From NCBI GenBank assembly GCA_014218215.1, contig CP043652.1, forward strand, positions 744,001 to 808,000: a stretch of 64,000 bases of DNA, given 5' to 3'. This DNA is from Geodermatophilaceae bacterium NBWT11 (GTDB lineage Bacteria > Actinomycetota > Actinomycetes > Mycobacteriales > Geodermatophilaceae). The notes under the pieces are model-generated. The model saw only the letters and a list, made by a program, of their open reading frames with translations, was not told the DNA's origin and did no database searches. Shown one piece after another: positions 1-64,000 of this stretch (the stretch's first letter is position 1; each line of letters starts with the position of its first letter). The position numbers and the translations under genes are program-made.

Positions 1-1
1 C

Positions 2-310
<309 letters not shown>

Positions 311-329
311 TCGTCTGCCGTTCACCCGC

Positions 330-2420
330 GTGCGGCACGATGACGGCGTGTCCGAGACCCAGACCCCGCCGCAGACCGACACGGTGCTGCACGCCGACCG
401 CTTCCTGAACCGCGAGCTGTCCTGGCTCGACTTCAACGCCCGGGTCCTGGAGCTGGCCGAGGACGACGGGGCGCCGCTGCTGGAGCGGGTCAAGTTCCTC
501 TCGATCTTCGCGAGCAACCTCGACGAGTTCTTCATGGTCCGCATCGCCGGTCTCAAGCGCCGGCAGAACACCGGCCTCACCGTGCGCTCCCCCGACGGGC
601 TCACCATCCGGGAGCAGCTGCACCGGATCGCCGAACGCACCCAGGACCTCGTCGCCCGGCACGCCGCGGTGTTCGTGGAAGACGTCGGGCCGCGCCTTGA
701 GGAGCACGGCATCAAGATCGTGCACTGGGGCGAGGTGGCCGACGGCGAGGCGATGCGGCTGCGCGAGTACTTCCGCGACCAGGTCTTCCCGGTGCTCACC
801 CCGCTGGCGGTCGACCCGGCACACCCCTTCCCCTACATCTCCGGGCTCTCGCTGAACCTGGCCGTGTCGGTGCGCGACCCCGAGACCGGCGCGCCGCGCT
901 TCGCCCGGGTCAAGGTGCCCGACAACGTGCCGCGCTTCGTGCCGGTGGCGACCACCGAGGACGAGTCGGTGTTCCTGCCGCTGGAGGACCTCATCTCCGC
1001 GCACCTCAACCAGCTCTTCCCGGGCCTGGACGTCATCGACCACCACCTGTTCCGGGTGACCCGCAACGCCGACGTCGAGGTCGAGGAGGACCGCGACGAG
1101 GACCTGCTGCAGGCCCTGGAGCGCGAGCTGGCCCGCCGCCGGTTCGGTCCCGCCGTCCGGCTCGAGGTCACCGAGACGATGGACCCGCAGATCCTCGACG
1201 TGCTGCTGCACGAGCTCGAGGTCTCCCCCAGCGACGTGCTGCACGTGCCGGGTCTGCTCGACCTGGCCTCGCTGATGGCCCTCTACGGCCTGGACCGGCC
1301 CGAGCTCAAGGACGAGCCGTTCGTGCCGGCCACCCACCCGCGGCTGTCCGAGGGCGAGACGCCCAAGAGCGTGTTCGCGACGCTGCGCGAGGGCGACGTG
1401 CTGGTGCACCACCCCTACGACTCCTTCGCCACCAGCGTGCAGCGGTTCATTGAGCAGGCCGCCGCCGACCCGCTGGTGCTGGCGATCAAGCAGACGCTGT
1501 ACCGCACCTCGGGTGACTCCCCGATCGTGCAGGCGCTCATCGAGGCCGCGACCGCCGGCAAGCAGGTCGTCGTCCTGGTGGAGATCAAGGCCCGCTTCGA
1601 CGAGGAGGCCAACATCAGCTGGGCCCGCTCGCTGGAGCGCGCCGGCTGCCACGTCGTCTACGGCCTGGTGGGTCTCAAGACGCACTGCAAGACCGCGCTG
1701 GTGGTCCGCCGGGAGAACGGCGTGCTGCGCCGCTACTGCCACATCGGGACCGGCAACTACAACCCCAAGACCGCCCGGATCTACGAGGACCTCGGCATCC
1801 TCACCGCCGACCCGCGGGTGGGCGCCGACCTCACCGACCTGTTCAACACCCTCACCGGCTACTCCCGGCAGACCACCTACCGGTCGCTGCTGGTCGCCCC
1901 GCACGGCATCCGCGCCGGCCTGGTGGAGAAGATCCGCCGGGAGGCCCGGCACGCCGCCGAGGGCCGCGCCTCGGGCATCCGGATCAAGGTGAACTCCCTC
2001 GTCGACGAGGAGCTCATCGACGCCCTCTACGAGGCCAGCAACGCCGGGGTGCCGGTGGAGCTGTGGATCCGCGGGATCTGCGCGCTGCGCCCGGGGGTGC
2101 CCGGGATGAGCGAGAACATCCGGGTGCGCTCGATCGTGGGCCGCTTCCTGGAGCACTCCCGGGTGTGCACCTTCCTCAACGACGGCACGCCGGAGTGGTG
2201 GCTGGGCAGCGCCGACCTCATGCACCGCAACCTGGACCGCCGGGTGGAGGTGCTGCTGCGGATCGGTGACGAGCAGGCCCAGGCCCAGCTGGAGCGGATG
2301 TTCCAGAACGCCATGGCGCCGGAGACCCGCAGCTGGCAGCTGCGCGCCGACGGCAGCTGGGAGCGCACCGGCGAGCGCGACCACCAGGCGATGATCATGG
2401 CCGGTGAGCTCGCTGGCTGA
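330..2420 (+). CDS. ppk1: Polyphosphate kinase 1
   Basis: Reversibly transfers the terminal phosphate of ATP onto polyphosphate. The N-terminal domain contains [15 protein letters not shown] and the [14 protein letters not shown] segment typical of PPK1. The autophosphorylated histidine is in [20 protein letters not shown] (about His471) and the second catalytic histidine in [13 protein letters not shown] (about His609). At 696 residues it is a normal full-length PPK1. The start is uncertain: the GTG at 330 adds six residues before a second GTG at 348 (VSETQTPP), and neither has a strong ribosome binding site. The 3' end overlaps mutT1 by 17 bases, implying co-translation of a phosphate/nucleotide pair. 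Confidence 0.96.
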
Positions 2421-3333
2421 GCGCCTCACCCCGGCCGCCGGGGGTGCGCTCTGGCGGCGTGGTCCCGGCGGGGTGCTGGAGACCGCGGTGGTGCACCGGC
2501 CCAAGTACGACGACTGGTCGCTGCCCAAGGGCAAGCTGGACGCCGGGGAGCACCCGCTGCAGGCCGCCGTCCGCGAGGTCGTGGAGGAGACCGGGCTGCA
2601 GGTCGCCGTCGGCCGGCGCAGCGTGCAGACCCGGTACACCCACCGGGCCGGCCCCAAGCGGGTCGACTACTGGACGATGCAGCACGTCGCCGGGGACTTC
2701 GTGGTCAACGACGAGGTCGACGAGCTCCGCTGGCTGCCCGTGCCCGAGGCCAGCCGGCTGGTCACCCACCCGCACGACGCCGCGGTGCTCACCGACCTGG
2801 CCCGCGCCGACGTGCCCCGGACGCCGACCCTGCTGCTGGTGCGGCACGCCAGCGCCGGGGAGCGGTCGGACTTCGACGGCCCGGACGACGACCGCCCGCT
2901 GGACGCCCGCGGCCGCTCGCAGGCCCGCCGGCTGGCCCAGGTCCTCACCGCCTTCGGTCCCACGGAGATCCTGTCCGCTCCCCCGCTGCGCTGCCGGCAG
3001 ACCGTCGCCCCGCTGTCCCGGGCGCTGGGCCTGCCGGTCGGCGAGGTGCCCGAGCTGGGCGAGGACGGCTTCGGCGCCGACCCGCAGGCCGGGCTGGACG
3101 TCGTCCGTCGTCTGCTCGAGCCGCGCAGCACCCCGGGGGTGACCGTGGTGGCCAGCCAGGGCGGCGCCATCCCGTCGGTGCTCATGGCGCTGGGGGTGCA
3201 GCACGCCACCACCGGCGGTGCGCTCTGGCCGCCGGCGGCCAAGGGCAGCGTGTGGGTCCTCGGCGGTCACCCGGGGGCGCTGCTGGCCGACTACTACCGG
3301 GACTTCCCGGTCGACCCGGACGCCCCGGCCTGA
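2404..3333 (+). CDS. mutT1: MutT1-type Nudix hydrolase fused to a histidine phosphatase domain
   Basis: Two-domain protein of 309 residues. An N-terminal Nudix domain has an intact box, [14 protein letters not shown] followed by REVVEETGL (about residues 40-62). The C-terminal histidine phosphatase domain opens with [13 protein letters not shown] (about His148). Mycobacterial MutT1, with the same fusion and length, hydrolyses 8-oxo-(d)GTP and diadenosine polyphosphates; here the role is inferred from architecture and from lying directly after ppk1. The GTG start overlaps the ppk1 end by 17 bases, so translation is probably coupled. The convergent CopC-like gene ends only five bases downstream, leaving no room for a separate terminator. 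Confidence 0.93.
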
Positions 3334-3337
3334 GGGG

Positions 3338-3898
3338 TCAGCGGCGGCGGCGCAGTGCGAGCGTGCCGCCGCCGGCAGCGAGCACCACGACGCCCACGGC
3401 GACCAGGGCGGCGGTGCTGCTCCCGCCCTCGTCGTCCTCGGTGCTGGCCGCGGCCTCGCTCGGCCGGGCCTGCTCCGGTGTCGCGGTGGCGGGCGCCGCC
3501 GTGGTCGCCGGCGCGGCCGTGGTGGGCACCGGTCCGGCGTAGCCGAAGGCGACCGTGCCCTCCAGCCGGTGGCCGTCGGCGGAGGTGACCGCCCAGGTGA
3601 CGGTGTGCGGGCCGGTCGCCGTCGGCGCCACCAGCACGGTGACCACCGCGCCGTCGGCGGTGGCCTCCCCGGTGGCCACCGCTGCCCCGTCCGGGCCGGC
3701 CACGGTCACCTCGGGCCCCCGGACGGCGGCGCTGAACGTGAGCGTGACGGCCGCCAGCGGCTCGGTGACCGTGCTGCCCTCGGCCGGGGTGGACGCGGTC
3801 AGGCCGGTGTGCGCCTGGGCGGTGCCGGCGGCGGTCAGCCAGGCGGCCAGCGCGAGCAGGAGGACGAGGACGGACCGGCGGGGTCGGGAGGTGGACAC
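3338..3898 (-). CDS. CopC-domain copper-binding protein, secreted and membrane-anchored
   Basis: A 186-residue extracytoplasmic protein. A signal peptide (residues 1-29, cleavage expected after AQA) leaves His30 at the mature N-terminus, the usual first ligand of the CopC Cu(II) site; the other ligands are probably in TSADGHRLEG. A CopC/YobA immunoglobulin-like fold spans about 30-120. Then comes a Thr/Ala/Pro-rich linker, a hydrophobic helix and a terminal RRRR stop-transfer, so it likely sits on the outer face of the membrane. It occupies the position where M. tuberculosis has hupB, between mutT1 and leuD. No CopD partner is nearby. A copper function is inferred from the fold only. Confidence 0.85.
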   Translation of the reverse strand: MSTSRPRRSVLVLLLALAAWLTAAGTAQAHTGLTASTPAEGSTVTEPLAAVTLTFSAAVRGPEVTVAGPDGAAVATGEATADGAVVTVLVAPTATGPHTVTWAVTSADGHRLEGTVAFGYAGPVPTTAAPATTAAPATATPEQARPSEAAASTEDDEGGSSTAALVAVGVVVLAAGGGTLALRRRR

Positions 3899-3939
3899 GG
3901 GTGTCCAGTCGCCGCCCGACCCCGCCGGGTTCCCGACGG

Positions 3940-4539
3940 TCAGACGACCGGCAGGGTCCGCGGCAACCAGGCCGGGCGGGCGGCCTCGAAGGCGGTCACG
4001 TCCTCGAGGTGCCGCTCGGTGAGACCAACGTCGTCCAGGCCCTCCAGCAGCCGCCAGCGGGTGTAGTCGTCGATGTCGAACCCGACCGTCCGATCGGCCC
4101 AGCGGACCTCCTTGGCGACCAGGTCGACGGTCACCTCGAGGGTGGGGTCGGCCTCGCTGGCGTCCTGCAGCGCCTCGACGTCGGCCGCGGGCAGCTGCAC
4201 GGTGAGCAGACCGGACTTCGTCGAGTTGTTGCGGAAGATGTCGGCGAAGCGGGCGCTGACCACGACCCGGAAGCCGCCGTCGAGCAGCGCCCAGTTGGCG
4301 TGCTCGCGGGAGGAGCCGGTGCCGAAGTCCGGGCCGGCGACCAGGATCGAGGCGCCGGCGTACTCGGGCTTGTTGAGCACGAAGTCCGGCTCGTTGGTGC
4401 GCCAGGCCACGAACAGCCCGTCCTCGAAGCCGGTGCGGGTGATCCGCTTGAGGTACTCGGCCGGGATGATCTGGTCGGTGTCGACGTTGGTGCGCCGCAG
4501 CGGGGCGGCGGTGCCGGTGTGGGTGGTGAAGGCGTCCAT
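3940..4539 (-). CDS. leuD: 3-isopropylmalate dehydratase small subunit
   Basis: Small (swivel-domain) subunit of isopropylmalate isomerase, step two of leucine synthesis; it pairs with LeuC. Diagnostic segments are [15 protein letters not shown] near the N-terminus, [17 protein letters not shown] and the [11 protein letters not shown] loop. Length, 199 residues, is normal. The ATG was chosen because it shares its A with the leuC TGA (TGATG), an efficient re-initiation arrangement, and because MDAFTTHTG precedes the conserved TNVDTDQI motif. Co-transcribed with leuC, so it probably shares regulation by the divergent IclR protein. Confidence 0.97.
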
Positions 4540-5951
4540 CAGAGCGCTGCTCCCTGCAGGTCGGCGGGGGCCGTCAGCCGCCCGGTGATCGCCGTGGCGG
4601 CCGCGACGGCGGGCGAGACCAGGTGGGTGCGCCCGCCCTTGCCCTGCCGGCCCTGGAAGTTGCGGTTGGACGTCGAGGCCGACCGCTCCCCCGGGGAGAG
4701 CTGGTCGGGGTTCATCCCCAGGCACATCGAGCAGCCCGCACCGCGCCACTCGGCCCCGGCGGCGGTGAAGACCGCGTCCAGGCCCTCGGCCTCGGCCTGC
4801 TGCTTGACCCCGATCGAGCCGGGGACGACCAGCATCCGGGTGTCGGCGGCGACGTGGTTGCCGCGCAGCAGCTCGGCGGCGACCCGCAGGTCCTCGATCC
4901 GGCCGTTGGTGCACGAGCCCAGGAACACGGTGTCCACGCTGATGTCCCGCAGCGGGGTGCCGGCGGTCAGGCCCATGTACTCCAGCGCGGACTCCGCGGC
5001 GGCCCGGTCACCGGCGTCGGCGATCTGCGCCGGGTCGGGCACCGAGGCGCCGATCGGCAGGCCCTGGCCGGGGTTGGTGCCCCAGGTGACGAACGGGGTG
5101 AGCGACGCGGCGTCGATGACGACCTCGCGGTCGAACACCGCGTCGTCGTCGGTGCGCAGCCGCGCCCAGGCCTCCAGGGCGGCGTCCCAGTCGGCGCCCT
5201 GCGGGGCGTGCGGGCGGCCGGCCAGGTAGTCGATCGTCGTCCGGTCGGGGGCGATGAGCCCGGCGCGGGCGCCGGCCTCGATCGACATGTTGCAGATGGT
5301 CATCCGCGACTCCATCGACAGCGCCTCGATCGCGCTGCCCCGGTACTCGATGACGTGGCCCTGCCCGCCACCGGTGCCGATCTCGGCGATGACTGCCAGG
5401 ATGACGTCCTTGGCGCTGACGCCCAGGGGGAGCTTGCCGTCGACCCGGACCGACATCTGCTTGGCCGGGCGCTGGGGCAGCGTCTGGGTGGCCAGCACGT
5501 GCTCGACCTCGCTGGTGCCGATGCCGAAGGCCAGCGCGCCGAAGGCGCCGTGCGTGGAGGTGTGGCTGTCCCCGCAGACGATCGTCATACCGGGCTGGGT
5601 GAGCCCCAGCTGCGGGCCGATGACGTGCACGATGCCCTGGTCGCGGTCGCCCATCGGGGCGGTGCGCAGGCCGAACTCCGCGGCGTTGTCGCGCAGCGCC
5701 TGCACCTGGGCCCGGCTGACCGGGTCGGCGATGGGCGCGAGCAGGTCCGTGGTCGGGACGTTGTGGTCCTCGGTGGTCATCGTGAGGTCCGGACGTCGCA
5801 CGGTGCGCCCGGCCGCGCGCAGGCCGTCGAAGGCCTGGGGGCTGGTGACCTCGTGGACGAGGTGCAGGTCGATGTAGAGCAGGTCCGGTTCGCCCTCGGT
5901 GCGCCGCACCACGTGCTGTTCGTAGACCTTCTGCGCCAGGGTCTGCCCCAC
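4539..5951 (-). CDS. leuC: 3-isopropylmalate dehydratase large subunit
   Basis: The [4Fe-4S] catalytic subunit converting 2-isopropylmalate to 3-isopropylmalate. Cluster ligands are visible as the Cys in [11 protein letters not shown] and the CxxC in [10 protein letters not shown]. The substrate region has [19 protein letters not shown]. The 470-residue length matches LeuC rather than aconitase. The GTG start has a good ribosome binding site (AGGAGG ending about nine bases upstream). It is divergent from the IclR regulator across a 61-base gap holding an inverted repeat, so leucine-linked control is likely. It is first in a leuC-leuD operon. Confidence 0.97.
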
Positions 5952-5980
5952 GGCTGCGCCTCCTGTGTCCGGTGACTTGC

Positions 5981-5999
5981 CATCCCACTGTGCGGGATG
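5981..5999. promoter_or_regulatory. Inverted repeat between leuC and the IclR regulator, candidate operator
   Basis: CATCCC and GGGATG arms separated by seven bases (ACTGTGC) lie in the 61-base divergent gap, 29 bases before leuC and 13 bases before the regulator. IclR-type LtbR and NdgR proteins are known to bind just here in Corynebacterium and Streptomyces. The symmetry is seen directly; binding is inferred. Confidence 0.55.
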
Positions 6000-6012
6000 A
6001 GAGTGTCAGCTC

Positions 6013-6726
6013 GTGGGACAGCCTAACCCCGTTGCCGTGTTGGACAAAGCCGTCGCGATCCTGCACGCCGTCGCGGCCGAACCGGCCACCCTCGCCGAGC
6101 TGGTGGCCCGGACCGGACTGCCCCGGGCCACCGCGCACCGGCTCGCCGTGGCCCTGGAGGGCCACCGCCTGGTGCGGCGCACCCCCGACGGCTCCTGGAC
6201 CCCCGGCCCGGTGCTGGCCGAGCTCGCCCGGGGCGGCGCCGACCGCACCGAGCAGCTCGCCGGCGCGGCCACCCGGCACCTGGTCGCGCTGCGCGACCTC
6301 AGTGGCGAGAGCGCCCAGTTCTACGTCCGGGACGGCTCGGTGCGGGTCTGCGTCGCCGCTGCCGAGCGGCTCTCCGGGCTGCGCGACACCGTGCCCGTCG
6401 GCGCCCGGCTGCCGATGACCGCGGGCTCCGCGGCCCACGCGCTGCTCGCCTTCGCTCCCGCCGACGAGGTCACCCCGCTGCTGTCGGCGGCCAGCTTCAC
6501 CGCCCGCACCCTCCTCGACGTCCGCCGCCGGGGCTGGGCGCACAGCGTGGCCGAGCGCGAGCCGGGCGTCGCCTCGCTGTCCGCCCCGGTCCGGGACGGC
6601 GCGGGCGGGGTGCTGGGCGCGGTGTCGGTCTCGGGCCCGGTCGAGCGGCTGGGCCGCCGGCCCAGCCCCGCGGTGGTCGGCGCCGTCCTCGACGCCGCCG
6701 TCGCCATCGGCCGCGCCACCCGCTGA
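6013..6726 (+). CDS. ndgR: IclR-family transcriptional regulator, NdgR/LtbR type
   Basis: A 237-residue DNA-binding regulator. The N-terminal winged helix-turn-helix (about 8-62) includes LAELVARTGLPRATAHRLAV. The C-terminal effector-binding domain follows from about residue 80, with SGLRDTVPVGARLPM and AHALLAF. Divergent linkage to leuCD is the hallmark of LtbR/NdgR, which control leucine and often other amino acid genes. The GTG start has no Shine-Dalgarno, so a leaderless transcript is plausible. An IS30-family element begins 20 bases after its stop codon. The effector here is unknown. Orthology is inferred from size, fold and position. Confidence 0.9.
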   Translation: MGQPNPVAVLDKAVAILHAVAAEPATLAELVARTGLPRATAHRLAVALEGHRLVRRTPDGSWTPGPVLAELARGGADRTEQLAGAATRHLVALRDLSGESAQFYVRDGSVRVCVAAAERLSGLRDTVPVGARLPMTAGSAAHALLAFAPADEVTPLLSAASFTARTLLDVRRRGWAHSVAEREPGVASLSAPVRDGAGGVLGAVSVSGPVERLGRRPSPAVVGAVLDAAVAIGRATR

Positions 6727-6746
6727 CGAGGGAAGGACCCCGTCGG

Positions 6747-6790
6747 TGACGAGAAGGGCGGCGGTCTCAACGGGTGTGTGCAACGGCCTC
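6747..6790 (+). repeat. IS30-type left terminal inverted repeat
   Basis: Begins TGACGAGAAG and matches the reverse complement of the right end at about 40 of 44 positions. The transposase stop codon lies inside it. Confidence 0.85.
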
Positions 6791-7918
6791 GTTGAATGCT
6801 TCGGCGGGAGTCTTCCAGTCCAGGGTCTGTCGGGGTCGGCCGTTGAGTCGTGCGGCGATGGCGTCGAGGTCGTGCTGGGTGAAGGCCGTGAGGTCGGCGC
6901 CCTTGGGCAGGTACTGGCGGAGGAGGCCGTTGGTGTTCTCGTTGCTGCCCCGCTGCCAGGGGCTCTTGGGGTCGCAGAAATAGACGTCGACGCCGGTGGC
7001 CACGGTGAACTGTGCGTGGGCGGCCATCTCCTTGCCCTGGTCCCAGGTCAGGGACCGGCGCAGCTGGGCTGGCACCCGCCTGATCGCTGCGGCCAGAGCC
7101 GGGTGGACCTGCTCGGCCTTCTTGCCTTCCGGTAGCGCCACCAACGCCACGAACCGGGTGGTGCGCTCCACCAGGGTGGCCACTGCACTGGGCAGCTTGC
7201 CCAAGACGAGGTCGCCCTCCCAGTGCCCGGGGACCGCCCGGTCGGTGGCCTCGGCGGGTCGTTCGGAGATCGGGACCATCCCGCGCAGCTGCCCACGCCC
7301 GGAAGGCAACTTGGCCCCGCGCGGGTGCCGGGTCGCCCGACCGGTGCGCAACGACCGGGTCAACTCACGGGCCAACCCGCCCCTGGCCTGCACGAACAAG
7401 GTCAGGTAGATCGTCTCGTGGGAGACCCGCATCGCCTCATCGTCGGGGAAGTCCACGACCAAGCGTGACGCGATCTGCTGCGGTGACCACTCCAGGGCCA
7501 GCCCACGCTGCACCTCCGCGCGAAGCCGCCCGTCGATCGCCAGCTTCGCCGGCTTGGGTCGCAGCGCCCGACGATCGGCCGCGGCATCGGCTGCTGCGGC
7601 CCGGTAGGCCTCCCGCCCGCCGTTGCGGGCCAGCTCCCGGCTGATCGTGGAGGGCTCCCGCCCCAACACACGCGCGATCGCCCGCACCGACGCCTCGGCG
7701 GCGATCCCGCGGCTGATCTCCTCCCGCTCGACCACGCTCAACGCCAGCGGCCCCCGCCGCCGCGCTACCGGCCGTCTGCCACCACACGCCGTGACATGCC
7801 GGTGCACCGTGGCATGCGACAGCCCCAATGACCGGCCGATGCCACGCAGTGACTCACCGGCCCGCCATCGCGCCCACAACTGATCCTGCTGCTCCACCGA
7901 CAGCCCCGACGACCTCAC
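6767..7918 (-). CDS. IS30-family transposase
   Basis: A 383-residue DDE transposase. Two N-terminal helix-turn-helix regions are visible: SLRGIGRSLGLSHATVHRHV near residue 24, and ASVRAIARVLGREPSTISRE near residue 75, the second being the IS30 signature. The catalytic domain follows with D in GHWEGDLVLGK, D in LTWDQGKEM and E in RGSNENTNGLLRQYLPKG, the usual IS30 D-D-(33)E-like pattern. There are no internal stops and the length is full. The GTG start is 83 bases inside the right end. It is transcribed away from galK toward ndgR. Confidence 0.95.
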   Translation of the reverse strand: MRSSGLSVEQQDQLWARWRAGESLRGIGRSLGLSHATVHRHVTACGGRRPVARRRGPLALSVVEREEISRGIAAEASVRAIARVLGREPSTISRELARNGGREAYRAAAADAAADRRALRPKPAKLAIDGRLRAEVQRGLALEWSPQQIASRLVVDFPDDEAMRVSHETIYLTLFVQARGGLARELTRSLRTGRATRHPRGAKLPSGRGQLRGMVPISERPAEATDRAVPGHWEGDLVLGKLPSAVATLVERTTRFVALVALPEGKKAEQVHPALAAAIRRVPAQLRRSLTWDQGKEMAAHAQFTVATGVDVYFCDPKSPWQRGSNENTNGLLRQYLPKGADLTAFTQHDLDAIAARLNGRPRQTLDWKTPAEAFNEAVAHTR

Positions 7919-7957
7919 CGGACCACCCCTCAGACCACGACACCGTGATCATCTGCA

Positions 7958-8001
7958 GAGGCTGTTGCATCCACCCGTTGAGACCGCCGCGCTTCTCGTC
8001 A
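7958..8001 (-). repeat. IS30-type right terminal inverted repeat
   Basis: The reverse complement begins TGACGAGAAG and mirrors the left end. Its outermost three bases form the galK stop codon. Confidence 0.85.
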
Positions 8002-9093
8002 GCTGAGGCGGTGGGCTCCCGGGCCGGGGACGGCGACGAAGGTGCGGTAGGTGCCGCCGGCGGGCTGGACGGCGGCGGTGACGGCGTCCAGGGAATCCGT
8101 GTCGACCAGCACGATCGCGCTGCCGCCGAAGCCGCCGCCCACCATGCGCGCGCCGTGCGCGCCCGCGGCCAGCGCGGTGTCGACGACGGCGTCGAGCTCG
8201 GGGGTGGAGATCTCGAAGTCGTCGCGCAGCGAGGCGTGCCCGGCGGTGAGCACGGGGCCGATCGCCCGGGGGTCGCTGCCGTCGGTGAGCAGCCGGACGA
8301 CCTCGAGCACCCGGTCGTCCTCGGTCACGATGTGCCGGGCGCGGCGGCGCAGCACGTCGTCGGCGATCGTCGCGACGGTCTCCACGGTGGCGTCCCGCAG
8401 CGCGGTGACCCCGAGGTCGGCGGCGGCCGCCTCGCACTCCCGGCGCCGGTCGCCGTAGCCACCGTCGGCGTGGCTGTGGGTGTGCCCGGTGTCGACCACC
8501 AGCAGCGCCAGGCCGGCCGCGGCCAGGTCCAGGGGCACGTGGGCGGTGGAGCGGTCCCGGGTGTCCAGGAAGAGCGCGTGACCGGCCCGGCAGAGCAGCG
8601 AGGCCGACTGGTCGAGGATCCCGGTGGGCGCGCCGACGAAGTCGTTCTCGGCCCGCCGGGCGACGTCGACGAGGTCGTCCACGGCGAGGTCCGGGCGGAG
8701 CAGGTCGCGCAGCGCCAGGGCCACCGAGCAGGTCACCGCGGCCGAGGACGACAGGCCGGCGCCGGCCGGGACGTCGCCGTCGACGAGCACCGACAGCCCG
8801 CCGGGCAGCTCGAACTGGGTGGCCACGCCGGCGACGTAGCCGGCCCAGCCCCCGGGGTTGCCCGGTCGCAGCTCGGTCATCGGCAGCTCGACGTGCACGC
8901 CGGGCTGCTGCACCGACGCCACCGAGAGCAGTCCGTCGGTGCGGCGCCCGACCGAGGCCAGCACCCGGTGCGGCAGGGCGATGGGCAGCACGTAGCCGCC
9001 GTTGTAGTCGGTGTGCTCGCCGATCACGTTGGCCCGGCCGGGGGCCAGCCAGACACCCTCGGGGTCGGCGCCGAACAGCTCGCGGAAGGTCAC
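7999..9093 (-). CDS. galK: Galactokinase
   Basis: Phosphorylates galactose to galactose 1-phosphate in the Leloir pathway. GHMP-kinase motifs are clear: substrate motif PGRANVIGEHTDYNGGYVLP near the N-terminus, ATP loop VPAGAGLSSSAAV, and GGGFGGSAIVL near the C-terminus. The 364 residues end in VAVPGPGAHRLS, a plausible natural C-terminus, but the TGA is the first trinucleotide of the IS right end, so the last one or few residues may have been altered by the insertion. The GTG start overlaps the galT stop (GTGA), giving a galT-galK operon. Confidence 0.95.
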   Translation of the reverse strand: MTFRELFGADPEGVWLAPGRANVIGEHTDYNGGYVLPIALPHRVLASVGRRTDGLLSVASVQQPGVHVELPMTELRPGNPGGWAGYVAGVATQFELPGGLSVLVDGDVPAGAGLSSSAAVTCSVALALRDLLRPDLAVDDLVDVARRAENDFVGAPTGILDQSASLLCRAGHALFLDTRDRSTAHVPLDLAAAGLALLVVDTGHTHSHADGGYGDRRRECEAAAADLGVTALRDATVETVATIADDVLRRRARHIVTEDDRVLEVVRLLTDGSDPRAIGPVLTAGHASLRDDFEISTPELDAVVDTALAAGAHGARMVGGGFGGSAIVLVDTDSLDAVTAAVQPAGGTYRTFVAVPGPGAHRLS

Positions 9094-10163
9094 GGCAGGA
9101 CCACCTGGCGCAGCTCCTCCGCGACGCCCTCGGGCGAGGTGTCGGAGACGAAGGCGCCCATCCCGGACTCCGAGCCGGCCAGGTACTTCAGCTTCCCCGG
9201 GGCGCGGGTGAAGGAGAACAGCTGCAGGTGCAGCCACCAGTCCTCGCGTCCCTCGTGCACCGGGGCCTGGTTCCAGGAGGAGATGTAGTTCATCGGGGCC
9301 TCGAAGCGGTGCGCGAACCGGCCCAGCACGTCCAGGTACAGCTCGACGAAGGCGTCCCGCTCGGCGTCGGTGAGCGCCGCGACGTCGGGCACCCGACGGT
9401 GCGGGAAGAGCTGGAGCTCGTAGGGCCAGCGGGCGGCACCGGGCACGAACGCCGTCCAGTGCTCGTTGGCCGCGACCACGCGGGGGCCGGTGCGCTCGGC
9501 GGCGAGCACGTCGGCGAACAGGTCGCCGTCGTACGCCCGGGCCTGGGCCAGGACCCGCTGCACCCGGGGGGCGAGGAACGGGTAGGCGTAGACCTGCCCG
9601 TGCGGGTGACCCAGGGTCACCCCGATCTCCTCGCCGTGGTTCTCGAACAGGAACACCTGCTCCACCCCCGGCAGCGCCGACAGCACCTCGGTGCGCTGCG
9701 CCCAGGCGTCGACGACCAGCCGTGCCCGCTGGGCACCCAGGTCGGCGAAGGAGCGGTCGTGGTCGGCGGTGAAGACGATGACCTCGCAGCGGCCCTCCCC
9801 GGGCCGCAGGGCCACCAGCGGGTTCCCCTCGGCGTGCGTGGGCACGTCCCGGTCGACCTCGGTCGACAGCGAGGGGAAGCGGTTCTCGAACACCGCGACC
9901 TGGTAGTGGGCCTCGGGCACCTCGGTCGCCCGCTCCGGGGTCGAGGGACACAGCGGGCACTGGTCGGTCGGCGGCAGGAACGTGCGGGTCTGTCGGTGGG
10001 CGGCGATGACCACCCACTCCCCCAGCAGCGGGTCCCAGCGGACCTGGGAGCGCGTCGCCACCGGCGGGAGGTCCCGCGGGTCGACGGCGTCACGGGACAC
10101 GGGCGCGTCGTCGAAGTAGACGATCTCGCGGCCGTCGGCGAGGTGGCGGGTGGTGCTGATCAC
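9090..10163 (-). CDS. galT: Galactose-1-phosphate uridylyltransferase
   Basis: Exchanges UMP between UDP-glucose and galactose 1-phosphate. The nucleophile motif GHPHGQVYAYPF is intact (HPH at about 186-188) and zinc ligands are suggested by CPLCPS near residue 70. The start at the GTG at 10163 (MISTTRHLADGREIVYFDD) is preferred because a LacI-type palindrome sits just upstream. An alternative GTG at 10181 would place that palindrome inside the coding region. It leads a galT-galK operon with a four-base overlap. Confidence 0.94.
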   Translation of the reverse strand: MISTTRHLADGREIVYFDDAPVSRDAVDPRDLPPVATRSQVRWDPLLGEWVVIAAHRQTRTFLPPTDQCPLCPSTPERATEVPEAHYQVAVFENRFPSLSTEVDRDVPTHAEGNPLVALRPGEGRCEVIVFTADHDRSFADLGAQRARLVVDAWAQRTEVLSALPGVEQVFLFENHGEEIGVTLGHPHGQVYAYPFLAPRVQRVLAQARAYDGDLFADVLAAERTGPRVVAANEHWTAFVPGAARWPYELQLFPHRRVPDVAALTDAERDAFVELYLDVLGRFAHRFEAPMNYISSWNQAPVHEGREDWWLHLQLFSFTRAPGKLKYLAGSESGMGAFVSDTSPEGVAEELRQVVLP

Positions 10164-10166
10164 GAT

Positions 10167-10180
10167 TGTGAACGCTAACA
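10167..10180. promoter_or_regulatory. LacI/GalR-type operator candidate before galT
   Basis: TGTGAACGCTAACA has near-dyad symmetry around its central bases (five of seven positions pair) and resembles LacI-family operators of actinobacteria. It lies four bases upstream of the preferred galT start, a position suited to repression of galTK. No LacI-family gene is in the window, so the regulator would be elsewhere. Confidence 0.5.
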
Positions 10181-10197
10181 CCCGCCACCCGGACGCC

Positions 10198-10989
10198 CTA
10201 GATGGTGGACACGGACCCCGCGTCCACCCGGTAGTTGCTGCCGTTGACGAAGCTGGCGCGCTCGGAGCACAGGAAGGTGATCACGCTGGCGACCTCCTCG
10301 ACCTCGCCACGGCGACCCAGCTCCATGCCCGGCCGCTCCTCCTCCAGGAAGGACTCGATGGCCTCGTCGACGGAGGTGCCGTTCTCCTCGGCCCGCTTCT
10401 CCATCATCGCGTCGGTCATCGGGCTGGCGATGAAGGCCGGGGACACGGCGTTGACCAGGACGCCGTCGGAGCCGTAGCTCTTGGACAGGCCCTTGGTCAG
10501 GCTGAGGACGGCGGCCTTGGCCGCGCAGTAGGGCAGCTCGTCGACGTAAGGCTGGACGGCGTCCTCGCTGGCGAGCAGGACGATGCGCCCCCAGCCGGCG
10601 GTGCGCATGCCGTCGACGAACGCCCGGACGACGCGGACGACGGCGAAGAAGTCGATCTCCAGGGTGGAGCGCCAGCCCTCCTCGTCGATCTCGTGGAAGA
10701 GCCCCTGCGCGCCGGTGATGCCGGCGGCGTTGACCAGGATCTGCGGGTCGCCGATGGCGGCGACGACCTCGGTCTTGAGGCGGTCGACGTCGGCGGCGTC
10801 GGTGAGGTCGGCGGCGATGGCGGTGACGCCGTCGCCCAGCTCGGCAGCGGCCTTCTCGAGGGCCTCGGCGTCCACGTCGGTGATGACGACGCGCACGCCC
10901 TCGGCGAGCAGCATGCGGGCGGTCTCGCGGCCGATGCCGGAGTCCGCTCCGGTGACGAGTGCGGTGCGGCCGCTGATGCCGAGGTCCAT
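10198..10989 (-). CDS. Short-chain dehydrogenase/reductase
   Basis: A 263-residue NAD(P)-dependent SDR. The Rossmann glycine motif VTGADSGIGRETA is at about residues 12-24, NAAG at about 88, and the catalytic YxxxK is in YCAAKAAVLSLTKGL, preceded by the expected serine in LLASEDA. The C-terminal lid carries an acidic insertion (MMEKRAEENGTSVDEAIES). An ATG at 10989 was chosen because GGGAGACC precedes it and conserved sequence begins immediately. It is not in an operon with galT (about 34 bases apart, with an operator between). The substrate is unknown. Confidence 0.88.
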   Translation of the reverse strand: MDLGISGRTALVTGADSGIGRETARMLLAEGVRVVITDVDAEALEKAAAELGDGVTAIAADLTDAADVDRLKTEVVAAIGDPQILVNAAGITGAQGLFHEIDEEGWRSTLEIDFFAVVRVVRAFVDGMRTAGWGRIVLLASEDAVQPYVDELPYCAAKAAVLSLTKGLSKSYGSDGVLVNAVSPAFIASPMTDAMMEKRAEENGTSVDEAIESFLEEERPGMELGRRGEVEEVASVITFLCSERASFVNGSNYRVDAGSVSTI

Positions 10990-11104
10990 GGGGTCTCCCG
11001 TGGTCGTGCACCCGTGGGCCGGGTGCGTCCGGGGGTCTTCCTCCCCCGGACGCACCAGGCTGACACCCGGTGTCACCCGGCCACGCAGCCCCCATGACAC
11101 AGAA

Positions 11105-11136
11105 ACACCCTCCGACCCGGGTGGGTCGGAGGGTGT
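11105..11136 (-). terminator. Intrinsic terminator of the tRNA-Gln/tRNA-Glu transcript
   Basis: A perfect 14-base-pair stem (ACACCCTCCGACCC with its complement) encloses a four-base loop, GGGT on the plus strand. A short TTT tract follows on the minus strand. It lies 14 bases beyond the tRNA-Glu 3' end. Confidence 0.85.
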
Positions 11137-11150
11137 CTGGTGGTGCGGTG

Positions 11151-11223
11151 TAGCCCCGAAGGGATTCGAACCCTCGCTACCGCCGTGAGAGGGCGGCGTC
11201 CTGGGCCGCTAGACGACGGGGCC
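11151..11223 (-). tRNA. tRNA-Glu (anticodon CTC)
   Basis: 73 bases folding to a complete cloverleaf. The acceptor stem pairs GGCCCCG with CGGGGCT, ending in a G-U pair, with discriminator A. The anticodon stem-loop is GCCGCCCTCTCACGGCGG, giving anticodon CUC. The T arm contains GGTTCGAATCC. CCA is not encoded. It is transcribed after tRNA-Gln and before a strong terminator. Together with gltX upstream, this repeats the mycobacterial gltX-glnU-gltT arrangement. Confidence 0.96.
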
Positions 11224-11266
11224 AGAACTGTGTGCAGATGTTACCTGAGGAGATCACGCTTCCTCG

Positions 11267-11338
11267 CTGGGGTACCAGGACTCGAACCTAGACTAACGGA
11301 ACCAGAAACCGTCGGGCTGCCAATTACCCCATACCCCA
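11267..11338 (-). tRNA. tRNA-Gln (anticodon CTG)
   Basis: 72 bases. The acceptor stem pairs TGGGGTA with TACCCCA, discriminator G. The anticodon loop TTTCTGGT gives CUG. The D arm has TAATTGGCA and the T arm GGTTCGAGTCC. No CCA is encoded. The U1-A72 pair and GatCAB later in the window fit indirect charging, in which GluRS makes Glu-tRNA(Gln) and GatCAB amidates it. It lies 43 bases before tRNA-Glu on the same strand. Confidence 0.96.
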
Positions 11339-11381
11339 TGGGCTGTGCTGTTGTCAGCGCCTCTCAGCGCCGTCGGAGACA

Positions 11382-12500
11382 CTACCCGATGCCCTCCCGG
11401 GCTTCACGCACCCCCTGCCGCGACCACCGCGGGTCGGGCGCCGGCGGACCCGGCGGCCCGCCGAACGGGGGCAGCGGCGGGGCCGGCACCCAGGTGGGCT
11501 GCCGGGCCTGTGTCCCCCGGAGGTCGACGGCCGGGCTGACGAGCTCGGGCCGCAGCACCGCGCGGGAGCGGGCGACGAGCCAGACGTAGGCGCCCATGGC
11601 GACCAGGTCGAGCAGGGTGACCAGCAGCCCGATGCCGGCCGGGGGCACCGCGGTGGCCACCTCGTCGCCGAGGAGCCCGATGGTCAGGAAGACCACCACG
11701 TTGTTCACCGCGTGCAGCACGATCGCCGCCTCCAGCCCCCCGGTGAGGTTCGTGACCCACGAGGCGGCGAGCCCGAAGGCGAACCGGTCTGCGAAGGTCA
11801 GCACGTCCGGCGGGGCGTGTGCGGCCGAGAAGAGCGTGGCCGTCACCAGCGCGGCGATGACCGGCCCGGCCTTCTCCGAGCGGATCCACGCGGTGAGGGC
11901 CTGGGTCAGGTAGCCGCGGAAGACGTACTCCTCGGCGGCGGACTGCAGCGGCGTGGTCAGCAGCACCACGAGCAGCAGCCAGACGTAGCTGGAGTCGGGG
12001 CCGGTGATCGTGCCGGACTCGGCGGTCAGGCTGATCCCGATGGTCACCAGCACGCCGACGCCCAGGGTGAGCAGGGCGCGCCAGGTGAGCGGTCGGAACA
12101 GCCGCCAGCGCAGCCGGCCGGTGACCGACGACGACCAGCCCGGCCGCATGCCGTGCGCGACCGCCCAGCAGGCCCAGACGATCGGGATCGCGACGATGAG
12201 CGACAGGTTGGTCATCAGCAGCACGCCGGGGTCGACCAGGTCGAGCAGGTTGGCCTCGGGCACCACGCCGGTGACCAGCACCGCGACCACGACGAGGACG
12301 GCGGCCACGGCGTAGAGCACGGAGAACAGCAGCAGGCCCAGCACCGGACGCCACCAGGCCCAGTCGCGGGCCCGCATCAGCCGCTCGTAGGGCTGCGGTC
12401 GGTCGAAGGGCGGGGCCCCGGGCGGGGTGACCGGTCGACCTCCCACCGGCCGTGGCGGCAGCGGTGGCGGCGGCGGGGCGGGCACCCAGCCGCGGGGCAC
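11382..12500 (-). CDS. CPBP-family intramembrane metalloprotease, probably frameshifted at its N-terminus
   Basis: A polytopic CAAX-protease/bacteriocin-processing (CPBP) protein. All three family motifs are present: EEYVFRGYL (EExxxR), FSAAH and HAVNN. About seven hydrophobic helices are flanked by proline-rich cytosolic tails at both ends. As read, it begins at a GTG at 12500 with no ribosome binding site. A better start, ATG at 12592, overlaps the gltX stop (TGATG) and encodes [19 protein letters not shown] in another frame. The two frames would join seamlessly if the run of six C at 12512-12517 had one more base. The gene is therefore either frameshifted or affected by a sequencing error; the protease core is intact. 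Substrate unknown. Confidence 0.85.
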   Translation of the reverse strand: MPRGWVPAPPPPPLPPRPVGGRPVTPPGAPPFDRPQPYERLMRARDWAWWRPVLGLLLFSVLYAVAAVLVVVAVLVTGVVPEANLLDLVDPGVLLMTNLSLIVAIPIVWACWAVAHGMRPGWSSSVTGRLRWRLFRPLTWRALLTLGVGVLVTIGISLTAESGTITGPDSSYVWLLLVVLLTTPLQSAAEEYVFRGYLTQALTAWIRSEKAGPVIAALVTATLFSAAHAPPDVLTFADRFAFGLAASWVTNLTGGLEAAIVLHAVNNVVVFLTIGLLGDEVATAVPPAGIGLLVTLLDLVAMGAYVWLVARSRAVLRPELVSPAVDLRGTQARQPTWVPAPPLPPFGGPPGPPAPDPRWSRQGVREAREGIG

Positions 12501-12591
12501 CTGCGCCGGTGCCCCCCACCGGCCGGTGGGGGCGGGCCGCCGTACTGCCAGGGCTGCGCCTGACCCTGCTGGGAACCCGCTCCGCCGGGCA

Positions 12592-14079
12592 TCACGCGCT
12601 CGCGCGCTCCCGGGCGACGGCGAGCCGGGCCAGGGTGGTCTCCCGGCCCAGCAGCTCCATCGACTCGTAGAGCGGCGGGCTGACCGTGCGCCCGCTGATC
12701 GCGACCCGGACGGGCCCGAAGGCCTGCCGCGGCTTGCGGCCCAGCTCCTCGACCAGGGCCTGCTTGAGCGCGGCCTCCAGCTCGGGGGTGGTCCAGTCGG
12801 TCAGTGCGGTCAGCGCCGCGGTCGCGGCGTCCAGCACCTCCACGGCGTCCGGTCCGGACAGCTGCTTGGCCACCGCCGCCTCGTCGAACACGACGTCGTC
12901 GGTGAAGAGGAACCCCAGCAGGCCGACGGCCTCGGAGAGCACGACCATCCGCTCCTGGGCCAGCGGCGCGATGGCGTCGAGCACCCGTTGCTGGTCGGCC
13001 GTCGGCGGCTCCGCGACCAGGCCGGCGCCGGCCAGGTACGGGGTCACCCGGGTGACGAACTCCTCCACCGGCAACGCGCGCAGGTGGGTGGCGTTGATCG
13101 CCTCGGCCTTCTTCAGGTCGAAGCGGGCCGGGTTGGGGCTCACCCGACGGACGTCGAAGGCCTCGACCATCTCCGCCATCGAGAACACGTCCCGGTCCTC
13201 GGCGATCGCCCAGCCGAGCAGCGCCAGGTAGTTGGCCAGGCCCTCCGGGAGGAAGCCCCGGTCGCGGTAGAGGTCCAGGTTCGACGTGGGGTCGCGCTTG
13301 GACAGCTTCTTCGCGCCCTCCCCCATCACCAGCGGCAGGTGCCCGAAGCGCGGGGCGCCCTGGGCCACCCCGACGGCGGTGAGCGCCTCGTAGAGCGCGA
13401 GCTGGCGGGGGGTCGAGGACAGCAGGTCCTCCCCGCGCAGGACGTCGGTGATGCCCATCAGGGCGTCGTCCACCGGGTTGACCAACGGGTACAGCGGCTG
13501 GCCGCCGGCCCGGGCGAGCACGAAGTCCGGCACGGCGCCGGCGGCGAAGGAGACCTCGCCGCGCACGAGGTCGTCCCAGGCCAGGGCGTGGTCGGGCATC
13601 CGGAGCCGGTAGACCGGCGAGCGGCCCTCGGCCCGGAACGCGGCCTTCTGGGCGTCGGTGGTCTCCCGGTCGGCGCCGTCGTAGCCCTGCTTGGGGTCCT
13701 GGCCGGCGGCGACCCGGCGGGCCGCGACCTCCTCGGGGGTGGAGAACGACTCGTAGGCGTGCCCGCCCTCCACCAGCTTGGCCAGCACGTCGCGGTAGAC
13801 CTCACCGCGCTCGGACTGCCGGTAGGGCCCGTGCGGGCCACCGACCTCGGGGCCCTCGTCCCACTCCAGGCCCAGCCAGCGCAGGCTGTCCAGCAGGTGC
13901 CGGTAGGACTCCTCGGTGTTGCGCGCGGCGTCGGTGTCCTCGATGCGGAAGACGAACTGCCCGCCGGTGTGCCTGGCGTAGGCCCAGTTGAACAGCGCGG
14001 CCCGCATGACGCCGACGTGCACCGTGCCGGTCGGCGAGGGGCAGAACCGGGTGCGGACCGGAGCGGTGGGGGCCGTCAC
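12592..14079 (-). CDS. gltX: Glutamyl-tRNA synthetase
   Basis: A class I aminoacyl-tRNA synthetase of 495 residues. The HIGH motif appears as [13 protein letters not shown] and the KMSKS loop as GAKKLSKRD. The C-terminal anticodon-binding helical domain is complete. Presumably non-discriminating, charging both tRNA-Glu and tRNA-Gln, since gatCAB is present and no glnS is seen in the window. The GTG start overlaps the FAH-family stop (GTGA), and the TGA overlaps the start of the CPBP gene, so the three are probably translated from one minus-strand mRNA that may continue into the tRNAs. Confidence 0.97.
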
Positions 14080-14879
14080 GACGCGGTGGAGACGGTGTCG
14101 GCGCCGGTGACGGTGTTGGTCAGCTCGCCCAGCCCCTCGATGGCGCAGGTGACCGAACCGCCGGCCCGCAGCGGGCCCACCCCGGCCGGGGTGCCGGTGA
14201 GGACGACGTCCCCGGGCAGCAGGGTCATCACCTGCGAGATGTAGGAGATCAGGGTGGGGACGTCGAAGAGCAGCTGGCTGGTGCGACCGTCCTGGCGGAG
14301 CTCGCCGTCGACGGTGGCGGTGACCGACAGGTCGGCGGGGTCCTTGCCGATGCCGGGCAGGTCGGTCTCGATCCACGGGCCGATCGGGCAGAAGGAGTCG
14401 AAGCCCTTGGCCCGGGTCCACTGGTTGTCGCTGCGCTGCATGTCCCGCTCGGTGACGTCGTTGCCGATCGTGTAGCCGAAGACGCTGGACAGCGCCTGCT
14501 CCGGGGTGACGTGCCGGGCCCCGCGGGCGCCGATGACGACGGCCAGCTCGGCCTCGTGGTGCACGTTGGTGCTGCCCGGCGGGATGCGGATCGCGTCGCC
14601 GGGCCCGATCACCGAGGTGGAGGGCTTGAGGAAGAGCAACGGCTCCTTGGGGGCGTCCCCGGTCTTCATCTCCGCCACGTGGTCGGCGTAGTTCTTCCCG
14701 ACGCACACCACCTTGCTGGGCAGGATCGGGGAGAGCAGCCGGACGTCGGCCGCGGCGTGCCGCTGACCGGTGAAGGAGATCTGGCCGAAGGGGTGGCCCT
14801 CGATCTGGGCCACCTGGCCGTCCCCGTCGAGGACGCCGAAGGACATGCCGGACGGTGAGGCGTAACGGACGATGCGCAC
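14076..14879 (-). CDS. Fumarylacetoacetate hydrolase family protein
   Basis: A 267-residue FAH-fold enzyme (acylpyruvate hydrolase / oxaloacetate decarboxylase / hydroxyheptadienedioate isomerase type). The cytoplasmic metal site is visible in [13 protein letters not shown] and [10 protein letters not shown]. The family entry motif is [14 protein letters not shown] and a late substrate-loop motif is [15 protein letters not shown]. Length fits FAHD1-like proteins. It lies immediately upstream of gltX with a four-base overlap, as Rv2993c does in M. tuberculosis. Substrate cannot be assigned; acylpyruvate hydrolysis is the most general guess. Confidence 0.92.
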
Positions 14880-14932
14880 GGGTCGAGGTTACTGACCTGG
14901 TGCCACCGGCTCCCTGCGGCCAGGATCGGGCG

Positions 14933-15331
14933 ATGGCCTCCCGCATCACCGCCGTCGCCGTCGACGCCCTGGACCCGCCCGCGCTCGCCGCCTTCTGGGC
15001 TGCGGTCCTCGCCTGGGAGGTGGTCGGCGAGGAGGACGGCGTGGTCAGCATCGCCCCGCCGGGGCAGCCGGAGAAGGGCCCGGTGCCGGGGCTGGACTTC
15101 CTCCCCACCCCCGACCCCACGCCCGGGAAGGTGCGGCTGCACCTGGACCTGAACGCCACCGACCGCGACCAGGCGGCCGAGCTCGGGCGGCTGCTGGCGC
15201 TGGGGGCGACCCGCGCCGACGTCGGTCAGGGCCCGCCGTCCGAGGAGATGACCTGGGTCGTGCTCGCCGACCCCGAGGGCAACGAGTTCTGCCTGCTCGC
15301 CTCCACGGTGGCACCGCTCAGCGCACGCTGA
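14933..15331 (+). CDS. VOC/glyoxalase-like domain protein
   Basis: A 132-residue single-domain vicinal-oxygen-chelate protein. The hallmarks are [15 protein letters not shown] near the N-terminus and the closing [13 protein letters not shown] with a potential metal-binding Glu. The ATG at 14933 was chosen because the VOC fold begins at once with [12 protein letters not shown]. It is divergent from the FAH gene (53 bases apart) and convergent with leuB. A related VOC protein occurs at 54127-54519. The reaction is unknown; such proteins are often annotated as glyoxalases or resistance factors without proof. Confidence 0.82.
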
Positions 15332-15353
15332 CCCCGTCCGGCCGACCCGGGGC

Positions 15354-16376
15354 TCAGCCGGAGGCGAGGGCCGCCAGGCGGTCGCCGACCTCGGCGGTGC
15401 GCAGCGGGGAGCGCTTGTCCCGGGTGGAGAGGTCGAAGGCCACCGCGGCGTTGACCTTGCGGGCCTGCTCCGGGCGCCCCAGGTGCTCCAGGAGCAGCCC
15501 GACCGACAGCACCGTCGCGGTGGGGTCGGCCTTGCCCTGACCGGCGATGTCGGGCGCCGAACCGTGCACCGGCTCGAACATCGACGGGTTGGTGCCCGAG
15601 GCGTCCAGGTTGCCGCTGGCGGCCAGCCCGATGCCACCGGTCACCGCAGCGGCGATGTCGGTCACGATGTCGCCGAACAGGTTGTCGGTGACGATCACGT
15701 CGTAGCGGCCGGGGTCGGTCACGAAGAACATCGCGGCGGCGTCCACGTGCTGGTAGGCCACGGCGACGTCCGGGAACTCCGTGGAGAGCTCCTCCACCGT
15801 GCGCGACCACAGCGACCCGGCGTGGCTGAGCACGTTGGTCTTGTGCACCAGCGTCAGGTGCTTGCGCGGGCGGGTCACGGCGCGTTCGAAGGCGTACCGG
15901 ACCACGCGCTCGACACCGAAGGCGGTGTTCAGGCTGACCTCGGTGGCCACCTCGTGCGGGGTGTCCTTGCGCAGCACGCCGCCGTTGCCCACGTAGGGGC
16001 CCTCGGTGCCCTCGCGCACGCACAGCATGTCGATCTCGCCGGGGGCGGCCAGCGGGCTGGTGACGCCGTCGTAGAGCTTGGCCGGGCGCAGGTTCACGTG
16101 GTGGTCGAGCTCGAACCGCAGCTTCAGCAGCAGCCCCCGCTCGAGGATGCCGGCGGGCACCGACGGGTCGCCCACCGCACCCAGCAGGATCGCGTCGTGC
16201 TGGCGCAGCTCGTCGAGCACCGTGTCGGGCAGGAGCTCCCCGGTGCGCTGCCAGCGGGCGGCTCCGAGGTCGTAGTGGGTGCTCTCGACGTCGGGGGCCA
16301 CCTCACCGAGGACCTTGAGGCCCTCGGCCACCACCTCGGGTCCGATGCCGTCTCCAGGGATCACAGCCAGCCGCAT
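15354..16376 (-). CDS. leuB: 3-isopropylmalate dehydrogenase
   Basis: NAD-dependent oxidative decarboxylation of 3-isopropylmalate in leucine synthesis. Motifs: [16 protein letters not shown] at the N-terminus, LLGAVGDP, the Mg/substrate aspartates in [17 protein letters not shown], and [19 protein letters not shown] near the cofactor pocket. 340 residues, full length, of the compact actinobacterial type. The ATG at 16376 begins directly at the conserved sequence. It is monocistronic by appearance, separated from the upstream subtilase by a strong terminator. Mycobacterial order is leuB next to serA; here the subtilase has been interposed. Confidence 0.96.
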
Positions 16377-16425
16377 GGGGCCCGAGGCTAGTGCCCGGCA
16401 CGGACGGCGTCCCCACCCGGACACA

Positions 16426-16461
16426 CCGGCGCCCCCCGCACGGGTGTGCGGGGGGCGCCGG
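16426..16461 (-). terminator. Terminator downstream of the subtilase gene
   Basis: A perfect 16-base-pair GC-rich stem (CCGGCGCCCCCCGCAC with its complement) with a GGGT loop on the plus strand. It lies 21 bases after the subtilase stop. No long U tract follows. Confidence 0.75.
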
Positions 16462-16482
16462 GTGCGCGGTGGTGCTACCGGG

Positions 16483-19400
16483 TCAGCCGGCGGGCGGGGC
16501 GTCCGCGGGCGTCTCGACCGGGGCGTCGGCCGGGGTCTCGACGGGTGCCTCCGCGGGCTCCTCGGCCACCGGGGGCACCGTGGTGGTGTCCTCGGGCGCC
16601 GGCTCCACCGGGGTGGTGTCGGCCGGCGGGACCTCGGTGGTGGTCGAGGTGTCGGCCGCCGTCCCGGCGATCGGGACGGTCTGGGTGCGGCCCGCGCCGG
16701 TGCTGTTCTGGCTGAGCAGCACCATCGCGGCCTTCTCCCCGCCCACGGCGGTGTCCGCGGCGTAGGACGCGGCGTCCTGGGTCACCGTGATCTCGGTGCC
16801 GTCGGCGGCCGGGACCACGATCGCGGACTCGCCGTCGACGTCGAAGGACAGCCCGGGGGCGGTCGGGTCGAAGCTCATCGCCTGGGGCGCGAGCTCGGGC
16901 AGACCACCGGTGGTGACCGTGCCGACGTCGTCCACGGTGCCGTTGGCGCTGGAGGACTGGACACCGAAGGTGATCCGGCCCAGCGGCTCCGGGAACGCCG
17001 ACAGCGGGACGCTGAGCACCTGGACGTCGGAGTCCATCGCGTTGGTGTCGACGAGGCCGTCGTAGACGTTCATCGGCGTCACGACGGGCTCACCGCCCGG
17101 CCCGACGAGGTTGAAGTCCCGGTCGGTCAGGACGACCAGCGGCACGTCGTAGTCCTCGATGCGAGTGGTGGTGACCTGGTAGTCCCAGACCCCGTCCCCG
17201 GTCGCGTCGAGGAACACCCCGTAGTTCACGGCCGTCTGCGCGGTGGTGAAGCGCCCGTGCGCGGAGACCGCGAAGTACAGGCCTGCGTCGTCGTACTGCA
17301 GCACGTCGGAGGCGACCCCGACGCCGGCCAGGTCGACCGACCGCTCGAGCTCGGTCTTGTAGCAGTCCGAGGCGGGGGCGGTGGTGCACTCGGGCAGCTC
17401 CGGGCTGTAGCCGAGCTGCTCGAACCCGCTGACCAGCGAGGTATAGCTGCTGGGGTCCAGGGCCGGGCCGTTGGCCACGCCCTCACCGGCGAGGGTGATG
17501 GACGAGCCGTCCTCGGCTGCCGTGGCGGCCAGCGTGGAGGAGGGCTTCGGGTTGGCGTGCACCGGCACCCGCAGGGTCTCCCCGCGGTTGTTCTGCGGGG
17601 TGAAGAAGACCCGACCGCTGGCCTCACCGACGAACTGGCGGCCGTCGTCGACGACCATCGTCGGGTCGGCGACCTTGAGCAGCTGGTCCTGGGTGGCGGT
17701 CATGGTGACCGTCACCGTGCGGCTCTGGCCCGGGGGCACGGTGAGCCGCTGGGCGGACAGCGCGTACCGGACGCCCGGCTGGGCGACGAGGGCGTCGTAG
17801 GACACCCGGTAGACCGCGGCCCGGTCACCGGTGTTCTCCACCGTGATGGTCCGGCTGTCGCTGACCTGCTCGGCGTCGACCTCGACGACCCCGAAGGACG
17901 CCGACACGACGCCCGAACCGGCCTCGGCGTAGGCGAGCACCTCGTTGGCCAGCGCCGCCGACGCGTCGATCCGGCCGGCGCCGACCCGGTTGGGCCCGTA
18001 GACCTCGCCGGTGCCGTCGGGGCCGGTGGTCAGGTCGTGGCCGGCGGTGTTCATCAGGTCGGCCTTGACCTGCTCGGTGCTCCACTCCGGGTGCGCCGCG
18101 CGGATCAGCGCGGTGACGCCGGCGGTGACCGGGGCGGCCATCGAGGTGCCGGAGAGGGTGGCCCCACCGGAGCCCTGCCCGACACCGGCGGAGAAGACGC
18201 TCACGCCGGGGGCGGCGACGTCGGGCTTGACGCCGTCGGCCTGGCGGACCCCGCGGGAGCTGAAGGACGCGAGCTGGTCGACCTGGCCCGGGTCGGTGGT
18301 GACCGAGGAGGACTTCAGGCCGGGGCCGAAGGTGACCGTGACGGTCGTGCCCGCGGCGACGGCACCGGCGAGGGCCGCACCGTCGGTGGCGGTGACCAGG
18401 ATGCCCGGGATCTGCGGGACGCCGGTGATGCCGGTCTCCAGGGCGTCGCCGTCGTCGACGATGACGAAGCCGATGGCCCCGGCGTTCACCGCGTTGGTGC
18501 CCTTGGCGACCGAGCCGCAGGTGAACCCGTCGGCCTCGATCAGCAGGATCTGGCCGCTGGCGTAGCCGGGCGGCAGGGCCGCGCAGCCGGACTCGTTGCC
18601 GGCCGGTGCGGCGATCAGGTCACCGGTGACGTCGGGCTTGATCGTGCCGCCGTCGTCGGTGTCGCTGTAGGCGATGGACCGCAGGCCGGGGCGGGTGCCC
18701 TCGACCAGGCCCTCGGGCGAGACGACCTGCCAGCCGTCGAGCACCGCGTAGCCGTCGTTGCTGGCCGCCACCGCGATGCCGCGGGGGGCGTTGCCCGGCG
18801 AGCCACCGATGTCGTAGCTGTCGGCGGCGTTGCCGGCGGACAGCACGGCGAGCATGCCGAGCTCCATGGCCCGGTCGATGGCCATCGAGTCGGCGTCGTC
18901 GGCCAGGCCGTAGTCCGAGCCCAGGGAGAGGTTGACGACGTCGAGGTGGTCCTCGGGGTTGCCGTCACCGTTGGGGTCCAGCGCCCACTCGATCGCCTGC
19001 ATGGTGACGTCGGTGGAGCCGTCGCAGCCGAAGACCTTCAGCGCGTACAGCTCGGCACCGGGCGCCATGCCCGGCCCGATGGACAGGTCCGAGGGGACGC
19101 CGTCGTCGTAGCCGCCGCGGTAGGTGGTGCCGTCGGCGTTCACGCCGTACCCGGCCGACGTGCCGGCGACGTGCGAGCCGTGGCCGTTGCAGTCCAGCGG
19201 GTTGTCGTCGGGCATGGCGACCGGCTGGTAGGCCGGGCTGGCCGGGTCGGCGTTGTAGCTGTCGCCGACGAAGTCCCGGCCGCCGACGACCTTGGCGTTG
19301 GGGTAGATGCCGGCCGGGGCGGGCTGCGCCTCGTAGGCCTGCAGGGTCTCGTACTGGTCGACGCTGCCGCTGCCACCGAAGTCGGTGTGGGTGTAGTCGA

Positions 19401-20052
19401 TCCCGGTGTCGATGATGCCGATGGAGACGCCCTCGCCGGTGTTGCCGAGGTCCTCCCAGGCCTGCACGGCCTCGACGACCGACGCGGCACCGGTGTTGCT
19501 GATCTGCTTGGGCGCGATCGCGTGCACGGCCACCACGTCGGGCAGTGCGGCCAGCGTCTCGTAGTCCGCGGCGTCGGCGCGGACGGCGACCCCGGAGAGC
19601 ACGGTGGTCGTGGAGTACAGCACCTCGGCGGCGGGCACCGCGGCCGGCACCTCGCTGGCGACGGCGGCCGCAGCGGCCTCGGCTGCGGGCTGTGCGGCCG
19701 CGGCGGCGACACCGGCGGCGGCCTCCCCCGAGCCGGGCAGCGTCTCGGCGAACACCTGGGACGTCGAGGGCGTGCCGGTCTCGACGAAGAAGGAGGTCGG
19801 TCCGCTGTCGGGCAGCCCGGCGGGGCGGCTGCCGTCGCGGCGGGCGTCGAGCTGGCCCTGGACCTGCTGCAGCTGGTCCCCGGTGAGGGTGACCGGCTGC
19901 TGGCCGGCGCGGGCCGCGATGTCGGCCGGGGCGGCCAGCGCGTTGCCGGCCCCCGCGGTCATGGTGAGGGCCGCCGCGATGGCGACGACCCCGCTCCGGG
20001 CGAGGACGCGGTCGCGTCCGGCCCGGGTGGTGCTGTTCGTCCTGGGAACCAC
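16483..20052 (-). CDS. Secreted subtilisin-like serine protease (S8) with PA domain insertion
   Basis: About 1189 residues. An N-terminal signal peptide (charged stretch, hydrophobic [20 protein letters not shown], cleavage near residue 40) is followed by an Ala-rich propeptide. The triad is complete: Asp215 in [16 protein letters not shown], His291 in [14 protein letters not shown] and Ser637 in [14 protein letters not shown] protease-associated domain (around [15 protein letters not shown]) is inserted between His and Ser. Fn3-like C-terminal regions end in a Pro/Glu/Thr-rich tail with APVETPAD repeats and no LPxTG signal. The GTG at 20052 was chosen because AGGGG precedes it by five bases; a GTG at 20058 is possible. 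Flanked by its own terminator, so monocistronic. Extracellular proteolysis is the likely role. Confidence 0.94.
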
Positions 20053-20101
20053 GTGCACCCCTGTCAGCGATGAACCGGATGTGCCGGTGGCTGGGCCCCC
20101 C

Positions 20102-20120
20102 GTGCACACCCCGTGTGCAC
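20102..20120. promoter_or_regulatory. Perfect inverted repeat upstream of the subtilase, candidate operator
   Basis: GTGCACAC and GTGTGCAC arms, eight bases each, are separated by CCC. It lies 49 bases upstream of the preferred start. Related GTGCAC-containing words occur at the start codon and at about 20372-20380. The symmetry is exact; a regulator is not identified. Confidence 0.45.
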
Positions 20121-20386
20121 CTGGTCGCCACCTGCGAGGAAAAGCGTGGTCGTGAGCCTCGCTAATCGACAATGGGCCACCTGGCCCAGTCGCGACCCAG
20201 AAGTGCCTGCAGACGGCCCAACGGACCGTCCGGTGCCGGTCGAACCGCCCGGGAGTCGCGCAGACGGGGGTACGTGATGCGCAGACGGAGCAACCACGAC
20301 CCGCCGGACGTCGTGGTCGACACGCGTTCAACCACCCGGCTGGCAGTCTGCTGTCCGTCCGGTGCACACCGGCCGGACACGCGGCA

Positions 20387-20418
20387 GCGGCGCCGACCCC
20401 GGGTGGGGTCGACGCCGC
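20387..20418 (-). terminator. serA terminator
   Basis: A 14-base-pair stem with one mismatch (GCGGCGCCGACCCC against GGGGTCGACGCCGC) and a GGGT loop on the plus strand, 19 bases after the serA stop. Confidence 0.75.
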
Positions 20419-20437
20419 TGAGGGCCGCGCGGGTGGG

Positions 20438-22039
20438 TCAGATCGGGTTCAGGTCCGCCGCCCGGGCCTCACGGGCCCCGATGCGACCGGCGATGTCGGC
20501 GAGCAGCTCGCCGGTGACCTCGCTGTCGACGGTGACGGCCATCAGCGCCTCCCCGCCCTGTGTGGTGCGGCTGACCTGGGCGCCGGCGATGTTCACCCCG
20601 GCCTCGCCGAGCGCGGCCCCCACGGTGCCCACCACGCCCGGCCGGTCGGCGTAGGTGAAGAACAGCAGGTAGCCCTTGGCCTCGAGGTCGATCTCGAAGC
20701 CACCCACCTCGGTCAGCTTGGGCACCTGGTTCTTGCCGTACAGCGTGCCGGAGACGGTGACCCCGGTGCCGTCGGCCATCGCACCGCGCACGGTGATCAG
20801 GTTGCGGTAGTGCGGGCTCTCCACGTCCTTGGTCAGCGTGACGTCCAGCCCGCGCGCCTCAGCCAGCAGCGGGGCGTTGACGTAGCTGACCTGCTCCTCG
20901 ACGACGTCGGTGAAGACCCCGCGCAGCACGGCCAGCTGGACGACGGAGACGTCGAACTCGGCGATCTTGCCCAGCACCTCGACCGACACCGACTGGGCCA
21001 GTCCACCGGCGACGGCGGTGAAGACCCGGCCCAGCTTCTCCGCCAACGGCAGGCCCGGACGCACGTCGGGGGCGACGACGCCACCGGCCTGGACGTTGAC
21101 CGCGTCGGGCACGAAGTCGCCCTGCAGGGCCAGCCGCACGCTGCGGGCGACCGCCGTCCCGGCCTTGTCCTGGGCCTCGGTGGTGGAGGCGCCCAGGTGC
21201 GGGGTGACGACGACGTTGGGCAGCGCGAAGAGCGGGCTGTCGGTGCAGGGCTCCTTGGCGTAGACGTCGATGCCGGCCGCACCGACCTGGCCCGACTGCA
21301 GCGCCTCGGCCAGCGCGGCCTCCTCCACGAGCCCACCGCGGGCCGCGTTGACGATGATCACGCCCTTCTTGGTCATCGCCAGCTGCTCGGCACCGATCAT
21401 CCCGAGCGTCTCGGGGGTCTTGGGCAGGTGGATGGTGATGAAGTCCGACTCGCGGAGGAGGTCCTCCAGCGACACCAGCCGGACGCCGAGCTGCGCGGCG
21501 CGCCCGGGCTGGATGTAGGGGTCGTAGGCGATCAGCGTGACGCCGAAGGCGGCCAGCCGCTGGGCCACGAGCACGCCGATCCGGCCCAGGCCGACGACGC
21601 CGACGGTCTTCTCGGTGACCTCGACGCCGGTGAACTTGGAGCGCTTCCAGGTGCCCTCGCGCAGCGAGGCGTCCGCGGCCGGGATGTGCCGGGCGGCGGC
21701 GAGGAGCAGGGCCACCGCGTGCTCGGCGGCGCTGACGATGTTGGAGGTGGGGGCGTTGACCACCATGACACCGCGGGCGGTGGCCGCCGGGACGTCGACG
21801 TTGTCCAGCCCGATGCCGGCGCGCGCGACGACCTTGAGGTGCGGGGCCGCGGCGAGGGCCTCGGCGTCCATGGTGGTGGCGCTGCGCACCATGACCGCCG
21901 CCGCGTCGGCGAGGGCCGGCAGCAGGGCGGCCCGGTCGGCGCCGTCGACGTGCCGGATCTCGAACTCCGAACCCAGCACCTCCAGCGCACTGGGGGCGAG
22001 CTCCTCGGCGATCAGGACGACGGGCGCAGGGGTGGTCAC
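20438..22039 (-). CDS. serA: D-3-phosphoglycerate dehydrogenase
   Basis: First step of serine synthesis, NAD-dependent oxidation of 3-phosphoglycerate. 533 residues in the long (type 1) form: substrate/cofactor domains with ARAGIGLDNVDVPAATARG, Rossmann VGVVGLGRIGVLVAQRL, NAARGGLVEEAAL and catalytic His in TPHLGASTTEAQ; an intervening ASB domain (about 320-450); and a C-terminal ACT domain (ADRPGVVGTVGAALGEAGVNI) for serine feedback. The GTG start at 22039 (VTTPAPVVLIAEE) begins at conserved sequence. Ends in a terminator, so transcribed alone. Confidence 0.97.
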   Translation of the reverse strand: MTTPAPVVLIAEELAPSALEVLGSEFEIRHVDGADRAALLPALADAAAVMVRSATTMDAEALAAAPHLKVVARAGIGLDNVDVPAATARGVMVVNAPTSNIVSAAEHAVALLLAAARHIPAADASLREGTWKRSKFTGVEVTEKTVGVVGLGRIGVLVAQRLAAFGVTLIAYDPYIQPGRAAQLGVRLVSLEDLLRESDFITIHLPKTPETLGMIGAEQLAMTKKGVIIVNAARGGLVEEAALAEALQSGQVGAAGIDVYAKEPCTDSPLFALPNVVVTPHLGASTTEAQDKAGTAVARSVRLALQGDFVPDAVNVQAGGVVAPDVRPGLPLAEKLGRVFTAVAGGLAQSVSVEVLGKIAEFDVSVVQLAVLRGVFTDVVEEQVSYVNAPLLAEARGLDVTLTKDVESPHYRNLITVRGAMADGTGVTVSGTLYGKNQVPKLTEVGGFEIDLEAKGYLLFFTYADRPGVVGTVGAALGEAGVNIAGAQVSRTTQGGEALMAVTVDSEVTGELLADIAGRIGAREARAADLNPI

Positions 22040-22205
22040 GGCTGGACAGCCTAGGGCGCGCGCCCCCGGCACCTCCCGGGGAGCCCGTGCCGGAGCTGCC
22101 CGGCGACACCCGGGAGGGTCGGCCCTGCTTGCCCGGTGGGGGTGCCACGGCCATCCTGGCTGTTCACCGCCGGTCCCCCGGGACCGGCCCCGCGTGGAGG
22201 AGACC

Positions 22206-23024
22206 ATGAGCGACGAACGGGACGAGCAGGGCCGACCGGAGTCACCCCGGTACGGACAGGACCCGTCTCCGGGCTCGAGCGGCTGGGGCCGGTCCGCCGA
22301 CCAGCCGTCGTACGGGCAGCCCCCGCAGGGCCAGTCCTCCTACGACCAGTCCTCGTACGGCCAGTCTCCCTACGGCCAGTCCTCCTACGGCCAGGGCGGG
22401 TACGACCCGTCCGCCTACGGCCAGGGCGGGTACGTGCAGCCGGCCTACGGCCAGGAGGCGTCCCCGTACGGCTACCAGGCCGCCTACGGCCAGAGCGGGG
22501 TGCAGGGCCAGGGCTGGGGCACCGCTCCCCCGGCCCGGCCCGGTGGCGTGATCACCGCCGCCGTCCTCGGCTTCGTCTTCGGCGCGATCGGCGTCCTGGT
22601 CACGGCCCTGTTCCTCATCGGCGGGGCCGCCCTCACCGGGGCCAGCTCCAGCGCGAACTCGCTGGACGACGAGTTCGGCCTCGGCCAGGTGTTCGGCAGC
22701 GGCTTCGCCGCAGCCGCGGGCGTGGTCTTCGTCTTCGGCCTGCTGGCCCTCGTCTGGACGGTGCTGGTCATCTGGGGCTCGGCGTGGGCGCTGACCGGCC
22801 GGAGCCGGGTGCTCCTGCTGGTCGCCGGTTCCGTCTCGATCGCGGCCACCGGGCTGGCCTTCATCGGTGCGCTGAGCGGCGCGGGACAGGAGGGCGCCGC
22901 CGGCGGGCTGGTGGTCACGCTGCTCTTCTTCGCCGGGGCGATCGCGATCGTGGTGCTGCTCTCGCTGGCACCGGCGAGCCAGTTCTTCGCCGCCCACCGG
23001 GCCCGTCGCGCCGCCCTCGGCTGA
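22206..23024 (+). CDS. Membrane protein with Tyr/Gln/Gly-rich low-complexity N-terminus
   Basis: A 272-residue protein of unknown function. Residues 1-115 are disordered and built from imperfect YGQ-containing repeats (SYGQ, PYGQ, AYGQ) with Ser, Pro and Gly. Residues about 118-265 hold four hydrophobic segments. The C-terminus reads LSLAPASQFFAAHRARRAALG, a motif shared with the next gene. The ATG follows a strong GTGGAGGAGACC ribosome binding site. It starts a run of four same-strand membrane genes, possibly tandem paralogues. No enzymatic motif seen. Confidence 0.8.
   Translation: MSDERDEQGRPESPRYGQDPSPGSSGWGRSADQPSYGQPPQGQSSYDQSSYGQSPYGQSSYGQGGYDPSAYGQGGYVQPAYGQEASPYGYQAAYGQSGVQGQGWGTAPPARPGGVITAAVLGFVFGAIGVLVTALFLIGGAALTGASSSANSLDDEFGLGQVFGSGFAAAAGVVFVFGLLALVWTVLVIWGSAWALTGRSRVLLLVAGSVSIAATGLAFIGALSGAGQEGAAGGLVVTLLFFAGAIAIVVLLSLAPASQFFAAHRARRAALG
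22308..22493 (+). repeat. Degenerate YGQ codon repeat
   Basis: Tandem variants of TCCTACGGCCAG encoding [S/P/A]YGQ, interrupted by GGY, PP and EA spacers. An in-frame coding repeat, prone to copy-number change; not a CRISPR array, since no regular spacers exist. Confidence 0.8.
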
Positions 23025-23037
23025 ACAGCGCCCGGAC

Positions 23038-23793
23038 GTGACCGACGGGGGGCCGGGGCCGGACGACGCGTCGACCGGCCCCGTGGCCGTGCCCCGGCAG
23101 GTCACGGCGCCCCTGTCGGTCCCGCCCCGGACCGCCGAGGGCTACGGGGGTCCACCGCCCACCCGGCGCCCGGTGCCGGCACGGGTGCCACCCCCGCCGT
23201 CCTGGGGGCAGGCTCCCCCGCCGTGGGCCGCCCCGCCCCCGCCCTGGGGAGGGTGGGGGCCGCCGCCCGGTCGGCCGTGGCAGCCGCCTCCCCCGCCCCC
23301 ACCCCCGGGTCCCCGCCCCTGGACGACGACCACCGCCGTGGTGCTGGGCCTGGTGCTGGTCGGCTACCTGGGCTGGCTCACGGTCGACCTCGCGGCGACC
23401 GGTCTGGACGCCCGGGGCAGCGGGGGAACCGACCCGGACCTGGGCGAGAGCCTGCGCCGGGGTGTCGGGGGGTTCCTGGTGGCCCTCTCGGTCGGGCTGA
23501 CCCTCGTCACGATCGGGGTCGCCGCGGCCGTGCTGGCCTGCGCCACCGGACGGACGAGGGTGCCGCTGCTCGTGGTCTCCGCCGTGGGCGGGGTCCTGCT
23601 GCTGCAGCCGGTGCTGTCGACGCTGGTGGGGGTCGGTGACCCGGGGGCGACCCGGGCGCTCACGCCGCCGGTGCTGCTGGCCTGCGTGCTGACGGTCGTG
23701 TTCCTGTCCTTGGCACCGTCCGCGCGTTTCGACGCCGCCCACCGGGCGCACCGGGGGTGGGCCGTCCATGATCGAGCCCCCGTACCCAGGTGA
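23038..23793 (+). CDS. Proline-rich four-helix membrane protein
   Basis: 251 residues, unknown function. The first 95 are dominated by proline and tryptophan (PPPSWGQAPPPWAAPPPPW and similar). Four hydrophobic helices follow from TTTAVVLGLVLVGYL. The tail, FLSLAPSARFDAAHRAHRG, resembles the end of the preceding protein. The GTG start lies 13 bases after that gene's stop, so the pair is probably co-transcribed. Proline-rich cytosolic tails of this type are common on actinobacterial small membrane proteins. Confidence 0.75.
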   Translation: MTDGGPGPDDASTGPVAVPRQVTAPLSVPPRTAEGYGGPPPTRRPVPARVPPPPSWGQAPPPWAAPPPPWGGWGPPPGRPWQPPPPPPPPGPRPWTTTTAVVLGLVLVGYLGWLTVDLAATGLDARGSGGTDPDLGESLRRGVGGFLVALSVGLTLVTIGVAAAVLACATGRTRVPLLVVSAVGGVLLLQPVLSTLVGVGDPGATRALTPPVLLACVLTVVFLSLAPSARFDAAHRAHRGWAVHDRAPVPR

Positions 23794-23803
23794 GAGTGAG
23801 CCG

Positions 23804-24283
23804 ATGACCAGCCCGAACCCGCCCCAGGACCCGAACGCCGGCTGGCAGCAGCCGCAGCCCGGCTGGTCCCCCGCCCCGGACGGCCCCACCGCCGGCGTCC
23901 GGCCGCCCCAGGTGACCGGTGCCGCGGTCGCAGCCGTGGTGATCGGCGCCCTCGGTGCCCTGGGGGGCCTGCTCAACCTGGCCGTCATCGGCACCGTCTT
24001 CGACGTCAGCCCGCTGCTCGGTGTCCTGGTGCTCGTCTCGCTGGTCGTCGCCCTCGCCGTGCTGGCCGGCGGCATCCAGCTGCTGCGCGGAGGGGACGAG
24101 AAGCTCCTGCTGACGGCGCTCTACGCCTCGATCGCGCTCAACCTGCTCGTGGTGGTGCTCAGCCTGGTCGACGGTTCCTTCCAGTTCTTCAACCTGCTGG
24201 GCTTCCTCATCCCGTTGGTGATCGTCTTCCTGCTCCGCCAGCCCCCGGCGCAGCAGTACCTGGCCGGGCGCCGCGCCGCGTGA
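23804..24283 (+). CDS. Proline-rich four-helix membrane protein
   Basis: 159 residues, unknown function. A short Pro/Gln-rich start (MTSPNPPQDPNAGWQQPQP) is followed by four hydrophobic helices and a tail ending in RQPPAQQYLAGRRAA, comparable with the tails of the two upstream proteins. The ATG at 23804 was chosen for the GAGAGTGAG upstream of it; an ATG at 23768 would start inside the preceding gene. Its stop overlaps the next start (GTGA). Confidence 0.75.
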   Translation: MTSPNPPQDPNAGWQQPQPGWSPAPDGPTAGVRPPQVTGAAVAAVVIGALGALGGLLNLAVIGTVFDVSPLLGVLVLVSLVVALAVLAGGIQLLRGGDEKLLLTALYASIALNLLVVVLSLVDGSFQFFNLLGFLIPLVIVFLLRQPPAQQYLAGRRAA

Positions 24284-24675
24284 CCGCCGGAGGCACGGGG
24301 CGTCCCCCGCCGGCGGTCGTCGCCGCGGCCGCCCTCGCCGGACTGCAGGCGCTCTTCTGCCTGCTCCCCGGGTTGTCCGGGCTGAGCCTGGGCGTCAACG
24401 GGCGACTGGACTTCCTCGCGCTGGGGCTGCTCTACCTGGTGCTCTCGGCCGGGGCGGTCTACGGCGCCGTGCTGGCGGTCCGCGGGCGCAACGGCCGGGT
24501 GCTGACCGTCGTGGGGGTGGCCCTGGTCGTGGTGTGGGCGGTCAACGAGGTGCTGTCGGTGGTGACCGGGATCGGCTTCGACGTCCTGTCGGCCCTGCTG
24601 CTGGCCCTCGCCGTGGCCGTCGTGGTGCTGATGCGCCGTCCCGACGTCGCCGCCTGGACCGCACCGGCCGCCTGA
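24280..24675 (+). CDS. Small four-helix membrane protein
   Basis: 131 residues, unknown function. A short Pro-containing N-terminus precedes four hydrophobic helices; it ends with LMRRPDVAAWTAPAA. The GTG start overlaps the previous stop by four bases, so it is translationally coupled to it and is the last gene before a strong bidirectional terminator. The size and topology suggest a shortened relative of its upstream neighbour, but sequence similarity is weak by eye. Confidence 0.7.
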   Translation: MTAGGTGRPPPAVVAAAALAGLQALFCLLPGLSGLSLGVNGRLDFLALGLLYLVLSAGAVYGAVLAVRGRNGRVLTVVGVALVVVWAVNEVLSVVTGIGFDVLSALLLALAVAVVVLMRRPDVAAWTAPAA

Positions 24676-24685
24676 GCCCGGACGC

Positions 24686-24726
24686 ACGACAGCCCCTCCC
24701 CGCAGGTCGCGGGGAGGGGCTGTCGT
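24686..24726. terminator. Bidirectional terminator between the membrane-protein run and ilvC
   Basis: A perfect 18-base-pair stem, ACGACAGCCCCTCCCCGC with its complement, and a five-base loop. It sits between convergent genes, 10 bases after one stop and 13 bases after the ilvC stop, so it can serve both strands. Confidence 0.88.
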
Positions 24727-24739
24727 CGTCGTGCGGGGG

Positions 24740-28205
<3,466 letters not shown>

Positions 28206-28269
28206 CTGGGTGGTTCTCCCTGGACGCGAGGGTGGGTGTGCGGAGCGGGTCCGGCGGGTTCCGGCCAAC

Positions 28270-28302
28270 AAAAAACCCCTCGTGCCAGGAGGCACGGAGG
28301 GG
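28270..28302 (-). terminator. ilvB leader intrinsic terminator (attenuator)
   Basis: On the minus strand, CCCCTCCGTGCC pairs with GGCACGAGGGG (one bulged C) around a TCCT loop, followed at once by six T. Such a U tract is rare in this genome region. It lies between the leader peptide and ilvB, 65 bases before ilvB, so it can stop transcription before the operon. Confidence 0.88.
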
Positions 28303-28304
28303 TG

Positions 28305-28332
28305 AGCGCGTCGGTCGGTGGACCGACGCGCT
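28305..28332 (-). promoter_or_regulatory. Leader hairpin preceding the ilvB attenuator
   Basis: A perfect 12-base-pair stem (AGCGCGTCGGTC with its complement) and four-base loop. The leader peptide stop codon sits at its base, the usual location of a ribosome-responsive pause hairpin. It ends two bases before the terminator stem. No clear alternative antiterminator pairing was found by eye. Confidence 0.7.
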
Positions 28333-28366
28333 AGTCGATGACTACGAGGAGCCGGGAGCGCAGCAC
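28331..28366 (-). CDS. ilvB operon leader peptide
   Basis: An 11-codon open frame, [11 protein letters not shown], starting at a GTG and ending in TAG. Five consecutive Leu-Leu-Val-Val-Ile codons sit just before the stop, and the frame is followed by a hairpin and a U-tract terminator. Ribosome stalling on scarce branched-chain aminoacyl-tRNA would be the sensor. An in-frame GTG at 28372 would add two residues ([13 protein letters not shown]). With the promoter proposed at 28373-28402, transcription would begin about at the GTG, implying leaderless translation. This is seen in the sequence; function is by analogy with known actinobacterial ilvB leaders. Confidence 0.82.
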
Positions 28367-28372
28367 GCCCAC

Positions 28373-28402
28373 ACTGTGCGCCCTGGCACGTGTCGCCGTC
28401 AA
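28373..28402 (-). promoter_or_regulatory. Probable ilvB promoter
   Basis: On the minus strand TTGACG, 18 bases, then CACAGT; the transcription start would fall about seven bases later, at or near the leader-peptide GTG. The -35 is near consensus and the -10 weak. Confidence 0.55.
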
Positions 28403-28416
28403 CCACGTCGTCCCAT

Positions 28417-31134
28417 TCAGTGGAACGACGGCGACCGTTCCGTGGGACGCAGGACCTCGGGGTCGAAGCCGTCCACCACCGCGGCGAGATCGGCGGCCCG
28501 GGTCGGGCGGGCGAGCAGGAACCCCTGCACGAACCGGCAGCCCAGCTCCTGCAGCGCGGCCAGCTCCCCCGGCGTCTCCACGCCCTCGGCGACGACGTCG
28601 ATCTGCAGCTGCCGCCCGAGGGCGATGACGCTGCCCACGACGGCCGCGCCGCGGGCGTCGTGCTCGATGCCGGCGAGGAACTCCCGGTCCATCTTGAGCA
28701 CGTCCACCGGCAGCCGGGCCAGGTAGGCGAAGGAGGAGTAGCCCCGCCCGAAGTCGTCCAGGGACACCACGCAGCCCATGTCGTGCAGGGTCTGCAGGTC
28801 GCTGTCGAGCCGGTCCTGCTCGCTCATCAGCACCGACTCGGTCACCTCGATCATCAGCCGGTGCGGGGGCAGCCCGGAGGCGGCCAGCGCCTGGGCGACG
28901 TCGGCCACCAGACAGCCCGCCTGCAGGTGCCGCACGCTGATGTTCACGCCCAGCTTGAGGTCGCGCCCCCCGGCCCGGAGCGCGGCCAGCTCGCCGCAGG
29001 CCCGGTCGAGCACCCAGCGCTGCAGCGGCACGATCAGCCCGTCGTCCTCGGCCAGCGGCACGAACTCGTCGGGCCCGACCTCCCCCAGCACGGGATGGTC
29101 CCAGCGGACGAGCGCCTCCACGCCGAGCACCCGGCGCTCGAGCACCCCGACCACGGGCTGGTAGTCCACCCGCAGCTGGCCCGCGGCCAGGGCCTGCGGG
29201 AGGTCCCGGGCGAGCCGGGTGCGCCGGGTGGTGGCGGCGTCCGCGGCGTCGCCGTGGCTGCGGACGCAGCTCTTGCCGGCGGCCTTGGCCGCCCGCAGCG
29301 CCAGGTCGGCCTGACGCAGGGTGGTCGCGACGTCGTCCTCGGCACGCAGCTCGGTGACCCCGATGCTGGCCGACAGCGCGAACACCGGACCGTCCGGTGA
29401 CCCGTCGGGCGCCGAGGCACGGTGCTCGCGGTCCAGCCCGGCGACGACCCGCTCGGCCAGCGCGGCCGCCTCGGTCAGCCCCGACCGGACCAGGACGGCG
29501 AACTCGTCCCCACCGAGGCGGGCCACCAGGTCGGGCTCGCGGACCAGCCCGCGCAGCTCGTCGGCCACCTCGGCCAGCAGCCGGTCCCCCGCCTCGTGCC
29601 CGGCGACGTCGTTGACGGACTTGAAGCCGTCGAGGTCCAGCAGCAGCACGCTGGCCGGGCCGCCCTCCTGCGCGCGGGCCCGGGCCACACCGAGGGCGGC
29701 CATCAGCCGGGCCCGGTTGGGCAGCCCGGTCAGGAAGTCGGTGAACGCCATCCGCTGCAGCTCGCGTTCGGCGGCCCGGCGGTCGGTGACGTCGCGCAGG
29801 TGCAGCACCCGGCCCTCGACACCCGCCGCGCCGTCGGTGCCCCCACCGAGGGCCTCGACCTCACGCCAGGCGCCGGCCCGGGTGCGCACCCGGAAGGCGT
29901 GCGGGCCGGGCTCCCCGGCCACCGCGGCCGACAGCGCGGCGGCGTCCTCGGGGTGCACGAGGTCCGCGAACGCCCGGTCGGCGAGCTCTCGGGGCCCGTA
30001 GCCCAGCCGGCCCTGCACGGAGTCCGACACCCAGGCCAGCCGGGTGCCGCGGTGCAGGACCACGGTCACGTCGTCGGCGTCGAGCACGAGCGAGCGGAAC
30101 CAGGCCTCGGCCCGGGCCAGCCGACGGGTCAGCCGCTCACCGTCGGCCACCCACAGCACGCTCCGGGCCGCGGTCAGCAGCAGCAACACCAGCGCTCCGA
30201 CGCCCTCGACGAGACCCACCGGGCTCCCGGCGGCCACCCCGGCGACGAGCAGCACCCCCACGGCCGACGCCGAGCACCAGCTCAGCAGCACCCCGGACAG
30301 CGGTTGGGTGCCCGCCTCCGCACGGGGCGGCGGGACACCGGGCCCGGGGTCGGCAGCCGCGCCGAGCACCACCGCGACGAGCACGACGGCCCAGGCCACG
30401 ACGGTGAGCAGGTCGAGGGTGGCCGAGTCCAGCGCGGCCGCGACCGCGCCGTTGACCGCGACCACGGCCGTGGCCAGCCACTGCACGGTCACCCAGGACC
30501 CGGTGGCCCGCCGCCCGGCGGGCAGCACCGCCGCGGTGAGCAACCCGATCGCGGCCAGCAGCGCCCCGACCGCAGGGAGAGCGGCGGCCACCAGGGGGTC
30601 CCCGGCCGTGCCGGAGCTGTCGAGTGCCCCGCCGACCACGACGGCGGCCACCACGGAGACGGCGACCAGCACGATCCCGGCGTCCAGCCAGGAGCGCGAG
30701 CCCACCCGGCTCCACCAGCGGCCGGGTCCCTCGCCACCCAGCAGCGCCACGCTGCCGGCCAGCACGAAGGGGACGGCGAGGACCAGGGGCAGGTCCTGCG
30801 GACCGCTGCGGCCCGGGTTGAGTCCCACGCCCAGCACGCCGGCGACCGCCTGGCCCGCCCCGACCAGCAGCAGCGCGACCCCGAGCAACCGCCAGGGCCG
30901 CCCGGCGCGCCCGGGCCGGGCGATCCGGCGCAGCAGGGCCGCGCCGGTGCCGGCCGAGACGACGGCGAGTCCGGCGGGCAGCACCCGGTCGGCGAGACCG
31001 GGGACGACCAGGCTGGACACGACGGCGACCACCAGGACGGTGCTCAGCGCGCCCAGCAGCGGCCCGACCCGGGGGCCGGCCGGGGCCGTGGGGTCGGGGG
31101 TGGTCGGTGCCGGCAGCGCGGTGCGCGACGCCAT
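28417..31134 (-). CDS. Membrane PAS-GGDEF-EAL protein with both catalytic motifs intact
   Basis: 905 residues. About eight to ten hydrophobic helices span residues 25-330; a PAS domain follows ([20 protein letters not shown], about 345-455). The GGDEF domain has [10 protein letters not shown] (about 541-545) and the EAL domain starts at [11 protein letters not shown] (Glu about 673), with [27 protein letters not shown] and VAEGVET. Both sites look competent, so it may make and degrade c-di-GMP in response to a membrane-associated signal. It lies four bases behind a paralogue with a degenerate GGDEF. It separates ilvBNC from ilvD. Confidence 0.93.
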
Positions 31135-31138
31135 CGAC

Positions 31139-33802
31139 TCAGACCCGCCCGACCAGTCCCGGCCACAGCTGGCCGGCGTCGGCCTCCAGCATCCCGACGA
31201 AGGGGGGCAGCGAGAGCGGGCGGGACAGCAGGAAGCCCTGGGCGAAGCCGCAGCCCATCGACCGCAGCACGGCGAGCTGGCTGGGGGTCTCGACGCCCTC
31301 GGCGACGACGTCGATGCCCAGCCGGGCGCCGATGCCGATCACCGACTCGCACAGCGCCCGGGTCTGGGTGTCCTTGTCCAACCGGGCCAGGAACGTGCGG
31401 TCGAGCTTGATGATGTCCACCGGGAGCCGGGTCAGGTGGGCCAGCGAGGAGTAGCCGGACCCGAAGTCGTCCAGGGCCAGGTGCACGCCCATCAGCCGCA
31501 GCGCGGCGAAGTCGGTCTCCACGTGCATGCCGTCGGCCAGCACGGTGGACTCGGTGATCTCGATGACCAGCCGCTCCGCGGGCAGCCCGCTGGCCTGCAG
31601 GGCCCGCGAGACGTCCCCGACGAGGGTGCCGCTGGCCACGTGCACGGCGGAGACGTTGATCCCCAGCTTGAGCGGGGTGTCCCCGGGCTGGGGCAGGGCG
31701 ACCGCGGCGGTGGTGGCCTCGGCGAGCACCCAGCGCTGCAGGTCCCCGATGAGGCCCGAGCGCTCGGCGATCGGGATGAACTCCTCGGGCTCGAGCTCGC
31801 CGTAGGAGGGGTGCCGCCAGCGGGCGAGCGCCTCCACGCCGGTCACCCGCTGGGTGGCCAGGTCGACGATGGGCTGCCAGGCCAGCGCGAACTCACCGCG
31901 GGCCCGGGCGCCGACGAGGTCCTCGCGCAGCCGCTCCCGGCGGTCGCGGGCCGCGCCCATGGCCGGGTCGTACCGGCGCACCGACCCCGGCCCGGCGGTC
32001 CGGGCGGCGACGACGGCCAGCTCGGCCCGGTCGATGACCCCGGCAGGGGTGTCCCCGGCGGCCAGGGGGACGAGCCCGACGGCCGCGGAGAGGTCGACCA
32101 GGCCCAGCTCGGTGGTGACCGGCTGCTCCACGACCGACAGGCAGCGGGCCGCCACCAGGTCGGGCTCGCCGTCCACCCCGTGGGCCAGGACGGCGAAGAG
32201 CTCGGGCCCCACGCGGGCGACCTGGTCGTCACCGCGGACGGTGGCGCGCAACCGGCGGCCGACCTCGACCAGGGACACGTCGACCACGTCGCGGCCCACG
32301 TTCTCCCTGGCCTCGGCCAGCCCCTCCACCTCGAACAGCAGCAGGGCCACCCCGGGGGTGTCCCCCACCTCGCGGAGCTCCTCGGTCAGGGCCCGGACGT
32401 GGGCGGCACGGTTGGGCAGGCCCGTGACCGGGTCGCTGAAGGCCAGCGACCGCAGCTCGTCCTCGGTGTCCAACCGGGCCGTGATGTCGCGGCACTGCAG
32501 GACCAGGGCCGCGACGTCGGCGTCGGCCCGCAGGTCGGTGATGCCGACCTCCAGCACACGCCAGGTCCCGTCGGCGCCGGGCAACCGGAAGCTGCGCAGG
32601 CCGGTGAGCCGGCCGACCGGCACCGCCGGGTCGGTGAGCCAGGCGCGGACGGCGTCGACGTCCTGCGGGTGCACCCGGTCCAGGACCGGGGCGCCGGTGA
32701 GCGGCAGGCCCGACCGCTCGGCCGGCCCGGCCAGCGCGGGCGCCGCCCAGGTGACGGTCAGGTCGGCGTCGAGCACCAGGACGGCGTCGCTGCTGGAGCG
32801 CACGAGGGAGCGGAACCAGGCCTCGCTGCGCTGCAGGCGAGCGCCGACCCGGACCTCGTCGCGGGCCGAGACGCCTCGGTGCACGGCGGTGAGCACGAGC
32901 CCGAGGGCCACGGCGACCAGGGCGGCGCCGGTCGGGGGGTGGCCGAGCAGGGCGGAGCCCAGCAGCAGGACCGCGGCCACGACGACGACCACGTGCGGCA
33001 GCAGGTGCCCGGCCATGGTCAGCCGGTCGGTGAGCCGGTGCTGGTCCCCGGGCGCGGCGTCGTCGTCGCCGTCCCCGTCGTCCCGACCGGGATCGGCCGC
33101 CGAGGCGGCCAGGAGGAGCGTCGCACCCACCAGCAGCAGCGCGCGGGCCGCCAGCGCGGTGCCGGTGAAGGGGGCCTCGGAGCCCAGCGCGCCGAGGGCG
33201 TCGCCGACGGTGAGCGTGACCAGGGCGGCCAGCACCAGGGCACCGGTGACCCGGCGGGTGGCGTCGGCGGCGGTGGCGAGGGTGAGTCCGGCGCCCAGGA
33301 GGACCGTGGCGGCCAGGCAACTGGCCTCCAGGGCGACCCGGGAGGTGGTGTCCAGGTCGGCGGCCAGCGGGCTGACCACCAGCACCTGGCCCAGCACGAA
33401 GGCAGCCGTGCAGAACAGGGCGATCTCGGTGAGCAGCCGGGCACCGCCGGCCCGCAGCCGGCCGCGGCCCAGCAGCACCAGCACGCCGAACGCACCGAGC
33501 AGGTGGGCGGGGACCGAGGCCGCGGTGCGCCAGGCGTCCACCTGGCCGGTGCCGCCGGAGACCAGTTCGGCCAGCCCCGCGGTGGCGAGACCGACGAGCA
33601 GGGCGACGCCGAGGGTGCGCCACCCGCGGGCCGCGCCGACCCCGCCGCGGCGCAGCAGGAGCAGACCGGTCAGCGCCGTGACCGCGGCCACGAGGGCAGC
33701 AGCAGCGAACCGGCGGTCCTCGGCCGGGAGGGCGAGGACGCCGGCGAGCAGCACCAGGGACGCCAGTCCCAGCGGTGCCGCTCCTCGACGCAGATGATCC
33801 AC
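31139..33802 (-). CDS. Membrane PAS-GGDEF-EAL protein with degenerate GGDEF; predicted c-di-GMP phosphodiesterase
   Basis: About 887 residues and the same layout as its downstream neighbour: many N-terminal helices, a PAS domain (AWFRSLVRSSSDAVLVLDADL), GGDEF, then EAL. The cyclase signature is replaced by VGPELF (about 532-536), so synthesis is unlikely. The EAL domain keeps GVEALARWRHP (Glu about 657), ALDDFGSGYSSL and VAEGVET, so hydrolysis is likely. The GTG at 33802 was chosen because the alternative GTG at 33859 lies right after the ilvD terminator, leaving no promoter room; the alternative adds 19 residues. A 10-base inverted repeat abuts the chosen start. Co-transcribed with the intact paralogue. 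Confidence 0.88.
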   Translation of the reverse strand: MDHLRRGAAPLGLASLVLLAGVLALPAEDRRFAAAALVAAVTALTGLLLLRRGGVGAARGWRTLGVALLVGLATAGLAELVSGGTGQVDAWRTAASVPAHLLGAFGVLVLLGRGRLRAGGARLLTEIALFCTAAFVLGQVLVVSPLAADLDTTSRVALEASCLAATVLLGAGLTLATAADATRRVTGALVLAALVTLTVGDALGALGSEAPFTGTALAARALLLVGATLLLAASAADPGRDDGDGDDDAAPGDQHRLTDRLTMAGHLLPHVVVVVAAVLLLGSALLGHPPTGAALVAVALGLVLTAVHRGVSARDEVRVGARLQRSEAWFRSLVRSSSDAVLVLDADLTVTWAAPALAGPAERSGLPLTGAPVLDRVHPQDVDAVRAWLTDPAVPVGRLTGLRSFRLPGADGTWRVLEVGITDLRADADVAALVLQCRDITARLDTEDELRSLAFSDPVTGLPNRAAHVRALTEELREVGDTPGVALLLFEVEGLAEARENVGRDVVDVSLVEVGRRLRATVRGDDQVARVGPELFAVLAHGVDGEPDLVAARCLSVVEQPVTTELGLVDLSAAVGLVPLAAGDTPAGVIDRAELAVVAARTAGPGSVRRYDPAMGAARDRRERLREDLVGARARGEFALAWQPIVDLATQRVTGVEALARWRHPSYGELEPEEFIPIAERSGLIGDLQRWVLAEATTAAVALPQPGDTPLKLGINVSAVHVASGTLVGDVSRALQASGLPAERLVIEITESTVLADGMHVETDFAALRLMGVHLALDDFGSGYSSLAHLTRLPVDIIKLDRTFLARLDKDTQTRALCESVIGIGARLGIDVVAEGVETPSQLAVLRSMGCGFAQGFLLSRPLSLPPFVGMLEADAGQLWPGLVGRV

Positions 33803-33833
33803 ACGCTCAGTGTCGGCAGCTCTACTGAGCGTG
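33802..33833. promoter_or_regulatory. Inverted repeat at the start of the c-di-GMP gene pair
   Basis: CACGCTCAGT and ACTGAGCGTG, ten bases each and exactly complementary, separated by 12 bases. It lies immediately before the chosen start. It could be an operator or a 5' hairpin controlling translation; if the upstream GTG is the real start, it is coding. Confidence 0.45.
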
Positions 33834-33868
33834 AACAGGCGAGGCTCGCCGGGAGTCACCCGTTCGGG

Positions 33869-33906
33869 CGGTCCCGGTGGTCACCGGAGTGTGACCACCG
33901 GGACCG
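33869..33906 (-). terminator. ilvD terminator
   Basis: A perfect 16-base-pair stem, CGGTCCCGGTGGTCAC with its complement, and a six-base loop CGGAGT, five bases after the ilvD stop. Confidence 0.8.
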
Positions 33907-33911
33907 GTGAC

Positions 33912-35630
33912 TCACCCGCAGATGGCGCCCTGGGCGGCCGAACCGACGAGCTTGGCGTACTTGGCGAGGACGCCCCGGGTGTAGCGCGGGGCCGGCGGGG
34001 CCCAGCCCTCGGCCCGGCGGGCCAGCTCGTCGGCGTCGACGTGCAGGTCCAGGGTGCGGGCGGCGAGGTCGAGGACGATCCGGTCGCCGTCGCGGATGAA
34101 GGCGATCGGACCGCCGTCGGCGGCCTCGGGGGCGATGTGGCCCACGCACAGCCCCGTCGTCCCCCCGGAGAACCGGCCGTCGGTGAGCAGCAGGACGTCC
34201 TTGCCCAGCCCGGCGCCCTTGATCGCCCCGGTGACGGCCAGCATCTCGCGCATGCCGGGCCCGCCCCGGGGGCCCTCGTAGCGGATGACCACGACGTCGC
34301 CGTGCTTCAGCGTGCCCTCGGTGACCGCGGCCATCGCGCCGGCCTCACCGTCGAACACCCGGGCGGTGCCGTCGAAGACCTCGGCGTCGAAGCCGGCGCT
34401 CTTGACGACCGCGCCGTCCGGCGACAGCGAACCGCGCAGGACGGTGAGGCCACCGGTCTTGTGGATCGGGTCGTCCATCGCCCGGATGATCGCGCCGTCG
34501 GGGTCCTGCGGGCCGATGTGCGCGAGGTTCTCGGCCATCGTCCTCCCCGTGACGGTCAGGCAGTCCCCGTGCAGCAGCCCGGCGTCCAGCAGCGCCTTCA
34601 TGACCACCGGCACCCCGCCGATGCGGTCGATGTCGGTCATCACGAAGCGGCCGAAGGGCTTCACGTCGGCCAGGTGCGGGGTCTTGTCGCCGATCCGGTT
34701 GAAGTCGTCGAGGGTGAGGTCGACGTCGGCCTCGTGCGCGATGGCCAGCAGGTGCAGCACGGCGTTGGTCGAGCCACCGAGGGCCATGACCACGGTGATG
34801 GCGTTCTCGAACGCCTCCTTGGTCATGATGTCGCGGGCGGTGATGCCCTGGCGCAGCAGCTCCACGACGGCCTTGCCGGACTCCACGGCGTAGCCGTCCC
34901 GGCGCTTGTCCGGGGCCGGCGGGGCGGCGCTGCCGGGCAGGCTCATGCCCAGCGCCTCGGCGGCCGAGGCCATGGTGTTGGCGGTGTACATGCCGCCGCA
35001 GGCACCCTCACCGGGACAGGTCGCCTTCTCGATCGCGGTGAGCTCCTCGCGAGTGATCTTGCCGGCCGCGCAGGCGCCGACGCCCTCGAAGACGTCGATG
35101 ATCGTGAGGTCCCGGTCACCGAGCTTGCCGGGCATCGTGGCGCCGGCGTAGAGGAACACCGCGGCGAGGTCCAGGCGGGCCGCGGCCATCAGCATGCCGG
35201 GCAGCGACTTGTCGCAGCCGGCCAGCAGCACCGAGCCGTCCAGCCGCTCGGCGAACACGACGGTCTCCACCGAGTCGGCGATGACCTCGCGGGACACCAG
35301 CGAGGCGCGCATGCCCTCGTGGCCCATGGAGATGCCGTCGGAGACCGAGATGGTGCCGAACTCCAGCGGGAACCCGCCGCCCTCGTGCACGCCGGTCTTC
35401 ACGGCCTTGGCCAGCCGGTCCAGGCTCAGGTTGCAGGGGGTGATCTCGTTCCACGACGAGGCCACACCGATCTGCGGCTTCGCGAAGTCGTCGTCGCCCA
35501 TGCCCACCGCGCGCAGCATGGCGCGGGCCGGGGCCTTGGCGTCACCGTCGGTCACCTCGTGGGAGCGGGGCTTGATCGAGGCGTGCGTCGGTGCAGGAGT
35601 GCTGGTGTGCGGTTCGTCGACGGTCGTCAC
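33912..35630 (-). CDS. ilvD: Dihydroxy-acid dehydratase
   Basis: Third shared step of isoleucine/valine synthesis, an Fe-S enzyme. 572 residues. Cluster cysteines are visible in [17 protein letters not shown] and [12 protein letters not shown], with [11 protein letters not shown] and the late [14 protein letters not shown] substrate motif. The GTG at 35630 ([11 protein letters not shown]) was chosen; conserved sequence begins at about residue 20 with [11 protein letters not shown]. It is its own transcription unit ending in a strong hairpin, not part of ilvBNC. In M. tuberculosis ilvD lies elsewhere, so this placement differs. Confidence 0.96.
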
Positions 35631-35683
35631 GCCCGGGATCGTATGCCCGCACGGCGACCCGCCGTCTGGGAGCATCGACGGAC

Positions 35684-36055
35684 GTGAACACAGCACAGCT
35701 GCGGATGAGCCGCACGGCGTTGGTCCCCGTCGTGATCCTGCTGGTGTGCGTCGTCCCGATCGCCGGCGCCGCGTGGTGGGGTCTCCCGCTGCTGCTGGTG
35801 CCCGTCGTCGCCGCGGCCTGGGTGCTGCGGGTCGGCGTCGACGTCGGCGCCGCCGGGGTCACCCCGCGCAGCCTGCTGACCGCCCGCACCGTGCCCTGGG
35901 ACCAGGTCGCCGGCATCCGGGTCGGCGAGGACCAGGACCTGTGGCTGGTGCGCACCACCGGCACCGAGGTCCGGCTCCCCGTCGTCCGCGCCCGGGACCT
36001 GCCCCAGCTGTCCGCCGCCTCCGCGGGCCGCATCCCCGACCCCAGCGCCCCCTGA
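35684..36055 (+). CDS. Cfp6-like PH-domain membrane protein
   Basis: 123 residues. Two adjacent hydrophobic segments ([18 protein letters not shown] and [17 protein letters not shown]) precede a small bacterial PH domain: [24 protein letters not shown] and [17 protein letters not shown]. This matches low-molecular-weight antigen Cfp6 of mycobacteria, also next to ilvB. A GTG at 35684 ([11 protein letters not shown]) is preferred. It is divergent from ilvD. PH domains of this class sit at the membrane; the ligand is unknown. Confidence 0.8.
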
Positions 36056-36059
36056 CCCC

Positions 36060-36119
36060 GGCGGAGGAAGCTCCACACCCCCTCAGCGGCCCATCAGGGG
36101 GTGCAGGGGTTCCTCCGCC
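36060..36119. terminator. Bidirectional terminator between the PH protein and the 2-hydroxyacid dehydrogenase
   Basis: A long imperfect hairpin: GGCGGAGGAA pairs with TTCCTCCGCC at the base and CACCCCCT with AGGGGGTG near the tip. It fills the gap between convergent stop codons. Confidence 0.8.
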
Positions 36120-37067
36120 TCAGTAGGCGTCGACGACGTTCTGCAGGGGCTGGCCGGCGAGCACCCGGTCGAGCTGGTCGAGGACGGCGTCGGTCGCCCG
36201 CTCGGCTGTCTGCGGCACGGCTCCGCCGACGTGTGGGGTGAGCAGCAGGTTCGGGGCGGCGAACAGCGGGTGGCCCTCGGGCAACGGCTCGGGCTCGGTG
36301 ACGTCCAGGGCGGCGCGCAGCCGGCCGGAGGTGAGCTCGGCGAGCAGCGCGTCGGTGTCGACGACGACGCCGCGCGCGGCGTTGACCAGCAGGGAGTCGT
36401 CGGGCATGGCGGCCAGGAACGCCGCGTCGACCATGCCGGTGGTCTCCGGGGTGACCGGGACGATGAGGACGACGACGTCGGCCTCGGGCAGCAGCTGGGG
36501 CAGCTCGTCGGTGGAGCGGACGCCGTCCCGGGCGGTGCGGGCCACGAAGGTGAGGTCGACGTCGAAGCCGGCCAGCATCTCCCCGATGGTGCGGCCGATG
36601 TCCCCGGCGCCGACGACGAGCACCCGGGCCCCGACCATCGAGTGGTGGGTGCCCGGCGTCCAGCGCCCGGCGTCCTGCTCGCGGACGAAGGTCGGGATGC
36701 CGCGCTGGGCGGCCAGGGCCGCGGTGACCGCCCACTCGGCGGTGGCCGGGGTGTGTGCGCCCCGGGCGTTGCACAGGGCGACGCCGTCGGGTGTCTTCCC
36801 GACGAACCGCTCGGCGCCGGCGCTGGTCAGCTGGACCAGGCGCAGCCGGGGCAACGCGTCGAAGAGCCCGTCGGGCACGCCGCTGCCATCGGGCACCCAG
36901 ACCTGGGCACGGGCGGCCTCCCCGGTGGGCGGGCCGTCGGCGGGGTCGAACCGGTGCGCGCGGATGCGGGAGGACAGCCCCTCCAGGGCCTCCCCCATGG
37001 CGCGCGAGGGCACCAGCACGTGCAGCGTCTCGTCGTCGGACAGGTCGATCGTCAGGGCGTCGGGCAC
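36120..37067 (-). CDS. D-isomer specific 2-hydroxyacid dehydrogenase
   Basis: 315 residues. The NAD-binding motif VLVVGAGDIGRTIGEML is at about residue 150; catalytic Arg lies in VNAARGVVVDTDALL, Glu in TEPEPLPEGHPLF and His in TPHVGGAVPQ. The substrate domain has TSAGAERF. A shorter family member without ACT domain, unlike SerA. GTG start at 37067. Divergent from the LppZ-like gene by 68 bases. The physiological substrate is unknown (glyoxylate, hydroxypyruvate or 2-oxoacid reduction are all possible). Confidence 0.9.
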   Translation of the reverse strand: MPDALTIDLSDDETLHVLVPSRAMGEALEGLSSRIRAHRFDPADGPPTGEAARAQVWVPDGSGVPDGLFDALPRLRLVQLTSAGAERFVGKTPDGVALCNARGAHTPATAEWAVTAALAAQRGIPTFVREQDAGRWTPGTHHSMVGARVLVVGAGDIGRTIGEMLAGFDVDLTFVARTARDGVRSTDELPQLLPEADVVVLIVPVTPETTGMVDAAFLAAMPDDSLLVNAARGVVVDTDALLAELTSGRLRAALDVTEPEPLPEGHPLFAAPNLLLTPHVGGAVPQTAERATDAVLDQLDRVLAGQPLQNVVDAY

Positions 37068-37135
37068 GGTTCCCGACCGTAGGGGGCTCCTGCGTCCACG
37101 GCGATCCCGGCCCCGACCCCCGTACCCTCGCAGGC

Positions 37136-38293
37136 GTGACCGGGGGGACGAGACGCGCGCCGTGGCTGGTGGCCGTGGCGGCGTCCTGCCTGCTCGTCAC
37201 CGCGTGCAGCAGCGGGTACGAGCCGGCCGGCCCGTTCCGCGCCGTGCCCGAGGGCCCGGGCCCGCAGGTGGCCCCGCCGACCGACACGGCGCCCGGCCCG
37301 CTCCCGGAGGACCCCTCGACGCCGGGCACGGAGGACGAGCAGCCCGGTGACCCGAACGTGCTGGCCACCGACCTCGCCGTCCCCACCGGACTGGTGCTGC
37401 TGCCCGACGGCACCGGCATCGTCGCCGAGCGGGAGACCGGCCGGTTGCTGCAGGTCTACCCCGACCGCTCCCCCGCCCGGGAGCTGATGACCGTCGCCGG
37501 GGTCGACACCACCGGTGACGGCGGCCTGCTGGGCCTGGCCCTCTCGCCCACCTACGCCGAGGACGGCCTGCTCTACGCCTACCTGTCCACCGCGACCGAC
37601 AACCGGGTGGTGCGCTTCCCGCTCGGCGGTCAGCCCAACGAGGTGGTCACCGGCATCCCGCGCGGGGAGACCCGCAACGGCGGCGGCCTGGTCTTCGGCC
37701 CCGACGGCACGCTGTACGTGGGCACCGGCGACACCGGCAACGCCGCGCTCGCCCAGGACCCGGCCTCGCTGGCCGGGAAGGTGCTGGCCTACGACGTGTT
37801 CGGCCAGCCCGTCGGCGCCAGCGCGGTCTACAGCCAGGGTCTGTCGAACGTGACCTCGCTGTGCGTCGGCGACGACGCGGTCTACGCCACCGACGACGCC
37901 GCGACCGGTCCCGACGACCTCGAACGGCTCGTCGCCGGCGGCGACTACGGCTCCCCCACGGCGCTGCCCGGGTCCAACGCCCCGGTCCTCGCGGTGCCCG
38001 AGGCCGTCGCCGGGCTGGCGGGCTGCGCGGTCTCCGGGGACTTCGTCTACCTCGGGGCCCTGGACGGCCGGCAGGTGCACCTGGTCACCCTCGGCCCGGA
38101 CGGCGCACCGACCGGTGACCCGGTGCCCTTCCTGGCCGAGGAGTACGGCCGGCTGCGCACGGTGGTCGTCGACGCCGAGGGCGCACTGTGGATCACCACG
38201 TCGAACACCGACGGCCTGGGCACCCCCGCCGAGGACGACGACAAGGTGCTGCGCATCCAGCCCCCGAACTCCGACGCCGACAGCCCGCTCTAG
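37136..38293 (+). CDS. LppZ-like lipoprotein, sorbosone/glucose dehydrogenase-type beta-propeller
   Basis: 385 residues. A lipoprotein signal ends in LLVTACSSG, placing the lipidated Cys at about 23. A Pro/Asp-rich linker follows, then a six-bladed PQQ-dehydrogenase (GSDH) propeller with VPTGLVLLPDGTGIVAERE, DGGLLGLALSPTYAEDGLLY and GGLVFGPDGTLYVGTGDTG. M. tuberculosis has lppZ in the same neighbourhood. Extracellular sugar oxidation with bound PQQ is the family reaction, but many actinobacterial members lack proven activity. Its stop overlaps the opposite-strand GNAT stop (CTAG). Confidence 0.88.
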   Translation: MTGGTRRAPWLVAVAASCLLVTACSSGYEPAGPFRAVPEGPGPQVAPPTDTAPGPLPEDPSTPGTEDEQPGDPNVLATDLAVPTGLVLLPDGTGIVAERETGRLLQVYPDRSPARELMTVAGVDTTGDGGLLGLALSPTYAEDGLLYAYLSTATDNRVVRFPLGGQPNEVVTGIPRGETRNGGGLVFGPDGTLYVGTGDTGNAALAQDPASLAGKVLAYDVFGQPVGASAVYSQGLSNVTSLCVGDDAVYATDDAATGPDDLERLVAGGDYGSPTALPGSNAPVLAVPEAVAGLAGCAVSGDFVYLGALDGRQVHLVTLGPDGAPTGDPVPFLAEEYGRLRTVVVDAEGALWITTSNTDGLGTPAEDDDKVLRIQPPNSDADSPL

Positions 38294-38820
38294 AGCTCCA
38301 GCCGGTAGACCACGTGGTCGCGGCTGTCGGCCGGGTCGTCCGGCTCGAGTTCGCCCTCGGCGACCCGGGTTAAACCGGCCTTCTCCAGGGCGCGCCAGGA
38401 GCGGCGGTTCTGTGCGTGCACGGGGACGACGACGTCGCGCGCGTCGGGGTACAGCGCCTGCAGCTCGCCGACCGCGGCCGAGACCAGGGCCGGCCCGACC
38501 CCGCGCCCCCGCGCACTCGGCACCCCGAGGAGGTAGTCGACGCTCACCGCGCCGTCGGGGACCGGCCAGACCGTCGCGATCGCCGCGAGCTCGGCGGGCT
38601 CGTCGGCCCAGCGGTACCCCTGCACCAGGCCGACGGGCGCCCCGTCGTCGAGCACCACCCACACGCGGGTCGGGTCGGTGCCGTCGACGGACGGGCCGTA
38701 CTGGGCCTCCACGGCCTCGGCCGAGCTGTCGTCGGCCCACCAGCGCCGGACCAACGGCTCGTCCAGCCACGACCGCAGCAGCACGAGGTCCTCGCGCTGC
38801 AGCGGCCGCAGCGTGATCAC
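38290..38820 (-). CDS. GNAT N-acetyltransferase, AAC(6')/IucB-like subgroup
   Basis: 176 residues. [21 protein letters not shown] and LVRRWW define the N-terminal region of the AAC(6')-like/acetyltransferase_8 group; the acetyl-CoA loop is [15 protein letters not shown], followed by [17 protein letters not shown]. It follows gatB with a four-base overlap, so it is the last gene of the gat operon. Drug resistance cannot be concluded: the fold is shared with many housekeeping acetyltransferases. Confidence 0.88.
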
Positions 38821-40316
38821 CCGAGCACGCGCTCCTCGAGCATCCGGCGCACGGTGGCGGCGTCGGCCTTGCCGCGGGTCTCCTTCATGACCGCACCGAC
38901 CAGGGCACCCAGCGCCGCGGTCTTTCCTCCCTTGACCTTCTCGACCACGTCCGGAGCGCCGGCGATCGCGGCGTCCACGGCGGCACCGAGCTCGTCGGAG
39001 TCGCCCATGACGGCCAGCCCGCGGCCCTCGACCACCTGACGCGGGGAGCCCTCACCGGCGAGCACGCCGTCGAGCACCTGGCGGGCCAGCTGGTCGTTGA
39101 CGGTGCCCTCGCCGACGAGCGCGACCAGTTCGGCGACCTGCTCCGGGGTGACGGCGAGCTCGGTGAGCTCGACGCCGGCGTCCTTGGCGCGGCGGGAGAG
39201 CTCGCCCAGCCACCACTTGCGGGCGTCGGCGGGGGGTGCGCCGGCGGCCACGGTGTCGGCGACCAGCCCCAGGGCGTTGGCGTTGAGCAACCAGGCCATC
39301 TCGGTGTCGGAGAGCCCCCACTCCTCGCGCAGCCGCACGCGACGGGCGGCGGGGAGCTCGGGGAGCCCCGCGGTCAGCTCCTCGACCCAGGTGGCGTCGG
39401 GTGCCATCGGGACCAGGTCGGGCTCGGGGAAGTACCGGTAGTCGGTGGCCTCCTCCTTGCTGCGCCCGGAGGACGTGGAGCCGGTGTCCTCGTGGAAGTG
39501 CCGGGTCTCCTGGACGATCCGGCCGCCGTCGTCGAGCACGGCACCCTGCCGACGCATCTCGTAGCGCACCGACCGCTCGACCGAGCGCAACGAGTTGACG
39601 TTCTTGGTCTCGGTCCGGGTGCCCCACTCGAGGCTGCCGGTCGGGGCCAGGGAGATGTTGACGTCGCACCGCAGGCTGCCCTGCTCCATGCGCACGTCGG
39701 AGACCCCGAGGGCCTGGACGATCTCGCGCAGCTCGGTGACGTAGGCGCGGGCGACCTCGGGGGCCTTGGCGCCGACGCCCGGGACCGGCCGGGTGACGAT
39801 CTCCACCAGCGGGATGCCGGCCCGGTTGTAGTCGACCAGCGAGTGGTCGGCACCGTGGATGCGCCCGGTGGCACCGCCGACGTGCAGGTTCTTGCCGGTG
39901 TCCTCCTCGAGGTGCACCCGCTCGATCTCCACCCGGTAGGTCTCGCCGTCGACCTCGACGTCCAGGTGCCCGGCCGTGCAGAGCGGCTCGTCGTACTGGC
40001 TGGTCTGGAAGCCCTTGGGGATGTCGGGGTAGAAGTAGTTCTTCCGGGCGAAGCGGCACCAGGTCGCGATCCGGCAGCCCAGGGCCAGCCCGATCTTGAT
40101 GGTGGCCTCGATCGCGGCGGCATTGGCCACCGGCAGCGAGCCGGGCAGGCCCAGGCAGACCGGGCAGGTCTGGGTGTTGGGCTCGGCGCCGAAGGTGGTG
40201 GCGCAGCCGCAGAACATCTTCGACGCGGTGCCCAGCTCGACGTGGGTCTCCAGCCCGATGACCGGCTCGTACCGGGTCAGGACGTCGTCGAACTCCAGCA
40301 GGCGGTCAGTGCTCAC
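38817..40316 (-). CDS. gatB: Aspartyl/glutamyl-tRNA amidotransferase subunit B
   Basis: tRNA-binding and kinase-like subunit that activates Glu (or Asp) on mischarged tRNA. 499 residues: [23 protein letters not shown] at the start, zinc cysteines in CGC and TCPVCLG, then [19 protein letters not shown] and the long helical C-terminus with the YqeY-type tail ([21 protein letters not shown]). GTG start. It overlaps the 66-residue membrane gene upstream and the GNAT gene downstream by four bases each. Confidence 0.97.
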
Positions 40317-40513
40317 GACGTGCCACCGATCCCGCTCTGCGCGGCGCTCTGCTTGCTGATCGACCGGGCGGTCAGCACCGCGCCGACGGCAGTCACGACG
40401 CCCAGGACGACGAAGACGGCGAAGACCGGGCGACCGGTGAACACCCAGAGCAGGACGCCGGCGACGGCGACCAGGTCGGCGAGGAAGAAGGCGAGCATCA
40501 AGGGACGGTTCAC
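40313..40513 (-). CDS. Small two-helix membrane protein inside the gat operon
   Basis: 66 residues, unknown function. Two hydrophobic helices ([20 protein letters not shown] and [20 protein letters not shown]) and a short polar tail ([17 protein letters not shown]). It overlaps gatA and gatB by four bases (GTGA) at both ends, so translation is tightly coupled. The overlaps and clean hydrophobic pattern argue it is a real gene despite its size. No motif suggests a role. Confidence 0.8.
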
Positions 40514-42063
40514 GGTGCGACCTCCTGGGTGGGGACCGGCTGCGGGCGCTGCTGGCTGAGGAACGTGCCCCCGCGGGCGGCGTCCCCGGCTGCCTCGAGC
40601 GCCGCGGCGACCCGGTAGCAGCGGTCGTCGGCGAGTGCGGGTGCCATCACCTGGAACCCGACGGGCAGGCCCTCGCTCAGGCCGCAGGGCACCGAGATGG
40701 CCGGGGTGCCCGCGAGGCTGGCGGGCAGGGTGCAGAGGTCGGCGGCGTACATCGACAGCGGGTCGTCGACCCGGGCGCCGAGGGGGAACGCGACCATCGG
40801 CGAGGTGGGGCTGACCAGCACGTCGACGCCTGCTCCCTCTGCACCGAACGCCGCCGCGAAGTCCCGGCCGATGAGCGTGCGGACCTTCTGCGCCTGGCCG
40901 TAGTAGGCCTCGTAGTAGCCCGAGCTCAGGGCGTAGGTGCCCAGGATGATGCGGCGCTTGACCTCCGGCCCGAAGCCCTGCTCACGGGTCAGTGCCATGA
41001 CCTCGTCGAGGTCCCGGCTGCCGTCGTCGCCGACCCGCAGGCCGAAGCGGACGCCGTCGAAGCGGGACAGGTTGGACGAGGCCTCGCTGGGCGCGATCAG
41101 GTAGTAGGCGGCCAGCGCCAGGTCGAAGCTGGGGCAGGACACCTCCCGGACCTCGGCACCCAGGGCGCGCAGCTGGTCGACCCCGGCGGAGAAGGCGGCC
41201 AGCACGCCGGGCTCGTAGCCGTCGGTGTGCCCCTCGCCGCCGAGCTCGCGGACGACGCCGACGGTCACCCCGGTCAGGTCGCCGGTGGCACCCTGCCGCG
41301 CGGCCGCGACGAACGGCGCGGCCGGGGCGTCGATGCTGGTGGAGTCGCAGGGGTCGTGCCCGCCGATGACCTCGTGCATGAGGGCGGCGTCGGCGACGGT
41401 GCGCGCCATCGGGCCGGCCTGGTCCAGGCTGGAGGAGAACGCGATCAGGCCGTAGCGGGACACCGAGCCGTAGGTGGGCTTGTGCCCGACCAGGCCGGTG
41501 ACGGCCGCGGGCTGGCGGATCGAACCACCGGTGTCGGTGCCGATCGCCCACGGCGCCAGGTGCCCGGCGACCGCGGCCGAGGACCCACCGGAGGACCCGC
41601 CGGGGATGCGGTCGTGGTCCCACGGGTTGCGGGTCGGGCCGTAAGCGGAGTTCTCCGTGGAGGAGCCCATCGCGAACTCGTCCATGTTGGTCTTGCCCAG
41701 CAGCACGGTGCCGGCGGCCTTGAGCCGGGCGGCGACGGTCGCGTCGTAGGGCGGGGTCCAGCCCTCGAGGATCTTCGAGCCGCTGGTGGTGGGCACGCCC
41801 TCGGTGACGACGACGTCCTTCAGGGCGACGGGGACGCCGGCCAGGCGGCCCAGCTCCTCCCCCGCGGCGCGACGGCGGTCGACGTCGGCAGCCGTGGCCA
41901 GCGCCGCCTCGCCGTCGACGAACAGGTAGGAGTTCAGCGCGCCGTCCTGGGCGGTGATCGCGTCCAGGTGGGCCCGGGTGACCTCGACGGCGCTGGTGCT
42001 GCCGTCGGCCAGGGCGGCCTGCAGCGCGGTGACGTCCAGCCGGGTCAGCTCGGTGGCGCTCAT
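40510..42063 (-). CDS. gatA: Aspartyl/glutamyl-tRNA amidotransferase subunit A
   Basis: Glutaminase/amidase subunit releasing ammonia from glutamine for GatB. 517 residues, amidase-signature family: catalytic Lys in [10 protein letters not shown], the cis-Ser/Ser nucleophile block [15 protein letters not shown] and [14 protein letters not shown] at 42063 overlaps the gatC stop. It is second in gatC-gatA-(small membrane)-gatB-GNAT. Needed here for Gln-tRNA(Gln) formation. Confidence 0.97.
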
Positions 42064-42368
42064 GCCTCGTCCTGCAGGATCCGCGGGACCCGGAAGCGGT
42101 CGTCCTCGGCCGCGGGCGCGCCGGCGAGCACCTGCTCGCGGGTCAGGCTCGGGGTCACGACGTCGGGCCGGTACACGTTGGTCAACGGCACGGCGTGCGT
42201 CGTCGGGGTGACGTCCTCGGTGGGGGCGTCCTGCACCCGGGCGACGGCGCCCAGGACGACGCCGAGCTGACCGGCGTAGAGGTCGAGCTCCTCGTCGGTG
42301 ACGGCGAGCCGGGACAACTGCGCGAGGTGCGCGACGTCCTCTCGGGAGAGGCTGCTGGGAGTGCTCAT
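42060..42368 (-). CDS. gatC: Aspartyl/glutamyl-tRNA amidotransferase subunit C
   Basis: 102 residues; the small subunit that wraps GatA and GatB. Signature: [20 protein letters not shown], a stretch of helix with [13 protein letters not shown], then VYRPDVV and the C-terminal [12 protein letters not shown]. First gene of the operon, with the ATG at 42368 starting at MSTPSSLS. The 246-base divergent gap upstream (to the ACT protein) should hold its promoter; no clear box was identified. Confidence 0.95.
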
Positions 42369-42614
42369 GCGCTGGCGGGACCCCACTGTCGGTCTGCTCG
42401 GTGCGGTGGCTGGTGTGCTGCGTCGTACGGGTGCTGGGCCGGGACGGACCGTGGTCCGCTCCAACCCGGGCAGTCTACGTGGGGCGGACGACGTCCCCCG
42501 TCCGCGAGCCGGGTTGGCCTCGACGGGGGCTGATGGGGCAGGGTGGGCGCCGTCCCTCGATCGACGGAGATCGGCTGCCCGAGTCGTCGCGCTGGTGTCC
42601 CCGCGGAGGATCAC

Positions 42615-46587
<3,973 letters not shown>

Positions 46588-46604
<17 letters not shown>

Positions 46605-48771
46605 GCCGGCGACGGTAGCCCGCCGCGGTGGCGACCCCACCGGTCAGGAGCAGCAGCGCACCCAGGCCGAGCATCTGCCCGGTGGCCGCGCCGGTGTTCG
46701 CCAGCTGACCGGTGCCGATCCCGTTGCCGGGATTCGCCACCGGGTCCACACCCGGGGTGGGCGTGGTCGGCGGGGTGGTCGGCGGGGTGGTCGGAGCAGC
46801 CGGGCACGGGTACCCCGCAGCAGCGGTGCCGGTCGTGCCGGTCGGACCGGTGGCAACGGCGTTGCCGCCGTTCTCCCCAGCCCCGGAACCGCCACCGGCA
46901 GGCGGCGTCGCCGGGTTCGCGGCCCGTCCGTCGGTGACAGCCGTGCCGTGTCCGATGGGCGGCGCGGTGTACGGGTCGTTGTCGCCGAAGAACGCGATGG
47001 CGGTCTCCACGTCGACCGGCCCGGTCACCTGCAGCGTCCCGTTGCGGAAGGCGGTGAAGCTGTCACCGCCGCCGGCGAGGAAGGAGTTCGCCACGACGCG
47101 GTAGGTGGTCGTGGGGACGACGACCTGCGGGTCGAGCGCCGGGGTGCTCGGGTCGTCGAGCTGGATCGAGGCCGGGTCCACCCGGTCGTAGGCCGGGCGG
47201 GCCAGGTCGTAGGAGTAGGAGAAGCCCTCCGACGTGCCCAGCCACAGCTGCGACGTCCGCCCCGGGGTGGCGAACTGCTGCTCCAGCAACAGCCGGATGT
47301 CGGCGCCGGTCAGGGTGATCGCGTTGGCGTAGTTGCCGAACGGCTGGACGGCGAACGCCTCGGCGTACGTGATCGCGCCGGTGTCGATGTTGGCCCGCAG
47401 ACCCCCGGGGTTCATGAACGCCACCGCGGGCAGACCCCCGCCGAAGGTGGCGGCCGGGTCCCCGTAGGTGGTGGGGTCGTCCTGCAGGCCGACCAGCTGC
47501 GCCTGGGCGACGGTGTTGCCCAGCACGGACTCCGCTCCGCGGTTCTCGGTCCCGGCGGAGTTGACAGCGCGGGCGAGGGGGGTCGTCGTGGACCCGACCT
47601 GACGGCTCCCGACAGCGGTCGCCTGGCGGCTCCAGAAGGAGACGATGCCCGCGGTGGCCGCATCCGGCGTCCGGGCTGCGCGGTCGGTCGGCACGTTGGT
47701 CACCGAGTAGGTGCCGCAGAGCCGGTCGACGTCGCCGGTGGCACCGTCGATGACAAAGCGGACGTCACCGACGAGCCGGCCGTAGTAGCCGGACTGGGCC
47801 ACCAGCCGGGGCTGACCGGCCGGGTCCTGGAGGTAGCAGCTGTAGTTCTGGTGGGTGTGGGCCGACAGGACGACGTCCACGGCGGGGTCGGTGCGGTCGT
47901 TGATGTCCACGATCGAGCCGTTGAGCTGACCGCAGCCGTTGACGTCGGCCGGGGTGGCCGGCGTCCCGCCCTCGTGCACCAGGGCCACGATGGCCTCGAT
48001 GCCCTGCGCCTGGAGCACCGGCACCCAGCGGTTGATCGCGGTCGCCTCGTCGATGAACTCGACGTCGGCGATCCCGGTCGGGGCGACGATGCCCGCGGTG
48101 GTCTCGGTGACGACTCCGATGAAGCCGATCCGCTGGCCGTCGACCTCCTGGACCGCGTAGGGCGGCAGCATGGGCTCGTCGGTGCCGGCCCGCAGGACGT
48201 TGGCGGCGAGGTACGGGAAGTCGGTGCCGGCGAAGGGTGCCCCGGTGCTGTCGGTGAAGCAGCCGTCGACGCCGGCGGTCACGCCCTCGCACGCCGTCTG
48301 GTCGTCGGAGAAGGTCCGGTCGGTGGGCCCGGAGAGGCGGCGGAGCTCGGTGGTCCCGCGGTCGAACTCGTGGTTGCCCACCACGCTGACCGCCATGTCG
48401 AGGCCGTTGAGCACCTCGATGGTCGACTCGTCACGGAAGCCCGCGGAGTCGAACGGGGAGGCGCCGACCAGGTCACCCAGTCCGATGAACAGCGAGTTGT
48501 CCGCCGCGCCACCGCCGGCCACGAAGGCCTGCCGACTGGCGTTGACGGTGCTCGCCACGTTCGCGGCACCTCCGACGGTCGCGGTGCCCAGGGTCGCGTC
48601 GGCAGCGGTGGTGTCGGCGATCCGGCCGTGGAAGTCGTTGATCGTCAGCAGCTGGACCGGGACGTCGGGTGCGACGGCCGGCGCCGGCGCGGCAGACGCC
48701 ACCGACGGAATGCCGACGACGGCGGCCGAGGCCACCAGGGTCAGCGCGAGAGAGAGGCGCGTACGGCGCAA
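46588..48771 (-). CDS. Cell-wall-anchored 5'-nucleotidase / UDP-sugar hydrolase family protein
   Basis: About 727 residues. A signal peptide (RRTRLSLALTLVASAAVVG) is followed by the metallophosphatase domain with TINDFHGRI, VVGNHEFDRG and LSAHTHQNYS, then the 5'-nucleotidase C-terminal domain (FMNPGGLRANIDTG). A Pro/Gly/Thr-rich stalk ends in LANTG, a hydrophobic helix and RRRR, a class E sortase-type LAxTG signal. The TTG at 48771 is preferred because GGAGGA lies just upstream and the signal peptide begins there; a GTG at 48825 would add 18 residues. Ends in a rare TAA. Extracellular nucleotide salvage is likely. Confidence 0.92.
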
Positions 48772-48900
48772 GGGTCCTCCGAGGTGTGGGCCCGGCCCGA
48801 CGACTCCCCGTGGTCGTCCGGTCACAGAGCTTGACTAAGTAGCGGAGCTCACGAAGAGCGCCCGCCGAAAGCTAGCCCGGACCCGTGACGAATCCAAGAG

Positions 48901-50001
48901 TCAGCTGAGAACTGACGCCTGTCGTTCACCTGCGCGGAACACGGTGGCCTGCCCGAGCACCCGGTCGCCGCGCTCGGCGTCGGGGGCGTAGAGCACGGCC
49001 GACTGGCCCGGGGCGACACCCCGCTGCTGGTCGTGCAGCTCGAGCTGCAGCCCGGCCGACCCGTCCCGCGCCGAGACCGTGCACGGCACCGACGCCCCGT
49101 GCGCGCGTAGCTGCACGACCGCGGAGAAGGGCAGCTCGGGCGCCGGACCGGTCCAGGTCGGCGCACCGGTCAGCACCTCGTCGACGCCGGCCTGGTCGGC
49201 CGTGCCGATGGTGACCGTGCGCGACACCGGCTCGATGCCCAGCACGTAGCGCGGCCGCTGGTCCCCGACCGTCACGCCCAGGCCCTTGCGCTGCCCGATG
49301 GTGAAGCCGTGGGTGCCCTGGTGCTCCCCCACGGTCGCGCCGGTCGCGGCGTCCACCACCGGTCCGGGGGCCACGCCGAGCCGGCGGTCCAGGAAGCCGC
49401 GGGTGTCGCCGTCGGGGATGAAGCAGATGTCGTGGCTGTCGGGCTTGGTCGCCACGGCGTACCCGCGCTCGGCGGCGATCTCCCGCACCCGCTCCTTGGT
49501 CATCTCCCCCAGCGGGAAGACCGCCCCGGCCAGCTGCCGCTCGGTGAGCACCCCGAGCACGTAGCTCTGGTCCTTGGCGGCGTCCACCGACCGCCGGAGC
49601 TCGCCGTCGACCAGCCGAGCGTGGTGGCCGGTGACGACGGCGTCGAACCCCAGGGCCTGCGCGCGGTCCAGCACGGCGGCGAACTTGATCTTCTCGTTGC
49701 AGCGCAGGCACGGGTTCGGCGTCCGGCCGGCGGCGTACTCGGCGACGAAGTCGTCCACGACGTCCTCGGCGAACTGCTCGGCCATGTCCCACACGTAGAA
49801 CGGGATGCCCAGCTCGCCGGCCACCCGACGGGCGTCGTCGGCGTCCTCGACGCTGCAGCACCCGCGGGACCCGCTGCGCATCTGCTGCCGGTGCTGGCTG
49901 AGCGCCAGGTGCACCCCGGTCACGTCGTGCCCTGCCTCGACGGCCAGCGCGGCGGCGACGGCGGAGTCCACCCCGCCGCTCATCGCGGCGATCAGCTTCA
50001 C
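48901..50001 (-). CDS. mnmA: tRNA-specific 2-thiouridylase
   Basis: Introduces the 2-thio group at wobble U34 of Lys, Glu and Gln tRNAs. 366 residues: PP-loop [13 protein letters not shown], catalytic Cys in [12 protein letters not shown] and the second Cys in [11 protein letters not shown], with [12 protein letters not shown]. Uses sulfur from a cysteine desulfurase; iscS directly upstream overlaps by four bases (GTGA). This coupling is conserved in mycobacteria. The GTG start begins at [10 protein letters not shown]. Confidence 0.97.
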
Positions 50002-51194
50002 GCCGACCGCCGGCCCAGGCCCGCCCGCCGGGCCCGCTCGACGACCGGGGCGATCACGTCGAGGACGGCGTCCACGTCGGCGTCGGTGGAGGTGTGACCG
50101 AGGCTGAACCGCAGGGAGCTGCGCGCCCGGTCGGGGTCGGCACCGGTGGCCAGCAGCACGTGGCTGGGCCGGGCCACCCCGGCGCTGCAGGCCGAGCCGG
50201 TCGAGCACTCGATGCCGTTGGCGTCCAGCAGCATCAGCAGGGCGTCGCCCTCGGCACCGGGGAAGGACAGGTGGGCGTTGCCCGGCAGCCGCCCCGGTCC
50301 ACCGGCCACCACGGCGTCCAGCGCGGGGCCGTTGAGCTGCACGTCGGGCACGCGCGCGACGACCCCGGCCACCAGCCGGTCGCGCAGCGCGGAGACCCGG
50401 GTGGCGCGCTCGACCCGGTTGCCCACGCTCGTCGTCGTCGCCACGGCGAGCCCGACGATCGCGGCGACGTCCAGCGTCCCGGAGCGCACGTCACGCTCCT
50501 GCCCGCCGCCGTGCAGCAGCGGGGTGCAGTCCGCGTCCCGGCGGAGCACCAGCAGACCCGCGCCCATCGGGCCGCCGAGCTTGTGCCCGGTCATGGTGAG
50601 CGCGTCGACGCCGCTGGCCGCGAAGTCCACCGGCACCTGGCCGACGGCCTGCACGGCGTCGGTGTGCAGCGGGACGCCGACGGCGTGCGCGACCTCGGCC
50701 AGGGCGGCCAGGTCGCTGACCGCGCCGATCTCGTTGTTGGCCCACATGACGCTGACCAGCGCGACGTCGGTGCCGTCGCCGAGAGCCTCGGCGAGCGCGG
50801 CGGGGGTGATCTCACCGCTGGGCGCGACGTCGACCCAGGTGATCTCCGCGTGGTCGTGCTCGGCCAGCCACTCGACGCTGTCCAGGACGGCGTGGTGCTC
50901 GGCCGGGCTCACGACGACGCGGGTACGGCGCGGGTCGGCGTCCCGGCGGGCCCAGAACAGGCCCTTGACCGCCAGGTTGTCGCTCTCGGTGCCGCCGCCG
51001 GTGAACAGCACCTCCGACGGGCGGGCGCCGAGCGCCTCGGCCAGCCGCTCGCGGGACTGCTCGGCCGTGCGCCGGGCACCGCGGCCGCTGGCGTGCAGGG
51101 ACGAGGCGTTGCCCACCCGGGCCAGCTGATCGGTCATCGCCGCGACGGCCTCGGGCAGCATCGGCGTGGTCGCCGCGTGGTCGAGGTAGGTCAT
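49998..51194 (-). CDS. iscS: Cysteine desulfurase
   Basis: PLP-dependent sulfur donor. 398 residues: [27 protein letters not shown], the PLP lysine in MTGHKLGG (about Lys205) and catalytic Cys in [11 protein letters not shown] (about Cys336). The short loop around the cysteine and adjacency to mnmA suggest tRNA thiolation as one role; supply to Fe-S assembly also fits the family. ATG overlaps the MFS stop and the gene overlaps mnmA. Confidence 0.96.
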
Positions 51195-52579
51195 GACGTG
51201 GCCAATGTAGTCGCGCGGACCGGTTCGGCCGACGGGGCCGCAGCCCGGCCGGCGACCAGCGACCCGAGCAGTGCCAGTCCGCTGAACACCGCGATCGCGA
51301 CGAGCAGGGCGGTGGTGAGCGACAGCACGCCGGTGGCGGCGGCGGCCACCAGCACGCCCCCGAACCCGACGCACAGCGCCGAGCCCACGACGTCGGAGAT
51401 CTGCAGGGACGCCGAGTCGGCACCCCGCCGGTGCTCGGGCGACTGGTCGAGCAGCAGGACGCCCACGCTCGGCATGCCCAGGCCCATGCCCAGCCCGGCG
51501 ACCGCCCAGCTCACGTAGGCGGTCCACCCCCCGGTCGAGGGCAGCGCGGCGAACGCGGTGCCGGCCAGACCGATCGCGAGCAGGACGAAGCCGATCTGCA
51601 GCAGTCGCACCCGGGAGACGTCGGGACGGCGGGCCGACAGCGTGGAGGCCAGCGACCAGCCGATCGCCCCGGTGGTCAGCGGGATGCCGGCAGCGGTCGC
51701 GCTGAAGCCGTGCACCTCGGTGAGGGTCAGCGGCAGCAGGGTGTCGATGCCGAAGAACGACCCGGCCAGCAGCCCGCGGGAGGCGACCACGGTGGGCAGG
51801 CCGCGGCGGGCGGTGACCGTGCCGCGGGGCAGCAGCGGCCGGAGTCCCGCAGCCAGCGCGACCACCCCGACGACGGCGACCGCCAGGGCCACCAGGTCCA
51901 GCCGCTGCCCGGCGTACTGCAGGGCACCGATGCCGACCCCGGCGAGCACCGCCCACCATCGCCGGGAGACCGCCGGCCGCGCGGTGCCGTCGGGCACGGC
52001 GAGCCGGGCGATCGAGGGCAGCACCAGGACCAGGCCGACCGCGACCAGCGGCAGGATGCCGAGGAACACCCAGCGCCAGGACGTGTGCGTGGTGATGGCG
52101 CCGGCGATCAACGGGCCGAAGAGCGCGGGGAACACCCAGGCCGCCGAGAACGCCCCGAACAGCTGGGGCCGCAGCTCCGGGGCGTACGCCTGCCCGGCGA
52201 CGACGTAGAGCGACACCGCGATGAGCCCCCCGCCCAGGCCCTGGACGGCGCGGCCGGCGATGAACAGGGTCATGTCGGCGGCCGCCCCGGACGCGACCAG
52301 GCCCAGGGCGAAGAAGCCCACGCCCCACAGCAGCGCGACCCGGGCGCCCCGACGGTCGCTGACGTCCCCGCCCAGGACCATCCCGACGACCTGGGCGACC
52401 AGGAACGCGGTGAACGGCCACGCGTACCAGGCCAGCCCGTCCAGCTCCCGGACGACGGTGGGCATCGCGGTGGCCACGGCCATCGACTCGAACGCGATGA
52501 AGGTGACCAGCATCAGCAGCCCGGCCGTGGTGAGCCGGTGCCCGCGGTCGAAGACGCCGACCGTGCTCGCGTTGCTCAC
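51191..52579 (-). CDS. MFS transporter
   Basis: 462 residues with about 12-14 hydrophobic segments. The MFS signature between helices 2 and 3 is [17 protein letters not shown]. The topology resembles drug/proton antiporters (DHA1/2). It overlaps ligB upstream and iscS downstream by four bases, so the four genes are co-translated; the functional link to DNA ligation or thiolation is unclear. The substrate cannot be assigned. Confidence 0.92.
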
Positions 52580-54111
52580 CCGGCCCCCAACGCCTCGGCG
52601 TCCCCGCCTCTTCCCGCCAGCAGCGCTCGGACGGCGTCGATGGTGTCGGCGTCGGCGGGCTCCTTGTCGGGCCGGTAGCGGAGCACCCGGGCGAAGCGCA
52701 GTGCGACCCCGCCGGGGTAGCGCGGGCTGCGCTGGACCCCGTCGAGCTCGATCTCCACGACCAGCTCCGGACGCAGCAGCACCGACGCGCCGCGGTCCTC
52801 CCGCACCAGCCCGGGGAAGGTGGCGGTCTGCCAGGCCAGCAGCTCGTCGGTCATCCCCTTGAAGGTCTTGCCGACCATCACCGGCTCGCCGCCGTCGGGG
52901 TCGCGGGCGCCCAGGTGGATGTTGGACAGCGACCCGGTGCGCCGGCCGTAGCCCCACTCGGCGCCGATGACGACCAGGTCCAGGGTGTGCACCGGCTTGA
53001 CCTTGCGCCAGGCCTTCCCGCGCCGGCCGGCCGCGTAGGGGCCGGCCAGGTCCTTCACGACGACACCCTCGTGCCCGGCAGCCAGCGCGGCGGCGGAGAA
53101 CTCCTCGGCCTGCTCGGGCGTGGGGCGGACGACGCCGGGCATCCGGTGGTCCGGCGCGACCCGGGCCAACGCCTCGTGCCGGGCGGTCAGCGGCTCGTCG
53201 ACCAGGTCGGTGCCGTCAACGTGCAGGCAGTCGAAGAAGAAGGGCTGCAGCAGCAGGGCGTGGGTGTCGGCGCCGAAGCGCGCGGCGGTCTCCTGGAAGG
53301 GCCGGGGCCGGCCGTCGTCGGTGAGCGCCAGGGTCTCCCCGTCCAGGACCAGGGTGCGGACCGGCAGTGCGCGCACGACCTCGACCAGCTCCGGGACCCG
53401 GGCGGTGACCTCCTTGAGCGTGCGGGTCCAGACCCACACCTCGTCGCCGTCCTTGTGCACCTGGATGCGGGCGCCGTCCATCTTCTGCTCGACCACCACG
53501 TCGCCGTCCCCCAGCGACTCGGCCAGGGTGTCGGCCGGCGAGGCGAGCATCGGCCGCAGCGGCCGGCCGACCTGCAACCGCACCTCCTCCAGCGCGGGCA
53601 CTCCCCCGGTCAGCGCCGTGACGGCGACGTCGGCGAGCACCCCGGAGAGGAAGAACGCGCGCCGGACGACGGGTGCCGGTGCACCGGCGGCCGCGGCGAC
53701 GGCGTCCAGCACCACGCCCTCCAGCGCACCGTGCCGCAGCTCCCCGCCGAGCAGCCGGAGCAGGAAGGACTGCTCGTCGGCCGTGGCCGCCCCCAGCAGC
53801 TCGGCCAGCAGCGCGGAGCGGCGGGCGGTCGAGCCGGTGCCGGCGACCCCGGCCAGCGCGCCGAGGGCCGACTGGACCTCGGTGACGGTGAGCGTCGGCT
53901 CGGCGGCGGGGTCTGCGTCGACGGCGGACAGCGTCCGCCAGCCGGCTCCGAGCCTGCCCTGGGTGGTGGCCCCGGACAACCACGCGGTGACCGGTCCGAT
54001 CTCCTCGGGCCCGGCTGCGCGGAGCAGGGCCGCGACGGTGGCGCTCTTCGCCGTCCGGGCTCGGGTGGCGCCCACCTGGGCGGACGCGGTGACGACGTCG
54101 GCGAACAGCAC
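52576..54111 (-). CDS. ligB: ATP-dependent DNA ligase, LigB type
   Basis: 511 residues. An N-terminal DNA-binding helical domain, then nucleotidyltransferase motif [11 protein letters not shown] (Lys about 210), [18 protein letters not shown] and the OB-fold with [17 protein letters not shown]. Length and motif placement match mycobacterial LigB. GTG start. Its stop overlaps the MFS start (GTGA). It supplements the NAD-dependent LigA in this window; a nonessential repair role is expected from the family. Confidence 0.95.
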
Positions 54112-54126
54112 GGGCCCATCCTGCGC

Positions 54127-54519
54127 TCAGTCACCGGGGGTGTGCTCGGCGATGCAGAACAGGTGCCCGCCGGGGTCGGCCAGCGTCGTCCAGCGCACCC
54201 AGGGCATCTCGTCGAGGACGTCCCACCGGTGCTCGGCCCCCAGCGACACCGCACGGGCGACCTGGGCCTCCCGGGCGCCCCAGGCGACGGTGAGGTCGAG
54301 GTGCTGGTCGGGGTGCTCGGGGGCCGGGCCCTGCCGCGGGCGCACCAGCACGGAGAACCCGCCCGGCGGCCCCTGCACGAAGAGCATGCCGTCGGCCTCG
54401 CCGGCGATCTCACCTCCGGTGAGCGCGGCCCAGAAGGCAGCGAGCCGGGGCGGGTCGTCGGTGTCGAGCGCGACGGCGCCGAGGGTGATGGCGGGCGTGA
54501 TGGCGGGGGTGTCGGTCAT
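54127..54519 (-). CDS. VOC/glyoxalase-like domain protein
   Basis: 130 residues; [20 protein letters not shown] opens and [15 protein letters not shown] closes the single vicinal-oxygen-chelate fold. The ATG at 54519 was chosen because earlier frames add an unconserved VRVEHVVSV stretch. Related in pattern to 14933-15331. It sits between the etfA terminators and ligB, the latter 15 bases downstream, so it may be co-transcribed with ligB. Activity unknown. Confidence 0.8.
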
Positions 54520-54573
54520 GTCCGGGACCGTAGGGGCGGGCACCGACACCACGTGCTCCACCCTCACCAACAG

Positions 54574-54609
54574 CTGTCCCCCCTCACCAGCGTTGGTGAG
54601 GGGGGACAG
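54574..54609 (-). terminator. Second of two tandem hairpins after etfA
   Basis: A perfect 16-base-pair stem, CTGTCCCCCCTCACCA with its complement, loop GCGT. Its right arm can alternatively pair with CCCTCACCAA at 54561-54570. Confidence 0.75.
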
Positions 54610-54610
54610 A

Positions 54611-54635
54611 CGTGGATCAGGAGACCTGATCCACG
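54611..54635 (-). terminator. First of two tandem hairpins after etfA
   Basis: An 11-base-pair stem CGTGGATCAGG/CCTGATCCACG with a three-base loop, 18 bases after the etfA stop. No U tract. Confidence 0.7.
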
Positions 54636-54653
54636 CTGGGGTGCCTGGACGCG

Positions 54654-55616
54654 TTACTTGCGGGCGGAGATCTGCTCCGTCGCGGCCGGGACGACGGTGT
54701 TCAGGTCGCCCACGACGCCGAAGTCGGCCAGCTCGAAGATCGGCGCCTCGGTGTCCTTGTTGACCGCGATGATGGTCTTGGAGGTCTGCATGCCGGCCCG
54801 GTGCTGGATGGCCCCGGAGATGCCGACCGCCACGTAGAGCTGCGGGGACACCGTCTTGCCGGTCTGCCCGACCTGGAAGGAGTGCGGGTAGAAGCCGGAG
54901 TCGACGGCTGCGCGGGAGGCACCGACGGCGGCACCGAGGGAGTCGGCGAGGCCCTCGATGACCGAGAAGTTCTCCGCCGAGGCGACGCCGCGGCCACCGG
55001 AGACCACGATCGCGGCCTCGGTGAGCTCCGGGCGCGAGGACTTCTGCTCGACGACCCGGTCCAGCACCTTGGTCTGCTTGGCGGCCTCGGAGATCGAGAC
55101 GGTGACCGTCTCCTCCTCGGCCGCACCGGCGGCGGCCTCGGGGGTGACCGAGTTGCCGCGCAGGGTGTAGATCGGGGTGCCGACGGTGACCTTCGAGTGC
55201 ACGATCGTCGCCCCGGCGAAGGCCACCTGGGTGGCGGTGCCGTCGGCGGCGATCTCGGTGACGTCGGTCAGGAAGCCCGAGCCGGTCTTGATCGCCAGGC
55301 GGCCGGCGATCTCCTTGCCCTCCGGCGTGGAGGGGATGACCACGGCAGCCGGGGACTTCTCGCCCACCAGCTGGGCGAGCACCTCGGCCTTGGGGGCCAC
55401 GAGGTAGGCGTCGACGTCGTCGGACTCGGCGACGTAGACCTTGGCCGCGCCGTACTCGGCGAGGGTGTCCTTCACGCCCGCGGCGGTGCCGGGGGCACCG
55501 AGCACGACCGCGGAGGGCTCGCCGAGGACGCGCGCTGCGGTGAGCGCCTCGAGGGTGGTCTTGCGGACGCCGGATCCGTCGGGGGCGACCTCGACCAGGA
55601 CCAGTACTTCAGCCAC
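54654..55616 (-). CDS. etfA: Electron transfer flavoprotein alpha subunit
   Basis: Takes electrons from acyl-CoA and other dehydrogenases to the respiratory chain. 320 residues with the FAD-binding C-terminal domain: [30 protein letters not shown] and [15 protein letters not shown]. The start is [10 protein letters not shown]. It follows etfB with a 30-base gap and ends in tandem hairpins. Partner dehydrogenases are elsewhere; an enoyl-CoA hydratase lies 6 kb away. Confidence 0.96.
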
Positions 55617-55646
55617 GACTGTTCTCCTGTCTCTCTGGGTGCGGGG

Positions 55647-56426
55647 TCAGACGATCTTCTGGGCGGCCAGGTAGCCGACCAGCTTCTCGGCGCCGTCGCC
55701 CTCGTCGACGACCTTCACGCCCTCGCCCTTGGGCGGGCGGCCGGCGAAGTCCAGCACCTGGCTGGTGGCCGAGGCCAGGCCGACGGTCGACGGGTCCACC
55801 CCGAGGTCGGCCAGCGACATGGTCGTGACCGGCTTCTTCTTGGCGGCCATGATCCCCTTGAAGGAGGGGTAGCGGGGCTCGTTGATGGTGTCCCAGGTCG
55901 ACACGATCGCCGGGGTCTGCGCCTCGAGGGCCCAGTAGCCGCCGTCGGTCTGCCGCTCGACGTGCAGCGTGGTGCCGTCGACGGTGAGCTTGCGGGCACC
56001 GGACAGGTGCGGGATGCCCAGGCGCTCGGACAGCAGCGCCGGCATCACCGAGACCTGGCCGTCGGTGGACTCCGCGCCGCAGACGACGAGGTCGTACTCG
56101 AGCTGGGACAGCGCGGCGGCGATCACCGCGGAGGTCTGCACGGCGCACGAACCGTGGATGGCCTCGTCGGTGACGTGCACGGCCTTGTCAGCGCCCATGG
56201 ACAGGGCCTTGCGGATGGCGTCGGTCGCGGTGGAGGGGCCGATGGTCAGCACGGTGACCTCACCGCCCTGCGACTCCTTGACCGTCAGCGCCTCCTCGAT
56301 GGCGTACTCGTCCATCTCGTTGATGACGTTGTCGGCGCTGGCGCGCGCGACGGTGTTGTCCGAGCTGTCCAGCGCGCGCTCGCTGCCGGAGTCGGGGACC
56401 TGCTTCACAAGAACGACGATGTTCAT
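55647..56426 (-). CDS. etfB: Electron transfer flavoprotein beta subunit
   Basis: 259 residues; NIVVLVKQVPDSGSERALD at the start, ASADNVINEMDEYAIEEAL, VVCGAESTDGQVSVMPALL and the LADLGVDPSTVG region. The ATG has a good CGGAGG site six bases before it. First gene of etfBA. A perfect 20-base palindrome lies about 70 bases upstream and could repress or activate the operon. Confidence 0.96.
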   Translation of the reverse strand: MNIVVLVKQVPDSGSERALDSSDNTVARASADNVINEMDEYAIEEALTVKESQGGEVTVLTIGPSTATDAIRKALSMGADKAVHVTDEAIHGSCAVQTSAVIAAALSQLEYDLVVCGAESTDGQVSVMPALLSERLGIPHLSGARKLTVDGTTLHVERQTDGGYWALEAQTPAIVSTWDTINEPRYPSFKGIMAAKKKPVTTMSLADLGVDPSTVGLASATSQVLDFAGRPPKGEGVKVVDEGDGAEKLVGYLAAQKIV

Positions 56427-56493
56427 CGCACCTCCGCGGGTGGGATCGAGGTGGGGGCGGACGCACGAGCGCCCGCACTGGCTCCGATGATGG

Positions 56494-56513
56494 ACGTTAC
56501 CCGCGGGTAACGT
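56494..56513. promoter_or_regulatory. Perfect 20-base palindrome upstream of etfBA
   Basis: ACGTTACCCGCGGGTAACGT, exactly self-complementary. It starts 67 bases before the etfB start and lies 31 bases after the end of the PLP-enzyme gene. Length and symmetry are typical of TetR-family operators that control fatty-acid oxidation genes. No TetR gene is in the window. Confidence 0.65.
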
Positions 56514-56544
56514 GCGGCCGGACGGGGCTCGTCGGTGACCCCGC

Positions 56545-57648
56545 TCACGACCACTCCCCCGTGGCGGCGAAGTGCTCCAGCGTCGCGGTGTGCGGCGCGA
56601 GGTCCAGGCCCTGCCCGGCGATCCAGTCGTCGGAGTAGTAGGTGTGGGCGTACCGCTCGCCCCCGTCGCAGAGCAGCGTCACGATGCTGCCGGTGCGCCC
56701 GGCCGCGACCAGTTCGGCCACCAGCTGGAAGGCCCCCCACAGGTTGGTGCCGGTGGAGCCGCCGGCCCGCCGGCCGGTCACCTGCTCCAGGTGCCGCATC
56801 GCGGCCAGCGATGCGGCGTCGGGCACGCAGAACATCCGGTCGACGATCGTCGGCACGAACGAGGGCTCCACCCGCGGTCGCCCGATGCCCTCGATCCGGG
56901 AGGGCCGCCCGGTCGCGGTCGGGTCGGCGTCCCGCCAGCCGGGGAAGAACGCCGAGCCCTCGGGGTCGACGACGGCCAGCCGGGTGGGCAGTCGGCGGTA
57001 GCGCACGTACCGGCCGATGGTCGCGCTGGTGCCCCCGGTGCCCGCACCGACGACCACCCAGTCGGGCACCGGGTGCTCCTCGGCCGACAACTGCTCGAAG
57101 ACCGACTCGGCGATGTTGTTGTTGCCCCGCCAGTCGGTCGCCCGCTCGGCGTGGGTGAACTGGTCCAGGTAGTGCCCGCCGGTCTCGCCGGCGATCCTGC
57201 GGGCCTCGTCGTAGACGGTGCCGGCGTCGGTGACCAGGTGGCAGCGGCCACCCTGGCCCTCGATCAGCGCGATCTTCTCCCTGCTGGTGGAGGCGGGCAT
57301 GACCGCGACGAAGGGCAGCCCGAGCATCCGGGCGAAGTAGGCCTCGCTCACCGCCGTCGACCCGCTCGAGGCCTCCACCACCGTGCTCCCCCGGCAGATC
57401 CAGCCCGAGCAGAGCGCGTGCAGGAACAGCGAGCGGGCCAGCCGGTGCTTGAGGCTGCCCGTCGGGTGGGTCGACTCGTCCTTGAGGTAGAGGTGCACGC
57501 CCCACTCCGGCGGCAACGGGTACACCAGCAGGTGGGTGTCCGCGCTGCGCCGGGCGTCGGCCTCCACCAGCGCGACCGCCCGCTCCAGCCAGGCCCGTCC
57601 GTCGTCGTCGCAGCGGTCGAGGTGGGCGGGGCGATCGGGGGCACTCAC
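56545..57648 (-). CDS. PLP-dependent cysteine synthase-family enzyme, Cds1-like
   Basis: 367 residues of the OASS/CBS fold type II. PLP lysine in [11 protein letters not shown], then [16 protein letters not shown], and the phosphate loop [16 protein letters not shown]. The size and the C-terminal [18 protein letters not shown] resemble mycobacterial Cds1, an L-cysteine desulfhydrase making H2S, pyruvate and ammonia; cysteine synthesis is the alternative. GTG start at 57648, 10 bases behind an ABC ATPase stop, so it is the last gene of the importer operon. Substrate assignment is by family resemblance. Confidence 0.85.
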
Positions 57649-57658
57649 CCGTGCATCC

Positions 57659-58743
<1,085 letters not shown>

Positions 58744-58744
<1 letters not shown>

Positions 58745-59604
58745 CAGGAGTCCTTCCCCGCACGGCGGCGGTCCAGCGCGGAGATGAGCAGGAGCAGGCC
58801 CCAGGTGACGACCAGGGAGAGCACCGAGACCGACACCGACAGCTGCGGCTGGGACCCGGCGATCTCCACGATCCAGGTGGGGAAGGTCTGGAAGCCCAGG
58901 ATCACCGCGATCGTGTACTCCCCCAGCACCAGGGCCAGGGTGAGGAACGCGGCGTTGAGCACCGAGGTGCGCAGCACCGGCAGGACGACGCCCACCAGCA
59001 CCCGCGGCCAGGAGGCCCCCAGGCTGCGGGCGGCCTCGGTGAGGGTCTTGAGGTCCACCGAGCGGATGCCGGCGTCCAGCGCGCGGTAGACGAACGGCAG
59101 CGCCAGCACCACGTAGACCAGGACCAGGATCCAGGGCAGCGAGGGCTCCTGGAGGGCGAAGAACGCATCGGCCAGCGGGGTGCCGTAGAAGTAGTCCGGC
59201 GCCCAGGCGAGCACGCTGCGCACCCCGACGACCAGCGCGATCGGCGGCAGCACCAGCGGGAGCAGCGTGAGGATCTCCACCGTCGACCGCAGCCGGGGCA
59301 ACCGCAGGTCGATGAGCACCATCGTCGGCAGCATCAGCAGCAGCGAGATGACCACGGTGAGGACGGCGAGGGTCAGCGAGCGGCCGAAGGCCTCGGCGAA
59401 GCCCGGGGCGCTGGGGATGCCGGTGTAGAACTCGGCGGTCAGCTCGCCGTTGCTGCGCGAGGAGTACCAGACCGAGGCCGCGATCGGGATGAGGAAGTAC
59501 AGCCCGAGCACCGCGAGGACGACGACCCGCCAGGCCCCGTTGCCGCGGCGGCGCACGCGCGGCGCGGCCTCCGGGGCGACCGTGGTCGGGATGGTCGCGG
59601 TCAC
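58744..59604 (-). CDS. ABC importer permease (PotC-like)
   Basis: 286 residues, six hydrophobic helices. The EAA coupling motif is EAARSLGASWPRVLVGVVLP. GTG at 59604 overlaps the previous permease stop (GTGA). A short basic N-terminus precedes helix 1. Works with the other permease to form the translocation pore. Confidence 0.92.
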
Positions 59605-60494
59605 TGCAGCCACCGCTGGGTGCGCCGCTGGACCCAGGTGTAGAAGACCATCACGATGCCGACCAGCACGACCATGCCCAGCGCGAGGGCCTTGCCCAGG
59701 TTCTCCGAGCCGACCAGCACGTTGGAGCTCAGCGCGTCGGCGATCTGCAGCGGCACCAGCGGCACGCTGGAGCCGACCAGGGCGCGGGCGGTGGCGTAGG
59801 CGGCGAACGCCGAGGCGAACAGCAGCATCGTGGCGCCGATGACCGGAGGGGCGAGCACCGGGCCGCCCACGTGGCGCCAGTACTGCCAGCTGCTGGCACC
59901 CAGGTTGTCCGAGGCCTCCCGCCACTGGGGGCGCAGGCCCTCCAGCGCCGGCACGATCGTCAGCACCATCAGCGGGACCAGGAAGTAGAGGTAGACCAGG
60001 CCCAGCCCGGTCATCGAGTACAGCGAGAAGCCGCCCAGCCCGACGCCGAGGTCGCCCAGCAGCGCGGTGACCACCCCGCTGGTGCCGATGGTGGCGATGA
60101 ACGCGAACGCCAGCGGGATGCCGCCGAAGTTGGCCAGCACGCCCGAGGCGGTGAGCACCAGCCGGCGCAGCAGCCGGCCCCGCTTCGCCTGGAGCACGGC
60201 CACGGCCAGCGCCAGCCCGAGGACGGCGGCCAGCAGCGCCGTGGTGGCCGACAGCTGCAGGCTGCCCAGGTAGGCACGCCGGTAGGCGCCGTCGGTGACG
60301 GCGACGATGGAGTCGGTGGACCAGGACTCCTGGTAGGTCACCGGGTCGGTGGCGCGGAACGCCTCGACCGCGAGCACCCCGATCGGCAGCAGCAGGAAGA
60401 CCGCCAGGTAGCCGAAGAACGGCACCGTCCCGAGGGCGGCGAGCAGACCTGCTCGCCGCCCCCGGGACCGCCGCGGGGTGGTGCTGGTGCTCAG
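59601..60494 (-). CDS. ABC importer permease (PotB-like), apparent CTG start
   Basis: 297 residues, six helices with EASDNLGASSWQYWRHVGGPVL as the coupling motif. The start appears to be CTG at 60494: it overlaps the binding-protein stop as CTGA and has AGGAG eight bases upstream, and it supplies the positive-inside stretch RRSRGRRAG before helix 1. A GTG at 60515 lies further upstream without a ribosome binding site, and a GTG at 60425 would remove the basic N-terminus. Confidence 0.88.
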   Translation of the reverse strand: MSTSTTPRRSRGRRAGLLAALGTVPFFGYLAVFLLLPIGVLAVEAFRATDPVTYQESWSTDSIVAVTDGAYRRAYLGSLQLSATTALLAAVLGLALAVAVLQAKRGRLLRRLVLTASGVLANFGGIPLAFAFIATIGTSGVVTALLGDLGVGLGGFSLYSMTGLGLVYLYFLVPLMVLTIVPALEGLRPQWREASDNLGASSWQYWRHVGGPVLAPPVIGATMLLFASAFAAYATARALVGSSVPLVPLQIADALSSNVLVGSENLGKALALGMVVLVGIVMVFYTWVQRRTQRWLQ

Positions 60495-61633
60495 CCCGAG
60501 ATCTCCTGGTTCCACCGGCCGGCCACGACCTGCTGGGCCGCGGTCTGCTGCGCCTCGGTCGGGAACTCGGCGGTCCCCTCCACGGCGGGCAGCGCGGCCA
60601 GTGCGTCGGCGTCTGCGGTGCCGTCCTCCTGCATCGAGGGGAGCCGGACCGGGCGGGCGCCGCCCTCGAGCCAGGTGTTCTGCCCGGCGTCGGAGTACAG
60701 GTACTCCTGCCACAGCCGCGCGGCGGCCGGGTGCGGGGCGAAGGCGCTGATCGCCTGGCTGTAGTAGCCACCGAAGAGGCCGTCGGTGGGCACGTTGACC
60801 TGCCACTCGACGCCCTGCTCGGACAGCGTGTCGGTGAGCCCGGAGTTCAGGTAGTCCCAGTCGATGGCCAGCGGGGTCTCCCCGGACTGGATGGTGGCCG
60901 GGGTGATCTCGACCGGGTTGAAGTTCCCGGCGTCCTTGACGTCGACGAAGAAGTCGATCCCGGGGCCGATGTCGTCCAGGCTGCCGCCGTTGGCCAGCGA
61001 CGCCGCCCACACGCCACCGAAGGCGGCCGCGGCCTGCGTCGGGTTGCCGTTGAGGGCGACCTGACCGGCGTACTGCGGGTCGAGGAGGTCCTCCATCGTG
61101 GTCGGGCAGACCTCGATCACGGTGGCGTTGCAGCCGATGGAGATGTAGCCGCCGTAGTCGTTGTACCAGAGCCCGTCAGGGTCCTTCTGGTCCTCGGGGA
61201 TCTCGTCCCAGGTGGCCACCTGGTAGGGCGCGAGCAGGTCCTGGGCCGCTGCCTGCTGGGCGAACGCCGTCCCCAGGTCGAGCACGTCGGGGGCCCGCTC
61301 CTGGCCGCGCTGGCTGGTCACGGCGTTGAGCTCGTCCTGGCTGGAGCCGTCGGGCGTCGCCGAGTTGATCTCGATGCCGTACAGCTCGCTGAACTCGTCG
61401 AGCATGGTGCCGTAGTTGGCCCAGTCGCGGGGCAGCGCGATGACGTTGAGCGTGCCCTCGGCCTGCGCAGCCGCGACGAGGGCGTCCATGTCGCCGAAGT
61501 CGTCGAGGGAGGTGGCCGAGGCGGCGTCGCTGTCCGAGCCGCCGCCGGACCCGCTGTCGCTGGATCCGCAGGCGGTGAGGGCGAGTCCCGCCGCGACCAT
61601 CGCGGTCGTGGCTCGCAGGGTGGTCCTGTTCAC
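60491..61633 (-). CDS. ABC importer substrate-binding lipoprotein
   Basis: 380 residues. A lipobox LALTACGSS puts the lipidated Cys at about 22; a Gly/Ser-rich linker follows. The SBP_bac_6/PotD-like fold begins with GTLNVIALPRDWANYGTMLDEF. The ligand is unknown (polyamine, phosphonate, iron and others share the fold). GTG start with GGAGGAGCC eight bases upstream. It heads the binding protein-permease-permease-ATPase-Cds1-like operon. Upstream, the minus strand has TACTTT as a possible -10. Confidence 0.9.
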   Translation of the reverse strand: MNRTTLRATTAMVAAGLALTACGSSDSGSGGGSDSDAASATSLDDFGDMDALVAAAQAEGTLNVIALPRDWANYGTMLDEFSELYGIEINSATPDGSSQDELNAVTSQRGQERAPDVLDLGTAFAQQAAAQDLLAPYQVATWDEIPEDQKDPDGLWYNDYGGYISIGCNATVIEVCPTTMEDLLDPQYAGQVALNGNPTQAAAAFGGVWAASLANGGSLDDIGPGIDFFVDVKDAGNFNPVEITPATIQSGETPLAIDWDYLNSGLTDTLSEQGVEWQVNVPTDGLFGGYYSQAISAFAPHPAAARLWQEYLYSDAGQNTWLEGGARPVRLPSMQEDGTADADALAALPAVEGTAEFPTEAQQTAAQQVVAGRWNQEISG

Positions 61634-61761
61634 GTTCGGCTCCTCCGTGGTCCGCCCGGCCGTCGCGACCCCGTGGTTGGAGACGCGGCGCACAGACGTG
61701 ACCTGCGGAAAGTAGCCCGCTGCGGGCCGCATGGACAGCAACGGGGACGTGACGAACCGAT

Positions 61762-61793
61762 GACGGCCCGGGTGGTCTCGCTCCCGGGCCGTC
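61762..61793 (-). terminator. Terminator after the enoyl-CoA hydratase
   Basis: An 11-base-pair stem GACGGCCCGGG/CCCGGGCCGTC with a 10-base loop, 13 bases after the stop. Confidence 0.72.
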
Positions 61794-61806
61794 CACCGGC
61801 GCGTGC

Positions 61807-62592
61807 TCAGCGACCGGTGAAGGTCGCCTTCCCGGGGCCGTTCTCCAGGAACGAGGCCATCCCGGTCTTCTGGTCCTCGGTGTCGAAGAGCCCGGCGAAG
61901 AGCTCGGACTCCAGCTCCAGACCGGCGTCCAGGGTGCCGTCCAGACCCAGGTCGATGGCCCGCTTGGCGGCCGCCAGGGCCAGCGGCGGACCGGCGGCGA
62001 ACTTGCGCGCCATCGCCACGGCGGTCGCGTAGACCTCGTCGTCGGCCACCACCGCGTCGGCCATGCCGAGCTCGAGGGCCTCCTCGGCGCCCACGTGCCG
62101 GCCGGTGAAGACGATGTCCTTGGCCTTCGCCGGGCCGATCAGCCGGGCCAGTCGCTGGGTGCCGCCGGCGCCGGGGATGACCCCGAGCAGGATCTCGGGC
62201 TGGCCGAGCTTGGCCGAGCTGCCCATCACCCGGAAGTCCGCGCACAGCGCCAGCTCGTAGCCACCGCCGAGGGCGTAGCCGGTGATCGCGGCGACGACGG
62301 GCTTCGGGATCCGGGTGACCTCGCGGAAGGAGTGCGTGAGCTCCCGGCCCCAGGCGACCATCGAGGACCCGGTCAGCTGGGCCATCGCCTTGATGTCGGC
62401 ACCGGCGGCGAAGACCCGCTCCCCGCCGTAGAGCACCACGGCCCGGACGTCGGCGCGGCTGGCGCACTCCTGCGCGGCGGCCCGGACCTCCCAGTGCAGC
62501 TGCTCGTCGATCGCGTTCATCTTGCCGCGGTCGAGGCGGATCGTGCCCACCCCGTCCTCGACCTGCAGGGTCACGAACTCCGGCTCGGCCAT
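61807..62592 (-). CDS. echA: Enoyl-CoA hydratase/isomerase
   Basis: 261-residue crotonase. Oxyanion-hole block GYALGGGYELALCADFR and catalytic region LGQPEILLGVIPGAGGTQRLARL contain the two conserved glutamates. Matches the EchA17-type gene beside an ABC ATPase in mycobacteria. ATG with GAGGAG nearby, 42 bases behind that ATPase on the same strand. Expected reaction is hydration of trans-2-enoyl-CoA; the actual acyl chain is unknown. Confidence 0.93.
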   Translation of the reverse strand: MAEPEFVTLQVEDGVGTIRLDRGKMNAIDEQLHWEVRAAAQECASRADVRAVVLYGGERVFAAGADIKAMAQLTGSSMVAWGRELTHSFREVTRIPKPVVAAITGYALGGGYELALCADFRVMGSSAKLGQPEILLGVIPGAGGTQRLARLIGPAKAKDIVFTGRHVGAEEALELGMADAVVADDEVYATAVAMARKFAAGPPLALAAAKRAIDLGLDGTLDAGLELESELFAGLFDTEDQKTGMASFLENGPGKATFTGR

Positions 62593-62634
62593 GTGCGGTG
62601 CTCCTCGTGGTGGGACGACGTCGTCGGCTCGACC

Positions 62635-63435
62635 CTAGGCCGGTGGACTCGCACGACGTGCGGTGAAGCGGCCGCGGACCCGGCCCAGGGCCAGGGGCAG
62701 GCCGAAGGTGTCGCTGAGCAGCTCGGGGGTGACGACGTCGTCCACCGGGCCGGCGGCGACCACCTGGCCCCCGCGCAGCAGCAGCGCGTGGGTGTAGCCG
62801 GGCGGGATCTCCTCGACGTGGTGGGTGACCAGCACCTGCGCCGGCGCCTGGTCGTCGCGGGCCAGGTCGGTGAGCCGGGACACCAGGTCCTCGCGGCCGC
62901 CGAGGTCCAGCCCGGCGCCGGGCTCGTCGAGCAGCAGGAGCTCGGGGTCGGTCATCAGCGCCCGGGCGATCTGGGTGCGCTTGCGCTCGCCCTCGCTCAG
63001 GGTGCCGAACGGCCGGCCCGCGTAGGGCGCCACGCCCCACTGGTCCATGAGCATCGCCGCGCGGGTCAGGTCGTGGACGTCGTAGCGCTCGCGCCACCGG
63101 CCGACGACGGCGTACCCGGCGGAGACGACGACGTCCCCGACCCGTTCGGTGCCCGAGATCCGCTGGGCGAGGGCGGCGCTGGTGAGCCCGATGCGGGTGC
63201 GCAGCTCGAAGACGTCGACCGCGCCCAGGGTCTCCCCGAGAACGGTGACCTCACCGCGGGTGGGGTGCATCTGCGCCGAGGCCAGCTGCATGAGGGTGGT
63301 CTTGCCCGCGCCGTTGGGGCCCAGGAGCACCCAGCGCTCGTCGGAGTGCACCGTCCAGTCGACGGCGCGCAGCAGGTGGGACTCCCCCCGCACCACGTCG
63401 ACACCGCGGAACCGGACGACCTCGTCAGCTGGCAC
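62635..63435 (-). CDS. ABC transporter ATP-binding protein, Rv3041c-like
   Basis: 266 residues, no transmembrane part and no permease nearby. Walker A GPNGAGKTTL, signature LSEGERKRTQIARAL, Walker B LLLLDEPGAGLDLGG and the H-loop VTHHVEEIP. The signature's LSEG instead of LSGG is typical of this subgroup. GTG at 63435 (VPADEVVRFRG). Co-transcribed with the enoyl-CoA hydratase; partner transporter unknown. Confidence 0.9.
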   Translation of the reverse strand: MPADEVVRFRGVDVVRGESHLLRAVDWTVHSDERWVLLGPNGAGKTTLMQLASAQMHPTRGEVTVLGETLGAVDVFELRTRIGLTSAALAQRISGTERVGDVVVSAGYAVVGRWRERYDVHDLTRAAMLMDQWGVAPYAGRPFGTLSEGERKRTQIARALMTDPELLLLDEPGAGLDLGGREDLVSRLTDLARDDQAPAQVLVTHHVEEIPPGYTHALLLRGGQVVAAGPVDDVVTPELLSDTFGLPLALGRVRGRFTARRASPPA

Positions 63436-63496
63436 ACCCCCATCCAACCAACCCGCCTGCGGGGAGCGCGGGTCCGACTCGGGCACCATCTGCCGG

Positions 63497-64000
63497 GTGA
63501 TCCATCGCGCAGCCCCCGAGGTCTGGCCCGGCAGTCCCGCACCGCTGGGTGCCCACTGGGACGGCACCGGCACCAACGTGGCCCTCTGGTCGGCCGGCGC
63601 GCAGGCCGTGGACCTGTGCCTGTTCGACCCCGACGGCACCGAGCACCGCCAGCGGCTGCAGGAGACCACCCACCAGGTCTGGCACGGCCGGCTGCCCGGC
63701 GTGGGCCCGGGCCAGCGCTACGGCTACCGCGTGCACGGCGGCTACCACCCGGCCTCGGGCGCCCGCTACAACCCGGCGAAGCTGCTGCTGGACCCCTACG
63801 CCCGGGCCGTCGACGGCGACCTGACCCTCGACCCGGCGCTGTTCGGCTACGCCGACGGGCACCCCGACGCCGCCGCGGCCGACCGGCTGGACTCCGCGCC
63901 CTTCGTCCCCCGCGGGGTCGTCGTGCACGACTCGTTCCCGTGGGACGGCGACGTCCGCCCGGGCACCGCCTGGTCGGACACAGTCGTCTACGAGGTGCAC
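63497..64000 (+). CDS. glgX: Glycogen debranching enzyme, N-terminal part
   Basis: The first 168 codons; the gene runs off the window. A CBM48-type domain opens with PGSPAPLGAHWDGTGTNVAL, then YGYRVHGGYHPASG, NPAKLLLDPYARAV and DTVVYEVH, the entry to the GH13 barrel. This is the GlgX/TreX start. The enzyme trims limit dextrins during glycogen breakdown. GTG at 63497, divergent from the ABC ATPase by 61 bases. The catalytic domain lies beyond the window. Confidence 0.9.
   Translation, partial: MIHRAAPEVWPGSPAPLGAHWDGTGTNVALWSAGAQAVDLCLFDPDGTEHRQRLQETTHQVWHGRLPGVGPGQRYGYRVHGGYHPASGARYNPAKLLLDPYARAVDGDLTLDPALFGYADGHPDAAAADRLDSAPFVPRGVVVHDSFPWDGDVRPGTAWSDTVVYEVH

Follow-up and report, generated by a model that had tools for sequence, protein, structure and literature searches.

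Leader-peptide attenuators ahead of genes for branched-chain amino acid (BCAA) synthesis have been described in several actinobacterial genera, and the element analyzed here is in purpose of this known kind and in structure a variant of it. The ilvBHC genes of Streptomyces lividans are reported to be preceded by the ilvL leader (MRTRILVLGKRVG; PMC8079986), which has a BCAA leader peptide, hairpins, a U-rich terminator before ilvB, and a leaderless start assigned from RNA-seq. Published descriptions of the Corynebacterium glutamicum ilvB leader and the ilvB-II motif place the leader start at about the transcription start (within one nucleotide of it in C. glutamicum; PMC11857589) and include Leu and Val sensor codons, GUA among them, and a hairpin adjoining the terminator (PMC11857589, PMC10272879). 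In C. glutamicum, terminator function is supported by mutation (PMC11857589, PMC10272879) and a boundary trinucleotide common to antiterminator and terminator has been proposed (PMC11857589). A leaderless start site has been published for the ilvB leader of C. diphtheriae (PMC5784534); in both Streptomyces and Corynebacterium, then, leaderless ilvB leaders are already known. For Mycobacterium tuberculosis, the ilvB1 attenuator is described as having LVVI codons with GUA, a terminator with a U-tract, and two mutually exclusive structures (PMC13236596).

We analyzed a window of 64,000 nucleotides from Geodermatophilaceae bacterium NBWT11 (contig CP043652.1, positions 744,001 to 808,000); coordinates below are positions in this window. 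An earlier note, made from the letters alone, had described an ilvBNC attenuator here with no strand given; it lies on the minus strand, in the order promoter, 11-codon leader ORF, a hairpin at the stop codon (P1), an intrinsic terminator (T) and ilvBNC. The leader ORF (28331-28366) reads GTG CTG CGC TCC CGG CTC CTC GTA GTC ATC GAC TAG from 28366 to 28331, so that five branched-chain codons in a row (Leu-Leu-Val-Val-Ile, with the GUA valine codon at 28343-28345) are followed by Asp and the stop. P1 (28305-28332) has 12 perfect pairs and a 4-nt CACC loop and begins within the stop codon, its first base being the A of TAG. The terminator (28270-28303 in all) comprises T at 28303-28275 and a U6 tract at 28275-28270; a terminator scan of the window, with 0.1 sites expected, returned two overlapping sites, both of them T. 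The genes that follow on the same strand are ilvB (26325-28205, ATG at 28205; acetolactate synthase large subunit, 626 aa), which scores 1113.9 bits against NCBIfam NF005860 (cut-off 881) and 769.9 against TIGR00118 (cut-off 538.35), and two genes named by reading the sequence, ilvN (25801-26325; acetolactate synthase small subunit, 174 aa) and ilvC (24740-25765; ketol-acid reductoisomerase, 341 aa). The letter-by-letter check found every part that the note had listed, the leader, its Leu-Leu-Val-Val-Ile codons, the 12-bp stop hairpin and the U6 terminator, and so confirmed the observation of these elements before ilvBNC. The RNA folding it had proposed as a check, run on 28375-28206, gave -84.5 kcal/mol (z -5.2), a value equaled by 0 of 200 shuffles. 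A long-range stem around P1 and T in this fold was rejected, as it lies partly upstream of the putative transcript start.

The window locus differs from each of its described relatives. A Streptomyces sp. locus (L044) whose peptide is that of S. lividans ilvL has the core ATT CTC GTA CTT, which aligns with the window sensor run. By comparison with the published ilvL, the window has its TAG directly before P1, and the stretch read as RVG in Streptomyces is unread RNA; the window P1 has 12 bp and a loop of 4 nt where Streptomyces has a long stem. The antiterminators published for C. glutamicum and ilvB-II share terminator bases or pair from the P1 loop, and neither pairing was found in the window. 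In contrast to the two mutually exclusive structures described for M. tuberculosis ilvB1, P1 and T in the window do not compete for bases.

To survey the element, 190 ilvB loci were assembled from four sources (30, 70, 30 and 60, the last 60 hand-picked for spread). A rule for a hairpin plus U-tract found terminators at 175 of them; the other 15, some not actinobacterial and some, such as L020 and L070, with an interrupted U-tract, had none by this rule, and a further 7 had no leader by rule. Terminator and leader with a run of Ile, Leu or Val codons occurred together at 168 of the 190 loci, 153 of which are distinct (25 + 52 + 22 + 54 from the four sources; L079, L096 and L098 lie outside the class). 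A search of 36 Geodermatophilaceae genomes gave 35 with an ilvB match, and leader, P1 and terminator stem were present at all 28 loci fetched, these being the best-scoring 28 of the 35. Two Geodermatophilaceae loci (L020 and L070) keep the terminator stem with interrupted U-tracts (TTATTCG and TCTTTCG), and termination may be weak there. In one family of the order, two leaders (L029 and L103) have an arginine inside the run (MSSNRSLRVLT, by eye) and keep GUA-CUU and the hairpin before the terminator. The 168 loci, the covariation of P1 described below, and the published work on S. lividans, Corynebacterium and Mycobacterium support the view of the element as a leader-peptide attenuator for BCAA synthesis genes, and we are highly confident in that assignment.

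The leaders fall into a short and a longer form. In the short-leader variant, the stop is a TAG that follows the last sensor codon within 9 nt and lies at the base of P1; this form comprises all 38 close relatives of the window locus (37 from Geodermatophilaceae, plus L132 of a different family in the same order) and 24 other loci. The stop codon is TAG in 62 of 62 short leaders, while the longer leaders use TGA (62), TAG (25) or TAA (4). In the Streptomyces leader ILVLGKRVG the RVG codons align by eye with the 5' arm of the window P1, so this arm was apparently translated once and is now unread RNA.

Several comparisons bear on P1 as a helix. Of the P1 cells in the 38 close relatives, 91% are paired; the sequence varies little there, and just two pairs change on both sides. 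The part of these rows that was inspected shows P1 as a simple hairpin, its loop 3-6 nt long. A class-wide alignment (A2) of 56 loci, the window locus and 55 others, was more informative. It holds 50 of 61 eligible loci (L076, L079, L081, L082, L083, L120, L129, L130, L180, L185 and L186 were dropped) plus 6 close relatives. RNAalifold recovered the lower stem of P1 from A2; 71 cells changed on both sides compared with 29 in shuffles, and the covariation score was 0.247 compared with at most 0.089 when the partners were slid. By these comparative measures P1 is a real helix, and its covariation includes the window locus as a row. A covariance model built from A2 (R1) has matches in 125 of 148 class genomes, many of these 125 having already supplied rows for training. 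Its match to the window site (8.2e-14) is by construction, since the window sequence (L001) is itself a training row, and no other site in the window has E below 0.48.

The promoter consists of a -35 element TTGACG (28397-28402, minus strand), an 18-nt spacer and a -10 element CACAGT (28373-28378), with 6 nt between the latter and the GTG at 28366. A strict sigma-70 scan of the window found no promoter at this site because CACAGT matches TATAAT at just 3 of 6 positions, and the support for the promoter is therefore comparative. The pattern TTGACG-N17/18-CACAGT-N6-GTG is kept in 27 of the 28 fetched Geodermatophilaceae loci, the exception (L027) having an altered -10 element, and 139 of the 153 distinct loci match TTGACA at 5 or more of 6 positions. 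Among the 145 of these loci with well-scoring promoters, 142 have an in-frame start codon 6-8 nt after the end of the -10 element. When every ATG and GTG was counted without choosing, 133 were in frame at 6-7 nt and 0 out of frame. This spacing makes it most likely that, across the class, transcription starts at the first codon of the leader and yields leaderless transcripts. The earlier placement of the transcription start at the leader GTG thus gains support from the 142 of 145 spacings and from the published starts in relatives, and for the window genome the start is predicted at the G of the GTG (28366). A second in-frame GTG lies at 28372, immediately after the -10 box, and the leader frame may be longer by two codons.

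The placement of P1 relative to the ribosome and to the terminator follows a rule. The interval from the last sensor codon to T ranges from 23 to 72 nt among the 153 loci. Despite this range, P1 begins 3-5 nt past the last sensor codon in 118 of the 153, and the gap from P1 to T is 0-1 nt in 138. A P1 start within 8 nt together with a gap of at most 3 nt was found in 143 of 153 loci compared with 34% of shuffled intervals, the shuffles keeping base composition only. P1 adjoining the terminator is the rule across the class. Measured from the last GUA, P1 starts after 9-11 nt in 126 of 150 loci (13 nt in the window), a distance within 3 nt of the edge of a ribosome whose A site is occupied by GUA. 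Once P1 is folded, the edge of that ribosome lies a median of -1 nt from T. A ribosome that has reached the stop codon breaks at least half of the P1 pairs in 153 of 153 loci and all of them in 131, and leaves a median of 18 nt before T. All 38 close relatives have 29-32 nt between stop codon and T, and the median over all loci is 30 nt; repression is reported for E. coli terminators that follow a stop codon closely, with full efficiency reached beyond about 27-30 nt (PMC4824070).

A base-pairing antiterminator was sought by folding with ribosome footprints, which were assumed to be E. coli-like, with the edge placed 12 nt downstream of the first nucleotide in the A-site codon. The measure was how many nucleotides of the T 5' arm are already tied up before the T 3' arm has been transcribed. 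At edge +3, where the A site holds the third-last sensor codon, at most 2 nt were tied up in 143 of 153 loci and 3 or more in 10. One codon earlier, with the edge at the end of the last sensor codon (edge +0), the counts were 115 and 38. Among the 35 of the 38 close relatives that were counted, at most 2 nt were tied up in 34 at edge +0 and in 35 at edge +3. In the window, with codons 6-9 in the A site, at most 1 nt of the T 5' arm was tied up. By the same measure the E. coli thr, trp, ilv and phe controls had 4-9 nt tied up when the ribosome was on the sensor run and 0 when it was at the stop, and his had 9 nt in both states; leuL was unusable, its terminator having been misassigned, and the textbook switch was thus seen in 4 of 6 controls. 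Complementarity between the P1 loop and T was about that of shuffled loops; pairings of at least 5 bp were possible in none of the 38 close relatives and in 8 of the remaining 115 loci. The 4-nt loop of the window P1 gave no pairing with the T 3' arm of the ilvB-II type, and footprint folding of the window gave no antiterminator of the trp type. The earlier note had failed to find a classic competing antiterminator; the footprint folding bears this out for the window and for most of the class.

Three other pairings were examined and rejected. The leader codons CTCCTCGT (28351-28344) can form 8 bp with ACGAGGGG of the T 3' arm, and the 5' end GUGC- pairs partly with GGCAC (by eye); both were rejected as antiterminators because both stretches lie under the stalled ribosome and the pairing gives the wrong sense. 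An extension of P1 into T, GGG with CCC by eye, occurs in mycobacteria; it is absent in Geodermatophilaceae and is not general.

In the E. coli pyrBI attenuator, a nearby ribosome prevents the terminator from folding without any competing hairpin. The geometry of the window locus would fit a proximity mechanism of this kind, and folding found no competitor. There is a difference, in that the pyrBI ribosome itself translates up to the terminator, whereas here P1 would bring a stalled ribosome alongside it. Our best explanation of the locus, in which we place about even confidence, is a ribosome-mediated ilvBNC attenuator in which P1 is a strap by which the stalled ribosome is brought up against T; an action of P1 that involves no base-pair competition we judge as likely as not. 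Transcription would start at the leader GTG, and a ribosome would load on the 5' end and read the 11 codons. If charged Leu-, Val- or Ile-tRNA were short, it would stall on CTC CTC GTA GTC ATC. P1 would then fold right ahead of it, and since the two ends of P1 meet, the ribosome edge, P1 and the base of T would become neighbors. T must close inside the RNA polymerase exit channel and needs some free upstream RNA to do so; P1 and the docked ribosome would deny it that RNA, and the polymerase would read through into ilvBNC. With ample amino acids the ribosome would reach TAG, its front half would cover the P1 5' arm, and P1 would not form. About 18 nt of free RNA would then separate ribosome and T, allowing T to close and transcription to end. 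Of these steps we infer for the window locus the transcription start, the stalling and, above all, the steric step. The anatomy and its conservation, the covariation of P1, the geometry and the lack of a base-pairing competitor in folding, on which they build, are shown above.

Published experiments fall on both sides of the strap model. In M. tuberculosis, replacing LVVI by alanine is reported to give low, non-inducible expression (PMC13236596), which by analogy agrees in sense with the model, and RNA probing in C. ulcerans is described as showing P1 and the terminator folded side by side (PMC10272879). Two results conflict with it: changes to candidate regulatory codons of S. coelicolor ilvB are said to have been without effect, as cited in PMC1262725, and one Val-to-Glu change in the C. 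ulcerans leader is reported to have left regulation unchanged (PMC10272879). The steric step is not visible in folding. The equilibrium folds contain T equally whether the ribosome is stalled or has reached the stop, with T falling below 0.5 in 2 and 3 of 153 loci, respectively. With the ribosome on the window leader anywhere from codon 10, where the sensor run ends, to the stop, the P1 3' arm is set free and captures 4 nt of the T 5' arm before T is complete; at the stop this modeled pairing would delay rather than favor T, and it counts against the strap reading. Literature searches on the steric idea and on Geodermatophilaceae attenuators found nothing among the titles and abstracts returned.

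The main rival to the strap is a short boundary exchange between P1 and T, as in the "fast" attenuator of C. glutamicum. Together with pairing of the P1 loop to the T 3' arm (ilvB-II, Narunsky et al.), it would make the element a classic attenuator whose antiterminator folding has missed, a reading to which we give a real but clearly minor share of probability. Published base-pairing models for Corynebacterium (PMC11857589, PMC10272879) and M. tuberculosis (PMC13236596) speak for it, P1 abuts T as an exchange would need, and the 38 of 153 loci with 3 or more nucleotides tied up at edge +0 suggest that boundary exchange may work in some genera. Against it stand the 1 nt or less tied up in the window and the 2 nt or less in 143 of 153 loci at edge +3, by a measure that registers the switch in four E. 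coli attenuators, and loop complementarity no greater than in shuffles. The suggestion in the earlier note that the switching mechanism may differ was upheld to the extent that, by folding, most of the 153 loci have no base-pairing competitor.

Classic attenuators have a pause hairpin ahead of the terminator. P1 resembles one in its position, and in the window a U-G step (28294-28293, by eye) follows it by 11-12 nt. P1 might accordingly serve mainly to hold the polymerase for the ribosome, with the on-state arising from ribosome-polymerase coupling and not from P1 blocking T. We consider this improbable, for a pause hairpin alone would leave unexplained both the P1-T spacing of 0-1 nt over intervals of 23-72 nt and how starvation would spare T.

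The value of the element lies in the class-wide spacing rule, which was exposed by studying the window locus and which makes the question of mechanism directly testable. If the strap model is true, it would provide another way for a ribosome to control a terminator and would explain the failed searches for antiterminators in actinobacterial leaders. The design would be a simple one: stall codons, a hairpin that covers the length from ribosome to terminator, and a terminator.

The sensor run has a conserved element of its own. GUA occurs in the BCAA run of 150 of the 153 distinct ilvB leaders. In 37 long window ORFs chosen by GC3, GTA accounts for 4 of 1685 valine codons, CTT for 3 of 1610 leucine codons and ATT for 3 of 441 isoleucine codons; the window genome has one tRNA-Val each with anticodons GAC, UAC and CAC among 45 tRNA sites. 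We considered whether the sensor run is conserved as RNA pairing, and prefer codon reading because GUA is nearly universal in the ilvB leaders and absent from the cimA leaders described below (0 of 43), and because CUC is not universal. Selective-charging theory, as published, holds that an isoacceptor with low codon usage stays charged (PMC1183508), so the use of GUA as a sensitive sensor is unexplained unless the single-gene tRNA-Val(UAC) is drained by GUG. Conservation of CUU and GUA among relatives of C. glutamicum was noted earlier (PMC11857589); a discussion of the rarity of GUA was not found in the portions of the literature on these leaders that were consulted.

The covariance model also pointed to sister leaders. 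More than one R1 site was present in 31 of 148 genomes, and of 27 second sites fetched, 26 lie before cimA (citramalate synthase). The L244 protein matches TIGR00977 at 650 bits (cut-off 450), and the other cimA genes were assigned by similarity to it. A set of 56 cimA loci (L240-L246, L248-L266 and L267-L296) comprised the 26 found by the model and 30 found by protein similarity. A script found a leader with P1 and T at 43 of the 56 (26 of 26 model-found loci and 17 of 30 others), a count that includes four in which the frame was judged wrong (L244, L272, L279 and L286) and two with a very weak P1 (L287 and L296). The scaffold of P1 and terminator is the same, with P1 0-2 nt from T in 41 of 43, and the sensor codons are AUU or AUC in place of GUA: at least two Ile codons stand in the run of 37 of 43 leaders. 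Footprint folding of 33 of these 37 (L261, L264, L287 and L296 were left out) found no T base tied up in 30 at edge +3 and at most 2 nt in 26 at edge +0. By a loose rule the distance from -10 element to start codon is 6-8 nt in 25 of 33. To judge from comparison of sequences, an Ile-codon sister attenuator precedes cimA in many actinobacteria. No paper on a cimA leader was found in literature searches judged from titles and the beginnings of abstracts. With the cimA leaders, the family comes to include isoleucine-specific control, and these leaders amount to a natural codon swap.

Only weak cimA homologues are present in the window genome, and a full match occurs in seven further genomes of the genus that are near-complete; where cimA and ilvB are on one contig in genomes of the genus, they are about 10-12 kb apart. 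The one second site not before cimA (L247, genome G175) is a Leu-codon leader (MRSQILLLRQPR) with a similar terminator, upstream of a gene that reads by eye as leuS. Leaders of leuS in Streptomyces are known from published work (PMC1262725).

Taken across these genes, the BCAA attenuators of the class Actinomycetes could constitute one RNA family that works without a base-pairing antiterminator, P1 being a strap that spans from a ribosome stalled at GUA (ilvB) or at AUU or AUC (cimA) to T. The sensor codons would then be exchangeable cassettes: ilvB would carry Leu and Val codons, the rarest valine codon among them, cimA would carry Ile codons, and leuS perhaps Leu codons. We advance this generalization tentatively, giving it slightly less than an even chance.

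The dependence of the sensor codons on the gene that follows bears on a further alternative, that the RNA is a riboswitch binding a ligand such as ppGpp and not a leader-peptide device. Riboswitches for ppGpp are reported to control some ilvB genes elsewhere (PMC10272879). Here, however, the sensor codons are conserved and differ according to the pathway encoded downstream, P1 in the inspected rows of the close relatives is a simple hairpin whose loop measures 3-6 nt, and ppGpp is reported to have left the probing pattern of the C. ulcerans RNA unchanged (PMC10272879). A search of the window with the families of Rfam 15 gave nothing at the gathering score except two tRNAs, the best sub-threshold matches at the attenuator being unrelated sRNAs, and at 20 related loci no family reached its cut-off. 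A riboswitch is accordingly very unlikely.

That T is the ordinary terminator of the upstream gene and the leader a chance ORF is more improbable still and already contradicted by conservation: a same-strand EAL-GGDEF gene does end at 28417, 50 nt before the leader GTG, but a conserved promoter lies between it and the leader, and leader and terminator together precede ilvB at 168 of 190 loci. This gene is one of two adjacent large GGDEF/EAL genes on the minus strand (28417-33859; the first identified by NCBIfam, the second by eye), which sit between ilvB and a gene that reads as ilvD.
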